From positions 434,001-498,000 of the forward strand of contig NZ_SOBT01000008.1 in NCBI RefSeq assembly GCF_004364935.1: a stretch of DNA of 64,000 nt. The letters run 5' to 3'. Both the position numbers and the translations under genes were made by a program. The first letter of the stretch is position 1, and the number at the start of each line of letters is the position of its first letter. Source of the stretch: Panacagrimonas perspica. Lineage in GTDB: Bacteria > Pseudomonadota > Gammaproteobacteria > Nevskiales > Nevskiaceae. This document shows positions 1 through 64,000 of this stretch, piece after piece. Under the pieces are notes generated by a model that searched no databases, was not told the DNA's origin, and saw only the letters and a program-made list of their open reading frames with translations.

Positions 1-116
1 CGTTGCTGAGCACGATCAAGCTGCGCAAGCACGGGTTCCACGAGTGCGAGGACAGCGAGGACATGATCGTGCGTCAGCTCAAGCAGATGCAGGCGCAGAA
101 GGTGCTGCCGGCGTAA
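1..116 (+). CDS. C-terminal end of an SDR/PRISE-like reductase (partial)
   Basis: Only the last 37 codons and a TAA stop are inside the window, in the frame beginning at base 3. The tail contains GFHEC, an acidic stretch, DMIVRQL and ends KVLPA. This resembles the C-terminus of atypical short-chain reductases of the PRISE (progesterone 5-beta-reductase-like) family, which reduce enones with NAD(P)H. The match rests on a short tail, so another SDR is possible. It is 28 bp upstream of the acyl-CoA ligase on the same strand and is probably in the same operon. Confidence 0.5.
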   Translation, partial: LLSTIKLRKHGFHECEDSEDMIVRQLKQMQAQKVLPA

Positions 117-144
117 CGCGCCTCGATCGGACCGGAACCAGGAC

Positions 145-1794
145 ATGATGACCATCCCGAAGCTGTCGACGTACGACGCGATCTACTCGGCGTTCGAGTG
201 GAACATCCCCGCGCGCTACAACATCGCCCGTGACGTCTGCGATCGCCACGCGGCAGACGAGAGCAAGATCGCGCTGATCGGCGACGACGCGGCCGGAAAG
301 CCGTGGAAGATGACGTTCCGCCACGTGCAGAAGCAGGCCAATCGCCTGGCGAACCTGCTGGTGTCGCTGGGCCTCAAGCGCGGCGATCGCGTGATGCTGC
401 TGATGGTGCAGGACCCCTGGGTCGCGATCGGTCACGTGGCGTGCTGGAAGGCGGGCCTGGTCTCGCTGCCGTGCTCGGTGCTGTTCGGGCCCGACGCCAT
501 CGCATATCGCCTCGCGCATGCGGACGTGCGTGTCGTCATCACCGACATGGCGAACCTGCCCAAGATCGTCGAAGCGCGCGCCAAGGCGCCGACCGTCGAG
601 AAGGTGTTCCTGGTCGATGGCGCGGAACCCGAAGCCGGATCGCTCGGCAAGGCGATCGAGCCGGCGAACGATGCCTTCGCGACCGTCGACACCGGCGCCG
701 ACGATCCGGCGTTCTTCAACTTCACGTCGGGCACCACCGGCAATCCGAAAGGCGCATTGCAGCCGCACCGCTCGATGCTGGGTCATCTGCCGGGCGCCGA
801 GCTGATCTACGAATTCTTTCCGCAGCCGGGCGACGTGATGTGGTCGCCTGCGGACTGGGCCTGGCTGGCCGGGCTTATGGATGTGCTGATGCCTGCGTGG
901 TACCACGGCGTGCCGGTGCTGACATCGCGTGCGATGCGCTTCGAGCCGGAAGCGGCCTGCGCGCTGATGGCGCGGCACCAGGTGCGCACGGCGCTGCTCA
1001 CCCCCACGGCGCTGCGCATGATGCGGCAGGTCAAGGATCCGGTCGGCATGGGCGTGAAGTTGCGCGTCGTGATCTCCGGCGGCGAAGCGGTCGGCAAGGA
1101 ACTGCACGAGTGGGCGGGCGCGACGCTCAAGACCACGATCAACGAGGCCTTCGGCCAGACCGAGTGCAATCTGGTGCTCGGCAACTGCGCGAGCGTGATG
1201 CCGGTCAGGCCCGGATCGCTGGGACGTTCGGTGCCGGGTCACGTCTGCGCGATCGTCGACGACCAGGGACGTGAGTTGAAGGCCGGCGAGATCGGCAACA
1301 TCGCCGTGCGCTCGCCCGATCCGGTGATGATGATCGAGTACTGGAAGAACCCGCAGGCGACGAAGGAAAAGTACATCGGCGAGTGGCTGATCACCGGCGA
1401 CCTGGGCATGCAGGACGAGGACGGTTACTTCTGGTTCCACGGTCGTGCCGACGACATCATCACCAGCTCGGGTTACCGCATCGGCCCGACCGAGATCGAG
1501 GACGCGCTGACGCGTCATCCGGCAGTGGTGATGGCCGCCGCAGTCGGCGTGCCGGACCCGGTGCGCACCGAATCGATCAAGGCCTTCCTGGTGCTGCGCA
1601 AGGAATTCCAGGGCAGCGCGGAACTGGCCGAGGAGATCCGCACCTCGCTGCGCGAACGCCTGGCCAAGCACGAAGTCCCGCGCGAGATCGCCTTCGTCGA
1701 TGCCTTGCCGATGACGACGACCGGCAAGGTGCTGCGGCGCGAACTTCGCGACGCGGAACGCGCCAAGGCCGCAGCGACGAGCGGGAAGAGCTGA
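145..1794 (+). CDS. AMP-dependent acyl-CoA synthetase/ligase
   Basis: This 549-residue adenylate-forming enzyme activates a carboxylic acid to its acyl-AMP and then to the CoA thioester in the cytoplasm. The AMP-binding P-loop FTSGTTGNPKG lies near residues 192-203, FGQTEC near 336, and GDLGMQDEDGYFWFHGRADD near 418. The C-terminal catalytic lysine is in TTGKVLRREL near 527. The motif set and the WSPADWAW segment are closest to the medium-chain/aromatic (ACSM-like) branch, but the substrate cannot be read from sequence. Two tandem ATGs (145 and 148) follow a weak AGGA, and either may be used. It lies 4 bp upstream of an ABC permease gene, so the imported substrate or its hydrolysis product is a plausible ligase substrate. 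Confidence 0.93.
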   Translation: MMTIPKLSTYDAIYSAFEWNIPARYNIARDVCDRHAADESKIALIGDDAAGKPWKMTFRHVQKQANRLANLLVSLGLKRGDRVMLLMVQDPWVAIGHVACWKAGLVSLPCSVLFGPDAIAYRLAHADVRVVITDMANLPKIVEARAKAPTVEKVFLVDGAEPEAGSLGKAIEPANDAFATVDTGADDPAFFNFTSGTTGNPKGALQPHRSMLGHLPGAELIYEFFPQPGDVMWSPADWAWLAGLMDVLMPAWYHGVPVLTSRAMRFEPEAACALMARHQVRTALLTPTALRMMRQVKDPVGMGVKLRVVISGGEAVGKELHEWAGATLKTTINEAFGQTECNLVLGNCASVMPVRPGSLGRSVPGHVCAIVDDQGRELKAGEIGNIAVRSPDPVMMIEYWKNPQATKEKYIGEWLITGDLGMQDEDGYFWFHGRADDIITSSGYRIGPTEIEDALTRHPAVVMAAAVGVPDPVRTESIKAFLVLRKEFQGSAELAEEIRTSLRERLAKHEVPREIAFVDALPMTTTGKVLRRELRDAERAKAAATSGKS

Positions 1795-1798
1795 GCGC

Positions 1799-2815
1799 AT
1801 GACCGACACCACAGCCACACCAGATACGACGGGCAAGGGCGGCGGGCGCCGCCGGCTCGTGATCTCGCAGGAACAGATCGTCCTGATCGTCACCGCGCTG
1901 CTCGCGATCGGCTTCGCGCTGACGCTGTCGGGGTTCGCGACGATCGGGAACTTGCTGGCGCTGACCCGCAGCGTCGCGATCCTGGGCATCCTCGGCATCG
2001 CGATGAGCGTCGTCGTGATCGGACGCGGCCTGGACCTGTCGCTGGTCGCGACGATGGCGGTCAGTTCCGCGTTCGCATTGCAGCTCATGCAGCACGGCTG
2101 GGGCTGGCCCGGCGCGGCGGCGGCCGGCATGGGCGTGGCGATCGCCATTGGATTGATCAACGGTTTCATCATCGCCTTCGTCGAAGTGCCGGCGCTGTTC
2201 ACGACGCTGGCGACCGGCTTCCTGATCTTCGGACTGGGACGCACCTTCCTGCTCGACGGCGTCATCACCTACCTGCCGCCGCAGGCGGAGACCTTCGCGT
2301 GGATCGGGCAGGGCCAGTTGCTGGGCATCCCGGCGCCGGTGATCGTGCTCGCGATCGTCGCGCTGTTCGTGCAGGTGTTGCTCTCGCGCATGACGGTGGG
2401 GCGCTTCGTCTACGCGCACGGCGACAACGTCGATGCGGCGCGCCTGACCGGCATCGCGGTGCGGCCGCTGACGATGCTCGAGTACGCGATCTGCGCGGCC
2501 ATCGGCTGTCTCGCGGGCCTGGTGATGGCGGCCTCGACGGCGAGCATCAACATGCAGATCGTGAATTCGACGTTGATCTTCGACGTGATCCTCGTCGTCG
2601 TGCTCGGCGGTGTGAGTCTCGTCGGCGGACGCGGCGGCGTGCTCAGCGTGCTGGCGGGAACCGCACTGATCGGCACCTTGCTCAACGGCATGACGATCAT
2701 GGACCTGGACAACAACATTCAGAACATCGTGAAAGGCGCCGTCCTGCTGGCCGCGATCATCGTCGACAACCGCCTGCACCCGCAGGACGAAGAAACGGCG
2801 CGGCAAGGCGATTGA
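1799..2815 (+). CDS. ABC transporter permease, ribose/RbsC type (BPD_transp_2)
   Basis: This 338-residue inner-membrane permease has a short charged N-terminus and about 8-10 hydrophobic helices. It carries the family-typical GLDLSLVATMA (an IDLSVG variant) near residue 78 and the late VVVLGGVSLVGGRGG loop. It should form half of the translocation channel of a CUT2-type importer, the other half being the fused permease at 3914. The gene begins 4 bp after the ligase stop and ends 4 bp before the binding-protein gene, so co-transcription is nearly certain. Substrate unknown: this permease class serves sugars but also autoinducer-2, nucleosides and other small polar molecules. Confidence 0.93.
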   Translation: MTDTTATPDTTGKGGGRRRLVISQEQIVLIVTALLAIGFALTLSGFATIGNLLALTRSVAILGILGIAMSVVVIGRGLDLSLVATMAVSSAFALQLMQHGWGWPGAAAAGMGVAIAIGLINGFIIAFVEVPALFTTLATGFLIFGLGRTFLLDGVITYLPPQAETFAWIGQGQLLGIPAPVIVLAIVALFVQVLLSRMTVGRFVYAHGDNVDAARLTGIAVRPLTMLEYAICAAIGCLAGLVMAASTASINMQIVNSTLIFDVILVVVLGGVSLVGGRGGVLSVLAGTALIGTLLNGMTIMDLDNNIQNIVKGAVLLAAIIVDNRLHPQDEETARQGD

Positions 2816-2819
2816 GGAG

Positions 2820-3917
2820 ATGAAACGAATGACGCTCAGGATGACAGCGGTGGTGGCGATGGCCTCGGCCGTGTTGCTCGCCGGCTGCGAGGCCGGCACG
2901 CGCTCCGGCCAGGAAGCACCCGTCGGCACCGCTTCCACGGCGCAGATCAAGGCGCCCAGCCTGACCGGCGGCGACAGTTCGGCGAATCTGCAGAAGCGCG
3001 TCGACCAAGCGCTCCAAGGCAAGACCATCGCCTGGGTTCCGATCGCGCTCGGCATTCCGCTCGCCGACATCTGGACGCAGGTGATGCGCTCCGAGGCCGA
3101 GGCGCGCGGCATGAAACTGGAAGTGCGCGATCCGAACTGGAACACCACGGCGGCGCTGCAGGCGGTGTCCTCGCTGATCGCCGAGAAGCCGGACATCCTG
3201 GTGGTGCACAACCCCAACGTGCAGCTCTACGCGCAGGAACTGGCGCGTGCCGAGGCGGCGGGCATCCCGGTGATCCAGGTCAACATGGTCTCCAACCAGA
3301 AGACCACGGCCTACGTCGGTGCGGACTGGCCCAAGGTGGGTCGCCTGCTCGGCGAGGAGATCGTGCGCAGTTGCGGCAAGGGCAGCGGCAGCTCGGGCAA
3401 GGTCGCGATCGTGCAGGGTGAGGCGACTTCCGCGGTATCGCTGGAACAGATGCAGGCCGCCGCCGAAGTGCTGGGCAAGGACCCGAGCATCAAGATCGTG
3501 TCGAACCAGGCGGCCAACTGGGACGCGAGCAAGGCGCACGACATCACGGCCACCGTGCTGCAGCAGCATCCCGACCTCTGTGCAACCGTCGGCTTCTGGG
3601 GCGTGATGCAGACCGGCGCGGCGCAGGCGGTGAAGTCCGCCGGCCTGCAGGGCAAGGTCAAGGTCTACGCGTCCGGCAGCGACGGCAAGCTCGATTGCGA
3701 CAACATCGATAGCGGGCTGATCACCAAATTCCTGAACTACAACTCCTCGTCGCAGGCACGCTCGGTGATCGCCATCGCGAGCTTCATGCTGCAGACGGGC
3801 TTGCCCCCCAGCGCCGTGCGCATGGCCGACTACTCGCCGCTGCAGTGGATGGAGAAGGGCAACTACGACCCGGCCCTGTGCTACGACACGTCCAAGCCGA
3901 GGTCGCCCGCCAAATGA
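2820..3917 (+). CDS. Periplasmic substrate-binding lipoprotein of the ABC importer
   Basis: The 365-residue product has a lipoprotein signal peptide ending in the lipobox LLAGC (Cys 23), so it should be anchored in the periplasm. The rest fits the type-1 periplasmic binding fold (Peripla_BP_4, ribose/galactose-binding-like): KTIAWVPIALGIP at the start, AGIPVIQVNMVS in the middle and GKVKVYASGSDG later. It is the ligand-capture subunit for the two permeases and the RbsA-like ATPase around it. Start choice: GAGGAG at 2814-2819 abuts ATG 2820, whereas an in-frame ATG at 2829 has ideal 9-nt spacing and gives a signal peptide three residues shorter. The true start may therefore be 2829. Its stop overlaps the next start (ATGA). 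Confidence 0.92.
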   Translation: MKRMTLRMTAVVAMASAVLLAGCEAGTRSGQEAPVGTASTAQIKAPSLTGGDSSANLQKRVDQALQGKTIAWVPIALGIPLADIWTQVMRSEAEARGMKLEVRDPNWNTTAALQAVSSLIAEKPDILVVHNPNVQLYAQELARAEAAGIPVIQVNMVSNQKTTAYVGADWPKVGRLLGEEIVRSCGKGSGSSGKVAIVQGEATSAVSLEQMQAAAEVLGKDPSIKIVSNQAANWDASKAHDITATVLQQHPDLCATVGFWGVMQTGAAQAVKSAGLQGKVKVYASGSDGKLDCDNIDSGLITKFLNYNSSSQARSVIAIASFMLQTGLPPSAVRMADYSPLQWMEKGNYDPALCYDTSKPRSPAK

Positions 3918-6055
3918 GCGTCGCCAGTTCCAGCGTCAACGGCGGCCTGCTGCGTCGCCTGCGGTACCGCTATTCGGCGCGGCTGCTGCTGTCGGAGCTG
4001 CTCGGCAAGCGCTGGATGGAACCGGCGATCCCGTTCGCGCTGATGATCGGGCTGATCGTCTGGTTCTCGATGGTGACGACCAACTACGCGACGCTGGGCA
4101 ATGCGCAGCAGCTCGGGCGCGAGTTCGCCGAGGCCGGCTTCGTGGCCATCGCGATGGCGCTGACGGTGATCTCGGGCGGCATCGACCTGTCGGTGGGCGC
4201 GGTGTTCGCGCTGGCGAATCTCGCGGCGCTGGTGTTCTTCCAGCTCTACCAGTGGCCGGTCGGGCTGGTGATCGTCGCGACGCTCGCGATCGGCGCCGGC
4301 ATCGGCGCCATCAACGGTTTCCTGATCGGCTACATGCGCACGCGGCCGTTCCTGACGACGCTGGTGACCTTGATCGTGCTGCGCGCCACGGTCGATCTGC
4401 TCGGCCAGCATTTCTCCATTCCGCTGGCGATGGCCTCGCGCACGTCGTGGACCTGGGACGTGCTCGGCGTCGGCTGGATCGCGAAGCTGCCGTCGAACCT
4501 CGCGATCCTGGGCATCGTCGCGATCGTCGGTCACTTCCTGCTGAGCCGTTCGCGCCCGGGCTGGCATCTGACGGCGATCGGTTCGAGCCGCAAGGCGGCG
4601 CGACACGCCGGCATCCGCGTCGAGCGCGTGCTGTTCCTGACCTACGTGATGTCTGGAACCTTGGCGGCCGCGGGCGGACTGTTCTACGCCGCGCGCCTGC
4701 AGAGCTCGGGTTCCGACACCGGCATCGGCTGGGAGATCAGTGCGCTGACGGCCGTGGTGCTCGGCGGTGTGAGCTTGGCCGGCGGCCGCGGCACGGTGGC
4801 GCGCGCGCTGATCGGCGCGGTGATCGTGTTCGTGCTGGTTAACGGCCTCGTGCGCATGGGATTCCCCGGCGCGTTGTCTTCGACCGCACTCGGCGCGGTG
4901 CTGCTGATCGCGGTCGGCATCGACGTGAAGTGGGCGAAGAACCGCGGCAAGGCGATCCAGAAGATCTACGTCAACCCGACGATGGTGGAGTTGCCGCCGT
5001 CGCCGTCGATCACGGCGGACGGCGGCACCGCGTTCGCCGAGAACACGCGACTGCAAGCCTCAGAGGAAATCGGCCTGAACCAGGTGCAAGGGCCGGAGGA
5101 CATCATCCTCGACCGCCAGGACCGCTTGTACTGCGGCACGCGCGAAGGCTGGGTGCTGCGCTTCTCGGGGCCGAACTTCGAGCATCGCGAAGTGTTCGCG
5201 CGCATCGGCGGCCGTCCGCTCGGAATGGCGTTCGATCGCGACGACAACCTGATCGTCTGCGTCGGCGGCATGGGCCTGTACGGCGTGACGCCGGCAGGCA
5301 AGATCTACAAGTGCACCGACCAGACGCAGCGTTCTCTGCTCAAGCTCAACGACGACTCGCGCCTGCGGCTCGCCGATGACTGCGACATCGCGCCGGACGG
5401 CACGGTCTGGTTCAGCGAGGCCACGATCCGCTACGAGATGCACTCGTGGTTTCTCGACGGCATCGAGGGACGCGCCAACGGACGCCTGATCGCCTGGAAT
5501 CCGAAGACCAACAAGACGCGCACCGTGATCAAGAACGCGGTGTTCCCCAACGGCGTCTGCGTGGCGCACGACGGCCGCTCGGTGCTGTTCTGCTCGAGCT
5601 GGTTGTGCACGATCTATCGTCACTGGATCGAAGGACCGAAGGCCGGTCAGACGGAAGTCTTCGCCGAGAACCTGCCGGGCTATCCCGACAATCTCAATCG
5701 TTCGTCCGACGGCGGCTATTGGCTCGCGATGGTGGGCATCCGCTCGCCGACGTTCGACCTGATGATGCGTCACCCCGACGTGCGCCAGCGCATGATCAAG
5801 CAGCTCCCGCCGGACGAGTGGGTGTACCCGGGCATCAACAACGGGTGCATCGTGAAGTTCGACGAGTCCGGTCGCGCGCTCGAATCGATGTGGGATCCGG
5901 GCGGCACCAAGCACGCCACCGTCACGTCGATGCGCGAGCACAAGGGCTGGCTGTACATCGGTGGTCTGGAGAACAACCGCATCGGCCGCGTACGCCTGCC
6001 GGACGCGGACCCCGCCTGGAACGGCTGCGACGCCTACTGGGGAGCAAAGAGCTGA
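3914..6055 (+). CDS. Fusion: ABC permease (RbsC type) + SMP-30/gluconolactonase-like propeller
   Basis: ATG 3914 overlaps the previous stop by 4 bp; longer upstream starts would run back into the binding-protein gene. The 713-residue product joins two domains. Residues ~1-340 form a complete BPD_transp_2 permease with GGIDLSVGAVFALANLA near 95 and VVLGGVSLAGGRG near 285. After a ~45-residue linker, residues ~388-713 form an SMP-30/strictosidine-synthase-like six-bladed propeller: QGPEDIILD, RPLGMAFD, LADDCDIAPDGTVWFSE and NLPGYPDNLNR. This fold includes gluconolactonase and other Ca2+-dependent lactone hydrolases. RbsC-type permeases are thought to end in the cytoplasm, so the propeller probably works on the substrate as it enters. 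I infer transport-coupled hydrolysis; the activity is unproven. Confidence 0.9.
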   Translation: MSVASSSVNGGLLRRLRYRYSARLLLSELLGKRWMEPAIPFALMIGLIVWFSMVTTNYATLGNAQQLGREFAEAGFVAIAMALTVISGGIDLSVGAVFALANLAALVFFQLYQWPVGLVIVATLAIGAGIGAINGFLIGYMRTRPFLTTLVTLIVLRATVDLLGQHFSIPLAMASRTSWTWDVLGVGWIAKLPSNLAILGIVAIVGHFLLSRSRPGWHLTAIGSSRKAARHAGIRVERVLFLTYVMSGTLAAAGGLFYAARLQSSGSDTGIGWEISALTAVVLGGVSLAGGRGTVARALIGAVIVFVLVNGLVRMGFPGALSSTALGAVLLIAVGIDVKWAKNRGKAIQKIYVNPTMVELPPSPSITADGGTAFAENTRLQASEEIGLNQVQGPEDIILDRQDRLYCGTREGWVLRFSGPNFEHREVFARIGGRPLGMAFDRDDNLIVCVGGMGLYGVTPAGKIYKCTDQTQRSLLKLNDDSRLRLADDCDIAPDGTVWFSEATIRYEMHSWFLDGIEGRANGRLIAWNPKTNKTRTVIKNAVFPNGVCVAHDGRSVLFCSSWLCTIYRHWIEGPKAGQTEVFAENLPGYPDNLNRSSDGGYWLAMVGIRSPTFDLMMRHPDVRQRMIKQLPPDEWVYPGINNGCIVKFDESGRALESMWDPGGTKHATVTSMREHKGWLYIGGLENNRIGRVRLPDADPAWNGCDAYWGAKS

Positions 6056-7155
6056 TGCTCGACACTCTGTTTTCGCGTCTCAAGGAAGCGCTGTGGCCAG
6101 GTAGCGAGGTGGTGGCGCTGCCGATGATGGACGGTGCGCTCAAGCCCAATCGCCGGCTCGACGATGCCGCGCCGATCGGCGAGGCGCTGCCCGGTTGCGA
6201 CGATCTGCTCGCCCTCGACGACGGCTCGGTGCTGGTGTCGGCCGGACGCCAGGTGCTGCGCCTGTCGGGTCCTGCGCTCGGTGAACGTGCGCTGTGGTGC
6301 GATTGTCCTGGAACGGTGGGCGCGCTCGCCGCGGCCCGCGACGGAACGGTCTACGCCGCCATCGCCGGTGCCGGCGTCGTGCGCATCGAGCAAGGCCGTG
6401 TCGGCGCGCGGCTCGAGCAGGCCGACGGCCAGCCGCTGCGCTGCGTCACGGCGCTCGCGGTGCTGCCCGACGGCAGGGTCGCGATCGCAGAAGGCAGCTC
6501 GATCAATCTTCCCGACGACTGGACGCGCGATCTTCTCGAGCGTCGTGCGCACGGACGCGTCGTCGTGGCTTCCGCCGATCTGTCCTCGGCCTCGACGCTC
6601 GTGTCCGGCCTGGCCTGGCCCGACGGCCTGCTGCTGCGCGGCACGTCGCTGTGGGTCAGCGAAGCCTGGCGGCACCGCGTGCAGTCGCTGCCGCTGGCCG
6701 GCGGCGCGGCGACGAGCGTGCTGCACAACCTGCCGGGGTATCCGGCACGACTGTCCGCGGACCCGGACGGCGGCGCGTGGCTGAGCCTGCTCGCCGTGCG
6801 AACGCAGCTGCTCGAGTTCGTGTTGCGCGAGCGCGCCTATCGCGAACAGATGCTCGCCACCATCGACCCGCAGCACTGGATCGCACCCAGCCTGCGTGCG
6901 ACGGGTCACTACCTCGAACCACTGCAGGGCGGCGCGATCAAGAAGCTCGGCATCGTCAAGCCGTGGGCGCCGCCGCGCAGTTACGGCCTCGTGCTGCGCC
7001 TGTCGGGCAAGGGCGAGATCGTCGACAGCCTGCACAGCCGCGCCGCCGGCACGCACCACGGCATCACCGCGGCGCTGCGTCGCGACGGGCGGCTGCTCGC
7101 GGTATCCAAGGGCAGCGGACGGCTGCTCGACTGCGCCGTGGAGGATCTGCGATGA
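6055..7155 (+). CDS. SMP-30/gluconolactonase/strictosidine-synthase-like protein
   Basis: The ATG shares one base with the TGA of the permease fusion (TGATG), a classic coupled start. The 366-residue protein has no signal peptide. It repeats the propeller signatures of the fused domain: CDDLLALDDGSVLVSAG, LAWPDGLLLRG and NLPGYPARLSADPDGGAW. It therefore looks like a second, free lactonase-type propeller, perhaps a duplication of the fused one. The family hydrolyses sugar lactones and related cyclic esters or phosphotriesters, but many members are uncharacterised. It overlaps the downstream ATPase gene by 4 bp (ATGA). Two propellers inside one import operon suggest that the imported compound is a lactone or is processed through one. 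Confidence 0.82.
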   Translation: MLDTLFSRLKEALWPGSEVVALPMMDGALKPNRRLDDAAPIGEALPGCDDLLALDDGSVLVSAGRQVLRLSGPALGERALWCDCPGTVGALAAARDGTVYAAIAGAGVVRIEQGRVGARLEQADGQPLRCVTALAVLPDGRVAIAEGSSINLPDDWTRDLLERRAHGRVVVASADLSSASTLVSGLAWPDGLLLRGTSLWVSEAWRHRVQSLPLAGGAATSVLHNLPGYPARLSADPDGGAWLSLLAVRTQLLEFVLRERAYREQMLATIDPQHWIAPSLRATGHYLEPLQGGAIKKLGIVKPWAPPRSYGLVLRLSGKGEIVDSLHSRAAGTHHGITAALRRDGRLLAVSKGSGRLLDCAVEDLR

Positions 7156-8675
7156 ACGCGACGAACCCTCCCGAGAGTGGCACGGTGATCCTGCGCGTCG
7201 AGAACGGCAGCAAGATGTACGCGGGCGTGCATGCGCTGCAGGACGTCGGCTTCGACGTGCGCGCTGGCGAGATCCACGCGCTGGTCGGCGAGAACGGCGC
7301 CGGCAAGTCGACGCTGTGCAAGTCCATCGCAGGCGCCATCCGGCTCAGCAGCGGACGGATGTCGGTCGACGGACAGTCGGTGAATTTCCAGCGGCCCGGC
7401 GACGCGCTCAGGGCCGGCGTCTGCATGGTCTACCAGGAGACCAGCCTGGTGCCGTCGATGACGGTGGCGCAGAACCTCGAGCTCGGCCGCGAGCGGCTGA
7501 TCACGCGTCTGCGTCCGCTGAACATCAAGGCGCAGCAGCAGTTGCAGTCGCTGAACTTCCACGTCGATCCGACGGTGCTGGTGGCGACGCTCGGCACCGC
7601 GCAACGGCAGATGGTGGAGATCGCGCGCGCCGCGTATCACGACGCCCGCATCATCATCTTCGACGAGCCCACCGCCAGCCTCACGCCCGAAGAGAAGGTG
7701 CACTTCTTCTACCTGCTGCGCGACCTGCGCGCCAAAGGCCTGGGCATCGTCTTCATCAGCCACGCGCTGGAGGAAGCACTCGAGCTGGCCGATCGCATCA
7801 CGGTGCTGCGCGACGGTCGTCACGTCGTCACGCAGGACGCCAGCACGCTGACGCGCGAGGACCTGGTCCGCCACATGGTCGGCCGCGACGTGCAGGCCAC
7901 GCACTACGGGCGGCGCGCGGGGTCCGATGCCAAGGGCAAGCGCGAGAAGGTGCTCACGGTCGAGAACCTGACGATGGGCAACATCGTCAAGAACATGTCG
8001 TTCACGCTGTACGCCGGCGAAGTGGTCGGCATCGCCGGCCTGATCGGCTCGGGGCGCACCGAGAGCGCGAAGATCGTGTCCGGCGCGCTCAAGCGAAACC
8101 TGATCGGCGGCGGTTCGGTGTACCTGCGCGGCAGGCCGGTGCGCTACGACGTTCCCAAGCAGGCCATCGACGACGGCATCGTCTACATCACCGAGGATCG
8201 CAAGCTCAACGGCTTCTTCGAGACGATGACGGTCGAGGAGAACATCCACCTCGGCAGCCTGGCGACGAAGAAGGGTTTCCGCTGGTTCGTCTCGGGGCGC
8301 CAGCGTCGTGAACTCGCCGGCGCGCTTGCCGCGCGCCTGAAGGTGCGCGCCGTTTCGGCCGGCGCGAAGATCATCGAACTCTCCGGCGGCAACCAGCAGA
8401 AAGTCGTCGTCGCCAAATCGCTGATCCAGGAGCCCGCGGTGGTGTTCTTCGACGAGCCCACGCGCGGCGTCGACGTCGGCGCGATCCCCGAGATCCACCA
8501 GGCCATCCGGCAGCTCGCCGACGAGGGCAAGGCGGTGGTCGTGATCTCGTCGTACCTGCCCGAGGTGCTCGCCGTCTCCGATCGCATCCTGGTGGCGCGA
8601 CAGGGCCGCATCGTCGAGGAGTTCTCGGCGGCCGACGCCAGCGAGGATCGCATCATGTTCGCGGCCATCCACTGA
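7152..8675 (+). CDS. ABC transporter ATP-binding protein, RbsA/MglA type (two NBDs)
   Basis: This 507-residue ATPase has two nucleotide-binding domains in tandem and powers the importer. NBD1 has Walker A GENGAGKST near residues 46-54, a degenerate signature LGTAQRQMVE near 149 and Walker B IIFDEPTAS near 170. NBD2 has the family-typical non-canonical Walker A GLIGSGRTE near 296, a good LSGGNQQK signature near 411 and FFDEPTRGVDVG near 433. The asymmetry (one good Walker A, one good signature) is normal for carbohydrate-type CUT2 ATPases. ATG overlaps the upstream TGA. With 1799, 2820 and 3914 this completes the importer. Confidence 0.93.
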   Translation: MNATNPPESGTVILRVENGSKMYAGVHALQDVGFDVRAGEIHALVGENGAGKSTLCKSIAGAIRLSSGRMSVDGQSVNFQRPGDALRAGVCMVYQETSLVPSMTVAQNLELGRERLITRLRPLNIKAQQQLQSLNFHVDPTVLVATLGTAQRQMVEIARAAYHDARIIIFDEPTASLTPEEKVHFFYLLRDLRAKGLGIVFISHALEEALELADRITVLRDGRHVVTQDASTLTREDLVRHMVGRDVQATHYGRRAGSDAKGKREKVLTVENLTMGNIVKNMSFTLYAGEVVGIAGLIGSGRTESAKIVSGALKRNLIGGGSVYLRGRPVRYDVPKQAIDDGIVYITEDRKLNGFFETMTVEENIHLGSLATKKGFRWFVSGRQRRELAGALAARLKVRAVSAGAKIIELSGGNQQKVVVAKSLIQEPAVVFFDEPTRGVDVGAIPEIHQAIRQLADEGKAVVVISSYLPEVLAVSDRILVARQGRIVEEFSAADASEDRIMFAAIH

Positions 8676-8683
8676 GCTCCGGC

Positions 8684-9361
8684 ATGACGACCGCCAAGCG
8701 CAAGAAGGGAAGCACGCCAGGCCGGCGCAAAGCGGCGGGCGGCGATGCGCCGCGCCTGCCACTGCATCCGGCGTTCGATCGCGACGACCAGTTCCAGAAG
8801 CGCCGACAGGTGCTGGTGCAGATCGCGATCCACCTGTTCAACCGGCACGGCTTCCACGCGACGTCGATGGAGGCGATCGCAACCGAAGTGGGCCTGACCA
8901 AGGGCACGCTCTACCACTACTACGACAGCAAGACGGACCTCGCCAGCGACTGCGTGCTCGAGTCGGTCGCGGACGGTCTGCGCATGGCGCAGAAGGCGCA
9001 CGAGGGCGGCGGCAACGGCCTGCAGAAGCTGGAGCGCTACCTGCACCTGCAGTTCGAGACGCTGGCCGGTCGCGGCGGCTCGTCGTGGATGCTCGCCGAC
9101 ATCTCGGTGCTGTCCGAGCCGCAGCAGGCGGAGGCGCGCAAGCGTTCGCGCGTGGTCGACGCGCTGGTGCAGAAGATGCTGGAAGAAGGCGTCGCCGACG
9201 GCAGCATCGTCAGCGTCGATCCCAAGGTCGCCGAGTTCTTCCTGATGGGCGCGCTGAACTGGCTGCCGCGCTGGTATTCGCCGGAAGGTTCGATGAGCAG
9301 CTCGGATCTCGCGTCGCTGTTCATCCGGATGATGTTCGACGGCTTGCGCGCCAAAACGTAG
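8684..9361 (+). CDS. TetR/AcrR family transcriptional regulator
   Basis: The 225-residue protein has a Lys/Arg-rich N-terminal extension of about 30 residues. A TetR helix-turn-helix follows (residues ~45-90) with the typical SMEAIATEVGLTKGTLYHYY, then a helical ligand-binding domain. It starts 8 bp after the ABC ATPase and is probably the last gene of the 1-9.4 kb operon, so it likely controls that operon, with an intermediate of the imported compound as effector (inference). Its stop codon TAG (9359-9361) is part of the GTAG tetranucleotide of the REP doublet that begins at 9358, so the repeat sets the C-terminus. Confidence 0.9.
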   Translation: MTTAKRKKGSTPGRRKAAGGDAPRLPLHPAFDRDDQFQKRRQVLVQIAIHLFNRHGFHATSMEAIATEVGLTKGTLYHYYDSKTDLASDCVLESVADGLRMAQKAHEGGGNGLQKLERYLHLQFETLAGRGGSSWMLADISVLSEPQQAEARKRSRVVDALVQKMLEEGVADGSIVSVDPKVAEFFLMGALNWLPRWYSPEGSMSSSDLASLFIRMMFDGLRAKT

Positions 9362-9424
9362 CCCGGGTGAAACCGGGGGTTGCGCTTGGTCATCGAGGAA
9401 ATCCCCGGGTTTCACCCGGGCTAC
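9358..9424. repeat. REP doublet (BIME-like) copy 1
   Basis: A GTAG plus CCCGGGTGAAACCGGG hairpin faces its mirror image CCCGGGTTTCACCCGGG plus CTAC, about 67 bp in all. It lies exactly between two convergent genes. The left GTAG gives the TetR stop, and the right CTAC gives, on the minus strand, the methyltransferase stop. Palindromic REPs with a GTAG head are known substrates of RAYT (TnpA-REP) enzymes. The paired hairpins may also act as a bidirectional transcription end. Confidence 0.9.
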
Positions 9425-10260
9425 GTTGACGTTTCCGCCCGAACCACGCGGACCATCCGGGCTCCGCGCTTGTCCAGGCTTCCGTCCGCGGAGCGCACGG
9501 CATCCGGAATCCGCGCGACGCCCTGCTCGAAACCGGCGTCGGCCAACGCGCGCGACGCTGCCTGTGCGGACTCGAAGTGCAGATACACACTGCCCCGCAC
9601 GAACGTCGACAGCAGACGCATGAACGCGGCCACGCCGATTCCACGGTTGTCGGCTTTCAAGTGCAGATCGGACAGATACAGCCCCGTCGGAAACCGGCGC
9701 AGCGTCGTGGCGAAGCGTCGCCACATGCCGAGAACGGCATCCGTCGGAAAATAGTTGATCAGCCCCTCGGTGATGATCGCGACGCCCTTCGTGGGATCGA
9801 GACTATCGGCGAGCTGCGCAAGCGATCGAGGCCCTGATTCGGCGAGCGCATCGAGTTCGACGACGCGGTGATTCGCGCTGGCCAGATGGGCGCGCACCAG
9901 CAGCCGGCGCTTGTGCGCGGCCATGTCCGGCAGATCCGCCTCGATATACGTGATGCGATCACCGTAACGGCGTGCGAAATCCCATCCGCGTGGTGACAGG
10001 CCGGCGGCGATCTCGATGACCTGCGACACCGCGCCGGATTCGATCGCGGCTTCGAGTTGCGCGTCGATCGACCGATGGCGTGCGAGCAGGACGCCCTCGA
10101 GCGTCGGCGTGCCGAGACGACGCGACACGGCGTTGAGCGGTCGCAGGCCGTGATACATCACGCGTCCCTGCGCCGTGGCCAGCGACGGATGCGACAGCCC
10201 GTTGTGGAACCAGGTGTAGCCCGTGTAGTGCGCGGTGGGACTGATGCGGTCAGTCGCCAC
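9421..10260 (-). CDS. Class I SAM-dependent methyltransferase, LCM (leucine carboxyl methyltransferase) type
   Basis: The 279-residue product starts at a GTG with a good AAGGAG 8 nt upstream and overlaps the end of the serine hydrolase gene by 11 bp, so the two are translationally coupled. The SAM-binding loop is the LCM-family variant VIEIAAGLSPRG near residues 78-90. A second motif, TYIEADLPDMAAHKR near 107, and ITEGLINYF near 152 support the family. Such enzymes methylate carboxyl or hydroxyl groups of small molecules or protein C-termini; the bacterial ones are mostly uncharacterised. The TAG stop is supplied by the REP doublet at 9358-9424. Confidence 0.85.
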   Translation of the reverse strand: MATDRISPTAHYTGYTWFHNGLSHPSLATAQGRVMYHGLRPLNAVSRRLGTPTLEGVLLARHRSIDAQLEAAIESGAVSQVIEIAAGLSPRGWDFARRYGDRITYIEADLPDMAAHKRRLLVRAHLASANHRVVELDALAESGPRSLAQLADSLDPTKGVAIITEGLINYFPTDAVLGMWRRFATTLRRFPTGLYLSDLHLKADNRGIGVAAFMRLLSTFVRGSVYLHFESAQAASRALADAGFEQGVARIPDAVRSADGSLDKRGARMVRVVRAETST

Positions 10261-11548
10261 GGCGAGGCTCCTTCACCGGCTTGCAGTGATGGCTGATCGC
10301 CCACAGCACGCGGCCGAGCGACGGGATGCTCGCGGGCGCCATCGATTTTCCGGTGTTGAGCAGCGCAACCGAAATATCGCGCTCCGGGTCGGCCCAGCAC
10401 ACGATGTTGATGAAGCCCAGGTGCCCGTAGGCATGTGCGCAGGTGCCGCCATACAAGCCGAACGGCCGCTCGCCGAGAATGAAGCCGGGCGAGAAGCGGA
10501 TCGGCACCAGCAGGGTGCGGTCGATCTGGATCTTGCTCACCGGCGCGATCGCCGCGGCGATGGTCTGCGGCTTGAGCACGCGCCGGCCTTCGAACGTGCC
10601 GCCGTTGAGCAGCATCTCGTAGAGGCGGCTCGACTCGTCGGCCGTCGAATAGATGTTGGCGGCGGGCACGACCGAGGACAGGAACTCCGGCCTGTTCGAC
10701 ACCGGCGCCAGTTCCTCGAAGGCCACCCCGAGTGCGCGCTTGGCGACGAGGTTGAGCGGGAACACCAGCTTCGGACCGGTCGAGTAGTTCAGCGTCAGAT
10801 CGCGGTCGCGGTGCTCTTCCGGAAGCCCGTACGTGAAGTGGCGGCATCCCAGCGGCTCGGCGAGTTCTTCGCGCATGACCTGGGGCAGGGGCCGCCCGCT
10901 GGCCCGTCGCACCAGCTCGCCGACGATGTAGCCGGCCGTCACCGCGTGATACGACTGCTGCTGGCCGACGCTGGCGCTGGGCTTGGCGCCGCAGAGCAGG
11001 CGGATGACCTCGTCCCAGTTCGTCAGAAGCTTCGCGTCGACTTCCTTGATCGGCAGCGCGGGGATGCCGGCGCGATGGGCCAGCAGTTCGCGCACCGTGG
11101 TCCGGCCCTTGCCATGCGCGGCGTACTCGGGGATGTAGTCGGCGACCTTGTCGTCGAGCTGGAACTTTCCGAGCTCGACCATCTTGTGCGCGAGAACCGC
11201 GGTGACCGACTTGGACGCCGAGAACAGGCAGATCGGCATGTCGGTGCGCAGCAGCGCCTTCTCGGTCTCCTCGGTATCTCCTGGCCCGTTGCCGCGGGCG
11301 TGGCCGATCGCGCGATCCAGCACGACCTTGCCGCGCCGGCGGATCACGAGCTGGATGCCGGGGTGCAGGCCGGTGCGATACATCGCCTCGACGCTGTGCC
11401 AGATCTTGTCGACTGCGCCGGGCTTCAGGTCCGCGTCCTGCGGGCGGCTCTCGCCCCTTGGTCCGTATTGCGTCACCGACGCGAGGTCGCGGGGGACTGC
11501 GATGAGGTTGCGGGTTCGCAGCATGGGCGCGGATTCAGGAGTTGGCAT
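10250..11548 (-). CDS. Serine hydrolase, beta-lactamase/class C family (esterase-like)
   Basis: Residues from ATG 11548 give a 432-residue protein; a second ATG at 11524 is equally possible because neither has a clear Shine-Dalgarno. The catalytic SxxK motif is in CLFSASKSVTAV. A Tyr motif region QQSYHAVTAGYIVGEL and YGHLGFINIV near the C-terminus match the beta-lactamase-related esterase family (EstB-like), which cleaves small esters or lactones, rather than a true beta-lactamase. No signal peptide is evident, so it is probably cytoplasmic. It is coupled to the downstream methyltransferase gene and divergent from the class II aldolase gene. Substrate unknown. Confidence 0.88.
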   Translation of the reverse strand: MPTPESAPMLRTRNLIAVPRDLASVTQYGPRGESRPQDADLKPGAVDKIWHSVEAMYRTGLHPGIQLVIRRRGKVVLDRAIGHARGNGPGDTEETEKALLRTDMPICLFSASKSVTAVLAHKMVELGKFQLDDKVADYIPEYAAHGKGRTTVRELLAHRAGIPALPIKEVDAKLLTNWDEVIRLLCGAKPSASVGQQQSYHAVTAGYIVGELVRRASGRPLPQVMREELAEPLGCRHFTYGLPEEHRDRDLTLNYSTGPKLVFPLNLVAKRALGVAFEELAPVSNRPEFLSSVVPAANIYSTADESSRLYEMLLNGGTFEGRRVLKPQTIAAAIAPVSKIQIDRTLLVPIRFSPGFILGERPFGLYGGTCAHAYGHLGFINIVCWADPERDISVALLNTGKSMAPASIPSLGRVLWAISHHCKPVKEPRRGD

Positions 11549-11724
11549 CGGGGCCGCGATTGCAGGCCCTGGGCGCAGCGGGGTCAATGTCGGTTGCGCC
11601 ACGCGCGGGCCGCCATGCGGTGTGCGCGAGAGGGGAGCAGGGCGTGACCGCATCCTCCATGCCCGGTTCGCTGGATTACAGTACGGGCCTGCGATCCCGC
11701 ATCGCGCGAGTCGAGGAGAACGAC

Positions 11725-12501
11725 ATGAATGCAGTGCTCAAGCCCAGCACCCTCTCGGTGCGGGATCAGGTTTCGAAGGAAGAGTGGGATCTGCGTGTGG
11801 ACCTCGCCGCGGCCTACCGGCTCGTCGCGCTGTTCGGCTGGGACGATCTGGTGTTCACGCATATCTCCGCGCGCCTGCCGGGGCCGGATCATCACTTCCT
11901 GATCAATCCCTACGGCTGGATGTTCGAGGAGATCACCGCGTCGTCGCTGGTGAAGATCGACCTGGCGGGCAAGAAGGTCATGGAGTCGCCGTACGACATC
12001 AATCCCGCCGGCTTCACGATCCACTCCGCGATCCACGCCGCGCGCGACGAAGTGGTGTGTGCGATGCACACGCATTCGATCAATGGCGTGGCGGTGTCGG
12101 CGCAGAAGGGCGGCCTGCTGCCGCTGTCGCAGACGGCGGTGATCGCGGGCGCGTCGCTGGCGTATCACGACTACGAAGGCATCGCGCTGTACGAGGACGA
12201 GAAGCCGCGCCTGGTCGGCGACCTCGGCAAGAAGTGGACGATGATGCTGCGCAACCACGGCCTGCTGACCTTGGGCAAGAACTGCGCGGATGCGTTCATG
12301 CGCATGTACTACCTGGAAGCCGCCTGCATGATCCAGGTGCGTGCCCAGGCCGGCGGCGGCGAACTCAACCGCGTCCCGCAGAACGTGCTCGACAACATCG
12401 ACGAGCAGATGGACATGGCCACGCGCGGGCAGTTCGGGTCGCTGGCGTGGCCGGGTCTGTTGCGCAAGCTCGATCGGCGCAATCCCGGGTACAAGGACTG
12501 A
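11725..12501 (+). CDS. Class II aldolase/adducin family protein
   Basis: ATG 11725 follows GAGGAG (11713-11718) with 6-nt spacing; earlier in-frame starts lack a ribosome site and overlap the divergent gene. The 258-residue protein shows the family metal site: DDLVFTHISAR, MHTHSINGVAVSA (the first two His ligands) and MLRNHGLLTLG (a further His). Members are zinc lyases (fuculose-phosphate aldolase-like) or decarboxylases. Sequences like this one, with VSKEEWDLRVDLAAAYR at the N-terminus, form an adducin-like subgroup with unknown substrates. Monocistronic, followed by a REP doublet. Confidence 0.9.
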   Translation: MNAVLKPSTLSVRDQVSKEEWDLRVDLAAAYRLVALFGWDDLVFTHISARLPGPDHHFLINPYGWMFEEITASSLVKIDLAGKKVMESPYDINPAGFTIHSAIHAARDEVVCAMHTHSINGVAVSAQKGGLLPLSQTAVIAGASLAYHDYEGIALYEDEKPRLVGDLGKKWTMMLRNHGLLTLGKNCADAFMRMYYLEAACMIQVRAQAGGGELNRVPQNVLDNIDEQMDMATRGQFGSLAWPGLLRKLDRRNPGYKD

Positions 12502-12629
12502 GAGAGATCTGCTCGGCTACGCGGTCGGTGAAGTTTGCCGGTGCTCGGAGGTTGTTCGGATCGGCGCGCGGTAGAGAGCAGGGCGTGGAAAGCGATTGCG
12601 CCGAAGGCCTGAAAAGATCTGCGCAAACC

Positions 12630-12686
12630 GTAGCCCGGACGAAGTCCGGGGCTTTTCCTCGAATTGCGAAAGAAGCCCCGGGCTAC
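12630..12686. repeat. REP doublet (BIME-like) copy 2
   Basis: GTAG plus CCCGGACGAAGTCCGGGG on the left and a shortened right half CCCCGGGCTAC. It lies between the convergent aldolase and alpha/beta hydrolase genes. The CTAC at 12683-12686 read on the minus strand is the TAG stop of the hydrolase gene. Confidence 0.85.
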
Positions 12687-13894
12687 GGGGATGACAGGTG
12701 CTCGGCGATCGTGCGGATCAGAGCGCGATAGAACGCAGGGCGCGGAAAACGATTGCGCCCGAAGTTGAACGTCAGGTAACTCACGCCCCAATGATGCGTG
12801 CGCACCGCACCCAGATGCAGGCGTCGCTGCGGCGGAATCTGCGCCGCTTCGGGAATCAGGTTGTCCGGTAGCGCGACCTGGCCATCGTTGTAGACCGTGA
12901 TCGCATCGGTGATCAGGGCCTGCCGGTACAGGGCGTAGTCGTCGAGATTGAACTGCCACCAGCGGCGACGATAGTCGGCCAGCGGCATCACGGCCGCGAT
13001 CGAGAAGTAGTGCAACTCCGGCGGAAGCTGCGGCGCGTACTCGCGCAGCCGTGTCTGTCGCACCTCGTGGCCCAGTGCCTGCACGCCGCCCTCCATGTCG
13101 GCCAGCAACTGCGGCGTGCCCAGGCCCACGAGCTTGGCGATCAGCGGATGCCGCGCGCAGAACGCGATCAGCCGGCGCATCGAGAAGAATCGTGGCGTCT
13201 CGTGCATGACGTCGTCGGCGAGATATGAGCCGCCGATGTCTCCGCACATGCCGACGAAAGCCACTGTGCGGGACAACAATTCCCGGCCCGGCAGGGCGCC
13301 GCTGTTCATCGCGGCCAGCAGTTCGAGCGACAGCGGCGCACCGTAGGAATAGCCGACGAAGACCAGGCGATAACCATCGGCGATCCACCGCCGCAGGTGC
13401 GTGCTGTCGGTCAGCATCGAGAACATCGTCGGCACGATGTGCCGCGAATCGGCGTTCGAGCGCGGATAGCGCAGGTACAGCACCTTCATGCCGTCGCCGC
13501 GGCCGAATTCCTGTTCGCGCAGCGGTCCGCCCGCGGTCTGCGGCGCATGCAGCATCACCACGTGATGGGGCGAGTCGCGACGCTGGATCTGTTCGTGCCA
13601 AGAGTAGTTGCGCAGCGTCTCGTGCGTGAAGCCCGGCACGACGACGAGCGCGAGCTTGTGCCGTTGGTGGAAGTCGGCATCCATCGGCGAAAGCGGCGGC
13701 GACGATGGCAGCGCATCGACGTCCGCAGCGCTGTATTCGAGCTTGGCCAGGTCGAGGTCACGCTCGGGGTCGAAGATGCGCAGGAACTCGAGCGGGGTCG
13801 GGCGCCAGGTGTGACGTGCGATGAACGCACCGTCGCGGCCCTCGGCTTTCAGCTCCGCGACGAAATGGACATGAAACCGGCTGGCCGCGTCCAT
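12683..13894 (-). CDS. Alpha/beta hydrolase-like protein
   Basis: ATG 13894 has AGGGAGA 5 nt upstream; the open frame extends further back but without a ribosome site. The 403-residue product has a hydrolase core with LALVVVPGFTHETL (oxyanion region) and the nucleophile elbow GYSYGAPLSLEL, a GxSxG serine. A late segment with HHWGVSY could hold the catalytic His. No signal peptide is visible. I do not recognise a named family. It is divergent from the sterol-desaturase-like gene with a 71-bp gap, which suggests linked expression. The stop codon is provided by REP doublet copy 2. Confidence 0.75.
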   Translation of the reverse strand: MDAASRFHVHFVAELKAEGRDGAFIARHTWRPTPLEFLRIFDPERDLDLAKLEYSAADVDALPSSPPLSPMDADFHQRHKLALVVVPGFTHETLRNYSWHEQIQRRDSPHHVVMLHAPQTAGGPLREQEFGRGDGMKVLYLRYPRSNADSRHIVPTMFSMLTDSTHLRRWIADGYRLVFVGYSYGAPLSLELLAAMNSGALPGRELLSRTVAFVGMCGDIGGSYLADDVMHETPRFFSMRRLIAFCARHPLIAKLVGLGTPQLLADMEGGVQALGHEVRQTRLREYAPQLPPELHYFSIAAVMPLADYRRRWWQFNLDDYALYRQALITDAITVYNDGQVALPDNLIPEAAQIPPQRRLHLGAVRTHHWGVSYLTFNFGRNRFPRPAFYRALIRTIAEHLSSP

Positions 13895-13965
13895 GCAGTC
13901 TCCCTGAGGTCGTTTTACCCGTTCGGACGATTCTCCGGCCGGCCATCGGCAGCCACAATGTCCGC

Positions 13966-14877
13966 ATGGAAAACCTGGAGTGGCTGTCCCGTTACCTGCT
14001 GGTCCTCGGCATCCCGTACTTCCTGGTGCTGATGGCACTGGAGTTGTGGGCGCTGCACGGACGCGGCCGGACGACGGCGGCCAAGGGTTACGAATGGCGC
14101 GACAGCGCCACCAGCGTATCGATGGGTGCCCTCAAGCTGGTGGTGATGATCGGCTGCGCGCTCTACACGGTGCCGCTGTTCGCATGGGTCTACGAACACC
14201 GCGTTTTCACCCTGTCACCGCTGGTCTGGTGGACCTGGGTGCTGCTCTTCTTCGCCGACGATTTCACGTACTACTGGTATCACCGCTTCGCCCATCGCGT
14301 GCGCCTGTTGTGGAGCGAGCACGTCAATCACCATTCGAGCGAGCACTACAACCTGAGCACGGCCTTGCGACAGTCCACGCTGGGGCCGGCGTTCCTGTTC
14401 GTCTACTGGCTGCCGCTGGCCTGGATCGGCTTCCATCCGGCGGCCATCGCCGTGCAGTTCGGGCTCAACCTGCTGTACCAGTTCTGGATCCACACCGAGA
14501 CGGTTGGGAATCTGGGCGTGTTCGAGAAGGTGTTCAACACGCCCTCGCACCACCGCGTTCACCACGGCAGCAACGGCATCTACCTCGACCGCAATTACGC
14601 CGGCATCCTGATCATCTGGGACAAGCTGTTCGGCACCTTCCAGCCCGAGCGCAAGGACGTGCCGGTGCGCTACGGCCTGGTGCACGACATCAAGACGTTC
14701 CGGATCGGCACCGTGATCTTCCACGAGCTGGCGTTCATCGTTCGCCAGGCCTGGAACGCCAAGGGCCTGCGCAACAAGCTCGGCTGGATCTTAGGTCCGC
14801 CGGAATGGTCACCCGAGGGCCCGCGCTGGCCCGACGATCATCCGCAGGCCGTCGCCGCCAGGAATCAGGCGAGCTGA
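13966..14877 (+). CDS. Sterol desaturase/fatty acid hydroxylase superfamily membrane protein
   Basis: This 303-residue integral membrane enzyme carries the di-iron histidine boxes of the superfamily: WYHRFAHR, HVNHHSSEHYN and HRVHHGSNG, between four or so hydrophobic segments. Such enzymes insert hydroxyl groups or double bonds into sterols, carotenoids or acyl chains using O2. The substrate cannot be assigned; the LSTALRQS sequence after the second box is common in bacterial alkylglycerol-monooxygenase-like members. Its 3' end overlaps the convergent MocR gene by 13 bp. Confidence 0.9.
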   Translation: MENLEWLSRYLLVLGIPYFLVLMALELWALHGRGRTTAAKGYEWRDSATSVSMGALKLVVMIGCALYTVPLFAWVYEHRVFTLSPLVWWTWVLLFFADDFTYYWYHRFAHRVRLLWSEHVNHHSSEHYNLSTALRQSTLGPAFLFVYWLPLAWIGFHPAAIAVQFGLNLLYQFWIHTETVGNLGVFEKVFNTPSHHRVHHGSNGIYLDRNYAGILIIWDKLFGTFQPERKDVPVRYGLVHDIKTFRIGTVIFHELAFIVRQAWNAKGLRNKLGWILGPPEWSPEGPRWPDDHPQAVAARNQAS

Positions 14878-16295
14878 GCGGCGAGTGCGCCCAGGCGCGC
14901 GATGCCGGCACGCAGCGTGGCGTCCCAGGGATGCCCGTGATTGAGGCGCACGCAGTTGCGGTAGGCGCGGCGCGCCGAGAACATCGGACCCGGCGACAGG
15001 CCGATGCCTTCGGCTGAGGCCAGGCGATGCAATTCGAGCGCGTCGACGCGCTCCGGCAGTTCCACCCAGGTGAAGTAGCCACCTTGCGCGCGCGTCGCGC
15101 GCGTGCCGTCGGGGAAATGCCTCGTGATGGCGGCCAGCATCTCTTCCTGTTGCGAGGCGAGCCGGCGTCGCAGGCGCCGCAGATGGGTTTCATAGCCGCC
15201 GCGCCCGAAGTAATCCGCCAAGCCTTCCTGCGCCGGGATGTTCGTGGCCAGGCTGCTCATCGTCTTGAGGCGCTCCAGCCGCGGCGCATGGCGTCCGCCC
15301 GCGACCCAGCCGATGCGCCAGCCCGGCGCCAGGCATTTCGCGAACCCGCCGCAGTGCAGGACCAGGCCGTCCCGATCGAAGCACTTGTAAGGTCGCGGTG
15401 CACGCGCGCCGTAGTACAGCTCGCCATAGACGTCGTCCTCGATCAGCGGAATGCCGCGTTCCGCCAGCAGGCGCACGATCTGCGGCCGCCGCGTGTCGGG
15501 AACCGTGGCACCGAGCGGATTCTGGAAGCTGCTCATGAACCAGCACGCGGCGACGGGCTGCGCATCGAGCACTTCGCGCAGCGATTCCAGATCGATGCCG
15601 TCGATCGGATCGGTGCGCACCTCGGCAGCACGCAGCCCGAGCCGCTCGATGGCCTGCAGCGCGCCGTAGAAAGCTGGCGATTCGATGGCCACGACGTCGC
15701 CCGGCTTCGTCACCGCCTGCAGGCACAGGTTCAGCGCTTCCATGGCGCCGTTGGTGACCAGGATGCCGTCGGCGCCCACCTCGACCCCCGATGCCAGGTA
15801 ACGGCGCGCGATCTCGTTGCGCAAGGCCAGGCTCCCGGGCGGCAGATCGGTGACCGTCGTCCACGGATCCAGGCCACGCGTGCTGCGCGACAGCGAGGCG
15901 GCGAGCGCATCGAGCGGAAACAGCAGCGGGCTCGGGAAGGCCGAACCGAAGGGCAGCAGGCGGCGTTCGCGCGTCGCCCCGAGGATGTGGAACACCAGGT
16001 CCGACACGTCGACGGGCACCGCCAGCGGGTCGGTCGGCCGCGCCGCGACCGAGGGCGCCGGCGGGCCGGACGCGACGAAATAGCCCGAGCGCGGCCGGCT
16101 CTCGATCAGCCCGCGTGCCTCCAGCAGCGCGTAGGATTGCAGCACGGTGGCTTGGCTGACCGCTCGCCGGCTGCGCAGCGTGCGTACCGAGGGCAGGCGA
16201 CTGCCGGGCGGGAGCGTCCCCGCGGCGATCATCTGCTGGATGTCCTCGGCGAGTTGTTCGTACAGGCTCATGGCAAGGCGGGTGGGGGCGGCCAA
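14865..16295 (-). CDS. MocR-type regulator: GntR winged helix fused to PLP aminotransferase domain
   Basis: The 476-residue protein starts at ATG 16295, with an alternative at 16271 (MSLYEQLAEDI). Residues ~10-80 form a GntR winged helix (LPSVRTLRSRRAVSQATV). The rest is a fold-type I aminotransferase domain with SFQNPLGATVPDTRR, IEDDVYGELYYG and the lysine-containing HCGGFAKCLAPGWRIGW. MocR proteins (PdxR, GabR, TauR) use a PLP ligand to regulate vitamin B6, GABA or taurine genes, and usually control a divergent neighbour. The divergent neighbour here is the DUF2970-cytochrome operon at 16385. That gene pair is not a known MocR target, so the regulon is open. Confidence 0.92.
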   Translation of the reverse strand: MAAPTRLAMSLYEQLAEDIQQMIAAGTLPPGSRLPSVRTLRSRRAVSQATVLQSYALLEARGLIESRPRSGYFVASGPPAPSVAARPTDPLAVPVDVSDLVFHILGATRERRLLPFGSAFPSPLLFPLDALAASLSRSTRGLDPWTTVTDLPPGSLALRNEIARRYLASGVEVGADGILVTNGAMEALNLCLQAVTKPGDVVAIESPAFYGALQAIERLGLRAAEVRTDPIDGIDLESLREVLDAQPVAACWFMSSFQNPLGATVPDTRRPQIVRLLAERGIPLIEDDVYGELYYGARAPRPYKCFDRDGLVLHCGGFAKCLAPGWRIGWVAGGRHAPRLERLKTMSSLATNIPAQEGLADYFGRGGYETHLRRLRRRLASQQEEMLAAITRHFPDGTRATRAQGGYFTWVELPERVDALELHRLASAEGIGLSPGPMFSARRAYRNCVRLNHGHPWDATLRAGIARLGALAAQLA

Positions 16296-16384
16296 CTGCT
16301 ACGCCCCGATTTTGAGCCATCTGTGTCTACGGGGTCGGGCGGCCCAGACCTAAAATTCCCGTATCGAACCACCGGAGTCGAGCC

Positions 16385-16633
16385 ATGCAGACCCTCACGC
16401 CCGCATCCCCGCAGCGCCCGCAGCCCGAAGAGCGCGTCGGCATCATCGCGACGATCGCCAGCGTCCTGTCGGCTTTCGGTGGCGTGCAGAGCTCGAAAGC
16501 ACGCGAACGCGACTTCTCGCGCGGCTCGCCGGTGCTGTTCTTCGCGGTCGCGGTGGCCCTGACGGCGGGGTTTGCGCTCACGCTGATCACGGTGGCCCGG
16601 ATCGTCGTCGGCCGAGTGGCAGGCGCGGGATGA
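16385..16633 (+). CDS. DUF2970 small membrane protein
   Basis: The 82-residue protein contains the DUF2970 signature LSAFGGVQSSKARERDFSRG, followed by one transmembrane helix (residues ~50-75). Function is unknown; the family is usual in proteobacteria and is often near respiratory genes. A CGGAG lies 8 nt upstream of ATG and a TAAAAT box at 16351-16356 could be the -10. Its TGA overlaps the ATG of the first cytochrome c gene, giving an operon DUF2970-cyt c-cyt c. Confidence 0.88.
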   Translation: MQTLTPASPQRPQPEERVGIIATIASVLSAFGGVQSSKARERDFSRGSPVLFFAVAVALTAGFALTLITVARIVVGRVAGAG

Positions 16634-17334
16634 ACGCGAAGCGCTTCAGGCAGTTCTGCGTCGCGGTGTCGGCGCTGGCGGCGGCCTTCACCGTCGCCGC
16701 CGACGACCGCGACAGCTTTGCGCAGCGCATGCGTCCTTGCGTCGCCTGCCACGGCGAACAGGGCCGCGCCACGCCGGACGGGTTCTTTCCGCGCATCGCC
16801 GGCAAGCCGGCCGGCTATCTGTTCGAGCAATTGCTGAATTTTCGCGATGGCCGCCGGCAACACGCCGAGATGAGTTATCTGCTCGATCGCCAGAGCGAGA
16901 CCTACCTGTTGCAGATGGCCCAGCACTTCGCCGCGATCGAGCTGCCGTATCCGGCGCCGGTGAGCGTCTCGCGCGAGCCGGCGATCCTGGCGCTCGGCGA
17001 GAAGCTGGTCCGGCAGGGCGACGCGACGCGCAAGATCCCGGCCTGCAGCGCCTGCCACGGCGAGCGCCTGACCGGTATCGAACCCGCCGTGCCCGGGCTG
17101 CTCGGCCTGCCGCACGACTACCTGGTCGCGCAGATCGGGTCCTGGAGAGAACATTCCCGCAAGGGACGCGCGCCCGACTGCATGGCCGAGATCGCACGGG
17201 ACCTGCAGCCGGCCGACGTCGAAGCCGTCGCGGCCTGGCTGGCAGCGCAGCCGGTTCCTGTTCCTTCGTCACCGCGTCACGAGCCCCTGCTGGATCCGCC
17301 GACGCGTTGCGGCAGCCTGGAGCCACGGTCATGA
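16630..17334 (+). CDS. Periplasmic dihaem cytochrome c (c4-like)
   Basis: The 234-residue product has a Sec signal peptide (cleavage near residue 24) and two haem-binding CxxCH motifs, CVACH near residue 37 and CSACH near 143, each leading a class I cytochrome c domain. The two-domain layout resembles cytochrome c4, an electron carrier to terminal oxidases. Start and stop both overlap neighbours by 4 bp (ATGA), so it is co-translated with DUF2970 and the triheme cytochrome that follows. Confidence 0.9.
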   Translation: MNAKRFRQFCVAVSALAAAFTVAADDRDSFAQRMRPCVACHGEQGRATPDGFFPRIAGKPAGYLFEQLLNFRDGRRQHAEMSYLLDRQSETYLLQMAQHFAAIELPYPAPVSVSREPAILALGEKLVRQGDATRKIPACSACHGERLTGIEPAVPGLLGLPHDYLVAQIGSWREHSRKGRAPDCMAEIARDLQPADVEAVAAWLAAQPVPVPSSPRHEPLLDPPTRCGSLEPRS

Positions 17335-18626
17335 GCCGCGCGCTGCGCTGGGTGCTCGGGCTGGTGCTCGTCCTGGTCGCCGTCGTGGCGAGCGTCGGGT
17401 GGCTGGGACTGCGTGGCGATTCGACGCCGCCCGGGATCGAGGTTCCGCGTGTGGCTGCCGATCGGCAGGACACGATCGAGCGGGGCGCCTATCTGGCGAC
17501 TGCCGCGAATTGCCGTGGCTGCCACACGGCGCGCGGCGGAGCGGCGTACGCAGGAGGCCGGGCCATCCCGACGCCGTTCGGCACGTTCCATGCCCCCAAC
17601 ATCACGCCTGACGGCGACACCGGCATCGGCCGCTGGACCGACGACGATTTCTGGCGCGCGCTGCACGAGGGCAAGCGGCCCGACGGCGCGCCGCTGTATC
17701 CGTCATTTCCGTACACGCACTACACGAAGCTGGACCGCGCGGATTCCGACGCCATCCTGGCCTACCTGCGCAGCCTGGCGCCGGTCGCGCTGGCGAACCG
17801 TCCGCACGAACTCAACTTCCCGTACGACCAGCGCTGGCTGCTGGTCGCGTGGCGCGCGCTGTTCTTCCGGCCGGGCGTGTTCGAAGCCGATGCGACGCAG
17901 GATGCGCGCTGGAATCGTGGCGCCTACTTCGTGCAGGGGTTGGGCCACTGCGGTGCCTGTCACGAGGCGCGCAATGCGCTGGGTGCGACGGTGTCGCGCG
18001 ACAACCCGGCGGGTGGCGTGGTGCTGAGCTGGTATGCGCCGACACTCGAGTCGAGTGCCGAAGCCGGCGTGTCGCACTGGAGCGAGGACGAGATCGTCGC
18101 GTTGCTGCACGACGGTGTATCGGCGAAGGCCTCCGCGATGGGGCCGATGGCCGAGGTCGTCCACGACAGCCTGCAACACCTGGACGAGGAAGACGTGCGC
18201 GCCATGGCCAGCTACCTGCGAGGCATGCCGGATCGCGAAGTGTCGTCGCCGCGTGCCCTGCGCCTGCCGTCGGAGCGTGAGCGCCTGGCCAGCCTGGAGC
18301 GAGGCGCCAGCGGTTACGCCAAGCATTGCGCCGACTGCCATGGCGAGCAGGGCGAGGGCCATGCGCCGTCGGCGCCGGCACTGGCGGGCAACCGCGCGCT
18401 GACGATGTCGTCGTCGGTGAATCCGATCCGCACGATTCTCTACGGCGGTTATGCGCCGGGCACCACCGGCAATCCGCAGCCGTTCGGCATGCCGCCGTAT
18501 TACGCGCAACTCAGCAACGGCGAGATCGCGGACATCCTCAGCTACTTGCGCACGTCCTGGGGCAACCAGGCGGCGCCGGTCGCCGATTACGAGGTGCAGC
18601 GGCAGCGCACCGGGCCGCTATGGTGA
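17331..18626 (+). CDS. Membrane-anchored triheme cytochrome c (alcohol/gluconate dehydrogenase cytochrome-subunit type)
   Basis: The 431-residue protein starts with an uncleaved-looking hydrophobic helix (residues 4-25) and has three CxxCH sites: CRGCH at 61, CGACH near 206 and CADCH near 332. GRAIPTPFGTFHAPNITPD and WTDDDFWRALHEGK match the cytochrome subunits of membrane alcohol, gluconate and sorbitol dehydrogenases, which pass electrons to ubiquinone or oxidases. No PQQ or flavin dehydrogenase subunit is adjacent, so its electron donor is elsewhere or is the dihaem protein upstream. Confidence 0.9.
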   Translation: MSRALRWVLGLVLVLVAVVASVGWLGLRGDSTPPGIEVPRVAADRQDTIERGAYLATAANCRGCHTARGGAAYAGGRAIPTPFGTFHAPNITPDGDTGIGRWTDDDFWRALHEGKRPDGAPLYPSFPYTHYTKLDRADSDAILAYLRSLAPVALANRPHELNFPYDQRWLLVAWRALFFRPGVFEADATQDARWNRGAYFVQGLGHCGACHEARNALGATVSRDNPAGGVVLSWYAPTLESSAEAGVSHWSEDEIVALLHDGVSAKASAMGPMAEVVHDSLQHLDEEDVRAMASYLRGMPDREVSSPRALRLPSERERLASLERGASGYAKHCADCHGEQGEGHAPSAPALAGNRALTMSSSVNPIRTILYGGYAPGTTGNPQPFGMPPYYAQLSNGEIADILSYLRTSWGNQAAPVADYEVQRQRTGPLW

Positions 18627-18633
18627 GTCGGGT

Positions 18634-19044
18634 TCAGCGCTCGACCCTGCCGCCGGCGACCTGCGGCAGCGCGTCGGTGATTTCGAACCAGTCCGCTTTC
18701 GACGCGGTGTGGAAGTGGCCCGCCGGTCGCGCCTCGACCGGTGCGTCGACGAGGCCGGCGCGGATGCGCATCGTGTCCGGCGTGTCGGGACGCCGGCTGT
18801 AGATCGGCGATCCGCAGTGCGTGCAGAACGCGCGCAGCTTGCCGGGTGAGGATTCGTACTCGCGGATGAGGTCGCGTCCGGATTCGAACCGCAGCGCGTC
18901 CGTTCGCACCGGCAGCACCGCGGCGAACGCGCTGCCCTGCGCCTTGCGGCACTGTCCGCAGTGGCAGATCTGGATCGCCGGCAGCGGCCCGGAGATCTCG
19001 AAGCGCACGGTTGCGCAGAGGCAGCTGCCGCGATGCAGGGTCAC
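18634..19044 (-). CDS. GFA family (Mss4-fold) zinc protein
   Basis: The 136-residue protein has the GFA/CENP-V zinc pattern: GSCLCATVRF at the N-terminus, CHCGQCRKAQGSAFA near residue 27 and CTHCGSPIYS near 75. The family was named for a glutathione-dependent formaldehyde-activating enzyme, but most members have no proven activity. It lies 46 bp downstream of msrA on the same strand, probably co-transcribed, and converges on the cytochrome gene with a 7-bp gap. Confidence 0.92.
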   Translation of the reverse strand: MTLHRGSCLCATVRFEISGPLPAIQICHCGQCRKAQGSAFAAVLPVRTDALRFESGRDLIREYESSPGKLRAFCTHCGSPIYSRRPDTPDTMRIRAGLVDAPVEARPAGHFHTASKADWFEITDALPQVAGGRVER

Positions 19045-19090
19045 GACCTTGTCCTGGGCGTCGGGAAGAAGCGGATGTCTTCCCGTCCGC

Positions 19091-19717
19091 TCATGACTTC
19101 AGCTGATCCGGAAAGTACTGCCGCGTCTTCTCGACCTTGGGCATCGACACGCCCGCGATGTATGGCTGGTAGGGATTCCGCGCGGCGTAGTCCTGGTGAT
19201 AGGCCTCGGCGCGGAAGAACGTTTCCAGCGGTTCGAGCGTCGTCGCGATCGGCTTCTGGAACACCTTCGCCGCGTCGAGCGCATGGATATAGGACTCGGC
19301 GACGCGCTTCTGGTCCTCGTCGGCGTAGAAGATCGCCGAACGGTACTGCCGCCCGTGGTCATTGCCCTGGCGATCGACCTGCGTGGGATCGTGCGCGGCA
19401 CTGAAGTAGACCTTCAGCAGGCGGCCCAGGCTGATCCGCGCCGGGTCGTAGTCGATCTTGATGACTTCGGCGTGCCGGGTGCGACCCGAGCAGACCGCCT
19501 CGTAGTTGGCGGTGGATTCCTGGTCGCCCGCGTAGCCGGAGGTGACATCGAGAACGCCATCGAGCTGGCGGTACACCGCTTCGACGCACCAGAAGCAGCC
19601 GCCGGCGAGCACGATGCTCTGCGGACCACCCGTGGTGGGCAGATCTTCCGGCGGATCCGGAAACTTGTGGTGAGGCGCGCTGCGCGAGGCAGCGGGCAGA
19701 TCGCATTCGAGGGCCAT
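19091..19717 (-). CDS. msrA: Peptide-methionine (S)-S-oxide reductase MsrA
   Basis: The 208-residue enzyme repairs methionine S-sulfoxide in proteins and free methionine. The catalytic cysteine is in AGGCFWCVEAVY near residue 41, and GYAGDQESTANYEAVCSG is the usual substrate-pocket region. QVDRQGNDHGRQYRSAIFY and EAYHQDYAARNPYQPYI are further family blocks. A ~30-residue N-terminal extension precedes the core and no signal peptide is present, so it is cytoplasmic. First gene of a short msrA-GFA operon. Confidence 0.96.
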   Translation of the reverse strand: MALECDLPAASRSAPHHKFPDPPEDLPTTGGPQSIVLAGGCFWCVEAVYRQLDGVLDVTSGYAGDQESTANYEAVCSGRTRHAEVIKIDYDPARISLGRLLKVYFSAAHDPTQVDRQGNDHGRQYRSAIFYADEDQKRVAESYIHALDAAKVFQKPIATTLEPLETFFRAEAYHQDYAARNPYQPYIAGVSMPKVEKTRQYFPDQLKS

Positions 19718-19849
19718 GATCGTTCTCCATTGGAGGGAAGGGCGGTCACCGGCGTGACCTTTCCGGACTCGATTCTGCCGCGAAGCCGGAGTTCAAGAGC
19801 GCTGCGGGACGATTCGACCGAAACGGCGGACGCGGTGCTCCCCTGCGTC

Positions 19850-19913
19850 GTAGTCCGTGACCCTTGGGGCGGTTCCTCGCAACGAGGGGAATCCCGGGCT
19901 GCGCCCGGGCTAC
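19850..19913. repeat. REP doublet (BIME-like) copy 3, degenerate
   Basis: The right half is intact (CCCGGGCTGCGCCCGGGCTAC). The left half keeps GTAG at 19850 but its hairpin (TCCGTGACCCTTGGGG) has decayed. Total length matches the other copies. It ends six bases from the stop of the MBL hydrolase gene. Confidence 0.65.
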
Positions 19914-19918
19914 GAACC

Positions 19919-20899
19919 TCAGTCGCCCCGTGACTTGGACGGGAACAGCGTCACCGTGCGATCCGGCAGCATCGTCTGGACCTGCAGCGAGGGCCGCAGC
20001 CGGCGCATGTCGTCGAAGAAATCGTCGAGATGCACCGCGAACGGGATCGGGACCAGAGGACTGTCGAGCGGCGTCGTGAAGTCGTCCCAGTGCGTGGGGA
20101 TCACGCGCGTTGCACCCACCGCGTCCACGGTTTCGCGCAGATAGGGTTCGATCTCGTCGATCAGCGCCACGCCCAGGAACACGACGTCCGCGTGATGCCC
20201 GTCGAGCGCGCCCGGAATGAATCCGGCGCTGCCGTGATGGAGCAGGCTGCCCTGCGGGTGCGCGATCAGGATCGAGTAGGTGCCGCCGAGCTTGTAGTCC
20301 AGGTAGTGCGCCGGCGGGCTCAGCGGCCCGGCGATCTCGCCGGTCGGCTTGCCGCCGGTCTTTCCGGCGTGCGCGCTCTCGATGAAGCTCACGTCGAAAT
20401 CGCCGAATTTCATCGGCGTCGCCGGATCTGCCTTGATCAGGCGCTCCTCGGTCAGTCCGGCGCCACGCCCGATGTTGAGCGTGCTCGGAGAGCCGACGAG
20501 CTGGGCGCCCGTCAGGCGCGCCACGACGCCGGCGTCCATCGCGTGGTCGAAGTGCGAGTGCGAGACCAGCACGGCATCGAGCCGCGTGACGCCGAGCTTG
20601 GTCAGCCACTGCTGGATCAGGGCTTCGTCCGGTGCGATCTGCCGGTCGAGCACCATCGACAGCAGGCCGGGAGGTCGCGTGAAGAACGGGTCGATCATCA
20701 CCGAGTGCCGGCCATCGGTGAGCAGCAGGGCGGTGACGCCGAGCCAGGTGGCGCGCACGGCCAGCGGATGTGCCGGCTGCTGCTGCGGGAACAGGTGATC
20801 GTGGTACTCGCGCAGGCCGGGACGCTCGTACCAGGCGGCGACGAGCAGCACCGACGCGGCGAGGGCGAAGACGAGCAGGATCCGCGCGAAGGAACGCAT
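19919..20899 (-). CDS. MBL-fold metallo-hydrolase with N-terminal membrane anchor
   Basis: The 326-residue protein has one N-terminal hydrophobic segment (residues ~5-24), probably a signal anchor placing the enzyme on the periplasmic side. The metal-binding motif is SHSHFDHAMD near residue 113 (HxHxDH). PTHWDDFTTPL near the C-terminus supplies another His, as in UlaG/lactonase-like enzymes. ATG 20899 is 6 bp after the TetR stop, so it is co-transcribed with the regulator and divergent from BVMO-SDR. That arrangement suggests it hydrolyses an ester or lactone made by the monooxygenase, though the predicted periplasmic location argues for caution. Confidence 0.88.
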   Translation of the reverse strand: MRSFARILLVFALAASVLLVAAWYERPGLREYHDHLFPQQQPAHPLAVRATWLGVTALLLTDGRHSVMIDPFFTRPPGLLSMVLDRQIAPDEALIQQWLTKLGVTRLDAVLVSHSHFDHAMDAGVVARLTGAQLVGSPSTLNIGRGAGLTEERLIKADPATPMKFGDFDVSFIESAHAGKTGGKPTGEIAGPLSPPAHYLDYKLGGTYSILIAHPQGSLLHHGSAGFIPGALDGHHADVVFLGVALIDEIEPYLRETVDAVGATRVIPTHWDDFTTPLDSPLVPIPFAVHLDDFFDDMRRLRPSLQVQTMLPDRTVTLFPSKSRGD

Positions 20900-20905
20900 C
20901 GACGA

Positions 20906-21601
20906 TCAGTTCGAGGTCGGTGCCTTGGCACCGAGATACCGGGTGGTTGCCGCAAAAAACATCATGGCAGTATCGATCACGGTTCTTGCGGGCTGATGAT
21001 AGCCGTCCGCGATCCATCGCATGGCGATGTGCACGCAGGATCCGATCAGACCGGTGGCGACCAGGTCCATGTCCGGCGCGTCTTTCTGCCGCTGCCCCGG
21101 CGGTAGCGTCGCCAGCGCCATCTGCTTGATCAGGTCGGCGAACGCGAACGTCGCGCGCATCGCGCGCTGCTCCATCTCGATGCTGACCGTGAGCACCTCG
21201 ACCATGATGATCCGGCCGAAGCGCGGATCCTTCTGCAGGCCCTTGAAGAACGCGCCAAGTCCCGCGCGCGCCATCTCGTCGAGTGACGGTGCCTTGGGCA
21301 GCACCGCGGTCGTGAAGTCCTTGCGCAGTTGCTCGACCAGGTCTTCATAGACCGCGGCGAACAGCGCTTCGCGGTCCGCGAAGGACTCGTAGAAGTAGCG
21401 CTCGGTGAGCTGCGCCTCGGTGCAGAGCTCGCGCACCGTGACCGCGTGATAGCCGCGCGTGCCGAAACATTCGAGGCCGGCGGCGATGAACTGACGGCGG
21501 CGTTCGAGAACGCGCTCGCCCACATCGACGCCCCGATACCGGCGCGCCTTGGGCGCTGCTTTCTCGGATCGCTTGGCCGGCCGGACAGGTCGCGTGCTCA
21601 C
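20906..21601 (-). CDS. TetR family transcriptional regulator of the BVMO cassette
   Basis: I chose GTG 21601 (231 residues). The reading frame extends upstream, but that extension crosses two palindromic operators and the divergent promoter. After a basic N-terminal tail comes a TetR helix-turn-helix with FGTRGYHAVTVRELCTEAQL, followed by TERYFYESFADREALF. The helical ligand domain follows. It is the first gene of a TetR-MBL pair and lies back to back with the BVMO gene. The palindromes at 21612-21657 between them are the expected operators, so it should repress both arms and itself. Confidence 0.88.
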   Translation of the reverse strand: MSTRPVRPAKRSEKAAPKARRYRGVDVGERVLERRRQFIAAGLECFGTRGYHAVTVRELCTEAQLTERYFYESFADREALFAAVYEDLVEQLRKDFTTAVLPKAPSLDEMARAGLGAFFKGLQKDPRFGRIIMVEVLTVSIEMEQRAMRATFAFADLIKQMALATLPPGQRQKDAPDMDLVATGLIGSCVHIAMRWIADGYHQPARTVIDTAMMFFAATTRYLGAKAPTSN

Positions 21602-21611
21602 GGCGGCATAT

Positions 21612-21629
21612 TGACACGATGCATTGTCA
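21612..21629. promoter_or_regulatory. Palindromic operator O1 (TGACA-N8-TGTCA)
   Basis: TGACACGATGCATTGTCA is an 18-bp inverted repeat beginning 11 bases upstream of the TetR GTG. Arms are perfect over five bases, with a partly symmetric ATGCAT core. Together with O2, 27 bp away centre to centre, it is the best candidate for the TetR binding site. Confidence 0.7.
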
Positions 21630-21637
21630 GAAATAAA

Positions 21638-21657
21638 GTGACAACGCTGCATGTCAC
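21638..21657. promoter_or_regulatory. Palindromic operator O2 (GTGACA-N8-TGTCAC)
   Basis: A 20-bp inverted repeat, GTGACAACGCTGCATGTCAC, with perfect six-base arms and the same 8-bp spacer as O1. It lies 60 bp upstream of the BVMO start codon. The two sites share the half-site TGACA, as expected for one dimeric repressor acting on both promoters. Confidence 0.72.
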
Positions 21658-21716
21658 TTCTGATCTGCAGCGTCGGTTCCAGGCGCATCTCGCGCCAACA
21701 CGAGGAGCAACACCGG

Positions 21717-23234
21717 ATGGCATTCGATTTCGCGGAGCGGTCGGGCGGAGCGTCGGGTACGGACTTCCACACCCTCATCGTCGGCACCGGCTTCGCCGGG
21801 CTGGGCATGGCGATCAAGCTCAAGGAAGAAGGGCAGGACGACTTCGTGATCCTCGAGCGGGCCGCCGACGTCGGCGGCACCTGGCGCGACAACAACTATC
21901 CCGGCTGCGCCTGCGACGTGCAGTCGCACCTCTATTCGTTTTCGTTCGAGCAGAACCCGGACTGGTCGCGCATGTTCGCCAAGCAGGGCGAGATCTGGGC
22001 CTACCTGCGTGCCTGCTCCGAGAAGCACGGGCTGGCTCCGCACCTTCGCTTCGGTGCCGACGTGACGTCCGCGCGCTGGAACGACGAGTTGCAGAAGTGG
22101 AGCGTCTCGACGCGCGACGGCCGCACGTTCACCGGCCGCGTGCTGATCTCCGGCATGGGTGGCCTGTCGAATCCGGTGATCCCGGATCTGAAGGGCAAGT
22201 CGAAGTTCAAGGGCGCGCAGTTCCATTCCGCGCAGTGGCGCCACGACGTGGACCTCAGCGGCAAGCGCGTCGCCGTGATCGGCACCGGCGCCTCGGCGAT
22301 CCAGTTCGTTCCGCAGATCCAGAAGCTCGCCGGCCGCGTGGACCTCTACCAGCGCACGCCGCCGTGGATCGTGCCCAAGCCGGATCGCGCGATCTCGGCC
22401 ATCGAGCGTCGGCTGTTCAAGCGCTTCCCGCTGCTGCAGAACCTGTATCGAAAGGGCATCTACTGGATGCTCGAGTCGCGCATCCTCGGCTTCACCGTCG
22501 ATCCGCGGCTGATGAAGCTGTTCGAGGTGGTGGCCCGCTCGCACATCAAGCGCCAGGTGAAGGACCCAGTGTTGCGCGCCAAGCTCACGCCCGACTACAC
22601 GATCGGCTGCAAGCGCATCCTGATCTCGGACGATTACTACCCGGCGCTGACGCAGGCGAACGTCGAGGTCATCGCCGACGGTGTGCGCGAGATCCGCGCG
22701 AACAGCGTGGTGGCCGACGACGGCACCGAGCGTGAAGTCGACGTGATCATCTGGGGCACCGGCTTCCAGACGGCGGACCCGGTGCCGCGCGGCGTGTTCT
22801 TCGGCCGCAACGGCATCGACATCCTCGATGCCTGGAAGAACGGCGCCGAGGCCTACAAGGGCACGTCGGTGGCCGGCTTCCCGAATCTGTTCTTCATCGT
22901 CGGACCGAACACCGGCCTGGGCCACAGTTCGATGGTCTTCATGATCGAATCGCAGGTGGGCTACATCAGCGATGCGCTCAAGACGATGCGTCAGCGCTCG
23001 GTCGCAACCGTCGAAGTCAGGCCCGAAGCGCTGCGTGAGTACAACGATCGCCTGCAGTCGCGCATCGGCAAGGCGGTCTGGAACACCGGCGGCTGCCAGA
23101 GCTGGTACCTGGATCGCAACGGTCGCAATGTCACGCTGTGGCCTGGGGCCACGTGGCAGTTCCGCCGCCAGACGCGCCGATTCGACATCGAGCGCTACGT
23201 CAGCGAGCCGGTGAAAGTCCACGGCGCCGCCTGA
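21717..23234 (+). CDS. Flavin-dependent Baeyer-Villiger-type monooxygenase
   Basis: ATG 21717 follows GAGGAG (21702-21707) at 9 nt; the longer frame would begin inside the operators. The 505-residue protein has an FAD Rossmann motif GTGFAGLGMAI near residue 23 and the BVMO fingerprint FKGAQFHSAQW near 164-174 (FxGxxxHxxxW). An NADPH Rossmann motif GTGASAIQFV follows near 188. Such enzymes insert oxygen next to a carbonyl, turning cyclic or linear ketones into lactones or esters. The next gene (SDR) could make the ketone from an alcohol, and the divergent MBL hydrolase could open the product. Substrate unknown. Confidence 0.93.
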   Translation: MAFDFAERSGGASGTDFHTLIVGTGFAGLGMAIKLKEEGQDDFVILERAADVGGTWRDNNYPGCACDVQSHLYSFSFEQNPDWSRMFAKQGEIWAYLRACSEKHGLAPHLRFGADVTSARWNDELQKWSVSTRDGRTFTGRVLISGMGGLSNPVIPDLKGKSKFKGAQFHSAQWRHDVDLSGKRVAVIGTGASAIQFVPQIQKLAGRVDLYQRTPPWIVPKPDRAISAIERRLFKRFPLLQNLYRKGIYWMLESRILGFTVDPRLMKLFEVVARSHIKRQVKDPVLRAKLTPDYTIGCKRILISDDYYPALTQANVEVIADGVREIRANSVVADDGTEREVDVIIWGTGFQTADPVPRGVFFGRNGIDILDAWKNGAEAYKGTSVAGFPNLFFIVGPNTGLGHSSMVFMIESQVGYISDALKTMRQRSVATVEVRPEALREYNDRLQSRIGKAVWNTGGCQSWYLDRNGRNVTLWPGATWQFRRQTRRFDIERYVSEPVKVHGAA

Positions 23235-23288
23235 GGCGTTCGCGCCTCGTCGTCCTCATTCAAAACAAGCAACACACAGGGAGCCCAG

Positions 23289-24134
23289 ATGAAGAACTTC
23301 AAGGACAAGGTCGCCGCCATCACCGGTGCGGGATCCGGCATCGGCCGCGCGCTCGCGATCGATCTGGCGGGACGCGGCTGCAATCTCGCGGTCAGCGACG
23401 TGAACCTCGAAGGCCTCGCCGAAACGGTGAGACTCGCGCAGGAAGCGGGGCGCGTGACGATCACCTCGCAGAAGCTGGATGTGGCCAATCGCCAGGACGT
23501 GCACGCCTGGGCCGACAAGGTCGTGGCCGACCATGGCAGCGTGAACCTGATCTTCAACAACGCCGGCGTGGCGCACGGCTCGACGATCGAGGCGGCGTCC
23601 TACGAGGATTTCGAGTGGATCATGGGCATCAACTTCTGGGGCGTCGTGCACGGCACGAAGGCCTTCCTGCCGCACCTGCGCGCTTCGGGTGACGGTCACG
23701 TGATCAACATCTCCAGCGTGTTCGGCATCATCGGCGTGCCGACGCAGGGTACCTACAACGCCACCAAATTCGCGGTGCGCGGCTTCACCGAGGCGCTGCG
23801 CCAGGAGCTGGACATCGAGGGCGCGCGGATCAGCGCCACCAGCGTTCATCCCGGTGGCATCAAGACCAACATCGCCAACGCGGCGCGCTTCGACAAGAGC
23901 ACCGAGGCGATCACCGGCCAGAGCCAGGAAAAGAGCAAGAAGAATTTCGAGAAGCTGTTCCGCACGACACCGGAGCAGGCGGCGCACACCATCCTGAAGG
24001 GTGTCGAGAAGAACGCGCGACGCGTGCTGATCGGTTCGGATGCGTACGCCATCGATGCGATGCAGCGCCTGCTGCCGAGTGCGTACCAGGCGATCCTGGG
24101 CGGGCTGGCCAAGCGTCAGCAGCGCAAGGGCTGA
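23289..24134 (+). CDS. Short-chain dehydrogenase/reductase (classical SDR)
   Basis: The 281-residue enzyme has the classical NAD(P) motif TGAGSGIGRALA (residues 11-22), NNAGVAHG near 92, the active-site Ser in NISSVFG near 140 and YxxxK (Tyr 156, Lys 160) in YNATKFAVRG. A GGGAG lies 9 nt upstream of the ATG. It is 54 bp downstream of the BVMO gene and probably in the same transcript. By analogy with cyclic alcohol pathways it would interconvert alcohol and ketone for the BVMO. The C-terminal ~90 residues resemble SDRs acting on hydrophobic substrates. Confidence 0.93.
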   Translation: MKNFKDKVAAITGAGSGIGRALAIDLAGRGCNLAVSDVNLEGLAETVRLAQEAGRVTITSQKLDVANRQDVHAWADKVVADHGSVNLIFNNAGVAHGSTIEAASYEDFEWIMGINFWGVVHGTKAFLPHLRASGDGHVINISSVFGIIGVPTQGTYNATKFAVRGFTEALRQELDIEGARISATSVHPGGIKTNIANAARFDKSTEAITGQSQEKSKKNFEKLFRTTPEQAAHTILKGVEKNARRVLIGSDAYAIDAMQRLLPSAYQAILGGLAKRQQRKG

Positions 24135-24246
24135 AGAGGCTGCCGAGGCGCAACGACGCTTAGGCGTGCGTCGCAGTTGCAGCGCTTCGTTAAGATCCGC
24201 GCTTCGAAGAACGTGAGGGCACGGTGCCAGTCACCGCGCGAGCAGC

Positions 24247-25107
24247 ATGGAATCAGCCGTGTTCCGGAACGCGATCAGTCCCCGCATCCGGTTGCTGGTT
24301 CTGGCGATGGGCTTCGCGCAATGCACAGCGGCCGAGACGCCGCGCTGGCTGTGCATGGATGAGAACGGGCAGGCGGTGCAGCGGTCCACGCCCTGTCCGA
24401 ATCTGTCGAAGCAGCCCGCTGTCGCAACGTCGGCGGCGGCGCCTGCTCGCTGGCTCTGCCAGGACGGAAGCGGCGGGACGGTCGAGCAGTCCCAGCCTTG
24501 TCCTGGCGCAGCGCCCACGGTCTCTCCTGGCGAGGCGGTCGCGGCCCCCGGAGTCCTCCATTGCATGGGAGCCGACGGGCAGGTGTTCGAGGCTCGCGGT
24601 GCTTGCCCGCAGCCGCCGAAATCCCGGCCTGACGAGTCGGCGTCCAGCCCGTCACCCACGCCCGAGCAGCGCGGCGATTCCTCGGGAGTGGCGTCGAATG
24701 CTTCAGTAAATGCGCGATCGGGTTCCGGTTCGTCGACTGGATCCGGCTCGCGCGCCATCACGGACGAGAGTTCACACCAGACCGCTTCATCCGCGGCGGC
24801 ACCGGTTTCAGCGACGGGCAGCGTTTCCGCGCTGGATGGCGACGCAATGGCTTCGTCGCGTTCCAGTACAAGCGATCGCAATGCTCGGACGACGGAGCCC
24901 GCGGTCGTTGCGTCGAGCGAACGCGTCAATCCCTTCGGTCACGCGGTGGGATCTGCTTCGCTCGAATCCGATAGCGAAGGCGCCGCGATCGTCTCGTCGA
25001 TGGACCCGGCGAAGGGCGGCATCGCCAATTGGCTGCTGATCCTCGGTGCGCTGCTGGCCCTGGTCGGGGCGTGGACGCTGCGACGGGTCGTTCGCGACCG
25101 GCACTGA
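24247..25107 (+). CDS. Secreted/membrane protein with three DUF4124-like Cys modules and a C-terminal helix
   Basis: I do not recognise a named family. The 286-residue protein has an N-terminal signal-like segment. Three short modules follow, each reading (W/H)LC or HCM - D/A-x-x-G - x(6-9) - PCP or ACPQ, starting near residues 35, 67 and 101. These resemble the DUF4124 pattern in which an aromatic-x-D-x-x-G core is followed by a Pro-containing end. A low-complexity Ser/Ala-rich region (~125-255) follows. The protein ends with one transmembrane helix and a basic tail (LRRVVRDRH), a layout like a C-terminal sorting or anchoring signal. The DNA is normal for the region. Confidence 0.65.
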   Translation: MESAVFRNAISPRIRLLVLAMGFAQCTAAETPRWLCMDENGQAVQRSTPCPNLSKQPAVATSAAAPARWLCQDGSGGTVEQSQPCPGAAPTVSPGEAVAAPGVLHCMGADGQVFEARGACPQPPKSRPDESASSPSPTPEQRGDSSGVASNASVNARSGSGSSTGSGSRAITDESSHQTASSAAAPVSATGSVSALDGDAMASSRSSTSDRNARTTEPAVVASSERVNPFGHAVGSASLESDSEGAAIVSSMDPAKGGIANWLLILGALLALVGAWTLRRVVRDRH

Positions 25108-25117
25108 CGTCCCGCGT

Positions 25118-25156
25118 CCGCGTCCGCCTCGGCCTGTCTGCCGATGACGGACGCGG
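25118..25156. terminator. Candidate bidirectional hairpin between convergent genes
   Basis: CCGCGTCCG (25118-25126) pairs perfectly with CGGACGCGG (25148-25156) across a 21-nt loop. It lies between the stop of the Cys-module gene and the stop of the collagen-like gene. There is no T-tract, so a termination role is only plausible. Confidence 0.35.
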
Positions 25157-25165
25157 TCGTAGAGA

Positions 25166-26860
25166 TCAGCGCAGCATCACCAGCATTTCGACCTGGCCGG
25201 TACGCTCGTCGAATCGCTTGAGTGCCTTGCCGATCACGGTGCCCGGAGCCGGATGTTCCGGTGCGCGCATCGCGTGGCCTGCCTTCGACGAGGCCACGAG
25301 CAGATCACCAATGCGGATGGGGCCGTTCTCGCCGGTCACCTTCACCGGTACTCGGCCGACGAGCGCGAGCGCGGGTCCGACCGCGTCCTCGTGCGCGCCA
25401 TTTCGCGCGTTGAGCGTCACACCGGGCTGGGTCGAAATCACCCCCGCGACGCGCGTGGTGTTCGCGCTGGAGGACAGTCGGAAACGATCCTCGTGCATCG
25501 GATCGATCTCGACCACGTCACCGATCTGAGGCTCCTCGCCGACGGTGGGGATGAGTTCGGCGATGTCAGCGCCGTTTGCTTGCACGCCTCCGTTGAAGAA
25601 ACCCTTGCCCGCCGCGTCGATGCGCGCGACGTTCGCTGCCCCGGCGCGAAATACGGCGAGGTTATTGGTCCCGACGGTCTCTACCCGTATAACGGGCGTG
25701 GTGTTGGCGGGATTGTAATTTTGAAAACGCCCGGCCTGCCCGATGCCGAAGTTCGGCACCCAGCCGTAAACCGCCGTGCCCGTTCCGTCGACAGTGGCCT
25801 CGATCCCATCGCCGTCTTTTCCGGCGTTGGTCGTGATGCCATTGCCATTGCCATCGGCGATCGCGACCAGAGCAGCGCCGTTCCCATTCGGGTTGCCCGC
25901 ATGAAAGAGTCCTGCGAAACCACCGGTCCCCGAGGACACGCCGAAGATGCCGGCTGCCCCCAAATTTCCAAAAATCGTGTTGACTTCGCCACGCACGGCC
26001 GCACCCACGCTCTGCGTGTTGTCGACGACAAACGACCCTGCGTTGCCCTGCGTGTTGTCAGGAATGTTGCCGAGGCCCTTGCTCACCACCTCGAACGCGT
26101 TGGATTCGTTTGCAGCGTTGTTGTTTTCGAATCGTCCCGCCCGGCCGGTGCTGTTGCCTGACCCGACCTGCCCGAGGACGCCGACGCCGGTGCCACTCGT
26201 ATCGCTTGCAATGAACCCGCGAACGCCGGAGCCGCCGCCGTCGTTACGACCCACCACGGCGCCTGCGATGTCGGACGTCGTACGTCCGACCATGGCCTCG
26301 CCGCCACCGGTGTTGTCGGCGACCACGCCGGCGCTGCTTTGCTGGGAAGTGATTCCTTGCACGCCGAAGCCGGTATTGCCGATGCCGACGATTGCGTTGC
26401 CACTCCCGGTGTTGCTCAGGCTGAACAGCGCAGCCGCTGCAGACTGCGTGGCCGTGAACGGCAGCGTTAGCGATCCGGCTGGCCCTGTCGGTCCCTGCGG
26501 ACCCGTAGGGCCGGCTACTCCCTGCTCACCCGCCGGGCCGCGCGCACCCGCGGCGCCCGTGGAACCGTCCGATCCGTTCGAACCGGCCGGGCCGATCGGC
26601 CCTTGAGCGCCCTGAGCACCGGCGGCGCCAACGGGTCCGGGCAGTCCGGCAGCACCTTGAGGCCCTTGAGCGCCCTGCGCTCCTGCGGGTCCGACCGGCC
26701 CTTGCGGGCCCTCGGCGCCCTGCGGACCCGGCTCGCCCTGTTCTCCCATGGCCCCGTCCGAGCCGGAGTCGCCGTCGTCGACGCAGGCGGCGAGTAGCAG
26801 GGAATTGGCCAGAATCAGGGCAGCCGAAAGTGGACGCGCTGCGGACGTGATGAAACGCAT
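25166..26860 (-). CDS. Collagen-like lipoprotein with C-terminal self-processing-type domain
   Basis: ATG 26860 has GGGAGA a few bases upstream. The 564-residue protein has a lipoprotein signal with lipobox LLLAAC (Cys 25). About 94 residues of uninterrupted Gly-X-Y follow (~33-127) with many GPQG, GPAG and GAQG triplets, i.e. a triple-helix stalk. Residues ~130-420 are Gly/Asn/Val-rich repeats typical of trimeric beta-structures (NTGSGNAIVGIGNTG). The C-terminus has NGADIAELIPT, GDVVEIDP, VAGVISTQPG and GRVPVKVTGENGPIRIGDLL, a module found at the end of phage-tail-like and secreted repeat proteins. A surface-exposed trimeric fibre anchored by lipid is the likely form; role in adhesion or matrix is inferred. 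Confidence 0.85.
   Translation of the reverse strand: MRFITSAARPLSAALILANSLLLAACVDDGDSGSDGAMGEQGEPGPQGAEGPQGPVGPAGAQGAQGPQGAAGLPGPVGAAGAQGAQGPIGPAGSNGSDGSTGAAGARGPAGEQGVAGPTGPQGPTGPAGSLTLPFTATQSAAAALFSLSNTGSGNAIVGIGNTGFGVQGITSQQSSAGVVADNTGGGEAMVGRTTSDIAGAVVGRNDGGGSGVRGFIASDTSGTGVGVLGQVGSGNSTGRAGRFENNNAANESNAFEVVSKGLGNIPDNTQGNAGSFVVDNTQSVGAAVRGEVNTIFGNLGAAGIFGVSSGTGGFAGLFHAGNPNGNGAALVAIADGNGNGITTNAGKDGDGIEATVDGTGTAVYGWVPNFGIGQAGRFQNYNPANTTPVIRVETVGTNNLAVFRAGAANVARIDAAGKGFFNGGVQANGADIAELIPTVGEEPQIGDVVEIDPMHEDRFRLSSSANTTRVAGVISTQPGVTLNARNGAHEDAVGPALALVGRVPVKVTGENGPIRIGDLLVASSKAGHAMRAPEHPAPGTVIGKALKRFDERTGQVEMLVMLR
26480..26764 (-). repeat. Gly-X-Y collagen-like coding repeat
   Basis: Imperfect 9-18 bp repeats encode about 31 consecutive Gly-X-Y triplets of the lipoprotein. 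Pro-rich triplets alternate with GAQ, GEQ and GSD triplets; there is no hydroxylation machinery nearby, as is normal for bacterial collagens. Confidence 0.85.
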
Positions 26861-27192
26861 GAAGGTCTCCCGGAAGAAGCAAGATGAACACGCTGCCGTC
26901 CGCCCTTTAAGTCGATCACTCCCCGGCGGCAACCGCGTTGTTGCGGCATCCGGCGCGCGTGTGCGCGTCCCGGGCCGCTGGCGCAAGCCTACCGACTCGC
27001 TGCACCGATCCTCGCTCCAGGAAGCGTCCCGGGCCGTGGTGTAAGAAAAAGTTAGAAAGTGAGTTGTTCACGGCGACATCGGTGACGCATCGGAAGCAAT
27101 ACGTCGGGTTGCGGAAGGCTTTGCATTTGCGTGGACGCCGGAGCAGGCTCGCGCAACGCGAGATGGCCACAGGCCACGAGGGGGAGAACGGC
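26861..27192. other. Divergent intergenic region between collagen-like lipoprotein and WS/DGAT
   Basis: This 332-bp stretch separates two divergent starts and must hold both promoters. It is less G+C-rich around 27043-27075 (TAAGAAAAAGTTAGAAAG). I see no strong -35/-10 pair, palindrome or convincing small gene in it. An ATG at 27163 in frame with the WS/DGAT gene is discussed there. Confidence 0.5.
27178..27186 (+). promoter_or_regulatory. Ribosome binding site deciding the WS/DGAT start
   Basis: GAGGGGGAG ends six bases before GTG 27193, whereas ATG 27163 has no comparable purine run. This favours the GTG as the start. Confidence 0.6.
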
Positions 27193-28548
27193 GTGAAAGC
27201 ACTGAGTCCGCTGGATCAGATGTTCCTGATGCTGGAACGTCGTAATCAACCCATGCATGTCGGAAGTCTGATGCTGTTCCAGCCGCCGCCCGGGGCGAGT
27301 GCCGAGGACATCCGTGAACTCGTCGACCAGATGGCGCAGGGCGATCACGCCGAGCCGCCGTTCGATCAGCGCCTGACGCGCAAGCTGGCGCTGCCGTTCT
27401 GGACCAAGGACGACGACTTCGACCTGTCGCATCACTTCCGCCACATCGCATTGCCGCAGCCCGGCCGTATCCGCGAACTGCTGGCGATGGTGTCGAACCT
27501 GCACTCGAGCCTGCTCGACCGCGAATTCCCGTTGTGGGAGACCACGTTCATCGAAGGCGTGTCCGACGGCCGCTTCGCGATGTACAGCAAGATGCACCAC
27601 GCGATGATCGACGGCGTCGCTGCCGTCCGACTGGTCGAGCGCGTTCTGTCCACGGATCCGGACGCGCGCGACATGGAGCCGCCCTGGGCGGTCAAGCGTC
27701 CCGCTCGCAAGAAGGAAGGACTGGTCGCGGGGCCGACCTCTGCGCTGAGCGCGGTGATGGGAGGCCTGAAGGCACAGGCCAAGTCCTGGCCGGCGGTGAC
27801 CAAGGCCCTGGTCAGCACCTACCAGCAGGCGCGCAAGGACAGCGAGTTCGGCGATCTGTTTCGCGCACCGACGACGATCTTCAACCGGCGCATCGGCAAC
27901 GCGCGCCGCTTCGCCGCGCAGTCCTGGTCGCTGTCGCGGGTCAAGGCAGCGGGCAAGAAGCTGGGCGGCACGCTCAACGACGTGGTGCTGGCGATGTGCG
28001 CTTCGGCGCTGCGTCGATACCTGATCGAGCAGAACGCGCTGCCCGACCAGCCGCTGATCACGATGATGCCGATGAGCCTGCGTCGCGACGACAGCGACTC
28101 CGGCAACCAGGTCGGCATGGTGCTGGCCAACCTCGGAACGCATGTCGCCGATCCGTCGGAGCGTATGAGCCTGATCAAGCGCAGCGTCGCGGCGTCCAAG
28201 GAGCGTCTGTCGAAGATGTCGCCGGCCGAGATCATGAATTACACCGGGCTGATCTCGGGCCCGGCCGGGCTGAATCTGGCCACCGGCATCGCGCCGAAGA
28301 AGCAGCTCTACAACGTCGTCATCTCGAACGTGCCCGGGCCAAAGCAGACGCTGTACTGGAACGGCGCGCGACTCGAAGGCATCTACCCGGTCTCGATCCC
28401 GGTGGACGGCATGGCGCTGAACATCACGCTGGTGAGCTACGGCGACCAGCTCAACTTCGGCCTGATCGCCTGTCGCCGCTCGGTTCCCCACGTGCAGCGC
28501 ATGCTCGAGTACCTCGAGCAGGGGCTGGTCGAGCTGGAGCGGCTGTAA
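27193..28548 (+). CDS. Wax ester synthase/diacylglycerol O-acyltransferase (WS/DGAT)
   Basis: GTG 27193 gives 451 residues beginning VKALSPLDQMFL, the usual family start; ATG 27163 would add ten residues. The acyltransferase catalytic motif HHxxxDG is in KMHHAMIDGVAAV near residue 136. PLWETTFIEG precedes it, NDVVLAMCASALRRYL lies in the second domain and SNVPGPKQ near the end. The enzyme condenses acyl-CoA with long-chain alcohols or diacylglycerol at the inner membrane to store wax esters or triacylglycerols. Its presence suggests a lipid-storing bacterium. It is monocistronic and followed by a REP doublet. Confidence 0.94.
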   Translation: MKALSPLDQMFLMLERRNQPMHVGSLMLFQPPPGASAEDIRELVDQMAQGDHAEPPFDQRLTRKLALPFWTKDDDFDLSHHFRHIALPQPGRIRELLAMVSNLHSSLLDREFPLWETTFIEGVSDGRFAMYSKMHHAMIDGVAAVRLVERVLSTDPDARDMEPPWAVKRPARKKEGLVAGPTSALSAVMGGLKAQAKSWPAVTKALVSTYQQARKDSEFGDLFRAPTTIFNRRIGNARRFAAQSWSLSRVKAAGKKLGGTLNDVVLAMCASALRRYLIEQNALPDQPLITMMPMSLRRDDSDSGNQVGMVLANLGTHVADPSERMSLIKRSVAASKERLSKMSPAEIMNYTGLISGPAGLNLATGIAPKKQLYNVVISNVPGPKQTLYWNGARLEGIYPVSIPVDGMALNITLVSYGDQLNFGLIACRRSVPHVQRMLEYLEQGLVELERL

Positions 28549-28558
28549 GCCTCGCCTC

Positions 28559-28625
28559 ATAGCCCGGACGAAGTCCGGGATTGCGCTCCGTAGGCGAGGA
28601 GACCCCCGGACTTCGTCCGGGCTAC
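28559..28625. repeat. REP doublet (BIME-like) copy 4
   Basis: ATAG-CCCGGACGAAGTCCGGG on the left (the head is ATAG, not GTAG) and CCCGGACTTCGTCCGGGCTAC on the right form perfect hairpins, 67 bp in total. It follows the WS/DGAT stop by 10 bp and precedes the SNF2 helicase gene on the same strand. Confidence 0.9.
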
Positions 28626-28764
28626 GGGCTTCGCCTTGCAGATCGCCCGATGCGTACGTCGCCTGATTTTCGCCGACGCAACCCGGGGTCCGCCCGCGGG
28701 CTTCCGTCCTCGCGCGGGGCGGCTACACTCGTCAACTTAAATTGGCTTTTTGCGTCCGCGTTCC

Positions 28765-31131
28765 ATGCCCACGAGCGGTTCCTACGATTCGATCGACGAG
28801 GAAACGCCGCTGCCTGCCCAGGCGGCGCTGGAGCTGTCGCACGAGCGCATCGTGCCGCAGCCCTGCCTGCGGCTGTTCACGCACCGCATCAACACCTGGT
28901 TCCGTGGACGGCCCGACCGCCGCCCGATCGGCGCGGCCCGGCTGAGCTTCGACTACGCCGGCCACCGTCACGCCCCCTTGCCATCCCGGGCCCGGCGCGG
29001 CGCGGTGCTTGCCGAGGAGCCGTTCCGCAACGGCGCGGCCGAACTCGACGCGCTGGAACGCCTCGCCGAGCTGCACATGACGGATGCAGGCGAGGTCGAG
29101 GGCGTGTATTTCGATCGCGACCCGGTGTTGCGCTCCGGCGATTTCGTCCTCGAACGCGGCCGCGGCGTGCTGGCCACGCCCGATCACTGGCTGCACCTGC
29201 TGCCGCGGCTGTCCGGCTCGGGTTTCCGGCTGGAGTTCTCGCCGGACTTTCCGGTCGAGCTGCTCAAGGGCCCGGACCAGTGGCGCGTCGACGTGGCCAG
29301 CCGCGGCCATGGCAAGTGGTTCGAGCTGGGCTTGTCGCTGGACGTGGACGGCCACCGCATCGAGCTGTTGCCGATCCTGCGCCGGCTGTTCGCCGACAAG
29401 GCGTTTCCACGGGTGCCCGCGCCCAACGAGCCGCCCGATGCGGTGTGGCTGGCGCCGCTGGACGAGCGCCGTCATCTGCCGCTGCGGCTCGATCGCCTGC
29501 GCAGCCTGATGCGCGTGCTGGAATCGACGATCGCGTCGCAGGCCACCGGCGATCATCTGCGTCTCAAGCGCTCGCAGGCCGACCTGCTCGACGAATTCGA
29601 AACCATTCCCGACCTGCACTGGCACGGGCGCGAGCGCATCGCCGCCGAGCGTGACCGCCTTCAGGGCATCGCCAGCCGCGCCCGCAGCTCGCGCGAGCCG
29701 GCCGAAGGCTTCCAGGCCACGTTGCGCGGCTACCAGAAGGAAGGCCTGGCCTGGCTCGGGTTTCTCGGCGAGGCCGGCCTCGGCGGCGTGCTGGCTGACG
29801 ACATGGGCCTGGGCAAGACGGTGCAGGTCCTGGCGCACATCTGGACCGAGCGCGTGGAGGGCCGGCTCAAGCGGCCGGTGCTGATCGTGGCGCCGACGAC
29901 GCTGGTGGCGAACTGGCGCAACGAGACCCGTCGCTTCGCCCCGGAACTGAGCGTGCTGGTGCTGCATGGCCCCGACCGCGAGCGGCGCTTCGAGCACATC
30001 GACAGCCACCACATCGTCATCACCACGTATCCGTTGCTGTCGCGCGATCGCGTGGCGCTCAAGAAGCACCGCTTCGATCTGCTGGTGCTCGACGAATCGC
30101 AGTTCATCAAGAACACGCGCACGCAGGCGGCCAAGGTCGTGCGTGAGCTCAAGGCCGATCGCCGCCTCGCGATGACCGGCACGCCGCTGGAGAACCATCT
30201 GGGCGAGCTGTGGGCGCAGTTCGACGCCGTCGAGCCGGGCCTGCTGGGCGAGGAACGCGTGTTCGATCGCTTCTGGCGCGAGCCGATCGAGGAAGAGGGC
30301 AGCGTCGAAGTGCTGGGCAAGCTCAATCGGCGTGTGGCGCCGCTGATGCTGCGCCGGCGCAAGGAAGACGTGCTCAAGGATCTGCCGCCGAAGACCGAGA
30401 TCCTGCGTTCGGTGGAACTCGAATCGGCACAGGCGCAGCTCTACGAGGTCCTGCGCCTGGCCCAGCATGCGCGCGTGCGCGAGGCGGTGGCCATGCAGGG
30501 GGCCGGGCAGTCCGGCATCGTCGTGCTCGACGCGTTGCTGCGCCTGCGCCAGGTCTGCTGCGATCCGCGGCTGCTCAAGCTCGAAGGGCTGGAGAAGGAG
30601 ATCGCGGCCGCCCACTCGGCCAAGCTCGAGCGCCTGATGGAAATGCTCGACGGCCTGGTCGCGGCCAAGCGTCGCGTGCTGGTGTTCTCGCAGTTCACAT
30701 CGATGCTGGATCTGATCCAGCAGGCGCTCACCGAGCGCGGCATCGGCCACCTGCTGCTGACGGGCCAGACGCGCGATCGCGCCGAGGTCGTCGCCCGGTT
30801 CCAGGAAGGCGATGCGCCAGTGTTCCTGATCAGCCTCAAGGCCGGTGGCGTGGGTCTGAACCTGACCGCCGCCGACACGGTGATCCACTACGACCCATGG
30901 TGGAATCCGGCCGCGGAAGACCAGGCCACCGACCGTGCCTACCGCATCGGGCAGGACAAGCCGGTGTTCGTCTACAAGCTGATCTGTTCGGGGACAGTCG
31001 AAGAACGCATCCGCGCGTTGCAGGCGCACAAGTCGGCGCTGGCGGACGCGGTGCTCGAAGGCGGCACCACGGCGAGCCTGCATTTCGACGAGGCGGAAAT
31101 CGACGAGCTGTTCGCGCCCCTCTCCTCGTAG
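28765..31131 (+). CDS. SNF2-family DEAD/DEAH-box helicase (ATP-dependent)
   Basis: ATG 28765 gives 788 residues; a TTG at 28750 would add five. The N-terminal ~320 residues are a family-specific region. The SF2 core follows: motif I DDMGLGKTVQVL near 349, II LVLDESQFIK near 445, III MTGTPLENHLGELW near 473. The helicase C-terminal domain has LKAGGVGLNLTAADTVIHYD and a final QATDRAYRIGQ (motifs V-VI). Bacterial relatives are often over 1000 residues with an N-terminal SWIM zinc finger; none is visible here, and no open frame upstream supplies it. Likely remodels protein-DNA or RNA polymerase complexes (inferred). Its TAG stop is the REP tetranucleotide at 31128. Confidence 0.9.
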   Translation: MPTSGSYDSIDEETPLPAQAALELSHERIVPQPCLRLFTHRINTWFRGRPDRRPIGAARLSFDYAGHRHAPLPSRARRGAVLAEEPFRNGAAELDALERLAELHMTDAGEVEGVYFDRDPVLRSGDFVLERGRGVLATPDHWLHLLPRLSGSGFRLEFSPDFPVELLKGPDQWRVDVASRGHGKWFELGLSLDVDGHRIELLPILRRLFADKAFPRVPAPNEPPDAVWLAPLDERRHLPLRLDRLRSLMRVLESTIASQATGDHLRLKRSQADLLDEFETIPDLHWHGRERIAAERDRLQGIASRARSSREPAEGFQATLRGYQKEGLAWLGFLGEAGLGGVLADDMGLGKTVQVLAHIWTERVEGRLKRPVLIVAPTTLVANWRNETRRFAPELSVLVLHGPDRERRFEHIDSHHIVITTYPLLSRDRVALKKHRFDLLVLDESQFIKNTRTQAAKVVRELKADRRLAMTGTPLENHLGELWAQFDAVEPGLLGEERVFDRFWREPIEEEGSVEVLGKLNRRVAPLMLRRRKEDVLKDLPPKTEILRSVELESAQAQLYEVLRLAQHARVREAVAMQGAGQSGIVVLDALLRLRQVCCDPRLLKLEGLEKEIAAAHSAKLERLMEMLDGLVAAKRRVLVFSQFTSMLDLIQQALTERGIGHLLLTGQTRDRAEVVARFQEGDAPVFLISLKAGGVGLNLTAADTVIHYDPWWNPAAEDQATDRAYRIGQDKPVFVYKLICSGTVEERIRALQAHKSALADAVLEGGTTASLHFDEAEIDELFAPLSS

Positions 31132-31183
31132 CCCGGGCGAAGCCCGGGGTTGCGTTCCGTCGACGAGGGGAGCCCCGGGCTAC
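31128..31183. repeat. REP doublet (BIME-like) copy 5
   Basis: GTAG-CCCGGGCGAAGCCCGGGG and CCCCGGGCTAC lie between convergent genes. Bases 31129-31131 are the stop codon of the helicase, and 31180-31182 on the minus strand are the stop of the MBL hydrolase. The right half is short. Confidence 0.88.
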
Positions 31184-31836
31184 GAAACCGCGTCGTCCGA
31201 CACGTACGGGTTGAACTGCCGCTCCTTGCCGAACGTGCTCATCGGCCCGTGACCCGGCACGAACTGGATGTCGTCGCCCAGCGGAAACAGCCGTTCGCGG
31301 ATCGAGCGCACGAGGTCCGCGCGATTGCCGCGAGGAAAGTCGGTGCGGCCGATCGAGCCCTGGAACAGCACGTCGCCGACGAAGGCGAGCTGCGAGTCCG
31401 CGTGATGCAGCACCACGTGGCCCGGCGTGTGCCCCGGGCAGTGGATCACGTCGAAGCTCAGCGAACCCAGCGCCACCGCGTCGCCCTGATGCAGCCAGCG
31501 GTCCGGCGTGAAGGGGCGGGCCGGCGGAAAGCCGAACTGGCGGGCCTGCTCCGGAATCAGGTCGATCCAGAACTGGTCGTCCTCGTGCGGGCCTTCGATC
31601 GGCAGCTTCAGCGTCTCGGCCAGTTCCGCCACCGCGCTGGCGTGATCGAGATGACCGTGCGTCACCAGCAGTTTCTCCAGCGTGATGCCGTGATGCTTCA
31701 CGCGTCCCAGCAGCCGCTCGATCTCGCCGCCCGCGTCCACCAGCGCGCCGCGCATCGTCTGCGTGTCCCACACCAGCGAGCAGTTCTGCTGGAACGGGGT
31801 CACCGGGATGATTTCGCAGCGCAGCGTGGAAGCCAT
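31180..31836 (-). CDS. MBL-fold hydrolase, glyoxalase II-like
   Basis: The 218-residue cytoplasmic protein has the metal site VTHGHLDHASAV near residue 58 (HxHxDH). CPGHTPGHVVLHH near 133 and a final PGHGPMST complete the two-zinc ligand set of the hydroxyacylglutathione-hydrolase-like group (YcbL type). It begins MASTLRCEIIPVTPFQQN, typical of this subgroup. Probably a thioester hydrolase; substrate unproven. The TAG stop comes from REP doublet copy 5. Confidence 0.9.
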   Translation of the reverse strand: MASTLRCEIIPVTPFQQNCSLVWDTQTMRGALVDAGGEIERLLGRVKHHGITLEKLLVTHGHLDHASAVAELAETLKLPIEGPHEDDQFWIDLIPEQARQFGFPPARPFTPDRWLHQGDAVALGSLSFDVIHCPGHTPGHVVLHHADSQLAFVGDVLFQGSIGRTDFPRGNRADLVRSIRERLFPLGDDIQFVPGHGPMSTFGKERQFNPYVSDDAVS

Positions 31837-31921
31837 GGGATCCGGCCGCGAGGCGGCCTGCAGGTCAGGAAGCGGAGCGCGATTGTATCGACCGCGATCG
31901 CGTCGACCCGGCGGCGCCGGT

Positions 31922-33163
31922 TCAGGCCGCCTCGGAGTGCACTCCCGGCGCGGCAGGCGGGATCGGAATGATCCGCTCGTCGCTGCGCGGCGCCTCGACG
32001 GGGGTTTCGAACAGCGGCTTCGGCGTGGCGCCGCCGAAATAGCCGAACAGCCGCGGCTGACGTGCGCTGTTGCCGGGCAGGGGGCGCAGGCCGGTCTTCA
32101 GCGGACTGTTCTGCGCTGCGCGCCATTCCTGTTCCATCGGCCACAGGTAGTGCGCGTTGAGCAGATGACCCCAGGCGCCGCGTCGCATGAAGCGTTCGCC
32201 ACCGATGCGTTTTTCGCGAGGCCCCGGTCCGGGCGCCAGCACGCCGAGGCGCGCGACGGCGTCGAACTCGTTGCCGTAGCTCTCGATGTAGGGGAATCCG
32301 GCGCGGCGATCGATCGGCCCCATCAGGCTCGCGCAGTTGCCGAACGCGTAGATCTCCAGCTTGGCCAGTTCTTCGCGGGTGAGCTCGGGCTTCACCGAGC
32401 TGCCGGACTTGGCGCGTGCGGCCGCGGACTGCGCGCAGGGGAATCCCCAGCGCTGTGCCAGCGCGCGCGCGATGCGCTGCTCCGGGCAGCGCGCTTCGCC
32501 GTCGAGCAATTCGTCCGCGGTCGGCGGGTACAGGCCGCGCAGCAGCCACAGCAGCACGCTGGTGACCGCGCTGCCCTGTGAATGGGCAAGCAGCACCACG
32601 CGTTTGCACGCAGGCTGCTTGAGCGCGACGTAGATCGGTGCAAAGGCCATGCGGGCGGCCTCGCAGACGCCGTCCGAGCCCTTGCCGAACGCGCACTCGG
32701 CGAGATCCGACAACAGGCTGCAGGTCGAATCGTGCAGCAAGGTCAGCGGGCGGCCGAACAGGTCCGTGAGGTAGGACGCATTGAGCATCAGCACCTGGCG
32801 ATCCGCGCAGATGCCGTTGATGAAGAACCAGGCCTGGTCCGGCGTCGGATCGGGAAAGGGGCGCGCGGGGCGGTAGCGATAGACCTTCGACGGCCGGAAG
32901 ACCATGCGCACCGCCGGCTTGAGGCGGGGGCGCACGCGCGCCCAGGCCGGCAGTCGTCGCGGCAGGCCCGGAATTGCGAGGTGGGCCAGGGTCAGCGTCG
33001 ACTTGAGCAGCGCGTCGGGCTGGATGAGCTGGAACTCGGTGGGAGGGCAGGTGCCCGGCGCACGCGATTCCGGGTCACCGAAAATCGAGCGCCCGAGCTG
33101 CAGGCCGGTCGACCGAACCGCCTGATATGCGTTCGCCGCCAGCCTGATCGATTCGGGAAGCAT
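31922..33163 (-). CDS. Lipase-like alpha/beta hydrolase of unknown role
   Basis: ATG 33163 gives 413 residues; a further ATG at 33202 is in frame, and AAGGAG lies between them 12 nt before 33163. The nucleophile is in LLAHSQGSAVTSVLL near residue 200 (xHSxG). WFFINGICADRQVLMLNA near 123 and LEIYAFGNCAS later are characteristic of a family of predicted lipases known mainly as hypothetical proteins. No signal peptide is clear. It ends with a Pro-rich tail. It is divergent from yheS across 318 bp. Confidence 0.72.
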   Translation of the reverse strand: MLPESIRLAANAYQAVRSTGLQLGRSIFGDPESRAPGTCPPTEFQLIQPDALLKSTLTLAHLAIPGLPRRLPAWARVRPRLKPAVRMVFRPSKVYRYRPARPFPDPTPDQAWFFINGICADRQVLMLNASYLTDLFGRPLTLLHDSTCSLLSDLAECAFGKGSDGVCEAARMAFAPIYVALKQPACKRVVLLAHSQGSAVTSVLLWLLRGLYPPTADELLDGEARCPEQRIARALAQRWGFPCAQSAAARAKSGSSVKPELTREELAKLEIYAFGNCASLMGPIDRRAGFPYIESYGNEFDAVARLGVLAPGPGPREKRIGGERFMRRGAWGHLLNAHYLWPMEQEWRAAQNSPLKTGLRPLPGNSARQPRLFGYFGGATPKPLFETPVEAPRSDERIIPIPPAAPGVHSEAA

Positions 33164-33481
33164 CGGGTTTTTATTCTCCTTGAGCAGCGGCGACGCAAGC
33201 ATCGCGCCAGATGCACAGGCAAACTATGCGACTCGTTTTTCGACTGCCTCGTCGACAAGTCGTTCCGCAGTGGGCCTCGGTCCGCCGCCCGACCCGACCG
33301 CCGTGGCGCTCGTTTCGCGCTGGCGGTCCGCTCGATGCGCGTTCCGTCACGTGTTGCGGGCCACGATGCCGCACGCGGATTGCATGCGGATTTCATCGGC
33401 GGACCGGAGACGATCATCGTCGAGCCGCTGCACCCGTTGCGCGCATTTCCTTATTCGTTTCTCCAATCGGTCCTTCGCTTC
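33164..33481. other. Intergenic region between lipase-like gene and yheS
   Basis: This 318-bp gap lies between divergent genes and must contain their promoters. I see no clear promoter hexamers, palindrome, RNA gene or believable short gene; open frames here look like shadows of high G+C. Confidence 0.5.
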
Positions 33482-35389
33482 ATGCTCAGCTTTACCCAGT
33501 TGACCCTGCGCCGCGGCGCCCGCGTGCTGATCCAGGACGCCACCTTGCAGATCCACGCCGGCCAGCGCGTCGGCCTGGTTGGTCGCAATGGCACCGGCAA
33601 GTCCAGCCTCTTTTCGCTGATGCAGTACCAGCTCGCGCCGGACAAGGGCGAGTTCACGCGGCCGCGCAACTGGGAGGTCGCCACGGTCGCGCAGGAGACG
33701 CCGGCGTTGCCGGTTCAGGCGCTCGAATTCGCGCTCGACGGTGACACCGAGCTGCGCAGGCTCGAAGCGGCGCTGGTCAAGGCCGAGGAGGCGCACGACG
33801 GCGACAAGATCGGCAATCTCCACGAGCGCCTGTACCAGATCGACGGCTACACGGCGCGCTCGCGCGCCGCGACGCTGCTCGCGGGCCTGGGCTTCACGCA
33901 GGACATGCAGTCGCGCACCGTCGCAGAGTTCTCCGGCGGCTGGCGCATGCGCCTGAACCTGGCGCGCGCGCTGATGTGCCGCTCCGACCTGATGCTGCTC
34001 GACGAGCCGACCAACCATCTCGACCTCGACGCCGTGCTGTGGGTGCAGGACTGGCTGGCCTCGTACCAGGGCACGCTGGTGCTGATCTCGCACGACCGCG
34101 AGTTCCTCGACGCGGTGTGCACGAACACGCTGCACCTGCACGGCGAGAAGCTCACGCTGTACCCGGGCAACTATTCGGCCTTCGAGCGCGTTCGCGCTGA
34201 GCGCCTGTCGCAGCAGGCGTCGCTGCGCTCTTCGCAGGAACGCGAGATCGCGCACCTGCAGAAGTTCGTCGACCGCTTCAAGGCGCAGGCCACCAAGGCG
34301 CGCCAGGCGCAGTCGCGCATGAAGATGATCGAGCGCATCCAGCTGGTCGCGCCGGTGATCGCCGATAACGAGTTCACGTTCGAATTCCGCAAGCCGCTCA
34401 AGCTGCCGTCGCCGCTGGTGCGCTTCAACAAGGTGGCCGTGGGTTACAACGGCAAGCCGCAGCTGACGAACATCAACCTGGGCATCGAGCCCGGCGAGCG
34501 CATCGGCCTGCTCGGCCCCAACGGCGCCGGCAAGTCCACGTTCGTGAAGCTCATCGCGGGCAAGCTCGAGGCGCTGTCCGGCAACATGGTCGCGCACCCG
34601 GATCTCGTGGTCGGCTACTTCGACCAGCACCAGCTCGAACAGCTCGATCCCAAGGCCTCGCCGATCCTGCACCTGCGGCGCATGGACCCGAAGGCCAAGG
34701 ACCAGGAGCTGCGCGACTACCTGGGCAGCTTCAACTTCAAGGGCGACCGTGCGTTCGAGGCCATCGAGCCGTTCTCGGGCGGCGAAAAGGCGCGCCTGGC
34801 GCTGGCGCTGGTGGTGTACCCGAAGCCCAACCTGCTGCTGCTCGACGAACCGACGAACCATCTCGACCTGGACATGCGTCAGGCGCTCGAGATGGCGCTG
34901 AACGACTACGAGGGCGCGGTGGTGCTGGTCACGCACGATCGCCATCTCGTCTCCAGCGTCTGCGACCGCCTGTGGCGTGTGGCGGATCACGCGGTGCAGA
35001 TGTTCGACGGCGATCTGGAGGACTACGCGCGCTGGCTCAGCGAGCGCGCCCGCGGTCGTGCGACGGCGGCGACGCCGATGCCCGAGCCGGAGCCGGTCGT
35101 GCCGGAGAAGAAGGTCGAGGTCGCCAAGCCGGTGGCGGCGGTCTCGCGCGAGGAGGTCAAGCGGCTGCGCGACATCGTCCGCAAGAGCGAATCGCGCCAG
35201 TCGCGCATCGAGGACCTGCTCAAGCGGCTCGAGCAGAAGCTGGCCGATCCGGGCTTGTACGAGAAGAGCGGCGGCGCGGCGGAGGCCGCCAAGCTGATGA
35301 AGGAACAGGCCGAGCTGCGCGACGAACTGGCCAAGGTCGAGGAGACCTGGCTCGAAGCCTCGGGCCAGCTCGAAGGGCAGGGCGCCTAA
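33482..35389 (+). CDS. yheS: ABC-F family ATPase YheS
   Basis: ATG 33482 gives 635 residues, almost exactly the length of Escherichia coli YheS, with close agreement throughout. NBD1 has Walker A GRNGTGKSS near 35, signature FSGGWRMRLN near 150 and LLDEPTNHLDLDAV near 174. NBD2 has GPNGAGKST near 345, FSGGEKARLALAL near 431 and LLDEPTNHLDLDMRQ near 456. The inter-domain linker is basic and helical, and the C-terminus is a coiled coil. ABC-F proteins bind the ribosomal E site and relieve stalling; they are cytoplasmic and have no membrane domain. Monocistronic. Confidence 0.96.
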   Translation: MLSFTQLTLRRGARVLIQDATLQIHAGQRVGLVGRNGTGKSSLFSLMQYQLAPDKGEFTRPRNWEVATVAQETPALPVQALEFALDGDTELRRLEAALVKAEEAHDGDKIGNLHERLYQIDGYTARSRAATLLAGLGFTQDMQSRTVAEFSGGWRMRLNLARALMCRSDLMLLDEPTNHLDLDAVLWVQDWLASYQGTLVLISHDREFLDAVCTNTLHLHGEKLTLYPGNYSAFERVRAERLSQQASLRSSQEREIAHLQKFVDRFKAQATKARQAQSRMKMIERIQLVAPVIADNEFTFEFRKPLKLPSPLVRFNKVAVGYNGKPQLTNINLGIEPGERIGLLGPNGAGKSTFVKLIAGKLEALSGNMVAHPDLVVGYFDQHQLEQLDPKASPILHLRRMDPKAKDQELRDYLGSFNFKGDRAFEAIEPFSGGEKARLALALVVYPKPNLLLLDEPTNHLDLDMRQALEMALNDYEGAVVLVTHDRHLVSSVCDRLWRVADHAVQMFDGDLEDYARWLSERARGRATAATPMPEPEPVVPEKKVEVAKPVAAVSREEVKRLRDIVRKSESRQSRIEDLLKRLEQKLADPGLYEKSGGAAEAAKLMKEQAELRDELAKVEETWLEASGQLEGQGA

Positions 35390-35561
35390 CGAGCGGAAAA
35401 AAGCGGGGCGGCCGGCCCTCATCCGGGGACGGCCCGTTACCCGCGAGGGTGGGGTGTGCGCCCCTGGCAAGGGTTCTCCCCAATGCAAGATGACGGCTGC
35501 GTTTCCTAGTCTCGGCCACAGGTCACATTCCAATAAGACCCGACCCGGGGAGAACAGACGC

Positions 35562-36488
35562 ATGCGCACATTCACTCAGCGACTGCAGTCGCGAACCTTG
35601 CTGCTTGCCGCGACCGTGCTGGGTCTTGCGTTGTCCGGTTCGCCCGCGAACGCGGCCGAAGGCGGTCTGTCCAACTTCCCGTACGGCGCGCAGACCAGCT
35701 ATGCCGCTTTCGTACCGGCGCCCGGAACCACCTCTTTCTTCGGCTACGCGCTCTACATCGACGGCAAGAGCCTCCGCGACAACGACGGCGACAAGATTCC
35801 GGGTGTCAGCATCGAGGCCGTGGCGCTGGCGCCGCGCCTGGTCCACACCTGGAACTCGACATTCCACGGCTGGAAGATGACCAGCGGCGCGGTCATCGAG
35901 GGCCTGTACGTGAAGGTCGAGGTGCCTGGCCTGGAGGACAAGGACACCGGCCCGACGTTGCTTGGCTTCGAGCCCCTGTATCTGAGCAAGACCTTCGGTG
36001 CGTTCACATTCTTTCACGGCTCGCTGATCTACCTGCCGATCGGCAGCGCGGACAAGAATCAGCTTGCCAACAGCAACCTCAACTACAAGTCCCTCGCCTA
36101 CCAGGGCTCGATGAGCTGGAATCCGAACGCACGCGTCGACGTTTCGCTGAACGCGGCGATCGAGTTCAAGGACGACAACGAGGAGACCGAGTACCAGTCT
36201 GGACCGCAGGCCAGCCTGACGTTCGGAGCGGGCTACAAGCCGTTTGCCAGCAACCTGAGCTGGGATCTCGGCATCAGTGGCTTCTATACCGACGGCCTGG
36301 CCGACGACAAGATCGACGGCGAGAAGGTGCCGGGGGGCGGTCGCACGAAGAAGTTCGGCATCGGCCCCAAGATCGTCTATCTGTTCAGCCCCGGGGCCGC
36401 CATCGTGGCGCAGTACCACCGCGAGATGGAGACCGAGAACGCGGCGCAGGGCGACCTGTTCTGGCTGGAGTGCGTGTTCCCCTTGTGA
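35562..36488 (+). CDS. Outer-membrane transporter, phenol MetA-pathway (Phenol_MetA_deg) type
   Basis: ATG 35562 has GGGGAGA 9 nt upstream and is followed by a standard signal peptide cut near residue 35 (ANA). The 308-residue product alternates short hydrophobic strands with polar turns, as in outer-membrane barrels. LSNFPYGAQTSYAAFVPAPG and WNPNARVDVSLNAAIEFK are typical of the Phenol_MetA_deg family. It ends in Leu after ECVFP rather than the common terminal Phe. Members are placed next to aromatic or fatty-acid degradation genes and may import hydrophobic substrates. A TAGTCT box at 35508-35513 could be its -10. Confidence 0.85.
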   Translation: MRTFTQRLQSRTLLLAATVLGLALSGSPANAAEGGLSNFPYGAQTSYAAFVPAPGTTSFFGYALYIDGKSLRDNDGDKIPGVSIEAVALAPRLVHTWNSTFHGWKMTSGAVIEGLYVKVEVPGLEDKDTGPTLLGFEPLYLSKTFGAFTFFHGSLIYLPIGSADKNQLANSNLNYKSLAYQGSMSWNPNARVDVSLNAAIEFKDDNEETEYQSGPQASLTFGAGYKPFASNLSWDLGISGFYTDGLADDKIDGEKVPGGGRTKKFGIGPKIVYLFSPGAAIVAQYHREMETENAAQGDLFWLECVFPL

Positions 36489-36495
36489 CGACCGC

Positions 36496-36562
36496 GTAGC
36501 CCGGGTGCAACCCGGGATTTCGCCCGTCCACGGACGGAGATCCCGGGTTGCACGCGGGCTAC
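36496..36562. repeat. REP doublet (BIME-like) copy 6
   Basis: GTAG-CCCGGGTGCAACCCGGG and CCCGGGTTGCACGCGGGCTAC, 67 bp, between the porin-like gene and deaD on the same strand. One mismatch in the right arm. Confidence 0.9.
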
Positions 36563-36662
36563 GGTTGGCGCGGGCTCGTCACCTTCCGGCGCCCAATCCG
36601 ACGCCGGAACGCAAACGCGTCCAAAATGCGCGGCCCCGGCTTCCCGTGACCCGCTGCTGACG

Positions 36663-38594
36663 ATGTCTTCCGCTTCTGAAATGCCCGCTGGACCCATGTT
36701 CCGTGACCTCGAACTGCCAGAGACGCTGCTGCGCGTGCTCGAGGAAGTCGGTTACGAGACCCCGTCGCCCATCCAGGCGCAGACCATTCCCCCGTTGCTT
36801 CAGGGCCGTGACGTCCTCGGCCAGGCCCAGACCGGCACCGGCAAGACCGCGGCCTTCGCCCTGCCCGCACTGGCACGCACCGACCTGTTCCACGCGGTAC
36901 CGCAGACCCTGGTGCTGGCGCCGACGCGCGAGCTGGCGATCCAGGTCGCCGAGGCATTCCAGAAGTACGCCACCCACCTGGCCGGCTTCCGCGTGCTGCC
37001 GATCTACGGCGGCCAGAGTTACGAGCCGCAGCTGAAGGGCCTGCGCCGGGGTGTCCACGCCGTCGTCGGCACGCCCGGCCGCGTCGTCGATCACGTCAAG
37101 CGGGGCACGCTCAAGCTCGACCAGATCAAGATGCTGGTGCTCGACGAAGCCGACGAGATGCTGCGCATGGGCTTCATCGAGGACGTGGAGTGGGTGCTCG
37201 AGCAGATGCCGCCCGAGCGCCAGATCGCGCTGTTCTCGGCCACGATGCCCTCGGTCATCAAGCGCGTGGCGCAGACGCACCTGCGCAATCCGGCCGAGAT
37301 CCACGTCAAGGCCAAGACGACCACCGCGACCAACATCCGCCAGCGCTACTGGATGGCCGCCGGCGCCGGCAAGCTCGAAGGCCTGACGCGCATTCTCGAG
37401 GCCGAGACCTTCGACGGCATGCTGATCTTCACGCGCACGAAGATCGCCACCACCGAACTCGCCGACAAGCTCGAAGCCCGCGGCTTCAACGTCGCCGCGC
37501 TCAACGGCGACCTCGACCAGAAGCAGCGCGAGCGCACCATCCAGCGTCTCAAGGACGGCACGCTCGACATCATCGTGGCCACCGACGTGGCCGCGCGCGG
37601 GCTCGACGTGGAACGCATCAGCCACGTCGTCAACTACGACATCCCGACCGACACCGAGTCCTACGTGCATCGCATCGGCCGCACCGGCCGTGCGGGCCGC
37701 AGCGGCGAGGCGATCCTGTTCATCGCCCCGCGCGAGCAGCACCTGCTGCGTGCCATCGAGCGCGCCACGCGCCAGACCATCACGCAGATGCAGCTGCCGA
37801 GCGAGCAGGCGGTGCAGAGCAAGCGCGTCGAGCGCTTCCGCCAGAGCATCCTCGACGTGCTCGGCGACGACACGGCGAACGCGGAACTCGCGCGCGCGCA
37901 GCAGCTGATCGAAGACATGGAGCGCGAACAGTCGGTGCCGGTGGCGCGCATCGCCGCGGCGCTGGCCAAGCTCGCCGCGGGCCAGAAATCGCTGGTCATT
38001 CCGGAAGCCACCGTGAAGGGTTTCGTTCCGCCGACGACGTCCAAGGCCGAACGTTTCGAGGCCGCGCAGGCGGCGCGCGAAAGCCGCACGCTGCCGCCGT
38101 CGGCCTCGTCCGCGCGGCGCGAGCGCGAACAGCGTGAGCGCAACGCCGAGCGCAACGCGGTGGAAGTGCCCAAGGCGCCGCCGCCGAAGCAGTTCTTCGT
38201 GCCGCCTGTTGCGGCCGCGACCGAGGTGCCGAAGCCCGCGCCGATCCCGTCGCCGCATCCGATCCGCGAGCGTCTCAAGCGGCGCGAAGCGGGTGACGAG
38301 GACACCGCGACCGAGACCTATCGCGTCGAAGTCGGCGAGCAGCACGGCATCAAGCCGGGCAACCTCGTCGGCGCCATCGCCAACGAGGCGGGCCTGGACG
38401 GCGCCAACATCGGCAAGATCGTCATCAATGCCGATCACAGCCTCGTGGATCTGCCGGTCGGCATGCCCAAGAAGATCTTCCGCGACCTGCAGAAAGTCTG
38501 GGTCGCCGGGCAGCAGCTCAGGATTTCCCGCGTCGAAGGCGGGCCCGCGAGACCGGGCGGCAAGCCGCCGCACAAGGGTCCTCGCCGGGACTAG
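36663..38594 (+). CDS. deaD: ATP-dependent RNA helicase DeaD (CsdA)
   Basis: The 643-residue protein has the DEAD-box core: Q motif YETPSPIQAQTIP, motif I AQTGTGKT near 56, motif II LDEADEM near 161, motif III SATMP near 193 and motif VI YVHRIGRTGRAGR near 336. After a charged Ala/Pro-rich linker, the last ~80 residues form a DbpA-type RNA-binding domain (YRVEVGEQHGIKPGNLVGAI, LPVGMPKKIFRDLQ). DeaD unwinds structured RNA in ribosome assembly and mRNA decay, mainly in the cold. Convergent with the DUF924 gene. Confidence 0.95.
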   Translation: MSSASEMPAGPMFRDLELPETLLRVLEEVGYETPSPIQAQTIPPLLQGRDVLGQAQTGTGKTAAFALPALARTDLFHAVPQTLVLAPTRELAIQVAEAFQKYATHLAGFRVLPIYGGQSYEPQLKGLRRGVHAVVGTPGRVVDHVKRGTLKLDQIKMLVLDEADEMLRMGFIEDVEWVLEQMPPERQIALFSATMPSVIKRVAQTHLRNPAEIHVKAKTTTATNIRQRYWMAAGAGKLEGLTRILEAETFDGMLIFTRTKIATTELADKLEARGFNVAALNGDLDQKQRERTIQRLKDGTLDIIVATDVAARGLDVERISHVVNYDIPTDTESYVHRIGRTGRAGRSGEAILFIAPREQHLLRAIERATRQTITQMQLPSEQAVQSKRVERFRQSILDVLGDDTANAELARAQQLIEDMEREQSVPVARIAAALAKLAAGQKSLVIPEATVKGFVPPTTSKAERFEAAQAARESRTLPPSASSARREREQRERNAERNAVEVPKAPPPKQFFVPPVAAATEVPKPAPIPSPHPIRERLKRREAGDEDTATETYRVEVGEQHGIKPGNLVGAIANEAGLDGANIGKIVINADHSLVDLPVGMPKKIFRDLQKVWVAGQQLRISRVEGGPARPGGKPPHKGPRRD

Positions 38595-38675
38595 TGGATG
38601 AGGCCTCGGCGAGAGCCGGGGCTTCTTCCGGGAGCCTTCCAGGAACTCCCGCGGCGCGTTCTTCCGCCTGGATGT

Positions 38676-38699
38676 CGCCGCCACAGCCTTGTGGCGGCG
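38676..38699. terminator. Hairpin between deaD and DUF924
   Basis: CGCCGCCACA pairs perfectly with TGTGGCGGCG around the loop GCCT. It lies between two convergent stops and could end transcription from both sides, but it has no T-tract on either strand. Confidence 0.45.
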
Positions 38700-38715
38700 C
38701 GTATCGACAGACGCC

Positions 38716-39342
38716 TCAGAACGACGAGCCGGGCTGCTCCAGGAACGCCCGTTCCTCGTCCGTCGAAACGCGCTCCAGAATCGCATTGCGATGCGGGAAG
38801 CGGCCGAACCGATCGACGACGCGCCGATGGTCCACGGCGAATTGTCCGTACAGCTCGAACAGGTCGCGCAAGGCGTCCGGCGCAGCTTGTGTGAGCGATT
38901 CGTAGACGGCGACCGATCGGGCCTGGTCGGCGCGGTCCTCGGAATGCTCGAGCGGCAGGTAGAAGAACACGCGTTCGAGCAGTCCCAGCTCCTGGTCGAT
39001 TCCGGCCGCAAGGCCTTCGACGCACAGCCGGCGCGCGAGCGCGTCCTGCGCGAAGGCTCCGGGGGTTCCGCGGTGGATGTTCCGCGAGAACTGGTCGACG
39101 ACGATGATCAGCGCGAGCCGGCCGCGCGGCGTGTCACACCAGGCGTCGAGGTCGCCGCGAAGCGCCTGTGCGTGCAGATCGCCGAAGCGCTGCCGGATGA
39201 GGCCATCGGTTTCGCGATTGCCGCCCCACCAGAGCGCTTCCTTGGCCTGGGCGGTTGCGGCGATATTGCGGTTGCCGTCACCACCGAACCAGAAGCCCAG
39301 GACGGATTCGATGTCGTTCGAGTTTGGATCCATGCGAAGCAC
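38716..39342 (-). CDS. DUF924 family protein
   Basis: The 208-residue cytoplasmic protein matches DUF924 (TPR-like fold): VLGFWFGGDG at the N-terminus, ALIIVVDQFSRNIHRGTPGAFA near 78, FFYLPLEHSEDRADQ near 127 and DRFGRFPHRNAIL near 180. The family is widespread and without an assigned activity. An alternative ATG is at 39333. It lies 36 bp downstream of the DUF1631 gene on the same strand. Confidence 0.92.
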   Translation of the reverse strand: MLRMDPNSNDIESVLGFWFGGDGNRNIAATAQAKEALWWGGNRETDGLIRQRFGDLHAQALRGDLDAWCDTPRGRLALIIVVDQFSRNIHRGTPGAFAQDALARRLCVEGLAAGIDQELGLLERVFFYLPLEHSEDRADQARSVAVYESLTQAAPDALRDLFELYGQFAVDHRRVVDRFGRFPHRNAILERVSTDEERAFLEQPGSSF

Positions 39343-39378
39343 GGTGCCACGGTCGACCCGATGCCGCCATGAACCGAA

Positions 39379-41265
39379 TCAGGCGGCCGCCTTCGTGACC
39401 GATGCCACCAGACGCGCGATCGCCTCGGCCTGGGCCGGAGAGGCGTTGACCGCCTCGGCCTTGCCGTCGCGCAGGTCGCCGAGGAACTCGCTCTTCCCGA
39501 CATTGATGCGGACTTGGGCATCGAAGCCGGTGAACGAGACCGACGCGGCTTCCGGATAGAACACGTCCGCTGTCATCCACAGCGTCCGGTTGGTGCGGCG
39601 ATCGAACACGCGGAACCAGGCGCCCACCGGCATGCCGGCGCGCCAGTCCACGAGATGGTCGGCGGGGCCGGCTGCGGACTTTTCCTGCGGCTTGGTCGGT
39701 GCGCCCGCGCTGCGGCCTCGCGGCGCGAAGGTTTCCAGGTCCAGGCGCTGCATCACCAGGGCTTCGCTCGACAGGCCATCGCGCAGCAACGTACATGCGC
39801 GCAGCACGAGGTTCGGCGGCACGGCCATCACCCGCATCTCGCCGGAGACATCGTCCAGGATGGTATCGACCAGCGCCGGCTCCACGTGGCCGGTCAACCA
39901 GCGGCACTCGCCGAACAGGCGCTGCAGCAGTTCCTTCGAGCGCGTCCACTCCGGCGTACCGACGCCGAAGCGCAGGCTCAGCGCCGAGACCAGGGGAATC
40001 CAGACTTCGGTCAGGAACGGGGCGAGGCCTACCGGCAGCTCGTAGCCCGATCCGGCCGCCTTGACCTGCTCGTGCGCCGCCGCCTTGGCGGAAGCCATGC
40101 GCGCGGAGGTGTCGGTCTTCGGCGAGCGTTGCGAACTCAGGAAGCCCTGCAGTTCGGACTGCGCCAGCGGTGCGACGCTGGCGGGAGGACGGTACTGCTG
40201 CTGCAGGCCGCGCAACGCGGTTTCGGCCGCCGCGAGCCGCGCGCTGCGGGCGGGAGCGGGTTCGGCCGCCAGCGATTCGAGGCCCGAGATCAGCGTTCGC
40301 GCCGGGTGCTTCGCGTCGGAGAAGAAGCTCGAATCGGACAGCGCGATCTGGACGATCGGCAGGATCAGCCGCCGCAGCGCGTCCATTTCCTCGCGCGGCC
40401 AGCGGCTGCCGGTTTCATCGATGAGCTGGCTGACCAGGGTCAGGCGCTGGGGGGCGCCTGCCGTGAAGGTGGCCTGTGTCTCGGGCGCCGCCTGCCAGGA
40501 ATTGCTCGGCAATCCCCACTGGCTCAGCGAGTTCACCAGCGTGCTGGGAACGGAGTACGACGGCGGCGCGGCGCCCGCACCTCCGCCGCCGCCCCCCGAA
40601 CCGAAAACGGCGCTTTCGGTGCGACGCGCCGGCACGGCCTTGTCGGTGAAACCTTCGGCCTCGAGCTTCGTGTTCAGGCTTTCGAAGTAGGCGTTGGCGT
40701 CCGCCATCAGCTGCCGTTCGAACAGCTTGAACAGGATCGGGCGGATTTCCGGACCGAGTTCGAGCGCCTGGAGCGCGGCGTTGAAGGCGGCGACCAGCGC
40801 CTTGGGCCGCAGTCCCTCGAGTTTTGCGCGGATGTCGGAATTCGCGGGGATGTGGGCCACGCGCAGGCCGTACTCCCACAGCATCTGCTGGGCGAGATTG
40901 TCGACGCGACCGGCCGTGTTGCCGGCCGTGATCTCCTGCTGGACATCGTCGTCGGCGCGCAGCGACAGCGTCAGTTCACCACTCGGCGCGGTGATGACCG
41001 CTGCCGGAGCGGGCGCCGGGATGCCGCCCGGTCGCAGCGCCTGGTCGAAGCCGCGCGCCAGCGCAGGGCCCGACTTGCGCAGCACGCGCATGGCGTCGAA
41101 GCAGCCGCGCCGCTCTTCGTCCGACATCTTGCGGCCGGACAACTCGAACAGCGTGTCGTCGGCCGAATCGAGCATCCGCCGCAACATGGACTGCGCGGCC
41201 TGCAGTCCCCATTCCGCGGCGGCGGAACCTGCCGCCGGAGGCTGGTGGCCGGAGTCTTGATTCAT
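39379..41265 (-). CDS. DUF1631 family protein
   Basis: The 628-residue protein matches the DUF1631 family of large, soluble gammaproteobacterial proteins: a helical N-terminus with EERRGCFDAMRVLRKSGPAL, a central WPREEMDALRRLILPIVQIAL and a C-terminal beta-rich part with VDWRAGMPVGAWFRVFDR. Members are usually somewhat longer (700 or more residues), and some combine with PilZ-like domains. Function unknown. First gene of a probable two-gene unit with DUF924; 91 bp downstream of the MAPEG gene on the same strand. Confidence 0.85.
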   Translation of the reverse strand: MNQDSGHQPPAAGSAAAEWGLQAAQSMLRRMLDSADDTLFELSGRKMSDEERRGCFDAMRVLRKSGPALARGFDQALRPGGIPAPAPAAVITAPSGELTLSLRADDDVQQEITAGNTAGRVDNLAQQMLWEYGLRVAHIPANSDIRAKLEGLRPKALVAAFNAALQALELGPEIRPILFKLFERQLMADANAYFESLNTKLEAEGFTDKAVPARRTESAVFGSGGGGGGAGAAPPSYSVPSTLVNSLSQWGLPSNSWQAAPETQATFTAGAPQRLTLVSQLIDETGSRWPREEMDALRRLILPIVQIALSDSSFFSDAKHPARTLISGLESLAAEPAPARSARLAAAETALRGLQQQYRPPASVAPLAQSELQGFLSSQRSPKTDTSARMASAKAAAHEQVKAAGSGYELPVGLAPFLTEVWIPLVSALSLRFGVGTPEWTRSKELLQRLFGECRWLTGHVEPALVDTILDDVSGEMRVMAVPPNLVLRACTLLRDGLSSEALVMQRLDLETFAPRGRSAGAPTKPQEKSAAGPADHLVDWRAGMPVGAWFRVFDRRTNRTLWMTADVFYPEAASVSFTGFDAQVRINVGKSEFLGDLRDGKAEAVNASPAQAEAIARLVASVTKAAA

Positions 41266-41356
41266 GACGTGGGAAAAAGGGCGGCGGGATTCACGGGCAA
41301 TCCGTTCTCAAGCGGCGTGCCAGGACGGCGCAGTCCGGCCCGCCGCCGATCGGCTT

Positions 41357-41764
41357 TCAGCCCATCGCAAGCATCGCGCCGGCCAGCCCACGCCACAGGC
41401 ACAGCAGGCCCGCGACGATCAGCACGAGGAAGGTCAGGATCGTCCCGAGAAAGCGACCGATGAAGAACTGCGTGGAGAAGCTCAGCGCGTAGCCGTGCAG
41501 CAGGCGCGCGATGAACAGCGTCATGCCCAGCGCGTGCAGCACCCAGATCGACGAGGCGCCACCGATCTCGATCAGGGCGATCAGCAGCAGGGCCAGGGGT
41601 ACGTATTCGGAAAAATTGCCGTGGCCGCGGATGCGGCGCTGCATCTCGGCGTCACCGCCGTCACCCAGGCTGATCTTGCCGTCCCGGCGGCGCACGATCA
41701 CGCGCATGCTCAACACGACGAACAGCAAGGCCAGCAGGCCGGCGTACAGCGGCGTGACGATCAT
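41357..41764 (-). CDS. MAPEG family membrane protein
   Basis: The 135-residue protein has four hydrophobic helices and the MAPEG signature RIRGHGNFSEYVPLALLLI near residues 45-63. Bacterial MAPEG proteins are membrane glutathione transferases or peroxidases, although many are untested. Short, complete and probably monocistronic. Confidence 0.92.
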   Translation of the reverse strand: MIVTPLYAGLLALLFVVLSMRVIVRRRDGKISLGDGGDAEMQRRIRGHGNFSEYVPLALLLIALIEIGGASSIWVLHALGMTLFIARLLHGYALSFSTQFFIGRFLGTILTFLVLIVAGLLCLWRGLAGAMLAMG

Positions 41765-41890
41765 GGGGAACTCGGTGAGCGCAGTTCCTGCAGGCTATGA
41801 CGTTGGTGGTCCCTTCTCAACCGCAGAAGGTCGGATTTGGACGTATTTCGCCGCTCTTCGCCACGCAGTGGCCGTGGCGAATTCCGCCGA

Positions 41891-42271
41891 TCATCGTGGC
41901 GACGGCGTGATCCCATCCACGTAGAACCAGGCGCCCGATTCCCGCACGAAGCGGCTGCGCTCGTGCAGGCGAACCGCCGAGCCGCCGCCCACGCGGTAGC
42001 GGGCGACGAACTCTACGTGAGCAAGATCGGGCCCGTCGTTCTGCGCGGCCTTCACGGACAGGCCGAGCCAGCGCGTCCCGGGTTCGAACTCGACGGCCGG
42101 CGGTCGCGTCGACCGATGCCATGTCGTCAGCAGATAGGACTCCAGTTCCATCGCGAACGCCGTGTAGCGGGACCGCATCAGGGACTCGGCGGTAGGTGCA
42201 GGCGCGCCCGCATGCCAGGGCTGGCAGCACTCCGCGTAGCTGTGGCCCAGCCCGCAGGGACATCCGTTCAC
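41891..42271 (-). CDS. YchJ family protein with one N-terminal SEC-C zinc motif
   Basis: I chose GTG 42271, whose first two bases overlap the TGA of yhiN (GTGA), giving 126 residues beginning with the SEC-C motif CPCGLGHSYAECC. LMRSRYTAFAMELESYLLTTWH and RSRFVRESGAWFYVDG are the conserved YchJ blocks. E. coli YchJ has a second SEC-C motif at its C-terminus; here the protein ends after VDGITPSPR, so that motif is absent, as in many relatives. Role unknown; translationally coupled to yhiN. Confidence 0.88.
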   Translation of the reverse strand: MNGCPCGLGHSYAECCQPWHAGAPAPTAESLMRSRYTAFAMELESYLLTTWHRSTRPPAVEFEPGTRWLGLSVKAAQNDGPDLAHVEFVARYRVGGGSAVRLHERSRFVRESGAWFYVDGITPSPR

Positions 42272-43467
42272 GACAGCGCCTCGCCGCAGGCGTGTGCGGA
42301 GGCCCAGGCCCACTGGAAGTTGTATCCGCCGAGCCAGCCTGTCACGTCGAGCACTTCGCCGATGAAATGCAGGCCCGGCATGCGTTTGGACTCGAAGCTG
42401 CTGGAGGACACCTCGCGCGTGTCGACGCCACCCAACGTGACTTCGGCGGTGCGGTAGCCCTCGGTGCCGCTGGGCGTCACCGGCCAGGCGTGAAGGCGAC
42501 CGGCGATGTCACGCAGCTCCTGGGGCCGGAACTGGCGCATCGGACGGCTCGGTGCGAGCAGCTCGCAGAATCGCTGCGCGAAACGCTTGGGCAGAACGTC
42601 GGAGAGCACCGTGCGCAACTCGGCGGCGGGCTGCTCGCGCTGACGTTCGAGCAGCCAGTCCTGGGCGTCGGTTTGTGGCATCAGGTCGAGATTCAGGGCG
42701 ACGTCGCGGCCGGGCTGCCAGAAGTTGGAGATCTGTAACAGCGCAGGGCCGGACAAGCCCCGATGCGTCAGCAGCATCGCGTTGCGGAATCGCGCGTCGC
42801 CGCAGGACGCTTCCACCTCGAGGCTCAGCCCCGAAAGGTCCTGCCACTGCTCCAGCGGCCGGCCGGAAAGGGTCAGGGGGACCAGCCCGGCGCGCGTGGG
42901 CTCGATGCGATGCCCGAACTGGCGGGCCAGCTCGTAGCCGTACCCGCTGCCGCCGAGACTGGGAATCGACAGACCACCGGTGGCCACCACCAGCTTGCGC
43001 GCGCGCATCGGGCCCAGCGACGTGCGCAGCGCGAACACAGCGCTCGCGGCATCGTGGTCGACGCGCTGCACCTCGCAGTCCGTGTGGATCTCGACGCCGG
43101 CCTGCGCGCACTCGTCGAGCAGCATGCGCAGGATCTGCTTGGAGGAGTCGTCGCAGAACAGTTGTCCGAGTTCCTTCTCGTGCCAGGCGATGCGGTGGCG
43201 GTCGACCATCGCGATGAAATCCTCGGGCTGGTAGCGGGCCAGCGCGGATTTGCAGAAATGCGGGTTGGCCGACAGAAAATTCTCCGGTGTGGTCCCGGCA
43301 TTCGTGAAATTGCAGCGGCCGCCGCCGGACATCAGGATCTTCTTGCCCGGCTTGTTGGCGCCTTCCACGACGCGCACCCGCAGTCCGCGGGCGCCGGCCG
43401 TGAGCGCGCAGAACAGGCCTGCGGCGCCGGCGCCGAGAATCAAAACATCGCTGTCGTGTTCCTTCAT
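42268..43467 (-). CDS. yhiN: HI0933-family flavoprotein YhiN
   Basis: The 399-residue protein has an N-terminal FAD motif ILGAGAAGLFCAL (residues 10-22), KILMSGGGRCNFTN near 43, and NPHFCKSALARY and WHEKELGQLFCDDSSKQI near 100. It ends with TAEVTLGGVDT and VTGWLGGYNFQWAWASA. It agrees closely with E. coli YhiN along its whole length. The enzymatic substrate of this oxidoreductase family is unknown, and a role in nucleoid/RNA modification has been proposed for relatives. Coupled to the YchJ gene. Confidence 0.94.
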   Translation of the reverse strand: MKEHDSDVLILGAGAAGLFCALTAGARGLRVRVVEGANKPGKKILMSGGGRCNFTNAGTTPENFLSANPHFCKSALARYQPEDFIAMVDRHRIAWHEKELGQLFCDDSSKQILRMLLDECAQAGVEIHTDCEVQRVDHDAASAVFALRTSLGPMRARKLVVATGGLSIPSLGGSGYGYELARQFGHRIEPTRAGLVPLTLSGRPLEQWQDLSGLSLEVEASCGDARFRNAMLLTHRGLSGPALLQISNFWQPGRDVALNLDLMPQTDAQDWLLERQREQPAAELRTVLSDVLPKRFAQRFCELLAPSRPMRQFRPQELRDIAGRLHAWPVTPSGTEGYRTAEVTLGGVDTREVSSSSFESKRMPGLHFIGEVLDVTGWLGGYNFQWAWASAHACGEALS

Positions 43468-43529
43468 GCGGACATTCTGACCGAGCGGGGCGGGCGGCCG
43501 CCTCGGGGGAGCCTGCCTTCAGAATCCCT

Positions 43530-43613
43530 CAACGCAAAGGCGCAAAGACCGCAAAGGAAAATCATGAGCGATCGGACTTCGCTTTTCTTGGCGTCGTTCG
43601 CGCCTTTGCGTTG
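43530..43613. repeat. Second palindromic repeat family (AACGCAAAGGCGCAAAG type)
   Basis: CAACGCAAAGGCGCAAAGA on the left and TTCGCGCCTTTGCGTTG on the right form an 84-bp inverted repeat with a degenerate middle (GGAAAATCATG ... CTTTTCTTGG). It lies in the divergent gap between yhiN and yajQ. It is unrelated to the GTAG repeats, and similar ACGCAAAGG palindromes are common intergenic repeats in several gammaproteobacteria. Confidence 0.75.
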
Positions 43614-43716
43614 AAAGCTTTTCGAGTACGTTCAATCCGGCAAAGCGCGCCAGACGCTTGGAAAGGCCAGCGCTCTCTCCGATACTTCGGTCGTTCACAC
43701 CCGCACTTCTACCGCC

Positions 43717-44199
43717 ATGCCCTCATTCGACGTCGTCAGCCAGGTGGACAAGCACGAGCTGACCAACGCGGTGGACACCGCCATCCGCGATATCGTCAAT
43801 CGCTTCGACCTGCGCGGCACCAGCGCGAAGATCGAGCGCGAGGAGTTCGTGCTCACCCTGCACGCCGACACCGAGTTCCAGCTCGACCAGTTGATGGAGG
43901 TGCTGCGCAAGCGCATGGCCGGTCGCCACATCGATCTGCGCAGCCTCGACATTGGCGACGTGCTGACCAATCTCTCCGGCGCGCGCCGCACGGTGACGGT
44001 CAAGCAGGGCATCGAGCAGGCGCAGGCCAAGAAGATCATCGCGAAGATCAAGGAGGCCAAGTTCAAGGTCGACACCTCGATCACCGGCGACAAGCTGCGC
44101 GTCACCGGCAAGAAGCGCGACGACCTGCAGGACGTGATCGCGTTCCTCAAGAAGGCGGACGTCGAGCTTCCGCTGCAGTTCGAGAATTTCAGAGACTGA
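43717..44199 (+). CDS. yajQ: YajQ family nucleotide-binding protein
   Basis: The 160-residue protein matches YajQ end to end: MPSFDVVSQVDKHELTNAVD, NRFDLRGT, VKQGIEQAQAKKIIAKIK, VTGKKRDDLQDVIAFLKK and a final LQFENFRD. It has two RRM-like subdomains. Xanthomonas and Pseudomonas homologues bind cyclic di-GMP and act with a transcription factor to control virulence genes; E. coli YajQ binds nucleotides and tRNA. The patatin-like gene follows after 20 bp, so they are probably co-transcribed. Confidence 0.96.
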   Translation: MPSFDVVSQVDKHELTNAVDTAIRDIVNRFDLRGTSAKIEREEFVLTLHADTEFQLDQLMEVLRKRMAGRHIDLRSLDIGDVLTNLSGARRTVTVKQGIEQAQAKKIIAKIKEAKFKVDTSITGDKLRVTGKKRDDLQDVIAFLKKADVELPLQFENFRD

Positions 44200-44219
44200 A
44201 CCGCGACGAGCGCGACGCC

Positions 44220-45197
44220 ATGAATGCTCCGCGGCCGCCGAAGATCGGCCTTGCGCTCGGCAGCGGTTCCGCCCGCGGCTGGGCGCACATCGGCATCATC
44301 CAGGGCCTGCAGGACATCGGTGTGCGGCCGGACGTCGTCGCGGGCACCTCGGTCGGCGCGCTGGTGGGTGCGGTGTACGTCTCGGGTCAGCTCGAGGCCT
44401 TCACCGACTGGGTGCTCAAGCTCACGCCGCGCGACGTCTTCGGCCTGATGGATCTGAGCTTCTCCGGCGGCATGGTCAAGGGCCGCCGGCTGTTCGGATT
44501 CTTCGAGGAGAAGCATCTGAATCCGAACATCGAGGACATCGAGCAGCGCTATGTCAGCGTTGCCACCGAGATGAGCAGCGGCCGCGAGATCTGGATCACG
44601 CGCGGGCCGATCATCTCCGCGGCACGTGCGTCCTGCGCGATTCCCGGGCTGTTCTCGCCGGTCAAGCATGACGAGCGCTGGATGCTCGACGGCGGACTGG
44701 TGAATCCGGTGCCGGTGTCGGCCTGCCGCGCGATGGGCGCCGACGTCGTCATCGCGGTGAATCTCAATGCGCAGCTCGTCGGCCGTCACCTGTCACGGGC
44801 CGGCCAGGAAGAAGTGGTGCGCGAGGCCAGCACGCGCCAGGAGCGCAATCTCTGGCAGCGCATGATCGCCTCGCTGTCGAGCAGTGACGATGATCATCCC
44901 AGCGTGTTCGACGTCGTCGCCGCCAGCGTCAACATCCTGCAGGACCGACTGACGCGCAGTCGCATGGCCGGTGATCCGCCGGAGATCACGCTGTTGCCGG
45001 TGCTGTCGGATTTCGCGCTGATGGATTTTCATCGCGCGAAGGAATGCATCGACGAAGGGCGCCGCCTGGTGCAGGAGAACGCCGCGACCTTGCGCGCGTG
45101 GGCAGGACTTCCTCGCGCCGATGCCGTGGCGCCGAAGGACGCAAAGGACGTGAAGGACAGCGAAGCCCCTCGGCTGGAACGCGACGAAAAGACCTGA
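44220..45197 (+). CDS. Patatin-like phospholipase (RssA type)
   Basis: ATG 44220 gives 325 residues. The oxyanion-hole block is LGSGSARGWAHIG, the nucleophile Ser 44 is in GTSVGALVGAVY, and the catalytic Asp 157 is in DGGLVNPVPVS. The catalytic dyad is thus complete. No signal peptide or barrel domain is present, so it is a cytoplasmic or membrane-peripheral lipid acyl hydrolase. The last ~25 residues (APKDAKDVKDSEAP, LERDEKT) are low-complexity and charged, and may come from a repeat (45129-45160). Probably in one transcript with yajQ. Confidence 0.92.
   Translation: MNAPRPPKIGLALGSGSARGWAHIGIIQGLQDIGVRPDVVAGTSVGALVGAVYVSGQLEAFTDWVLKLTPRDVFGLMDLSFSGGMVKGRRLFGFFEEKHLNPNIEDIEQRYVSVATEMSSGREIWITRGPIISAARASCAIPGLFSPVKHDERWMLDGGLVNPVPVSACRAMGADVVIAVNLNAQLVGRHLSRAGQEEVVREASTRQERNLWQRMIASLSSSDDDHPSVFDVVAASVNILQDRLTRSRMAGDPPEITLLPVLSDFALMDFHRAKECIDEGRRLVQENAATLRAWAGLPRADAVAPKDAKDVKDSEAPRLERDEKT
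45129..45160 (+). repeat. Possible decayed half copy of the ACGCAAAGG repeat in the patatin 3' end
   Basis: GCGCCGAAGGACGCAAAGGACGTGAAGGAC resembles the left half of the element at 43530 and is translated as part of the patatin tail. No matching right half follows the stop. The resemblance is short, so this is tentative. Confidence 0.35.
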
Positions 45198-45338
45198 GTC
45201 ACCGGTAATCGACGCGTCGCCGAGTCGGTTCGTCTCGACGAAGCAAGCGCTTGCGCACGCTGCTGGCACGCCATTCGTGTCGCATCACTCGATGAGCAGG
45301 AATCCTCGAAGGCGCGCTGACGCGTGAATGGCCCGAGA

Positions 45339-45359
45339 AAAAAGCGCGCCCTGCTTTTT
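45339..45359. terminator. Candidate terminator after yajQ-patatin
   Basis: AAAAAGC and GCTTTTT flank GCGCCCT. The A and T runs give a U-tract for transcripts from either side. The stem core is short, so confidence is moderate. Confidence 0.45.
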
Positions 45360-45473
45360 GCAAAATCGAATCGAGAATCGTGCGAAATGCCTTGAATTAG
45401 TCATCTTTTCGCTCGTTTCTTATCATCGACCCAGCACCGGAAACGTGGCCACTTCGTTGCCGGAAATTTAAAA

Positions 45474-45502
45474 CGCGGATGTCGCCGACGGCGGCATCCG
45501 CG
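45474..45502 (+). promoter_or_regulatory. 5'-leader hairpin before the orphan protein gene
   Basis: CGCGGATGTCGCCG pairs with CGGCGGCATCCGCG (one mismatch or wobble) around a single A, ending 19 bases before ATG 45522. A stem this strong in the leader could control translation or mRNA stability, or may be the end of an upstream transcript. Confidence 0.45.
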
Positions 45503-45521
45503 AACCAGTCGGAGATCAGCG

Positions 45522-46010
45522 ATGAGAAACGGGGCGCGGGCAACGTACGCAGGGGTCAAGCACTTTTTCAGCTTTGGTGGCACCAACAAGCGCGTCGACA
45601 AGGGCAATGCGGTGCTGCATGGAAACCAGTCGGCGGCCAAGAAGGCGGAAGTGATCTCGCAACTGTTCCTGGCGATGGCCATCCGCAGCTCTCCGATCGG
45701 ACTGGCCGGTAACACGCTGAGTTCGATCAAGGCCGGACGGCGCAAGTACAAGGAGCTGAAGAACATGCTCCCGCAGCTCACGCAGACCTTGACCGCTCTG
45801 GGTGTGTCGCCGGGCGGCGTCCAGCAGATCCTGCAAGCGATCCGCGGCGGCTCGGCGCTCAACCTCAGCAACCACGACGAGCAGATCATTGCAGGTGATT
45901 TCGACACGCTGGCGAATGCCGCGGTTGCGCAGGGTGTGTCGCCGGATGTGATCCGGAGCATCCTCGTCGACGTCCGCCACGAGTTGGGCACCGGCACGAT
46001 CGCGTTCTAG
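45522..46010 (+). CDS. Orphan protein of unknown function (162 aa)
   Basis: I recognise no family. The protein has a basic N-terminus (MRNGARATYAGVKHFF), a moderately hydrophobic helix near residues 43-58 (VISQLFLAMAIRSSPIG) and a polar helical middle rich in Gln and Leu (LPQLTQTLTALGVSPGGVQQ). There are two similar segments ending GVSPGGVQQILQAI and GVSPDVIRSILVDV, about 45 residues apart, which suggests an internal duplication of a small helical unit. There is no convincing signal peptide. It is monocistronic, downstream of an A+T-rich leader with a strong hairpin. Codon use is ordinary, so it looks like a real, expressed gene. Confidence 0.7.
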   Translation: MRNGARATYAGVKHFFSFGGTNKRVDKGNAVLHGNQSAAKKAEVISQLFLAMAIRSSPIGLAGNTLSSIKAGRRKYKELKNMLPQLTQTLTALGVSPGGVQQILQAIRGGSALNLSNHDEQIIAGDFDTLANAAVAQGVSPDVIRSILVDVRHELGTGTIAF

Positions 46011-46062
46011 CTGTCGGCGGCCCATCTGCGCACGAATGCGCGGATGGGTCGGGCGGCGCGCC

Positions 46063-47370
46063 CTACAGCAGGCTCGACAGCAGCGTCGCGATTCCGAGAA
46101 ACGAGAAGAACCCGGCGATATCGGTCACCGTGGTAAGGATGATCGACGAACTCTGCGCGGGGTCCTGACCCAGCCGCGTCAGCATCATCGGAACGACGGC
46201 TCCGGCGAAGCCCGCCGCGACCATCGCCAGCACCATCGACGCGCAGATCACCAGCACCAGGCCGAACGAGCCGCTCCAGACCCAGACGCCGAGCCCGCAG
46301 GTGACGGCCACCGCGATGCCGTTGAGCAGGCCGACACCGACTTCCTTCGAAGTCACGGAGAACCACTGGCGTGCCGTGACTTCGCGCAGCGCAAGGCCGC
46401 GCATCGTCACTGCCAGGGCTTGAGCGCCGGCGTTGCCCGACTGGCCCGCGACCACCGGCAACAGCACCGCGAGCGCCGTGAACTTGGCGATCGTGCTCTC
46501 GAAGAGTCCGACGACGGCCGCCGCCGCGAACGCGGTGACGAGATTGATCTGCAGCCAGGGCAGGCGCTTGCGCACCGCGAACCACGGACTCGACAGCGCG
46601 CGCTCCTGCGGACTGACGCCGACCATCGCGCCGATGTCCGCCGCCGCTTCCTGCTGTAGCGCCTGCACCAGGCTGCCGTGCTGGATCAGGCCGATCAGGC
46701 GGCCATCGAGATCGATCACCGGCAGATCGGTCAGGCGATGCTTCTCGACGGTCTGGATCACCTCGTCGCGCGGATCCATCGCGTTCACGGCGGCGGGAAC
46801 CGGCTGCGCGAGGTCGTGCAGCGAGGTGTCTGGCGCCGCCATGGCCAGCTCCTGGATCGGCACTTGCCCGCGCAGGCGGTTGTCGGCATCGACGACGAAC
46901 AAGGTGCGCGGTGCGCGCCCCTGCGCGTCGCGCAGCGACGCCAGCGCAGCGGCCGCCAGCATGTCCGGCCGGAACGTGCGCACGCGCGTGTCCATCAAGC
47001 TGCCGGCGGTGTTCTCCGGGTAGGTCATCAGCTCGCGCAACTGCGTGCGCAGGTCGGGATCCAGGGTCTCGAGCAGGCGGTCGCGATCCTCGTCGTTCAT
47101 CGCGCCGAGGAAGCGCACGGCTTCTGTCGGCAGCAGGCCCGACAGGATGTTGCGCGCCTGCGTCTGCGCCATGTGGGCCAGCAGCGCAGCACCACGATCG
47201 GCGCCCAGGCTGGGCCAGGCAGGCACCAGCACCGGCGCCGACTGCGTGGCGATCTCCTCGACCGCTTCGTCGAGCGGCAACGCTTCGAGCTTGCGTGCGG
47301 CCGAGCCCGGGTGATCGCGCAGGTAGCGGCGATTGAGCTTCTCGACGACCTGCGCGAGTTCAGCGTTCAT
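46063..47370 (-). CDS. mgtE: Magnesium transporter MgtE
   Basis: The 435-residue protein has the MgtE layout: a helical N domain (LLPTEAVRFLGAMNDEDRDRLL), two CBS domains (MDTRVRTFRPDM, then HRLTDLPVIDLDGRLIGLI) and five transmembrane helices. Pore signatures are LLPVVAGQSGNAGAQALAV and a later AQSSSIILTTVTDIAGFFSF. MgtE forms dimeric Mg2+ channels gated by Mg2+ bound to the N and CBS domains. It is the last gene of a three-gene unit and its start overlaps the end of a soluble MgtE_N-CBS gene by 11 bp. Confidence 0.95.
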   Translation of the reverse strand: MNAELAQVVEKLNRRYLRDHPGSAARKLEALPLDEAVEEIATQSAPVLVPAWPSLGADRGAALLAHMAQTQARNILSGLLPTEAVRFLGAMNDEDRDRLLETLDPDLRTQLRELMTYPENTAGSLMDTRVRTFRPDMLAAAALASLRDAQGRAPRTLFVVDADNRLRGQVPIQELAMAAPDTSLHDLAQPVPAAVNAMDPRDEVIQTVEKHRLTDLPVIDLDGRLIGLIQHGSLVQALQQEAAADIGAMVGVSPQERALSSPWFAVRKRLPWLQINLVTAFAAAAVVGLFESTIAKFTALAVLLPVVAGQSGNAGAQALAVTMRGLALREVTARQWFSVTSKEVGVGLLNGIAVAVTCGLGVWVWSGSFGLVLVICASMVLAMVAAGFAGAVVPMMLTRLGQDPAQSSSIILTTVTDIAGFFSFLGIATLLSSLL

Positions 47371-48211
47371 CGCGCGATCCGGTCGTCGTGGTCGACAGCC
47401 CGCGGCCGATCAACAGCCGCAGCAGGTCGGAACCCGTGTGCAGGTAGGCCGTGAACAGGTGCGCGAGCAGCGATTCGGGCTGCGAGTTGCCCGGCTGCGG
47501 CAGCACCGAGTTCAGCGCGCGACGCAGGCCCGCGCGCGACAGGCCACCGAGCAGGTTCCCGTCGGGCGCCGTCACCGGCAGCATCGCCCAGTGATCCCAT
47601 TCGTCGAGATCCTTGATGTCGTCGACGTCGGCCGCGTCGGACAGCGGACGCAGGCTGCGATCGGTCAGCCGCGACAGCGGCGTGTCGGGCGCGGCGTGGA
47701 CCAGCGCGCCGAGCGTCACGGTGCCGCCGTAGGCCTGCGCGGATCGCAGCACGAACACGGCGCAGTCCTCGTGCTTGGCGCGCTGTCGCAGCACGTGCAG
47801 TGCTTCGGCCACGGTCCGGTGCGCGGGCATCGTGGGAACGTCGTACTCGAGCCACGCGCCCACGGTGTCGAGGGTGTAGGCCAGCGAGCGGCGGAAGTGC
47901 TGCACGAGCCGCGGCGGCAGTTCGGCGAGGATCGCGCGGCGCGGCTCGGGTGCGCAGACGCGCAGGATCGTCACGCACCCACGGCTGCCGACGGCTTCCA
48001 GGAAAGCCGCGGCTTGCTTGGGTTCGAGCAGGGCGAGGCGTCGCGCGGCCGAGCCGGCCGACATCTCGTCGAGCACCGGCGACGCTTGCGACGGATCCAG
48101 CTCCGCCAGGAACAGCGCGGCCTGTTCGGAAGGCAGTTCTTCGAGCGCCCGCGCAACCGATTCCGGTTCGCTCTCGGCGAACGCGGTGGCGAGGACCAGG
48201 CCCTCAGCCAT
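47360..48211 (-). CDS. Soluble MgtE_N-CBS protein (no membrane domain)
   Basis: The 283-residue protein begins with MgtE intracellular N-domain repeats (ALEELPSEQAALFLAELDP, LLEPKQAAAFLEAVGS). It continues with CBS-like segments (VPTMPAHRTVAEALHVLR near residue 123 and DHWAMLPVTAPDGNLLGGLS near 207). It stops before any transmembrane helix. It therefore repeats the regulatory half of MgtE without the pore. The gene overlaps mscS by 8 bp and mgtE by 11 bp, so its product is made together with both proteins. It may be a third regulatory subunit or Mg2+ sensor for the transporter (inference). Confidence 0.85.
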   Translation of the reverse strand: MAEGLVLATAFAESEPESVARALEELPSEQAALFLAELDPSQASPVLDEMSAGSAARRLALLEPKQAAAFLEAVGSRGCVTILRVCAPEPRRAILAELPPRLVQHFRRSLAYTLDTVGAWLEYDVPTMPAHRTVAEALHVLRQRAKHEDCAVFVLRSAQAYGGTVTLGALVHAAPDTPLSRLTDRSLRPLSDAADVDDIKDLDEWDHWAMLPVTAPDGNLLGGLSRAGLRRALNSVLPQPGNSQPESLLAHLFTAYLHTGSDLLRLLIGRGLSTTTTGSRDER

Positions 48212-49043
48212 CGTCGCGCTCCGCGGTGACCAGCAGGCTCACCTGCTCGGAGAACATGCGCGCCGGAATGAAGGCGCGGCCATCGTCGGTCTCGAGTACG
48301 ACGTTGGTCGGCGTGATCTCGATGATCTCGCCCTCGACGTCGCCGACGCGCACCCGCACGCCGGGCTGCAACTGCCGGCGCAGGTAGTGCGTGCCGATCA
48401 GGTTGGCCACCAGTCCGCGTGCGCCCAGGCCGAACGCCAGCGAGAACGCGAGCAGCACCGAACCCAGCGCAACGGCGATCACCAGCGTGACGAAGCTGAC
48501 GTTCACGCCGATCTGGTGCACGCCGATGATCACGGCGGTGAGGAACGTCGCGGTCTGCGCGAGGCGCGCCACGAGTTCGCGCTGCTCGACCTGGGCCGAG
48601 GCCAGCGCCTCGAGCAGCAGGTCCCGCACCAGCAGGCCGATCAGGTGGCCGGACACGATGATGATCACGCCGAACAGCAGCGTGGGCAGGTAGCGCAGCA
48701 CGTTGCGCAGCCACTCGGTGACGGCGTCCATGCCCGCCATGTCGGTGGCGAAGCTCAGGAACAGCAGCAGGATGATCCAGAACGTGGCCGTGCCGATCAG
48801 GCGCAGCATCGTCGGCGACAGGCGCAATCGCGCGGCGCGTTCGGCCCGCAGCATGCGGTCCAGCCCGCGGTTGATGCGCGAGCCCAGGCCGCGGATCAGC
48901 GCGCGCACGCCGCTGGCGACGAGCCAGCCCAGCAGCACGAGCAGCACGGCGCCGAGCAGGTTCGGCACGTGATCGACCAGCCAGGCGGCGAACGCGGCGC
49001 TGCGCTGGTGCAGCACATCGAGTGCGGCGTTGATCAGGTCCAT
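48204..49043 (-). CDS. MscS-family mechanosensitive channel-like protein
   Basis: The 279-residue protein has four or five hydrophobic segments. The last is followed by an MscS-like pore helix (ALGSVLLAFSLAFGLGARGL) and a small beta domain: GVRVRVGDVEGEIIEITPTN, then LETDDGRAFIPARMF. N-terminal helices resemble the TM-helix/CmpX-type subgroup of small MscS proteins. It opens the operon mscS-(MgtE_N-CBS)-mgtE, with coupled starts. The link to Mg2+ transport suggests osmotic or ionic homeostasis. Confidence 0.88.
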   Translation of the reverse strand: MDLINAALDVLHQRSAAFAAWLVDHVPNLLGAVLLVLLGWLVASGVRALIRGLGSRINRGLDRMLRAERAARLRLSPTMLRLIGTATFWIILLLFLSFATDMAGMDAVTEWLRNVLRYLPTLLFGVIIIVSGHLIGLLVRDLLLEALASAQVEQRELVARLAQTATFLTAVIIGVHQIGVNVSFVTLVIAVALGSVLLAFSLAFGLGARGLVANLIGTHYLRRQLQPGVRVRVGDVEGEIIEITPTNVVLETDDGRAFIPARMFSEQVSLLVTAERDDG

Positions 49044-49165
49044 GTGCAGGAGCTCGTGGCGGCGGTGTGCGAGCGGTCGATCATCCGTGGGAGCGGGCCG
49101 TGGTTCAGGGTCATGAAGCTGCGACCCGAGAGTAGCGAAGAATGTCGTGCGCGGTCAGCGCACCC

Positions 49166-49231
49166 GTAGCCCGGACGAAGTCCGGGAAGCCGCGCTCGAA
49201 TCAACGCCATCCCGGACTTCGTCCGGGCTAC
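49166..49231. repeat. REP doublet (BIME-like) copy 7
   Basis: GTAG-CCCGGACGAAGTCCGGG and CCCGGACTTCGTCCGGGCTAC, 66 bp with perfect hairpins. It lies between the mscS promoter region and the 3' end of the flavoprotein gene, both on the minus strand. Confidence 0.92.
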
Positions 49232-49284
49232 GAGTGTGTATCGACGCTAGTGCGCGAACCCGCACCCCAGATGAACCCGCCAGG

Positions 49285-50544
49285 TCACGCGGCGCGAAGA
49301 CGGGCCCACGCGGCGGCGCCGCGCCCGGCGCGCACGCCGCTCGCGAAGCACGCGGTCAACAGATATCCGCCGGTCGGCGCCTCCCAGTCGAGCATCTCGC
49401 CGGCGCAGAACACGCCGGGTCGCGCACGGAGCATCAGGTTTTCATCCAGGCCTTCGAGCCGGACGCCGCCGGCGCTGCTGATGGCTTCGGCCAACGGGCG
49501 CGTCCGCAGCAGGCGCAACGGCAGGTGCTTGATGCGGGCGGCCAGACGCGCCGGATCGGCGCGCTCCTCGAGCGTCGCGACCTCGAACAACAGACCCGCT
49601 CGCACGCCCTCGAGCTTCGCGGCACGACGCAGATGCTCGCCGATGGAGCGCTTGCCGCGCGGCCGCGCCAGCGCATTTGCCAGATCGGCCTGGGCTCTGT
49701 CGGGAAGCAGATCCAGCACGATGTCGGCATGCCCGTCCTGCGCGATGCGGTCTCGCAGATCGGCCGACGCGGCGTACACGAGGCTGCCTTCTACGCCCTG
49801 CGAGGTCACGATGAACTCGCCCTGGCGTTCCTGTGTCCGGCCCTGCGCATCCAGCCACTGCAGGCGAACCGGTTTCACCGGCGCACCCGCGAAGCGTTCC
49901 TTGAAGGGCGCCGACCAGTCGAGTTCGAAACCGCCGTTGGCCGGCGCCAGCGGCGACACGTCAGCACCCGCCAGCGCGAGCCACGTCGTCCAGTTGCCGT
50001 CCGAACCGAGCTGTGGCCAGGAGCCGCCGCCGAGCGCGAGCACGACGGTGTCGAACTGCGCCGCGTGCGCGCCCCACTGCGTGCCCAAATGAACGCGCAA
50101 GCCATCGTTCGGTGTGAACTCGATGCGCTGCAGCGACTGGTGCATGCGAAAGCTGACGCCCTGCGAACGAAGGCGACGGACCCAGCCGCGCAGCAGCGGC
50201 GCCGCTTTCAGGTCCGATGGAAACACGCGGCCCGACGTGCCGACGAAGGTCTCGACGCCGAGTCCGAGCGCCCAGGCGCGTAGCGCGTCCGCATCGAAGT
50301 CGCGAAGCCAGGCCTCGACCTCGGGCTGCCGCTCGCGATAGCGCGAGACGAAATCGGCGAAGGCCTCGCCGTGTGTGAGGTTCAGGCCACCCTTGCCGGC
50401 GAGCAGGAATTTCCGGCCAACGGAGCCCATGCGGTCGTAGAGATCGACCTGGCAGCCGGCGGCCCGTGCGATTTCCGCGGCCATCAGGCCGGCGGGGCCG
50501 CCGCCGACGACGGCGACGCGAGGAGAAGGGACGTTCATCCGCAA
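49285..50544 (-). CDS. HI0933-type flavoprotein of the TIGR03862 subgroup
   Basis: The 419-residue protein (ATG 50544, or 50538 two codons later) has VAVVGGGPAGLMAAEIA as FAD motif, GRKFLLAGKGGLNLTHGE near 43 and GVFCAGEMLDWEAPTGGYLL near 385. These place it in the TIGR03862 branch of the HI0933 family, a paralogue of yhiN at 42268. The family is an FAD-linked oxidoreductase of unknown substrate. Monocistronic and divergent from the (N/Q)GP repeat gene. Confidence 0.92.
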   Translation of the reverse strand: MRMNVPSPRVAVVGGGPAGLMAAEIARAAGCQVDLYDRMGSVGRKFLLAGKGGLNLTHGEAFADFVSRYRERQPEVEAWLRDFDADALRAWALGLGVETFVGTSGRVFPSDLKAAPLLRGWVRRLRSQGVSFRMHQSLQRIEFTPNDGLRVHLGTQWGAHAAQFDTVVLALGGGSWPQLGSDGNWTTWLALAGADVSPLAPANGGFELDWSAPFKERFAGAPVKPVRLQWLDAQGRTQERQGEFIVTSQGVEGSLVYAASADLRDRIAQDGHADIVLDLLPDRAQADLANALARPRGKRSIGEHLRRAAKLEGVRAGLLFEVATLEERADPARLAARIKHLPLRLLRTRPLAEAISSAGGVRLEGLDENLMLRARPGVFCAGEMLDWEAPTGGYLLTACFASGVRAGRGAAAWARLRAA

Positions 50545-50594
50545 TTGTACGAGCGGGGATGGGGCGGGCCGGCAACGGCACGGCCGAAATGCGC

Positions 50595-50648
50595 TGACAC
50601 GATGTGTCGAAAACTGGAACTAGGGCTGAAACGGTCGGGGCGTAGCCT
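50595..50648 (+). promoter_or_regulatory. Regulated promoter P1 of the (N/Q)GP repeat gene
   Basis: The palindrome TGACAC-GAT-GTGTCG (50595-50609) starts 48 bp upstream of a TAGCCT box (50643-50648), the likely -10. No good -35 exists, as expected if an activator is needed. The 54 bases from palindrome to box match P2 (52084-52137) at 34 positions without gaps (counted by eye), and further identity continues to GAAGG. Confidence 0.65.
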
Positions 50649-50696
50649 GATTTCCATCGAAGGACGCCTCCTTCGCCCCGATACAGGAGTCTCGCC

Positions 50697-51017
50697 ATGA
50701 AAACCTTCAAGTCCTTCGCTCTGTCTGCCTGCACTGCCGCGTCCACACTGATGTTCGTCGCCCTGTCGACGCCGACGCAGGCCTGGGCGATCCAGCGCAA
50801 CGGTCCTGTCTTCAACGGTCCTGTCCTCAACGGGCCGATCGTCCAGGGCCCCGTCGTCCAGGGTCCGGTGCTCCAGGGTCCGGTCATTCAGGGCCCGGTC
50901 CTGCAAGGGCCGATCGTTCAGGGTCCGTTGCTGCAGGGCCCGACGGCCAGGGGCGCACACCTGGGCAAGTTCGTCGCCGTGACCTTGCCGGGCGGCGAGA
51001 GGATCCCGGTGCACTGA
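50697..51017 (+). CDS. Secreted (N/Q)GP pentapeptide-repeat protein
   Basis: The 106-residue protein has a signal peptide cut near residue 31 (QAWA). Ten consecutive five-residue repeats of the form (N/Q)-G-P-[VILT]-[VILFA] follow, from NGPVF to QGPTA (residues ~35-84). A short C-terminal tail (LGKFVAVTLPGGERIPVH) ends the protein. The five-residue period with regularly spaced aliphatic residues suggests a pentapeptide-type beta-helix or an extended rod, exported to the periplasm or outside. I know no function. AGGAG lies 7 nt upstream of ATG. A strong terminator follows, and the gene next to it encodes an ADYC lipoprotein, a family in which QG-type repeats also occur. Confidence 0.82.
   Translation: MKTFKSFALSACTAASTLMFVALSTPTQAWAIQRNGPVFNGPVLNGPIVQGPVVQGPVLQGPVIQGPVLQGPIVQGPLLQGPTARGAHLGKFVAVTLPGGERIPVH
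50799..50948 (+). repeat. Ten tandem 15-bp coding repeats
   Basis: Ten in-frame 15-bp units encode the (N/Q)GP pentapeptides. The first three begin with AAC and the rest with CAG or CAA. Units vary at third codon positions, so they are kept by protein selection more than by recent DNA duplication. Confidence 0.88.
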
Positions 51018-51055
51018 TCGTCGCCCCTTCCGATTTCCCCGCTTCTCCTCCTCAG

Positions 51056-51086
51056 GCCCGCCGGTGATCCGGCGGGCTTTTTCTTT
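51056..51086 (+). terminator. Rho-independent terminator of the (N/Q)GP gene
   Basis: GCCCGCCGG-TGAT-CCGGCGGGC forms a perfect nine-base stem followed by TTTTTCTTT. It separates the repeat-protein gene from the ADYC lipoprotein gene, which therefore needs its own promoter. Confidence 0.9.
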
Positions 51087-51157
51087 GGCGTCGGCGACCG
51101 GTGTGTTGGGGCGCGGTTCGAGCCCTTCTACACTCAAGCCGGCCTCGCAGGACCTCC

Positions 51158-52054
51158 ATGAACACCGAATCCCTCTTCGCACCCTTCGTTGATCGGCCCG
51201 GTTTCGCCAGGCTGCTGGCAGCGGCGCTTCTGCTCGTGGCTTGCGATCGTGCTCCCGCGCCGGTCCAGAAGACGCCGCCGCTTTCCGCGAATGAGGCCGC
51301 TGATGCGTCCCTCGACGTGCCCGCGAACACGTCCACGCTGACGGTCGAAGGCAGCGCATTCGTGCTGCGAGTAGCGGACGGCCGGGTGCTGCGCGGAGCC
51401 GAGCTGCAGGGAGCCGTCCTTCACGTCGCGCTCGATGGCGGGCAGGTGGCGCCGCTGAAGCTCGCGTCGATCGTCCCTGATCCCGAGACGCCCGAGATCC
51501 TGCGTCACGACTTCCAGACCTCGGACGGGCAGGGCGGCTGGAAGACGGCGTGTCCGCCGAACGCGGACGGGGAAACCTGGGGCTTCCCGGTGTCGCTGCC
51601 CGAAGGTCATCCCGGACGGGACGGCGACGTCACGGTGACCTGCGTGTCCGGTGCGGTCGGCAAGTGCGTGCGCTGGGGCTATCCGCCGTGGATGAAGGGT
51701 CCGGGTGGCGAAGACCTCGCGCCGTTTCACGCCGCCTGCGTGCACATGGCGCGGGCCGACTATTGCGGTGACAACCGGCCGCGCACCAAGGAAGGCACGT
51801 CCATCGACAACTACGACGATCTCGGCATCCAGCGTCGCGGCGCAGCGAAAGACCCTGCCTACGTATTCGAGGCGGGCTGGGGCGCGCAGGGCGCGGTGTG
51901 CGTGGCGCATCCGCGCTGGTCCGACGTGGCGACGCTCGAACAGATCCAGGCCGACTGTCCGCGGCTGGCGGCAGTGCCGCTCTGCAACGAGGCCAGCGCC
52001 CGCGGCCTCGGGGCGCGCATGTTCAACACCTCCAAGCTGCTGCCCGCCCGGTAG
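51158..52054 (+). CDS. ADYC-domain lipoprotein
   Basis: ATG 51158 gives 298 residues with a lipoprotein signal ending LLLVAC (Cys 29). The C-terminal half is an ADYC domain, named for its conserved motif, here CVHMARADYCGDNRPRT near residues 207-223. The domain also has CVRWGYPPW, GTSIDNYD and many cysteines likely to be disulfide-bonded outside the cytoplasm. The N-terminal part contains VLRGAELQGAVLHVALDG, which echoes the (N/Q)G pentapeptides of the neighbouring protein. Function unknown. A TACACT box at 51129-51134 may be the -10. Unlike its neighbours it has no TGACA palindrome. Confidence 0.85.
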   Translation: MNTESLFAPFVDRPGFARLLAAALLLVACDRAPAPVQKTPPLSANEAADASLDVPANTSTLTVEGSAFVLRVADGRVLRGAELQGAVLHVALDGGQVAPLKLASIVPDPETPEILRHDFQTSDGQGGWKTACPPNADGETWGFPVSLPEGHPGRDGDVTVTCVSGAVGKCVRWGYPPWMKGPGGEDLAPFHAACVHMARADYCGDNRPRTKEGTSIDNYDDLGIQRRGAAKDPAYVFEAGWGAQGAVCVAHPRWSDVATLEQIQADCPRLAAVPLCNEASARGLGARMFNTSKLLPAR

Positions 52055-52083
52055 TGCGACGCAACGCACGCGCGACATTGCGC

Positions 52084-52137
52084 TGACACCGTATGTCGCT
52101 GCACTGGCATCGGCCTGATACGGGCGGCGCCTAGTCT
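52084..52137 (+). promoter_or_regulatory. Regulated promoter P2 of the secreted beta-rich protein gene
   Basis: The palindrome TGACAC-CGT-ATGTCG (52084-52098) is 48 bp upstream of TAGTCT (52132-52137), the same geometry as P1. The matching bases between the two continue past the box to CGAAGG. The coding regions are unrelated, so the similarity reflects shared control. Confidence 0.65.
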
Positions 52138-52184
52138 GGTTTCAACGAAGGCACATCGCTTTCGACCCGACTGGAGCAGCCCCG

Positions 52185-53327
52185 ATGAACGTTTCCACTT
52201 CCTTCCGCCGCACCGCCTTTGCCGTCGCCGCACTGGCGTCTTTCGCGTTCGGTCCGTCCGCATCGGCCGAAGGCTTTTCTGGCGGCGTGTTCGTCGCGGC
52301 TGGCGACGTCGACGGTGATGGCGCCTACCGCGGCGGCGTGAAGATCGCCGTCAGCGACGTGAACTACATCGGCCGCGACGGCAACTGGTTCAACCCTTCC
52401 AACTGGAGCAGCGGCCGCGTGCCGGGCGCTGGCGACAACGTGATCCTCGACGGCAACGACTACGTGCTGATCGATGGCGGTGCCGATCCGTCGGCGACGC
52501 GCGTGTCGTTCGGCGATCTGGTCGTCAGCAGCGTCGCGGTCCTGGAAGTGCGCAACGGCGCCATCGTGCAGACGCGCAGCCAGGTGCTGAAGGACGACGG
52601 CCAGATCATCTTCCGCGCCTCGGGCGACGTCGGCGAGAGCCTGATCGTCGACCGCTCGTGCACCGACTGCGTGCTCGTGCAGAACCCGAACCAGAAGAGC
52701 AAGCGCATCGTCGTGCTGCAGAGCAGCGTGACGACCGACATGGGCCTGGGCGGCACCGAGCCGGCGACGCTGACGCGCGACGCCAGCGGCCAGATGCAGC
52801 TCGCCGCGGGTCGCGGCCATTACTCGACGCTGACCGTCGACACCGCGGTGATCGACGGCGATCTCAAGCTGTCGACCTACTACGGCTTCAGCCCGATGCC
52901 GGGCGACCAGTACCAGATCATCACCGTCAACGGCCGTCGCACCGGCGAGTTCATCGGCGTCCCGGAAGGCGGTTACGTGGGCTGCACCGAGAACCATGTC
53001 GGCCTGCGCCTGAGCTATGAAGGCGGCGATGGCAACGACATCGTGATCTCGGCCGAGCAGACTGATCCCGCGACCTGCCTGCTGCTGCCGGCGGTGCAGA
53101 AGGTTCGCGAGGCCGCGGCGCGCCTGAACGTGCAGGCCCGCATCGACAAGCTGCCGCTGGCGGCCGCGGTGGAACAGGGCGTGGCGCAGACGCGCGAGCA
53201 CATCCTGCTGGCCAGGCAGATCGGCGTGCCCTCGGCCACCGATGGCGCCGCCGAAACGGCGAAGGGCACGACCAAGCTGCCGTCGCCGACGACGCCGATC
53301 TCGGGCCCCAAGCCGCCGAAGAAGTAA
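52185..53327 (+). CDS. Secreted beta-rich protein of unknown function
   Basis: The 380-residue protein has a signal peptide cut near residue 28 (ASA). Next come an acidic Ca-binding-like loop (AAGDVDGDGAY) and WFNPSNWSSGRVPGAGDNVI, which resembles the start of G8-like or beta-helix domains in extracellular proteins. A beta-rich middle ends with GDQYQIITVNGRRTGEFIGV and GDGNDIVISAE, the closing strand pattern of many autotransporter-like repeat proteins. A charged helical tail (EAAARLNVQARIDKLPLAAAV) and a Pro/Lys end follow. No anchor is present, so it is probably secreted or periplasmic. GGAGCAG lies 7 nt upstream of ATG. Controlled by P2. Confidence 0.75.
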   Translation: MNVSTSFRRTAFAVAALASFAFGPSASAEGFSGGVFVAAGDVDGDGAYRGGVKIAVSDVNYIGRDGNWFNPSNWSSGRVPGAGDNVILDGNDYVLIDGGADPSATRVSFGDLVVSSVAVLEVRNGAIVQTRSQVLKDDGQIIFRASGDVGESLIVDRSCTDCVLVQNPNQKSKRIVVLQSSVTTDMGLGGTEPATLTRDASGQMQLAAGRGHYSTLTVDTAVIDGDLKLSTYYGFSPMPGDQYQIITVNGRRTGEFIGVPEGGYVGCTENHVGLRLSYEGGDGNDIVISAEQTDPATCLLLPAVQKVREAAARLNVQARIDKLPLAAAVEQGVAQTREHILLARQIGVPSATDGAAETAKGTTKLPSPTTPISGPKPPKK

Positions 53328-53361
53328 GCCGGCTCTCCGTCGATCCGGCTGGCAAGGCCGC

Positions 53362-53425
53362 TGACATCATGTGTCAGCCGGCTGACATCGACGGAAGCAC
53401 GCCGGACACCACGGGGCCGTAGCCT
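53362..53425 (+). promoter_or_regulatory. Regulated promoter P3 of the hybrid kinase gene
   Basis: The palindrome TGACAT-CAT-GTGTCA (53362-53376) has perfect arms. An extra half-site TGACAT follows at 53383, and TAGCCT (53420-53425) lies 58 bp from the palindrome start, exactly ten bases (one helical turn) more than in P1 and P2. It precedes the kinase start at 53505 and suggests autoregulation. Confidence 0.6.
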
Positions 53426-53504
53426 GCAAAGGCACGGCCGGGATTCCAGTCCCGATGCGTGCGTCCCACAGTCCCAGCCGGTGTTTCCGGCAGAGCCCGC
53501 CGAC

Positions 53505-56500
53505 ATGAACGATGCGCCCAAGCCTGCTGTGCCCCGCGATCTGAGCCGCCTGCGCGACGGCCATTTCGACGGGGCCGCGCAGGAACGGCTGATGACCGAC
53601 CTGGCCGAATCGCTGCCGGGCGCGGTGTTCCAGCTCGAGTCGGACGACAAGAACAACCTTCGCTACAACTTCGTGTCCGGTCGCGCGCGCGAGGTGCTCG
53701 GCGTCGAGCCGCAGGCCATCCTCGACGATCCGCTGCTGCCGTCGAAGCTGGTGATCGCGAAGGACTCCTCGGTGCTGTTCAACGCGTACCGTGATTCCGC
53801 TCGCGGCATCCGCCCGGTGAGCGCCGACGTGCGCATCCTGCGTCCCGACGGCCAGCAGCGCTGGATCCGCACGTTCGCCACCTGCCGCAAGGCCGGCGGC
53901 AACGTGATGTGGAACGGCTACTGGAACGACGTCACGGACGAAGTCGAGGCGCGCGAGAAGCTGGAGCGCTCCGAGGCGCGGCTGCGTGCCATCGTCGACA
54001 CGGTGCCCGGCGTGCTGTTCCAGCTGCGTCGCGACGCCGACGGCAGCATCGGCATCAACTATCTGTCGCACGGCAGCGAGGAGATGTCGGGCATCCCGCA
54101 CGAGGAATTGCGCCGCGATTTCGGTGCCTTCCTGCGCGCGGTGCACGAGGAGGACCGCCCGCAGATCGCGGAGGCGCTCGAGCGCTCGGTGTCGGAGATG
54201 AAGGTCAAGGAGCACACCGTGCGCGTGAATCACCGCGACGGCAGCCTGCACTGGATCACGAACATCGTGTCGCCGCGCCGCAACGAGGATGGACAGGTGC
54301 TGTGGGACGGCATCACCGTCGACATCACCGCGCACAAGCGGACCGAGGAAGCACTTGTGCATGCCGAGACCCGCATGCGGGAGATCGTAGGCTCGGCGCC
54401 GGGTGCGGTGTACCAGGTGGTCATCGGCGCCGACGGCGTGCTGCGATTGCCGTACGTCAGCGAAGGGTTGATCGATCTGGTCGGCATCGCCAAGGCGGAC
54501 GCCGAAGCGGACGTAGGCTGCCTGTTCGCCCAGGTGCAGACCCTGGACCTGCCGCGCCTGCAGCGTGCGATCGTCGCGACGGCGCAGCAGCGCGAGACGC
54601 TCAGCTTCGACTTCCAGTTCCGTCATGCGCTCAGCGGAGAACTGCGCTGGCTGCGGTCGCGCGCGACCGCCGTGCGAGGGGCAGGCGGCGAGGTGGTGTG
54701 CAACGGCTTCTGGCAGGACATCACCGACTTCAAGACGCTGGAAGCGGAGCTGCGCGACGCGCGCGACGCCGCGCAGGTGGCCGAACGCCGCGTGCGTGAC
54801 ATCACCGACAGCCTGCCGGGTGTCGTGTTCCAGATGGTCTATCCCGTCGACGGCCCGGCGCGCGTTGCGCATGTCAGCGAGGGTATGCGCGAGCTGACCG
54901 GCATCGACCGCGATGCGGCGATGACCAACCTGTCGGTGCTGATCCAGAACGTGGTGCCCGAGGACCGCGCACACGTGATCGCCGAAACGGCGCGCATGGC
55001 GCGCGATGCCGGCACCTTGCGCATCGAGTTCCGCCTGCGCCACACGCTGACCGGCGAGATTCGCTGGCTGCTCGCGCGCTCCGCCGGGCGCCGCATGGAG
55101 GACGGCAGCGTCGTCTCCAACGGCTTCTGGCAGGACATCACCGAGATCAAGACGCTGGAGGCCGAGCTGCGCGACGCGCGCGACGTGTCGCAGGCCAGTG
55201 CGGTGCAGTTGCGCGTGGTCACCGATTCGCTGCCGGGCATGGTCTACCAGTACAACGTGGCGCCCAATCTGGTGGGCACCTACACGATGGTCAGCGACCA
55301 GGGCCCCGAGATGTTCGGGCGCACGCGCGAGTGGATCACCGGCACGCCCAACAGCCTGCTGTATCTCGTGCTCAAGGAAGACCAGCCCAAGCTGATCGGC
55401 GCGTTCCTCGAGGCCGTGCGCAGCCGCGGCAACGTGGATTTCACCTACCGCTCGCAGCTGGCGGGCGATCGCATCGGCTGGCTGCGCACGCGCGCGCGTC
55501 CGATCCCGCAGGCCGACGGTGGCGTGGCCTGGAGCGGTTTCACGATGGAAGTCACCGCGGAGATCGAGGCGCGCCAGCAGCTCGAGGTGGTCGAGAAGCG
55601 GCTGCTCGAAGAAGCCAAGGCTGGCGAGCGGCGCGTGCGCGAGATCACCGAATCGTTGCCCGGGGTCGTCTACCGGATGGAGAACGTCGGTCGCAACACG
55701 ACGCGCTTCACCGACATGACGGACGCGGCGCACAAGTTGTATGGCTACACCCGCGAACAGATCATGGCCAATCCCGCGTTGATGAGCGACGGCGTGCACC
55801 CGGACGATCGTGTCGCGATGCGCGATGAGCTGATGTCCTCGGCGCGTGCGGGCCGCCAGGCGCAGATGAATTTTCGCTTCAACCGTCCCGACGGAACCTT
55901 CCGCTGGCTGCGCACCTACGCAGCGGCACAGTTGATCGACAACGGTGTGGCCTGGGTGGGCTACACGGCAGATGTCACCGCAGAGCGCGAGGCGCGTGAC
56001 CGCGCCGATGAGGCGATGCGTCAGCTGACGGTGGCGCGCGACGCCGCCGAAAGCGCGCAGCAACGCATGAGGGCGATCTTCGATCACACCAAGATCGGCC
56101 TGGTGATGATCGACGCGAACAAGAATTTCTCCGACGCCAACCCTTCGCTGCGCGAGCTGCTGGAGATCGCGGACGAGGAACAATTCGCGCGCGAATTTCC
56201 GAAGTTCTCGCCGCCGACCCAGCCGGATGGCCGCGATTCGATGGAGAAGGCGGCCGAGGTCATCGGCGTCGCATTCGAGCGCGGCTACAACCGCTTCGAC
56301 TGGATGCACCAGACGTATTCCGGTGAGCCGCGACCCTGCGAGATCGCGCTGACGCGCGTGGAGCTGGGCGGCAAGCCCACGATCTTCGCGACGATGACCG
56401 ACATGCGCGAGCGCCTGCGCTACGAAACGCAGCTCATGCGGGCCTCGGAGGAAGCGCGATCGGCCTCGCAGGCCAAGAGCGAGTTCCTCGCCAACATGAG

Positions 56501-58484
56501 CCACGAGATCCGCACGCCGATGAACGCGATCGTCGGGCTCACGCACCTGGGCTTGTCGAGCACCGATCCGACGCGCCTGCGCGACTACCTCGGCAAGATC
56601 GACACCGCGGCCAAGTCGCTGCTGCAGATCATCAACGACATTCTCGATTTCTCGAAGATCGAGGCGGGCAAGCTGTCCCTCGAATCGACGCCGTTCGACC
56701 TGTATTCGGTGCTCGACAATCTCTCCGGCATGCTGAACCTGCGCGCGGCGGAGAAAGGGATCGAACTGCTGTTCGCGGTCGAGCCCGGCATCAGCGCACA
56801 GCTCATGGGCGATCCGCTGCGCCTGGGGCAGATCCTGCTGAACCTGACCGGCAACGCGGTCAAGTTCACCGACAAGGGCCAGATCGTCGTGCGGGTGAAG
56901 ACGACGAAGAAGGGCAAGGACTTCGTTCGGCTGCGCTTCGAAGTGACCGACACCGGCATCGGCCTGTCCGCAGAACAGATCTCGCGGCTCTTTGAATCCT
57001 TCTCGCAGGCCGACACCTCGACCACGCGCCGTTACGGCGGCACGGGTCTGGGCCTGGCCATCTCGCAGCGCCTGGTGGACCTGATGGACGGCGAGATCGC
57101 GGTCGACAGCGTGCAGGGCAAGGGCAGCACTTTTCACTTCACGGCGCGGTTCGGTCTTGCGCCCGAGACCGCCAAGCGCACGCCCACGCCCAAATCGATG
57201 CGCGGCATGCGCGTGCTCGTGGTGGATGACAACAGCACCGCGCAGTCGATCCTGCAGGCCTACCTGGAGTCCTTCGGCTTCGTCGTGGAGACCGTCAGCG
57301 ACGGACAACGCGCGGTCGAGGCCATCCGCAATGCCGGCCCGCAGGCTTTCCGGCTGGTGCTGATGGACTGGCAGATGCCGGGCATGAACGGCATCGAGGC
57401 GGCGCGGCGGATTCGCGAGCTGTCCAGCCCCGAGCCCTCGGTGATCATCATGGTGACCGCGTTCGGCCGCGAGGAAGTCGAGCACCAGGCGCTGTCGGCC
57501 GGTCTCGACGGTTTCCTGATCAAGCCGGTGAATCCTTCCGTTCTGCTCGACACCATTCTCGATGCGTTCGGCAGGGAGGCTGCGCTGGAAGCGGGACCGG
57601 TGTCGTCGGCGATCGCGCCGACGGTGTCGCTCGAAGGCCTGCACGTGCTGCTCGTGGAGGACAACGAGATCAACCAGGAAGTCGCGATGGAGCTGCTCAA
57701 GCGCGCGGGCATCACGGTGGATCTGGCGAAGAACGGACGCGAGGCGGTGGACCTGGCGTCCGCCAAGGATTACGACGCCGTGTTGATGGACGTGCAGATG
57801 CCGATCATGGATGGGCTCGAGGCTACGCGGCGCATCCGTCGCCTGGAGTCGCTGCGCGCCACGGTCCCGATCATCGCGATGACCGCCAACGCGATGGCCG
57901 AGGACCGGCAGCGTTGCATCGAGGCCGGCATGAACGATCACGTCGGCAAGCCGGTGGACGTGAGCCGGCTGCACAAGGTGCTGGCGCAGTGGACGCGCGG
58001 TGCTGCGCGTAGCCCGGACGTTGAATTGCGCGAAGCCAAAGAGCGGGAGCTTCTACCTCGGCAGGAAGCCTTCCCGGACTTCGTCCGGGTTACGGTTCCG
58101 CCAACCTTGCCCGGCGGTCAGGCTGGGCCCGACGCCAGGTCTGCGCCGGAAGAACCGGATTTCGACTTTCCGCTCGCGGTCCGCCAGATGGGCGACAGCG
58201 TGGCGCTGTGGGAGAAGCTGGCGCGGCGCTACGGGGCATCGGCTTCACCGGCCGCGCAGATCATGCAATCGCTGGCGGCCTCGGATCGTGAATCCGCGCG
58301 TCGCAACGCGCATACGCTCAAGGGCGTCGCGGCGACGCTCGGGCTTCTGGCGCTCAAGCGCGCTGCGGCCGAAGTGGAACGCGCGCTGGCCGCCGGCTCC
58401 GGCGTGGCGATGCCCGACCTCGAGGAACTGACCCGCGCGGACGAGACAGCGCGCCGGGTGATCGGTCAGCATCTGTCGAAATGA
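53505..58484 (+). CDS. Cytoplasmic multi-PAS hybrid histidine kinase (7 PAS, HisKA, HATPase, 2 REC, Hpt)
   Basis: ATG 53505 (a GTG at 53481 is also in frame) gives 1659 residues without signal peptide or transmembrane helix. About seven PAS/PAC units occupy residues ~30-985; several end in a W-D-x-T-like PAC strand (NGFWQDIT, WNDVT, VGYTADVT). The dimerisation domain has FLANMSHEIRTPMNAI with His 1000, and the ATPase domain has LTGNAVKFTD and GGTGLGLAIS. Two receiver domains follow, with Asp 1288 in LMDWQMPGMNG and Asp 1429 in LMDVQMPIMDG. The Hpt domain has His 1603 in ARRNAHTLKGVAATLG. A phosphorelay to the response regulator at 58513 is likely. Residues ~1502-1530, between REC2 and Hpt, are encoded by a REP doublet. 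Confidence 0.93.
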   Translation: MNDAPKPAVPRDLSRLRDGHFDGAAQERLMTDLAESLPGAVFQLESDDKNNLRYNFVSGRAREVLGVEPQAILDDPLLPSKLVIAKDSSVLFNAYRDSARGIRPVSADVRILRPDGQQRWIRTFATCRKAGGNVMWNGYWNDVTDEVEAREKLERSEARLRAIVDTVPGVLFQLRRDADGSIGINYLSHGSEEMSGIPHEELRRDFGAFLRAVHEEDRPQIAEALERSVSEMKVKEHTVRVNHRDGSLHWITNIVSPRRNEDGQVLWDGITVDITAHKRTEEALVHAETRMREIVGSAPGAVYQVVIGADGVLRLPYVSEGLIDLVGIAKADAEADVGCLFAQVQTLDLPRLQRAIVATAQQRETLSFDFQFRHALSGELRWLRSRATAVRGAGGEVVCNGFWQDITDFKTLEAELRDARDAAQVAERRVRDITDSLPGVVFQMVYPVDGPARVAHVSEGMRELTGIDRDAAMTNLSVLIQNVVPEDRAHVIAETARMARDAGTLRIEFRLRHTLTGEIRWLLARSAGRRMEDGSVVSNGFWQDITEIKTLEAELRDARDVSQASAVQLRVVTDSLPGMVYQYNVAPNLVGTYTMVSDQGPEMFGRTREWITGTPNSLLYLVLKEDQPKLIGAFLEAVRSRGNVDFTYRSQLAGDRIGWLRTRARPIPQADGGVAWSGFTMEVTAEIEARQQLEVVEKRLLEEAKAGERRVREITESLPGVVYRMENVGRNTTRFTDMTDAAHKLYGYTREQIMANPALMSDGVHPDDRVAMRDELMSSARAGRQAQMNFRFNRPDGTFRWLRTYAAAQLIDNGVAWVGYTADVTAEREARDRADEAMRQLTVARDAAESAQQRMRAIFDHTKIGLVMIDANKNFSDANPSLRELLEIADEEQFAREFPKFSPPTQPDGRDSMEKAAEVIGVAFERGYNRFDWMHQTYSGEPRPCEIALTRVELGGKPTIFATMTDMRERLRYETQLMRASEEARSASQAKSEFLANMSHEIRTPMNAIVGLTHLGLSSTDPTRLRDYLGKIDTAAKSLLQIINDILDFSKIEAGKLSLESTPFDLYSVLDNLSGMLNLRAAEKGIELLFAVEPGISAQLMGDPLRLGQILLNLTGNAVKFTDKGQIVVRVKTTKKGKDFVRLRFEVTDTGIGLSAEQISRLFESFSQADTSTTRRYGGTGLGLAISQRLVDLMDGEIAVDSVQGKGSTFHFTARFGLAPETAKRTPTPKSMRGMRVLVVDDNSTAQSILQAYLESFGFVVETVSDGQRAVEAIRNAGPQAFRLVLMDWQMPGMNGIEAARRIRELSSPEPSVIIMVTAFGREEVEHQALSAGLDGFLIKPVNPSVLLDTILDAFGREAALEAGPVSSAIAPTVSLEGLHVLLVEDNEINQEVAMELLKRAGITVDLAKNGREAVDLASAKDYDAVLMDVQMPIMDGLEATRRIRRLESLRATVPIIAMTANAMAEDRQRCIEAGMNDHVGKPVDVSRLHKVLAQWTRGAARSPDVELREAKERELLPRQEAFPDFVRVTVPPTLPGGQAGPDARSAPEEPDFDFPLAVRQMGDSVALWEKLARRYGASASPAAQIMQSLAASDRESARRNAHTLKGVAATLGLLALKRAAAEVERALAAGSGVAMPDLEELTRADETARRVIGQHLSK
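58009..58093. repeat. REP doublet (BIME-like) copy 8, inside the kinase gene
   Basis: GTAG-CCCGGACG at the left (decayed hairpin) and an intact right half CCCGGACTTCGTCCGGGTTAC, 85 bp, lie in frame within the hybrid kinase CDS. The GTAG is read as part of GCG-CGT-AGC, so it gives no stop in this frame. It encodes the linker between REC2 and Hpt. Confidence 0.8.
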
Positions 58485-58512
58485 CGACGCACTGGATGGA
58501 CGGAGACCTGCT

Positions 58513-59280
58513 GTGAAATCCCGTATTGCGGTGGTGGACGACGACGAGATGATCCGCGAGGTCGTCGTCGAGTATCTGACCGGCCAGGGTTTCGACGTCC
58601 TCAGCCTCGACGGCGGTCCAGCGCTGCGTGCCGCTTTCGCCACCACCCCGCCGGACTGCGTGATCCTGGATCTGGTGATGCCGGGCGAAGATGGCCTGAG
58701 CGTGCTGCGCTGGATCCGCAACGGGTCGGCCGACCTTCCGGTGATCATGCTGACCAGCGCGGATGGCACCGCCGACCGGGTCGTGGGGCTGGAACTGGGC
58801 GCCGACGATTACGTCTCGAAACCGGCCGATCTGCGCGAACTGCTGGCGCGCGTGCGCAGCGTCCTGCGCCGGCGCACCGGCGCCGCGTCACCGCCGCCGA
58901 TGGCGCAGCCGGTTCCGCTGGTCGAGCAACGCAAGTCCGCCGGGCCGGGCGAGGCCTGGTTCGGTCGCTGGCGGCTCGATCGTGCGCGGAGGCGCCTGGT
59001 GGATTCGGCCGGCGAGGTGCTGCCGGTGACCGGAGCGGAGTTCGGCCTGCTGTGCGTGTTCGCGGATCACCCGAGCGTGGTGCTGTCGCGCGACAAGCTG
59101 CTGGAGCTTTCGGGCACGGATCCCGGGGAAGTGTTCGATCGCGCCATCGACCTGCGGATCACGCGTCTGCGGCGCAAGATCGAGCCGGTTCCCGGGGATC
59201 CGACGGTGATTCGCACGATTCGCGGGCATGGCGGCGGCTACGAGTACCTGCCTTCGGATGGACCCAACTACGGGCGCTGA
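58513..59280 (+). CDS. OmpR-family response regulator
   Basis: GTG 58513 has CGGAG 7 nt upstream and lies 28 bp after the kinase stop. The 255-residue protein has a receiver domain (residues ~4-115: acidic pocket VVDDDEM, phospho-acceptor Asp 53 in VILDLVMPGEDG, Thr in MLTSADG, Lys in DYVSKPADLREL). A 35-residue linker and an OmpR winged helix follow (LPVTGAEFGLLCVFADH, DRAIDLRITRLRRKIE, TIRGHGGGYEYLP). It is the natural partner of the hybrid kinase, and a candidate for binding the TGACA palindromes of P1, P2 and P3 (inference). Confidence 0.94.
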   Translation: MKSRIAVVDDDEMIREVVVEYLTGQGFDVLSLDGGPALRAAFATTPPDCVILDLVMPGEDGLSVLRWIRNGSADLPVIMLTSADGTADRVVGLELGADDYVSKPADLRELLARVRSVLRRRTGAASPPPMAQPVPLVEQRKSAGPGEAWFGRWRLDRARRRLVDSAGEVLPVTGAEFGLLCVFADHPSVVLSRDKLLELSGTDPGEVFDRAIDLRITRLRRKIEPVPGDPTVIRTIRGHGGGYEYLPSDGPNYGR

Positions 59281-59311
59281 TCGTCCGGACTGCCGGAAGG
59301 CGCTGGTTCGG

Positions 59312-59340
59312 CTGGAAATCCCGGACCGAATGGCTACAAT
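59312..59340 (+). promoter_or_regulatory. Promoter of the rpsP operon
   Basis: TACAAT (59335-59340) is a near-consensus -10 with a 17-bp gap to a weak -35, CTGGAA (59312-59317). It lies 51 bp upstream of the rpsP ATG, at a place where a strong ribosomal-protein promoter is expected. Confidence 0.65.
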
Positions 59341-59391
59341 ACGCGCCCTTTTCGCAGCCGCTCGGCCGCGAAGCTTTTGAGATTGAACTGC

Positions 59392-59652
59392 ATGGTTACG
59401 ATTCGTCTGGCTCGCGCCGGCTCCAAGAAGCGCCCGTTCTATCACGTGGTTGCCACCGACAAGCGCAGCTCGCGCGACGGACGCTTCATCGAGCGCCTCG
59501 GCTTCTACAACCCCACCGCGCAGGGCAAAGAGCAGAAGCTCGTGCTCGACGTGGCCAAGATGAAGGACTGGCAGAGCAAGGGCGCGCAGGTTTCCGAGCG
59601 CGTTTCCTACCTCGCCACGACGCTTCCCGCCGCCACGCCCGTCGCGGCCTGA
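59392..59652 (+). CDS. rpsP: 30S ribosomal protein S16
   Basis: ATG 59392 gives 86 residues beginning [20 protein letters not shown], the standard S16 start; [10 protein letters not shown] and a Lys-rich end also match. S16 binds 16S rRNA early in 30S assembly. First gene of rpsP-rimM-trmD-rplS, the usual proteobacterial order. Confidence 0.98.
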
Positions 59653-59660
59653 GCAGCAGG

Positions 59661-60176
59661 ATGAGTCGCCGGCTGACGCTCGGTCGCGTCGCCGGGGTGT
59701 ACGGGGTCAAGGGCTGGGTCAAGCTTCGTTCGTTCACCCGGCCGATCGACAACCTCCTGGATTTCCGCGAGTTCTGGTTCGCCAAGGGCGAGGGCTACGC
59801 GGGCCGGCTGGCCGAAGGCAAGCTGCATGGGGACGGCATCGTCGCCCGCCTGAGTGGCCCCGACGGCAAGCTGATCGAGGATCGGGACATGGCGGCTGCG
59901 CTGATCGGGACGGAAATCCAGGTCGAGCGAAGCCAGATGCCACGGCTCGAGCAGGGCGAGTACTACTGGTTCGACCTGGTCGGACTCGAAGTGCGGAACC
60001 TGGAAGGCGTGGTGCTGGGCAAGGTGGACGAGGTGACCAGCAACGGCGCGCAGGATGTGCTGGTGGTTCTGGATGGTGAGACGGAGCGGCTGATCCCCTT
60101 CGTGCACGGTCCGATCATCCAGTCGGTGAGCACCGGCGACGGCGTGATCGTCGCGGACTGGCAGCCGGATTACTGA
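59661..60176 (+). CDS. rimM: Ribosome maturation factor RimM
   Basis: ATG 59661 gives 171 residues: an N-terminal RimM domain (LTLGRVAGVYGVKGWVKLRS) and a PRC-barrel C-terminal domain (EYYWFDLVGLEV, LIPFVHGPII). RimM assists maturation of the 30S head and binds S19. It starts 8 bp after rpsP and is followed by trmD after 25 bp. Confidence 0.97.
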   Translation: MSRRLTLGRVAGVYGVKGWVKLRSFTRPIDNLLDFREFWFAKGEGYAGRLAEGKLHGDGIVARLSGPDGKLIEDRDMAAALIGTEIQVERSQMPRLEQGEYYWFDLVGLEVRNLEGVVLGKVDEVTSNGAQDVLVVLDGETERLIPFVHGPIIQSVSTGDGVIVADWQPDY

Positions 60177-60201
60177 ATCTGATGTTCCGGGATGACGCAC
60201 G

Positions 60202-60954
60202 ATGATGAAGATCGAAGTCGTCACGCTGTTTCCGGAACTGGTGGATGTGGTGAAGCGGCACGGAATGCCGCGGGTGGCGGTGGAACAGAAGGCGCTGGAG
60301 TTGAGTTGCACCAACCCCCGTGATTTCGCCCAGAACCGCTGGCGCAAGGTCGATGAACGGCCTTTCGGCGGCGGTCCGGGGATGGTGATGCAGGCCGAAC
60401 CGCTGGCGCTGGCGATCGAGAACGCGAAAGCGAATCTCGGACCGGCGACCAAGGTGGTGATGATGTCGCCCCAGGGCGAGCGCATGGACCAGTCCTGGTT
60501 CGAGCGACTCGGCAAGGAAGCGGGATTGGTGGTGTTGTGCGGTCGTTACGAGGGCGTCGATGAGCGCCTCGTGTCGAGCGTGGTGGACGTGGAGCTGTCG
60601 CTGGGCGACTTCGTGCTGTCGGGAGGCGAATTGGCGGCGATGGTGATGATCGATGGCATCGCACGGCTGTTGCCGGGAGTGCTGGGTCATGCGGAGTCGG
60701 CGGGTCAGGATTCGTTCTCGAACGGCCTGCTCGACCATCCCCACTATTCACGGCCGGTGGATTGGCGCGGCGAAGCGGTACCGGACATTTTGATGAGTGG
60801 CGACCACGCCAAACAGGCGCGGTGGCGGCTCAAGCAGGCACTGGGACGGACGTGGTTGCGTCGCCCGGACTTGCTGGACAAGTTGGAACTGGATGCGGAA
60901 CAGCAGACCCTGCTCCGCGAATACGTGTCAGAGCAGAAGGCAGGTGGATCATGA
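60202..60954 (+). CDS. trmD: tRNA (guanine-N1)-methyltransferase TrmD
   Basis: The 250-residue enzyme methylates G37 of tRNAs to prevent frameshifting. Family blocks: [11 protein letters not shown] at the start, [13 protein letters not shown] near 52, [12 protein letters not shown] near 113, and [20 protein letters not shown] near 134, which forms part of the trefoil knot binding SAM. Two ATGs are adjacent at the start. Its TGA overlaps the rplS ATG by four bases. Confidence 0.98.
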
Positions 60955-61307
60955 GCAACGCAAACAAGATCATTCAGTCGGTCGACGCCGAGCAGTTGAA
61001 GCAGAACGTCCCGACGTTCAATCCCGGTGACACCGTCGAGGTCAAGGTCAAGGTCAAGGAAGGCGACCGCGAGCGTCTTCAGGCGTTCGAGGGCGTGGTG
61101 ATTGCCAAGCGCAGCCGCGGCCTGAACTCCGCGTTCACCGTCCGCAAGGTTGCGCACGGCGAAGGTTGCGAGCGCACCTTCCAGCTGCACAGCCCGCAGG
61201 TCGCCGAGATCGCCGTGAAGCGTCGTGGCGACGTGGCACGCGCCAAGCTGTACTACCTGCGTGATCTGGCCGGCAAGAAGGCGCGCATCAAGGAAAAGCT
61301 GTCCTGA
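60951..61307 (+). CDS. rplS: 50S ribosomal protein L19
   Basis: ATG 60951 overlaps the trmD stop and is preceded by AGGTGG. The 118-residue protein has [40 protein letters not shown] and [17 protein letters not shown], a full L19 match. It sits at the interface of the ribosomal subunits. Last gene of the operon; hairpins follow. Confidence 0.98.
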
Positions 61308-61316
61308 TCCTGCGTG

Positions 61317-61341
61317 GCTTCGCGTCGATCTGACGCGAAGC
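61317..61341 (+). terminator. Hairpin after rplS
   Basis: GCTTCGCGTC-GATCT-GACGCGAAGC is a perfect ten-base stem 10 bp past the rplS stop, without a T-tract. It may block 3' decay or work with the next hairpin to end transcription. Confidence 0.55.
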
Positions 61342-61360
61342 GCCCTTCGGATCACGTGGT

Positions 61361-61398
61361 ACGAGGGCCTGGACATCGTCCGGGCCTTCGTCGTTTCT
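61361..61398 (+). terminator. Probable terminator of the rpsP operon
   Basis: ACGAGGGCCTGGAC pairs with GTCCGGGCCTTCGT (two G-T or mismatched positions) around ATC, followed by the T-rich CGTTTCTGT. Confidence 0.55.
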
Positions 61399-61496
61399 GT
61401 CGTTCGGACAGGGTGCCCGACAGGCCTTCGGACACACCGATGGTGACGGTCCTCACACTGCGAAGTGCACACCTGGATATATCCATAGCACCTGCC

Positions 61497-61526
61497 TTGC
61501 GGTCCGGTTTACCCGGGCCCTAGTAT
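61497..61526 (+). promoter_or_regulatory. Probable promoter of the DUF3015 gene
   Basis: TTGCGG (61497-61502) and TAGTAT (61521-61526) are spaced by 18 bp, about 56 bp upstream of the start codon. Spacing is good and hexamers are moderate. Confidence 0.5.
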
Positions 61527-61582
61527 GGCCTCCGGATCGCGAGACTAGGTCCGTCCTTCGGATACACAACTGGGAGTTCAAT

Positions 61583-62059
61583 ATGAAGAAACTGGTCGCT
61601 GGTGCTGTCCTGCTTGTTGCTTCCTCGTCGGTCTTCGCGGAGGCCCCGGGTGGCCCGAACTGCGGTTGGGGAAACATGCTGTTCAAGGGCCAGTCCGGCT
61701 TCGTGGCCCACTTCCTGGCCAGCACGACCAACGGTACGTCGGGCAATGCCACGTTCGGCATGACCACGGGCACCAACGGTTGCTCGGTTGACGGCAAGCT
61801 GACCTACGGCGGCAAGGCCATGGTCGGTGCGATGTTCGACGAGTTCTCCGCCGACGTCGCAGTGGGTGAGGGTGACGCGCTGAACGCCGTCGCCGCCGCC
61901 TACGGTGTCAGCAAGGAAGACCGCGCCGCGTTCGCCACGCTGGCCCACCAGAACTTCGCCGCGCTGTACACGAGCGAGAACGTGACGGCTGAAGAAGTCG
62001 CCACGAATCTGGAAACGCTGATGAAGGCTGACGCAACGCTGTCGAAGTACGTCATCTGA
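61583..62059 (+). CDS. DUF3015 family exported protein
   Basis: The 158-residue protein has a signal peptide cut near residue 19 (VFA). The DUF3015 signature NCGWGNMLFKGQSG follows at once, with a second conserved block GTNGCSVDGKLTYGG. The two Cys residues could form a disulfide in the periplasm. GGGAG lies 8 nt upstream of ATG. The family is common next to DUF4105 genes in gammaproteobacteria, as here. No function is known. Confidence 0.92.
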   Translation: MKKLVAGAVLLVASSSVFAEAPGGPNCGWGNMLFKGQSGFVAHFLASTTNGTSGNATFGMTTGTNGCSVDGKLTYGGKAMVGAMFDEFSADVAVGEGDALNAVAAAYGVSKEDRAAFATLAHQNFAALYTSENVTAEEVATNLETLMKADATLSKYVI

Positions 62060-62068
62060 ACTTTCGCG

Positions 62069-62090
62069 ACTGCCGCCTGATGGCGGCAGT
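62069..62090 (+). terminator. Hairpin after the DUF3015 gene
   Basis: ACTGCCGCC-TGAT-GGCGGCAGT is a perfect nine-base stem 10 bp after the stop. No T-tract follows; the terminator proper is probably the next hairpin. Confidence 0.5.
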
Positions 62091-62106
62091 CCGATGGTCC
62101 AATCGG

Positions 62107-62140
62107 GCCCGGTATCGCTTAGATGCCGGGCTTTTCTTTT
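62107..62140 (+). terminator. Rho-independent terminator between DUF3015 and DUF4105
   Basis: GCCCGGTATC-GCTTA-GATGCCGGGC (one G-T pair) is followed by TTTTCTTTT. It ends only 15 bases before the DUF4105 start, so that gene is either expressed by read-through or from a promoter overlapping the terminator. Confidence 0.8.
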
Positions 62141-62155
62141 GAACGCCCCGAAGCG

Positions 62156-64000
62156 ATGTCCTCGACGCGCGCACTCGTCCCGTTCCTGATCGCACTGTTC
62201 GCCTTGTTGCCGACCCCGAGCTGGTCGGCCGGTACGGCCTGGGAACAGGCGCAGGCCAGCGAGCTGTGGCAGCGCAACGAATGGATCAAGCTGGGTCACT
62301 ACAAGCCGGGCACCTGGCCCGGGTCCTGGCGCAGCCAGACCGAGGATCCGCGCTTCTTCATGGCGGCCAACGGCGCGGTCGATCCGCGTGCCGAACTCCA
62401 GGCGACGCTCGAGGGTTTCGCCGCCTCCGCCGAATCGGGTGACGAGCACGCGCAGTGCCGGTTCGTCGCTCGCCTGAGCTGGCTGCGTGCGGAGCTGGAT
62501 ATCGGCGATCTGCCGCAGCCCGACTGCGCCAAGTACCGGGAATTCAGGGAGCAGGTCAACGCCACGCGGGCGGTCCTGGTCTTTCCGTCCTATTACCTCA
62601 ACAGCCCCTCGTCGATGTTCGGCCACACCTTGCTCCGGCTGGATCCGGGCGAGGCGGACGGCGGCTCCGAGTACCTGTCCTTCGCCGTCAATTTCGGTGC
62701 GCTGGTGGACCCGAACGACAACGGCCTTTTCTATGCCTTCAAGGGCTTGGCCGGCGGATATGCCGGCCAGTTCGAGGTGGACCACTACTACAAGAAAATC
62801 CGCGAGTACAACCACGGCGAGAACCGCGACATCTGGGAGTACCCGCTCAATCTGACGGCCGAGGAAACGGAGCGGCTGATCCAGCATCTGTGGGAGCTGC
62901 GCCGGATCAACTTCGCGTACTACTTCTTCGACGAGAACTGCTCGTACCGGATCCTGGAGATGCTCGAAGTGGCGCGTCCGGGATTGGACCTGACGAGCGC
63001 GTTTCCGCTGACCGCGATTCCGATCGACACCGTTCGTGAGGTGGAGCGATCGGGGCTCGTTCGCGACAAGCACTTCCGGCCTGCCCAAGGCACCGTGCTC
63101 AAGCAGCGTCTGGCGGGTGTGCCGCCCCGGCTTCGCGAACGGGTGATCGAGATAAGCCGGTCGCCCGATCGGCTCAACGACGCCGACGTGCAGGCGCTCG
63201 ATCCGGCCACTCGCGCGTTGCTGATCGATTCCGCCTACAAGTTCCTGCGCTACGAGCAGACCGGCATGGAGCGCGACCCCGAGGTCGCGCAGCGCAGCTT
63301 CCGGCTGTTGCAGGCCCTGCAGGCGCGTGCCGCGGATCTTCCGCCTCCCGCAGCTCAGCCCGATCCGTCGACGTCGCCCGATCTGAGCCACGGCAGCCGG
63401 CGACTGGCCGTCGGCGCCTGGAACGAAGACGGACAGGACTACCTGAGCCTTGGCCTGCGCATGTCGCTGCACAGCCTTCCGGAGAACCGCAACGGCTTCC
63501 CGGTGGGCGCGCAGATCAACCTCGGCAACTTCGATCTGCGGATCGAGGACGACGGCAAGGTCGATCTCAATCGCTTCGACGTCGTCGACATCCTGTCGCT
63601 CAGCCCGCGGGACCGCTTCTTCAAGCCGCTGTCGTGGGCCGTGAGGACCGGCGTCGAGCGTCAATGGACCGACGATCGCGAGCATCGGGTGGCGCACATC
63701 AACGGCGGCATCGGTGCGACGCGCACGCTGTGGGCGGACAACCGGGTCTACGGTCTGACCACCGCCCGGCTGGAGAACAACTACGGCTTCGCCGATCCGC
63801 TGCAGCCTGCGCTGGGCCTGCGCGGCGGGCTGCTGTTCAATGCCGGACCCGTGATCCTGCAGTGGGAAGTGAGCGCGGAGAAATTCGCCAATGGCGAGCT
63901 TCGCAAGATCGCGGACCTGAGCCACAACCTGCGCCTGTCGCGTAACCAGGCGCTGCACCTGGAACTGCTCTGGCGGGACCAGCAGCCCGACGATACGCTC
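62156..64000 (+). CDS. DUF4105 (Lnb-type) periplasmic protein, 3' end outside window
   Basis: From ATG 62156 the frame stays open for 615 codons to the window edge. A signal peptide (cut near residue 25, WSA) leads into a helical segment. The DUF4105 block follows: PSYYLNSPSSMFGHTLLRL near residue 141, then YYKKIREYNHGENRDIWEYP and FAYYFFDENCSYRILEML near 255. The conserved His, Asn and Cys of these motifs suggest a papain-like hydrolase core. The region after ~420 has alternating strands (LGNFDLRIEDDGKVDLNRFD), like an outer-membrane barrel. Probably exported and cell-envelope associated. The weak GAAG upstream and the terminator 15 bp away make its expression signal unclear. Confidence 0.9.
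   Translation, partial: MSSTRALVPFLIALFALLPTPSWSAGTAWEQAQASELWQRNEWIKLGHYKPGTWPGSWRSQTEDPRFFMAANGAVDPRAELQATLEGFAASAESGDEHAQCRFVARLSWLRAELDIGDLPQPDCAKYREFREQVNATRAVLVFPSYYLNSPSSMFGHTLLRLDPGEADGGSEYLSFAVNFGALVDPNDNGLFYAFKGLAGGYAGQFEVDHYYKKIREYNHGENRDIWEYPLNLTAEETERLIQHLWELRRINFAYYFFDENCSYRILEMLEVARPGLDLTSAFPLTAIPIDTVREVERSGLVRDKHFRPAQGTVLKQRLAGVPPRLRERVIEISRSPDRLNDADVQALDPATRALLIDSAYKFLRYEQTGMERDPEVAQRSFRLLQALQARAADLPPPAAQPDPSTSPDLSHGSRRLAVGAWNEDGQDYLSLGLRMSLHSLPENRNGFPVGAQINLGNFDLRIEDDGKVDLNRFDVVDILSLSPRDRFFKPLSWAVRTGVERQWTDDREHRVAHINGGIGATRTLWADNRVYGLTTARLENNYGFADPLQPALGLRGGLLFNAGPVILQWEVSAEKFANGELRKIADLSHNLRLSRNQALHLELLWRDQQPDDTL

Follow-up and report, generated by a model that had tools for sequence, protein, structure and literature searches.

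A period-five repeat protein of Panacagrimonas perspica, the predicted exported companion of an ADYC-domain protein

The question raised by the short gene at positions 50697..51017 (forward strand) of the window, the 64,000-nucleotide stretch of Panacagrimonas perspica DNA analyzed here, is what kind of protein is built almost entirely from five-residue units and with which other proteins it is likely to function. The product, P0001, consists of 106 amino acids and is predicted to be exported, the signal peptide being judged by eye from its charged start, hydrophobic core and AxA site rather than by a predictor. The signal-peptide-like start is followed by an array of ten 15-bp units encoding (N/Q)GPxx (50799..50948, forward strand), an eleventh, degenerate unit, RGAHL (50949..50963, forward strand), and a C-terminal end that contains the motif AVTLP. 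The array is real rather than a product of chance. The coordinates and the units themselves, in order NGPVF, NGPVL, NGPIV, QGPVV, QGPVL, QGPVI, QGPVL, QGPIV, QGPLL and QGPTA, agree with the description given in an earlier note on this DNA, namely, ten five-residue units with G-P at fixed positions, and the mature protein contains 11 consecutive glycines at period five, a run that none of 200,000 residue shuffles reached (the shuffle maximum is 7). The further statement of that note that the two remaining residues are mostly aliphatic is loosely true: it applies to most of the units, but the first ends in VF and the last in TA. In all six frames of the window, the only [NQ]G triples of period five are those of this array.

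The array is also a tandem repeat at the DNA level, and the copy number differs between relatives (10 units in P0001, 14 in a same-genus relative), as would be the case if a 15-bp repeat had expanded neutrally in a gene without a selected function. This explanation, which we consider extremely improbable, is contradicted by the glycine and proline codons, which vary silently between the units of P0001 (pS of 0.69 for Gly and 0.51 for Pro) and never in the encoded amino acid (pN 0.00), indicating that the period is maintained at the protein level; furthermore, distant homologues retain the period, and the location of the repeat 5' of an ADYC gene, described below, is fixed.

The 5.4-Mb genome encodes seven period-five repeat genes, which we denote R1 (P0001) to R7, and a distant eighth candidate (C1:351460, E 0.006) the end of which reads IAITMP. 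In the alignment of the seven paralogues, the AVTLP motif (50976-50990, forward strand, in P0001) is invariant. Among 19 Nevskiales proteins comprising 189 units, the first position of the unit is N (0.76) or Q (0.24), the second is Gly (1.00 by definition of the unit count), the third is mostly hydrophobic (Pro 0.22), the fourth is variable, and the fifth is again mostly hydrophobic (Leu 0.50). The same frame is common to eight alphaproteobacterial proteins (53 units) and to 14 of the 17 proteins in which the repeat is fused to an ADYC domain (65 units). The prospect that homologues might lose the five-residue period, which would have undermined the interpretation in the earlier note, has thus not materialized: the period is retained in the paralogues, in distant homologues, and in the Nevskiales, alphaproteobacterial and fused proteins. 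The G-P core, by contrast, appears to be a local variant, being absent from most of the six other paralogues and present in only 8 of the 19 Nevskiales proteins (41 of the 189 units). Four of these 19 proteins, those of L014, L064, L066 (the first) and L067, carry a pair of cysteines close to the mature N-terminus.

Pentapeptide repeats, which are also mentioned in other systems in passages of PMC7159879, are the obvious family for comparison. P0001 consists of exact five-residue tandem units, as do the proteins of the PF00805 clan, but lacks the A(D/N)LXX consensus recognized by Pfam, and no Pfam Pentapeptide model matches it up to E 1; the sole Pfam match up to that value, Extensin_1 (PF02095), scores 20.5 bits where the cut-off demands 105, so that P0001 does not qualify for that family either. 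The fused repeat-ADYC protein of Archangium, however, matches PF00805 (E 1.4e-8, 34.5 bits, cut-off 20.2), with units ANLNG / SDLNG, in which NG occupies the final two positions of A(D/N)LXX. Given that these units pass the Pfam cut-off, the unit looks like the classic pentapeptide in a shifted register that ends in N/Q-G, and the proposal that the G-P core is distinct in kind from A(D/N)LXX is not supported by the comparison with these canonical units, or by the scarcity of G-P. Other repeat proteins match pentapeptide models below the respective cut-offs, among them the standalone protein L066 of Hydrocarboniphaga (Pentapeptide_3, E 1.7e-5). With a profile built from the seven paralogues, six PDB sequences come up (E 0.017-0.81); none is significant alone, and several are known pentapeptide proteins.

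Because its relatives match pentapeptide models whereas P0001 itself matches none up to E 1, we read P0001 as a divergent, ADYC-associated relative of the pentapeptide repeats and not as an established member; judging from the sequence comparisons, the unit most likely descends from a pentapeptide repeat in the form hydrophobic-x-Leu-Asn/Gln-Gly. It shares with the pentapeptide proteins (PF00805, PF13576, PF13599) the period of five and this register, which overlays A(D/N)LXX. Unlike the classic unit, it has Pro in place of Ala and mostly Val in place of Asp/Asn, and unlike these families, P0001 appears to be exported and is paired with an ADYC protein. P0001 would illustrate the extent to which a pentapeptide-like repeat may diverge with its period intact.

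Structure prediction, suggested in the earlier note as a test of the repeat, did not yield a regular fold, which counts against the interpretation given there: AlphaFold2 gives the P0001 repeat, where a protein of the PF00805 clan would have a right-handed four-sided beta-helix, block pLDDT values of 41-51 from a 16-row alignment, which is thin enough to make the missing fold weak evidence. The C-terminal end is predicted to form a hairpin (50976..51008, forward strand; strands at residues 94-96 and 102-104, block pLDDT 78-79) that encompasses the AVTLP motif. For the Archangium fusion, AlphaFold2 is confident in the ADYC part (blocks 70-97) and in the strand directly after the repeat (88), with no fold in the repeat itself (32-52). 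A Foldseek search with the fused model produced no match with an E value of 0.001 or lower, and comparison of the ADYC domain with solved structures gave nothing convincing (best VIA-align Z 3.5; best E 0.19 for a sequence profile against the PDB). By eye, the AVTLP end resembles the post-repeat strand of the fused proteins (VGQPVAVTLP / LGQPLVSVSF); homology of the two was not borne out, as a 13-column profile of this end, derived from 15 of the 19 standalone proteins (the remaining four deviated from the pattern), found its best site elsewhere in each of 15 of the 17 fused proteins (p 0.08-0.97).

The lack of a predicted fold, together with Extensin_1 as the only Pfam match and the variable number of units, could also be taken to mean that the repeat has no defined structure and serves as a Gly/Pro-rich spacer or as a matrix peptide that behaves like elastin or extensin, without a beta-helix, in which only the length and the C-terminal anchor matter. 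We regard this as possible but doubtful: quite apart from the thin alignment, 11 of the 19 Nevskiales proteins lack G-P units altogether, positions three and five are mainly hydrophobic, unlike in spacers, and the Archangium units are canonical pentapeptide repeats.

Downstream of P0001 lies the gene for P0002 (51158..52054, forward strand), which is a clear member of the ADYC family (PF20032, 148 bits, cut-off 27) with a lipobox-like start seen by eye; P0001 itself has no ADYC domain. A terminator-like stem-loop between the two genes (51054..51079, forward strand) is a weak candidate because chance alone would give 1.1 such structures and a single one is present. To our reading, the adjacency is part of a general pattern. 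A scan with an ADYC alignment yielded 51 loci (544,238 bases), which include near relatives and hence are not independent cases. In 39 of the 51, a strict triple, [NQ]Gxxx[NQ]Gxxx[NQ]G, is located 880 to 90 bases 5' of the ADYC match on the same strand, and no strict triple occurs anywhere else in these 544,238 bases (both strands, six frames). In 17 of the paired loci (17/51 overall) the repeat and the ADYC domain share one open frame, and in 22 they do not, so that the conjecture of the earlier note, that the repeat accompanies the ADYC protein, holds for both the separate and the fused arrangement. Among the 12 loci without a strict triple, L083 and L085 include just 208 and 35 bases of 5' DNA, four (L078, L086, L090 and L113) have a looser repeat 5' of ADYC, L094 has a longer unit, and L074 a possible remnant; L069, L088, L091 and L095 show no period-five repeat by the strict or the loose pattern, the latter having been applied to 10 loci, with one match elsewhere. 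Nevskiales and Alphaproteobacteria as a rule have separate genes, which are found also in Leptolyngbya and at the two Nannocystis loci. The fused loci are myxobacterial by label except for L112 (labelled Deltaproteobacteria) and L103 (labelled Comamonas); by eye, the latter locus resembles those of Myxococcus, including the kinase in front, and the record possibly represents a mislabelled genome.

The co-occurrence extends to whole genomes. Among 61 related genomes, ADYC is present in four, the same four that encode AVTLP-type repeats (1.9e-6 under the assumption of independent genomes, which these 61 are not). The repeat profile has matches at E up to 0.001 in eight of the genomes compared; those in G027, G038, G047 and G060 were judged to be false, from 240 bases of the best match per genome (fewer for G038) and a second match in G038, as they lack an AVTLP-like end and the genomes lack ADYC. 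The only one of the four that looks exported is the G047 protein (L039, from about 1500), lipoprotein-like with NGMS-type repeats that probably are independent low-complexity sequence. P0001 combines the features by which we define an ADYC-associated NG-repeat group here: [NQ]G at period five, an export signal (by eye), an AVTLP-like C-terminus and an adjoining ADYC gene. The pairing is not one to one in this genome, which has three ADYC genes and seven repeat genes: five of the seven paralogues do not adjoin ADYC, and the third ADYC gene (L019) has no strict triple within the 11 kb read. The ADYC domain occurs here in several bacterial phyla, and the one literature collection searched returned no paper for 'ADYC domain' or 'PF20032'; the role of ADYC becomes testable through its recurrent partner, the existence of fusions and the small set of genes that share a promoter in a single genome.

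The shared promoter, recognized from the sequence, consists in the window of TGACA 48 bp before the hexamer TAGCCT (50643-50648), with spaced elements between them (50595..50649, forward strand); a second copy (52084..52138, forward strand) precedes the gene at 52185-53327, which encodes P0003. The pattern TGACA-N43-TAGNCTG is found at five places in the 5.4-Mb genome, four of which precede R1, R2, R3 and P0003, and its reversed control at none. The fifth match, C1:388357, is taken as chance because it lies inside an open reading frame. The layout is common to the upstream regions of R1, R2, R3, R5 and the 52185 gene and to their counterparts in relatives: TGACA stands 48 bp before a -10-like hexamer in 9 of 13 upstream regions, R5 and its relative have spacings of 46 and 57, and two regions have one-base variants at 48 (by eye). 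A fourteenth region, that of L067, contains no hexamer by pattern. The layout differs in the other paralogues, where GTTGGAA-like elements are separated by about 11 bases (by eye).

Soon after the promoter hexamer of P0001, a stem-loop of 7 pairs with a 4-base loop is predicted (50658..50675, forward strand; z -2.89). Stem-loops with z < -1.5 are present in 14 of 21 upstream regions (9/13 and 5/8 in the two groups), three of which belong to neighbouring genes, compared with 6% of 122 control genes, the segments in the former being anchored after loops seen by eye and those in the controls at a fixed distance from the start codon. The stem-loops of the two promoter groups differ in sequence and are similar in position. 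Such a stem-loop could stabilize the mRNA.

The gene order in the window, repeat, ADYC, P0003, hybrid kinase and OmpR-type response regulator, places the pair beside signalling genes. P0003 (52185..53327, forward strand) is an exported protein under the same type of promoter, and homologues are encoded near the repeat in L055 and L063. The hybrid histidine kinase (53481..58484, forward strand) contains PAS domains, HisKA, HATPase, two receivers and Hpt, and lacks a clear membrane span (its 19-residue hydropathy peaks at 1.49); the response regulator (58513..59280, forward strand) combines a receiver with Trans_reg_C. Signalling proteins are encoded no more than 1 kb from ADYC in 27 of the 51 loci, of which 14 have members of the histidine-kinase/regulator cluster and 13 have Ser-Thr-kinase/nSTAND1 types; most of these neighbours were assigned by BLAST cluster, Pfam having been run on those named individually, and the distances for L067 and a few others are from listed coordinates. 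The count over the same distance was zero in the other 24 loci, some of which are incomplete. A hybrid kinase and a regulator also adjoin R4, R5 and R7. In nine Reyranella-type loci, which share synteny and are not independent, the regulator lies 3' of ADYC, at 8-62 bases in eight and at 352 in L071, and the kinase 5' on the opposite strand. Two Nevskiaceae genomes (G004 and G020) encode winged-helix/Ser-Thr kinase/TPR proteins. In Myxococcota, a Ser-Thr kinase, nSTAND1 and FGE-sulfatase are joined in one protein directly 5' of the fused ADYC (L099, 1752-5564; L106, 1723-5535); L097 and L112 show only the nSTAND1 and FGE parts because these loci are cut, and L093 has a kinase and TPR. A literature search on nSTAND1/formylglycine-generating/Ser-Thr kinase proteins of Myxococcus found no paper. 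Outside the signalling genes, R6 adjoins a TonB-dependent receptor, and in two genomes the repeat gene adjoins a gene for a fatty-acid-hydroxylase family protein (L015, 6317-7327; L054, 7948-8916).

These neighbours bring to mind YjbI of Caulobacter, which, according to PMC12864828, is a pentapeptide protein that is secreted and keeps two stress pathways silent, and the expression of which responds to activated UzcR. P0001 resembles YjbI, as far as described there, in its apparent export, its period of five and the connection of its gene to two-component systems. By analogy, the exported repeat could be a surface sentinel that restrains an envelope-stress kinase and is restored by the kinase-activated regulator, a scheme into which the adjoining kinases, the common promoter and the TonB-dependent receptor beside R6 would fit. 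We nevertheless consider this improbable. Four Nevskiales kinases of this genome lack a clear membrane span (their 19-residue hydropathy peaks at 1.06-1.65, by a crude measure that gives the P0001 signal peptide 1.58 and was applied to the Nevskiales kinases only), which makes direct contact with an exported protein unlikely; moreover, the two conserved cysteine pairs that flank the repeat of YjbI in that account have no counterpart in mature P0001, which contains no cysteine. P0001 also differs from YjbI in its consensus and in having an ADYC partner.

Several features are demonstrable at the sequence level: the repeat is paired with ADYC and in some proteins fused to it, the paralogues form a family in which the C-terminal motif is conserved, a promoter is common to several of the genes, and signalling genes are frequently nearby. 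These features are best accommodated if P0001 represents the exported, repeat-bearing half of an envelope module with two parts, an NG-repeat and an ADYC protein, an interpretation to which we assign a probability of roughly 0.6. Under this scheme, the kinase/response-regulator pair would switch on the repeat genes, with the regulator presumably binding at the promoter sites, and the 5' stem-loop would help to produce the repeat protein in quantity. The exported repeat would then join ADYC in the envelope via the C-terminal hairpin and act there as a structural, possibly stacking, element, with Pro occupying, in P0001, the first hydrophobic place of the pentapeptide-derived unit. The most likely role of such a module would be to reshape or shield the envelope in answer to a signal sensed by the kinase. 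A broader proposal, which we put forward tentatively and at somewhat below even odds, is that NG-repeat and ADYC proteins constitute a previously undescribed two-part envelope module that is wired in each lineage to its own signalling protein, namely, the hybrid histidine kinase and OmpR-type regulator in Nevskiales and the Reyranella group, the winged-helix/Ser-Thr kinase/TPR protein in the two Nevskiaceae genomes and the Ser-Thr kinase/nSTAND1/FGE-sulfatase protein in Myxococcota, and in which the repeat docks on ADYC in trans where the two are split and in cis where they are fused.

A minor observation concerns P0003, in which residues 326-350 form a short stretch that matches EF-Tu models (E 8e-4) and comes right after a LLPAVQKVREAAAR stretch; the L055 homologue retains the latter and lacks the EF-Tu-like part.
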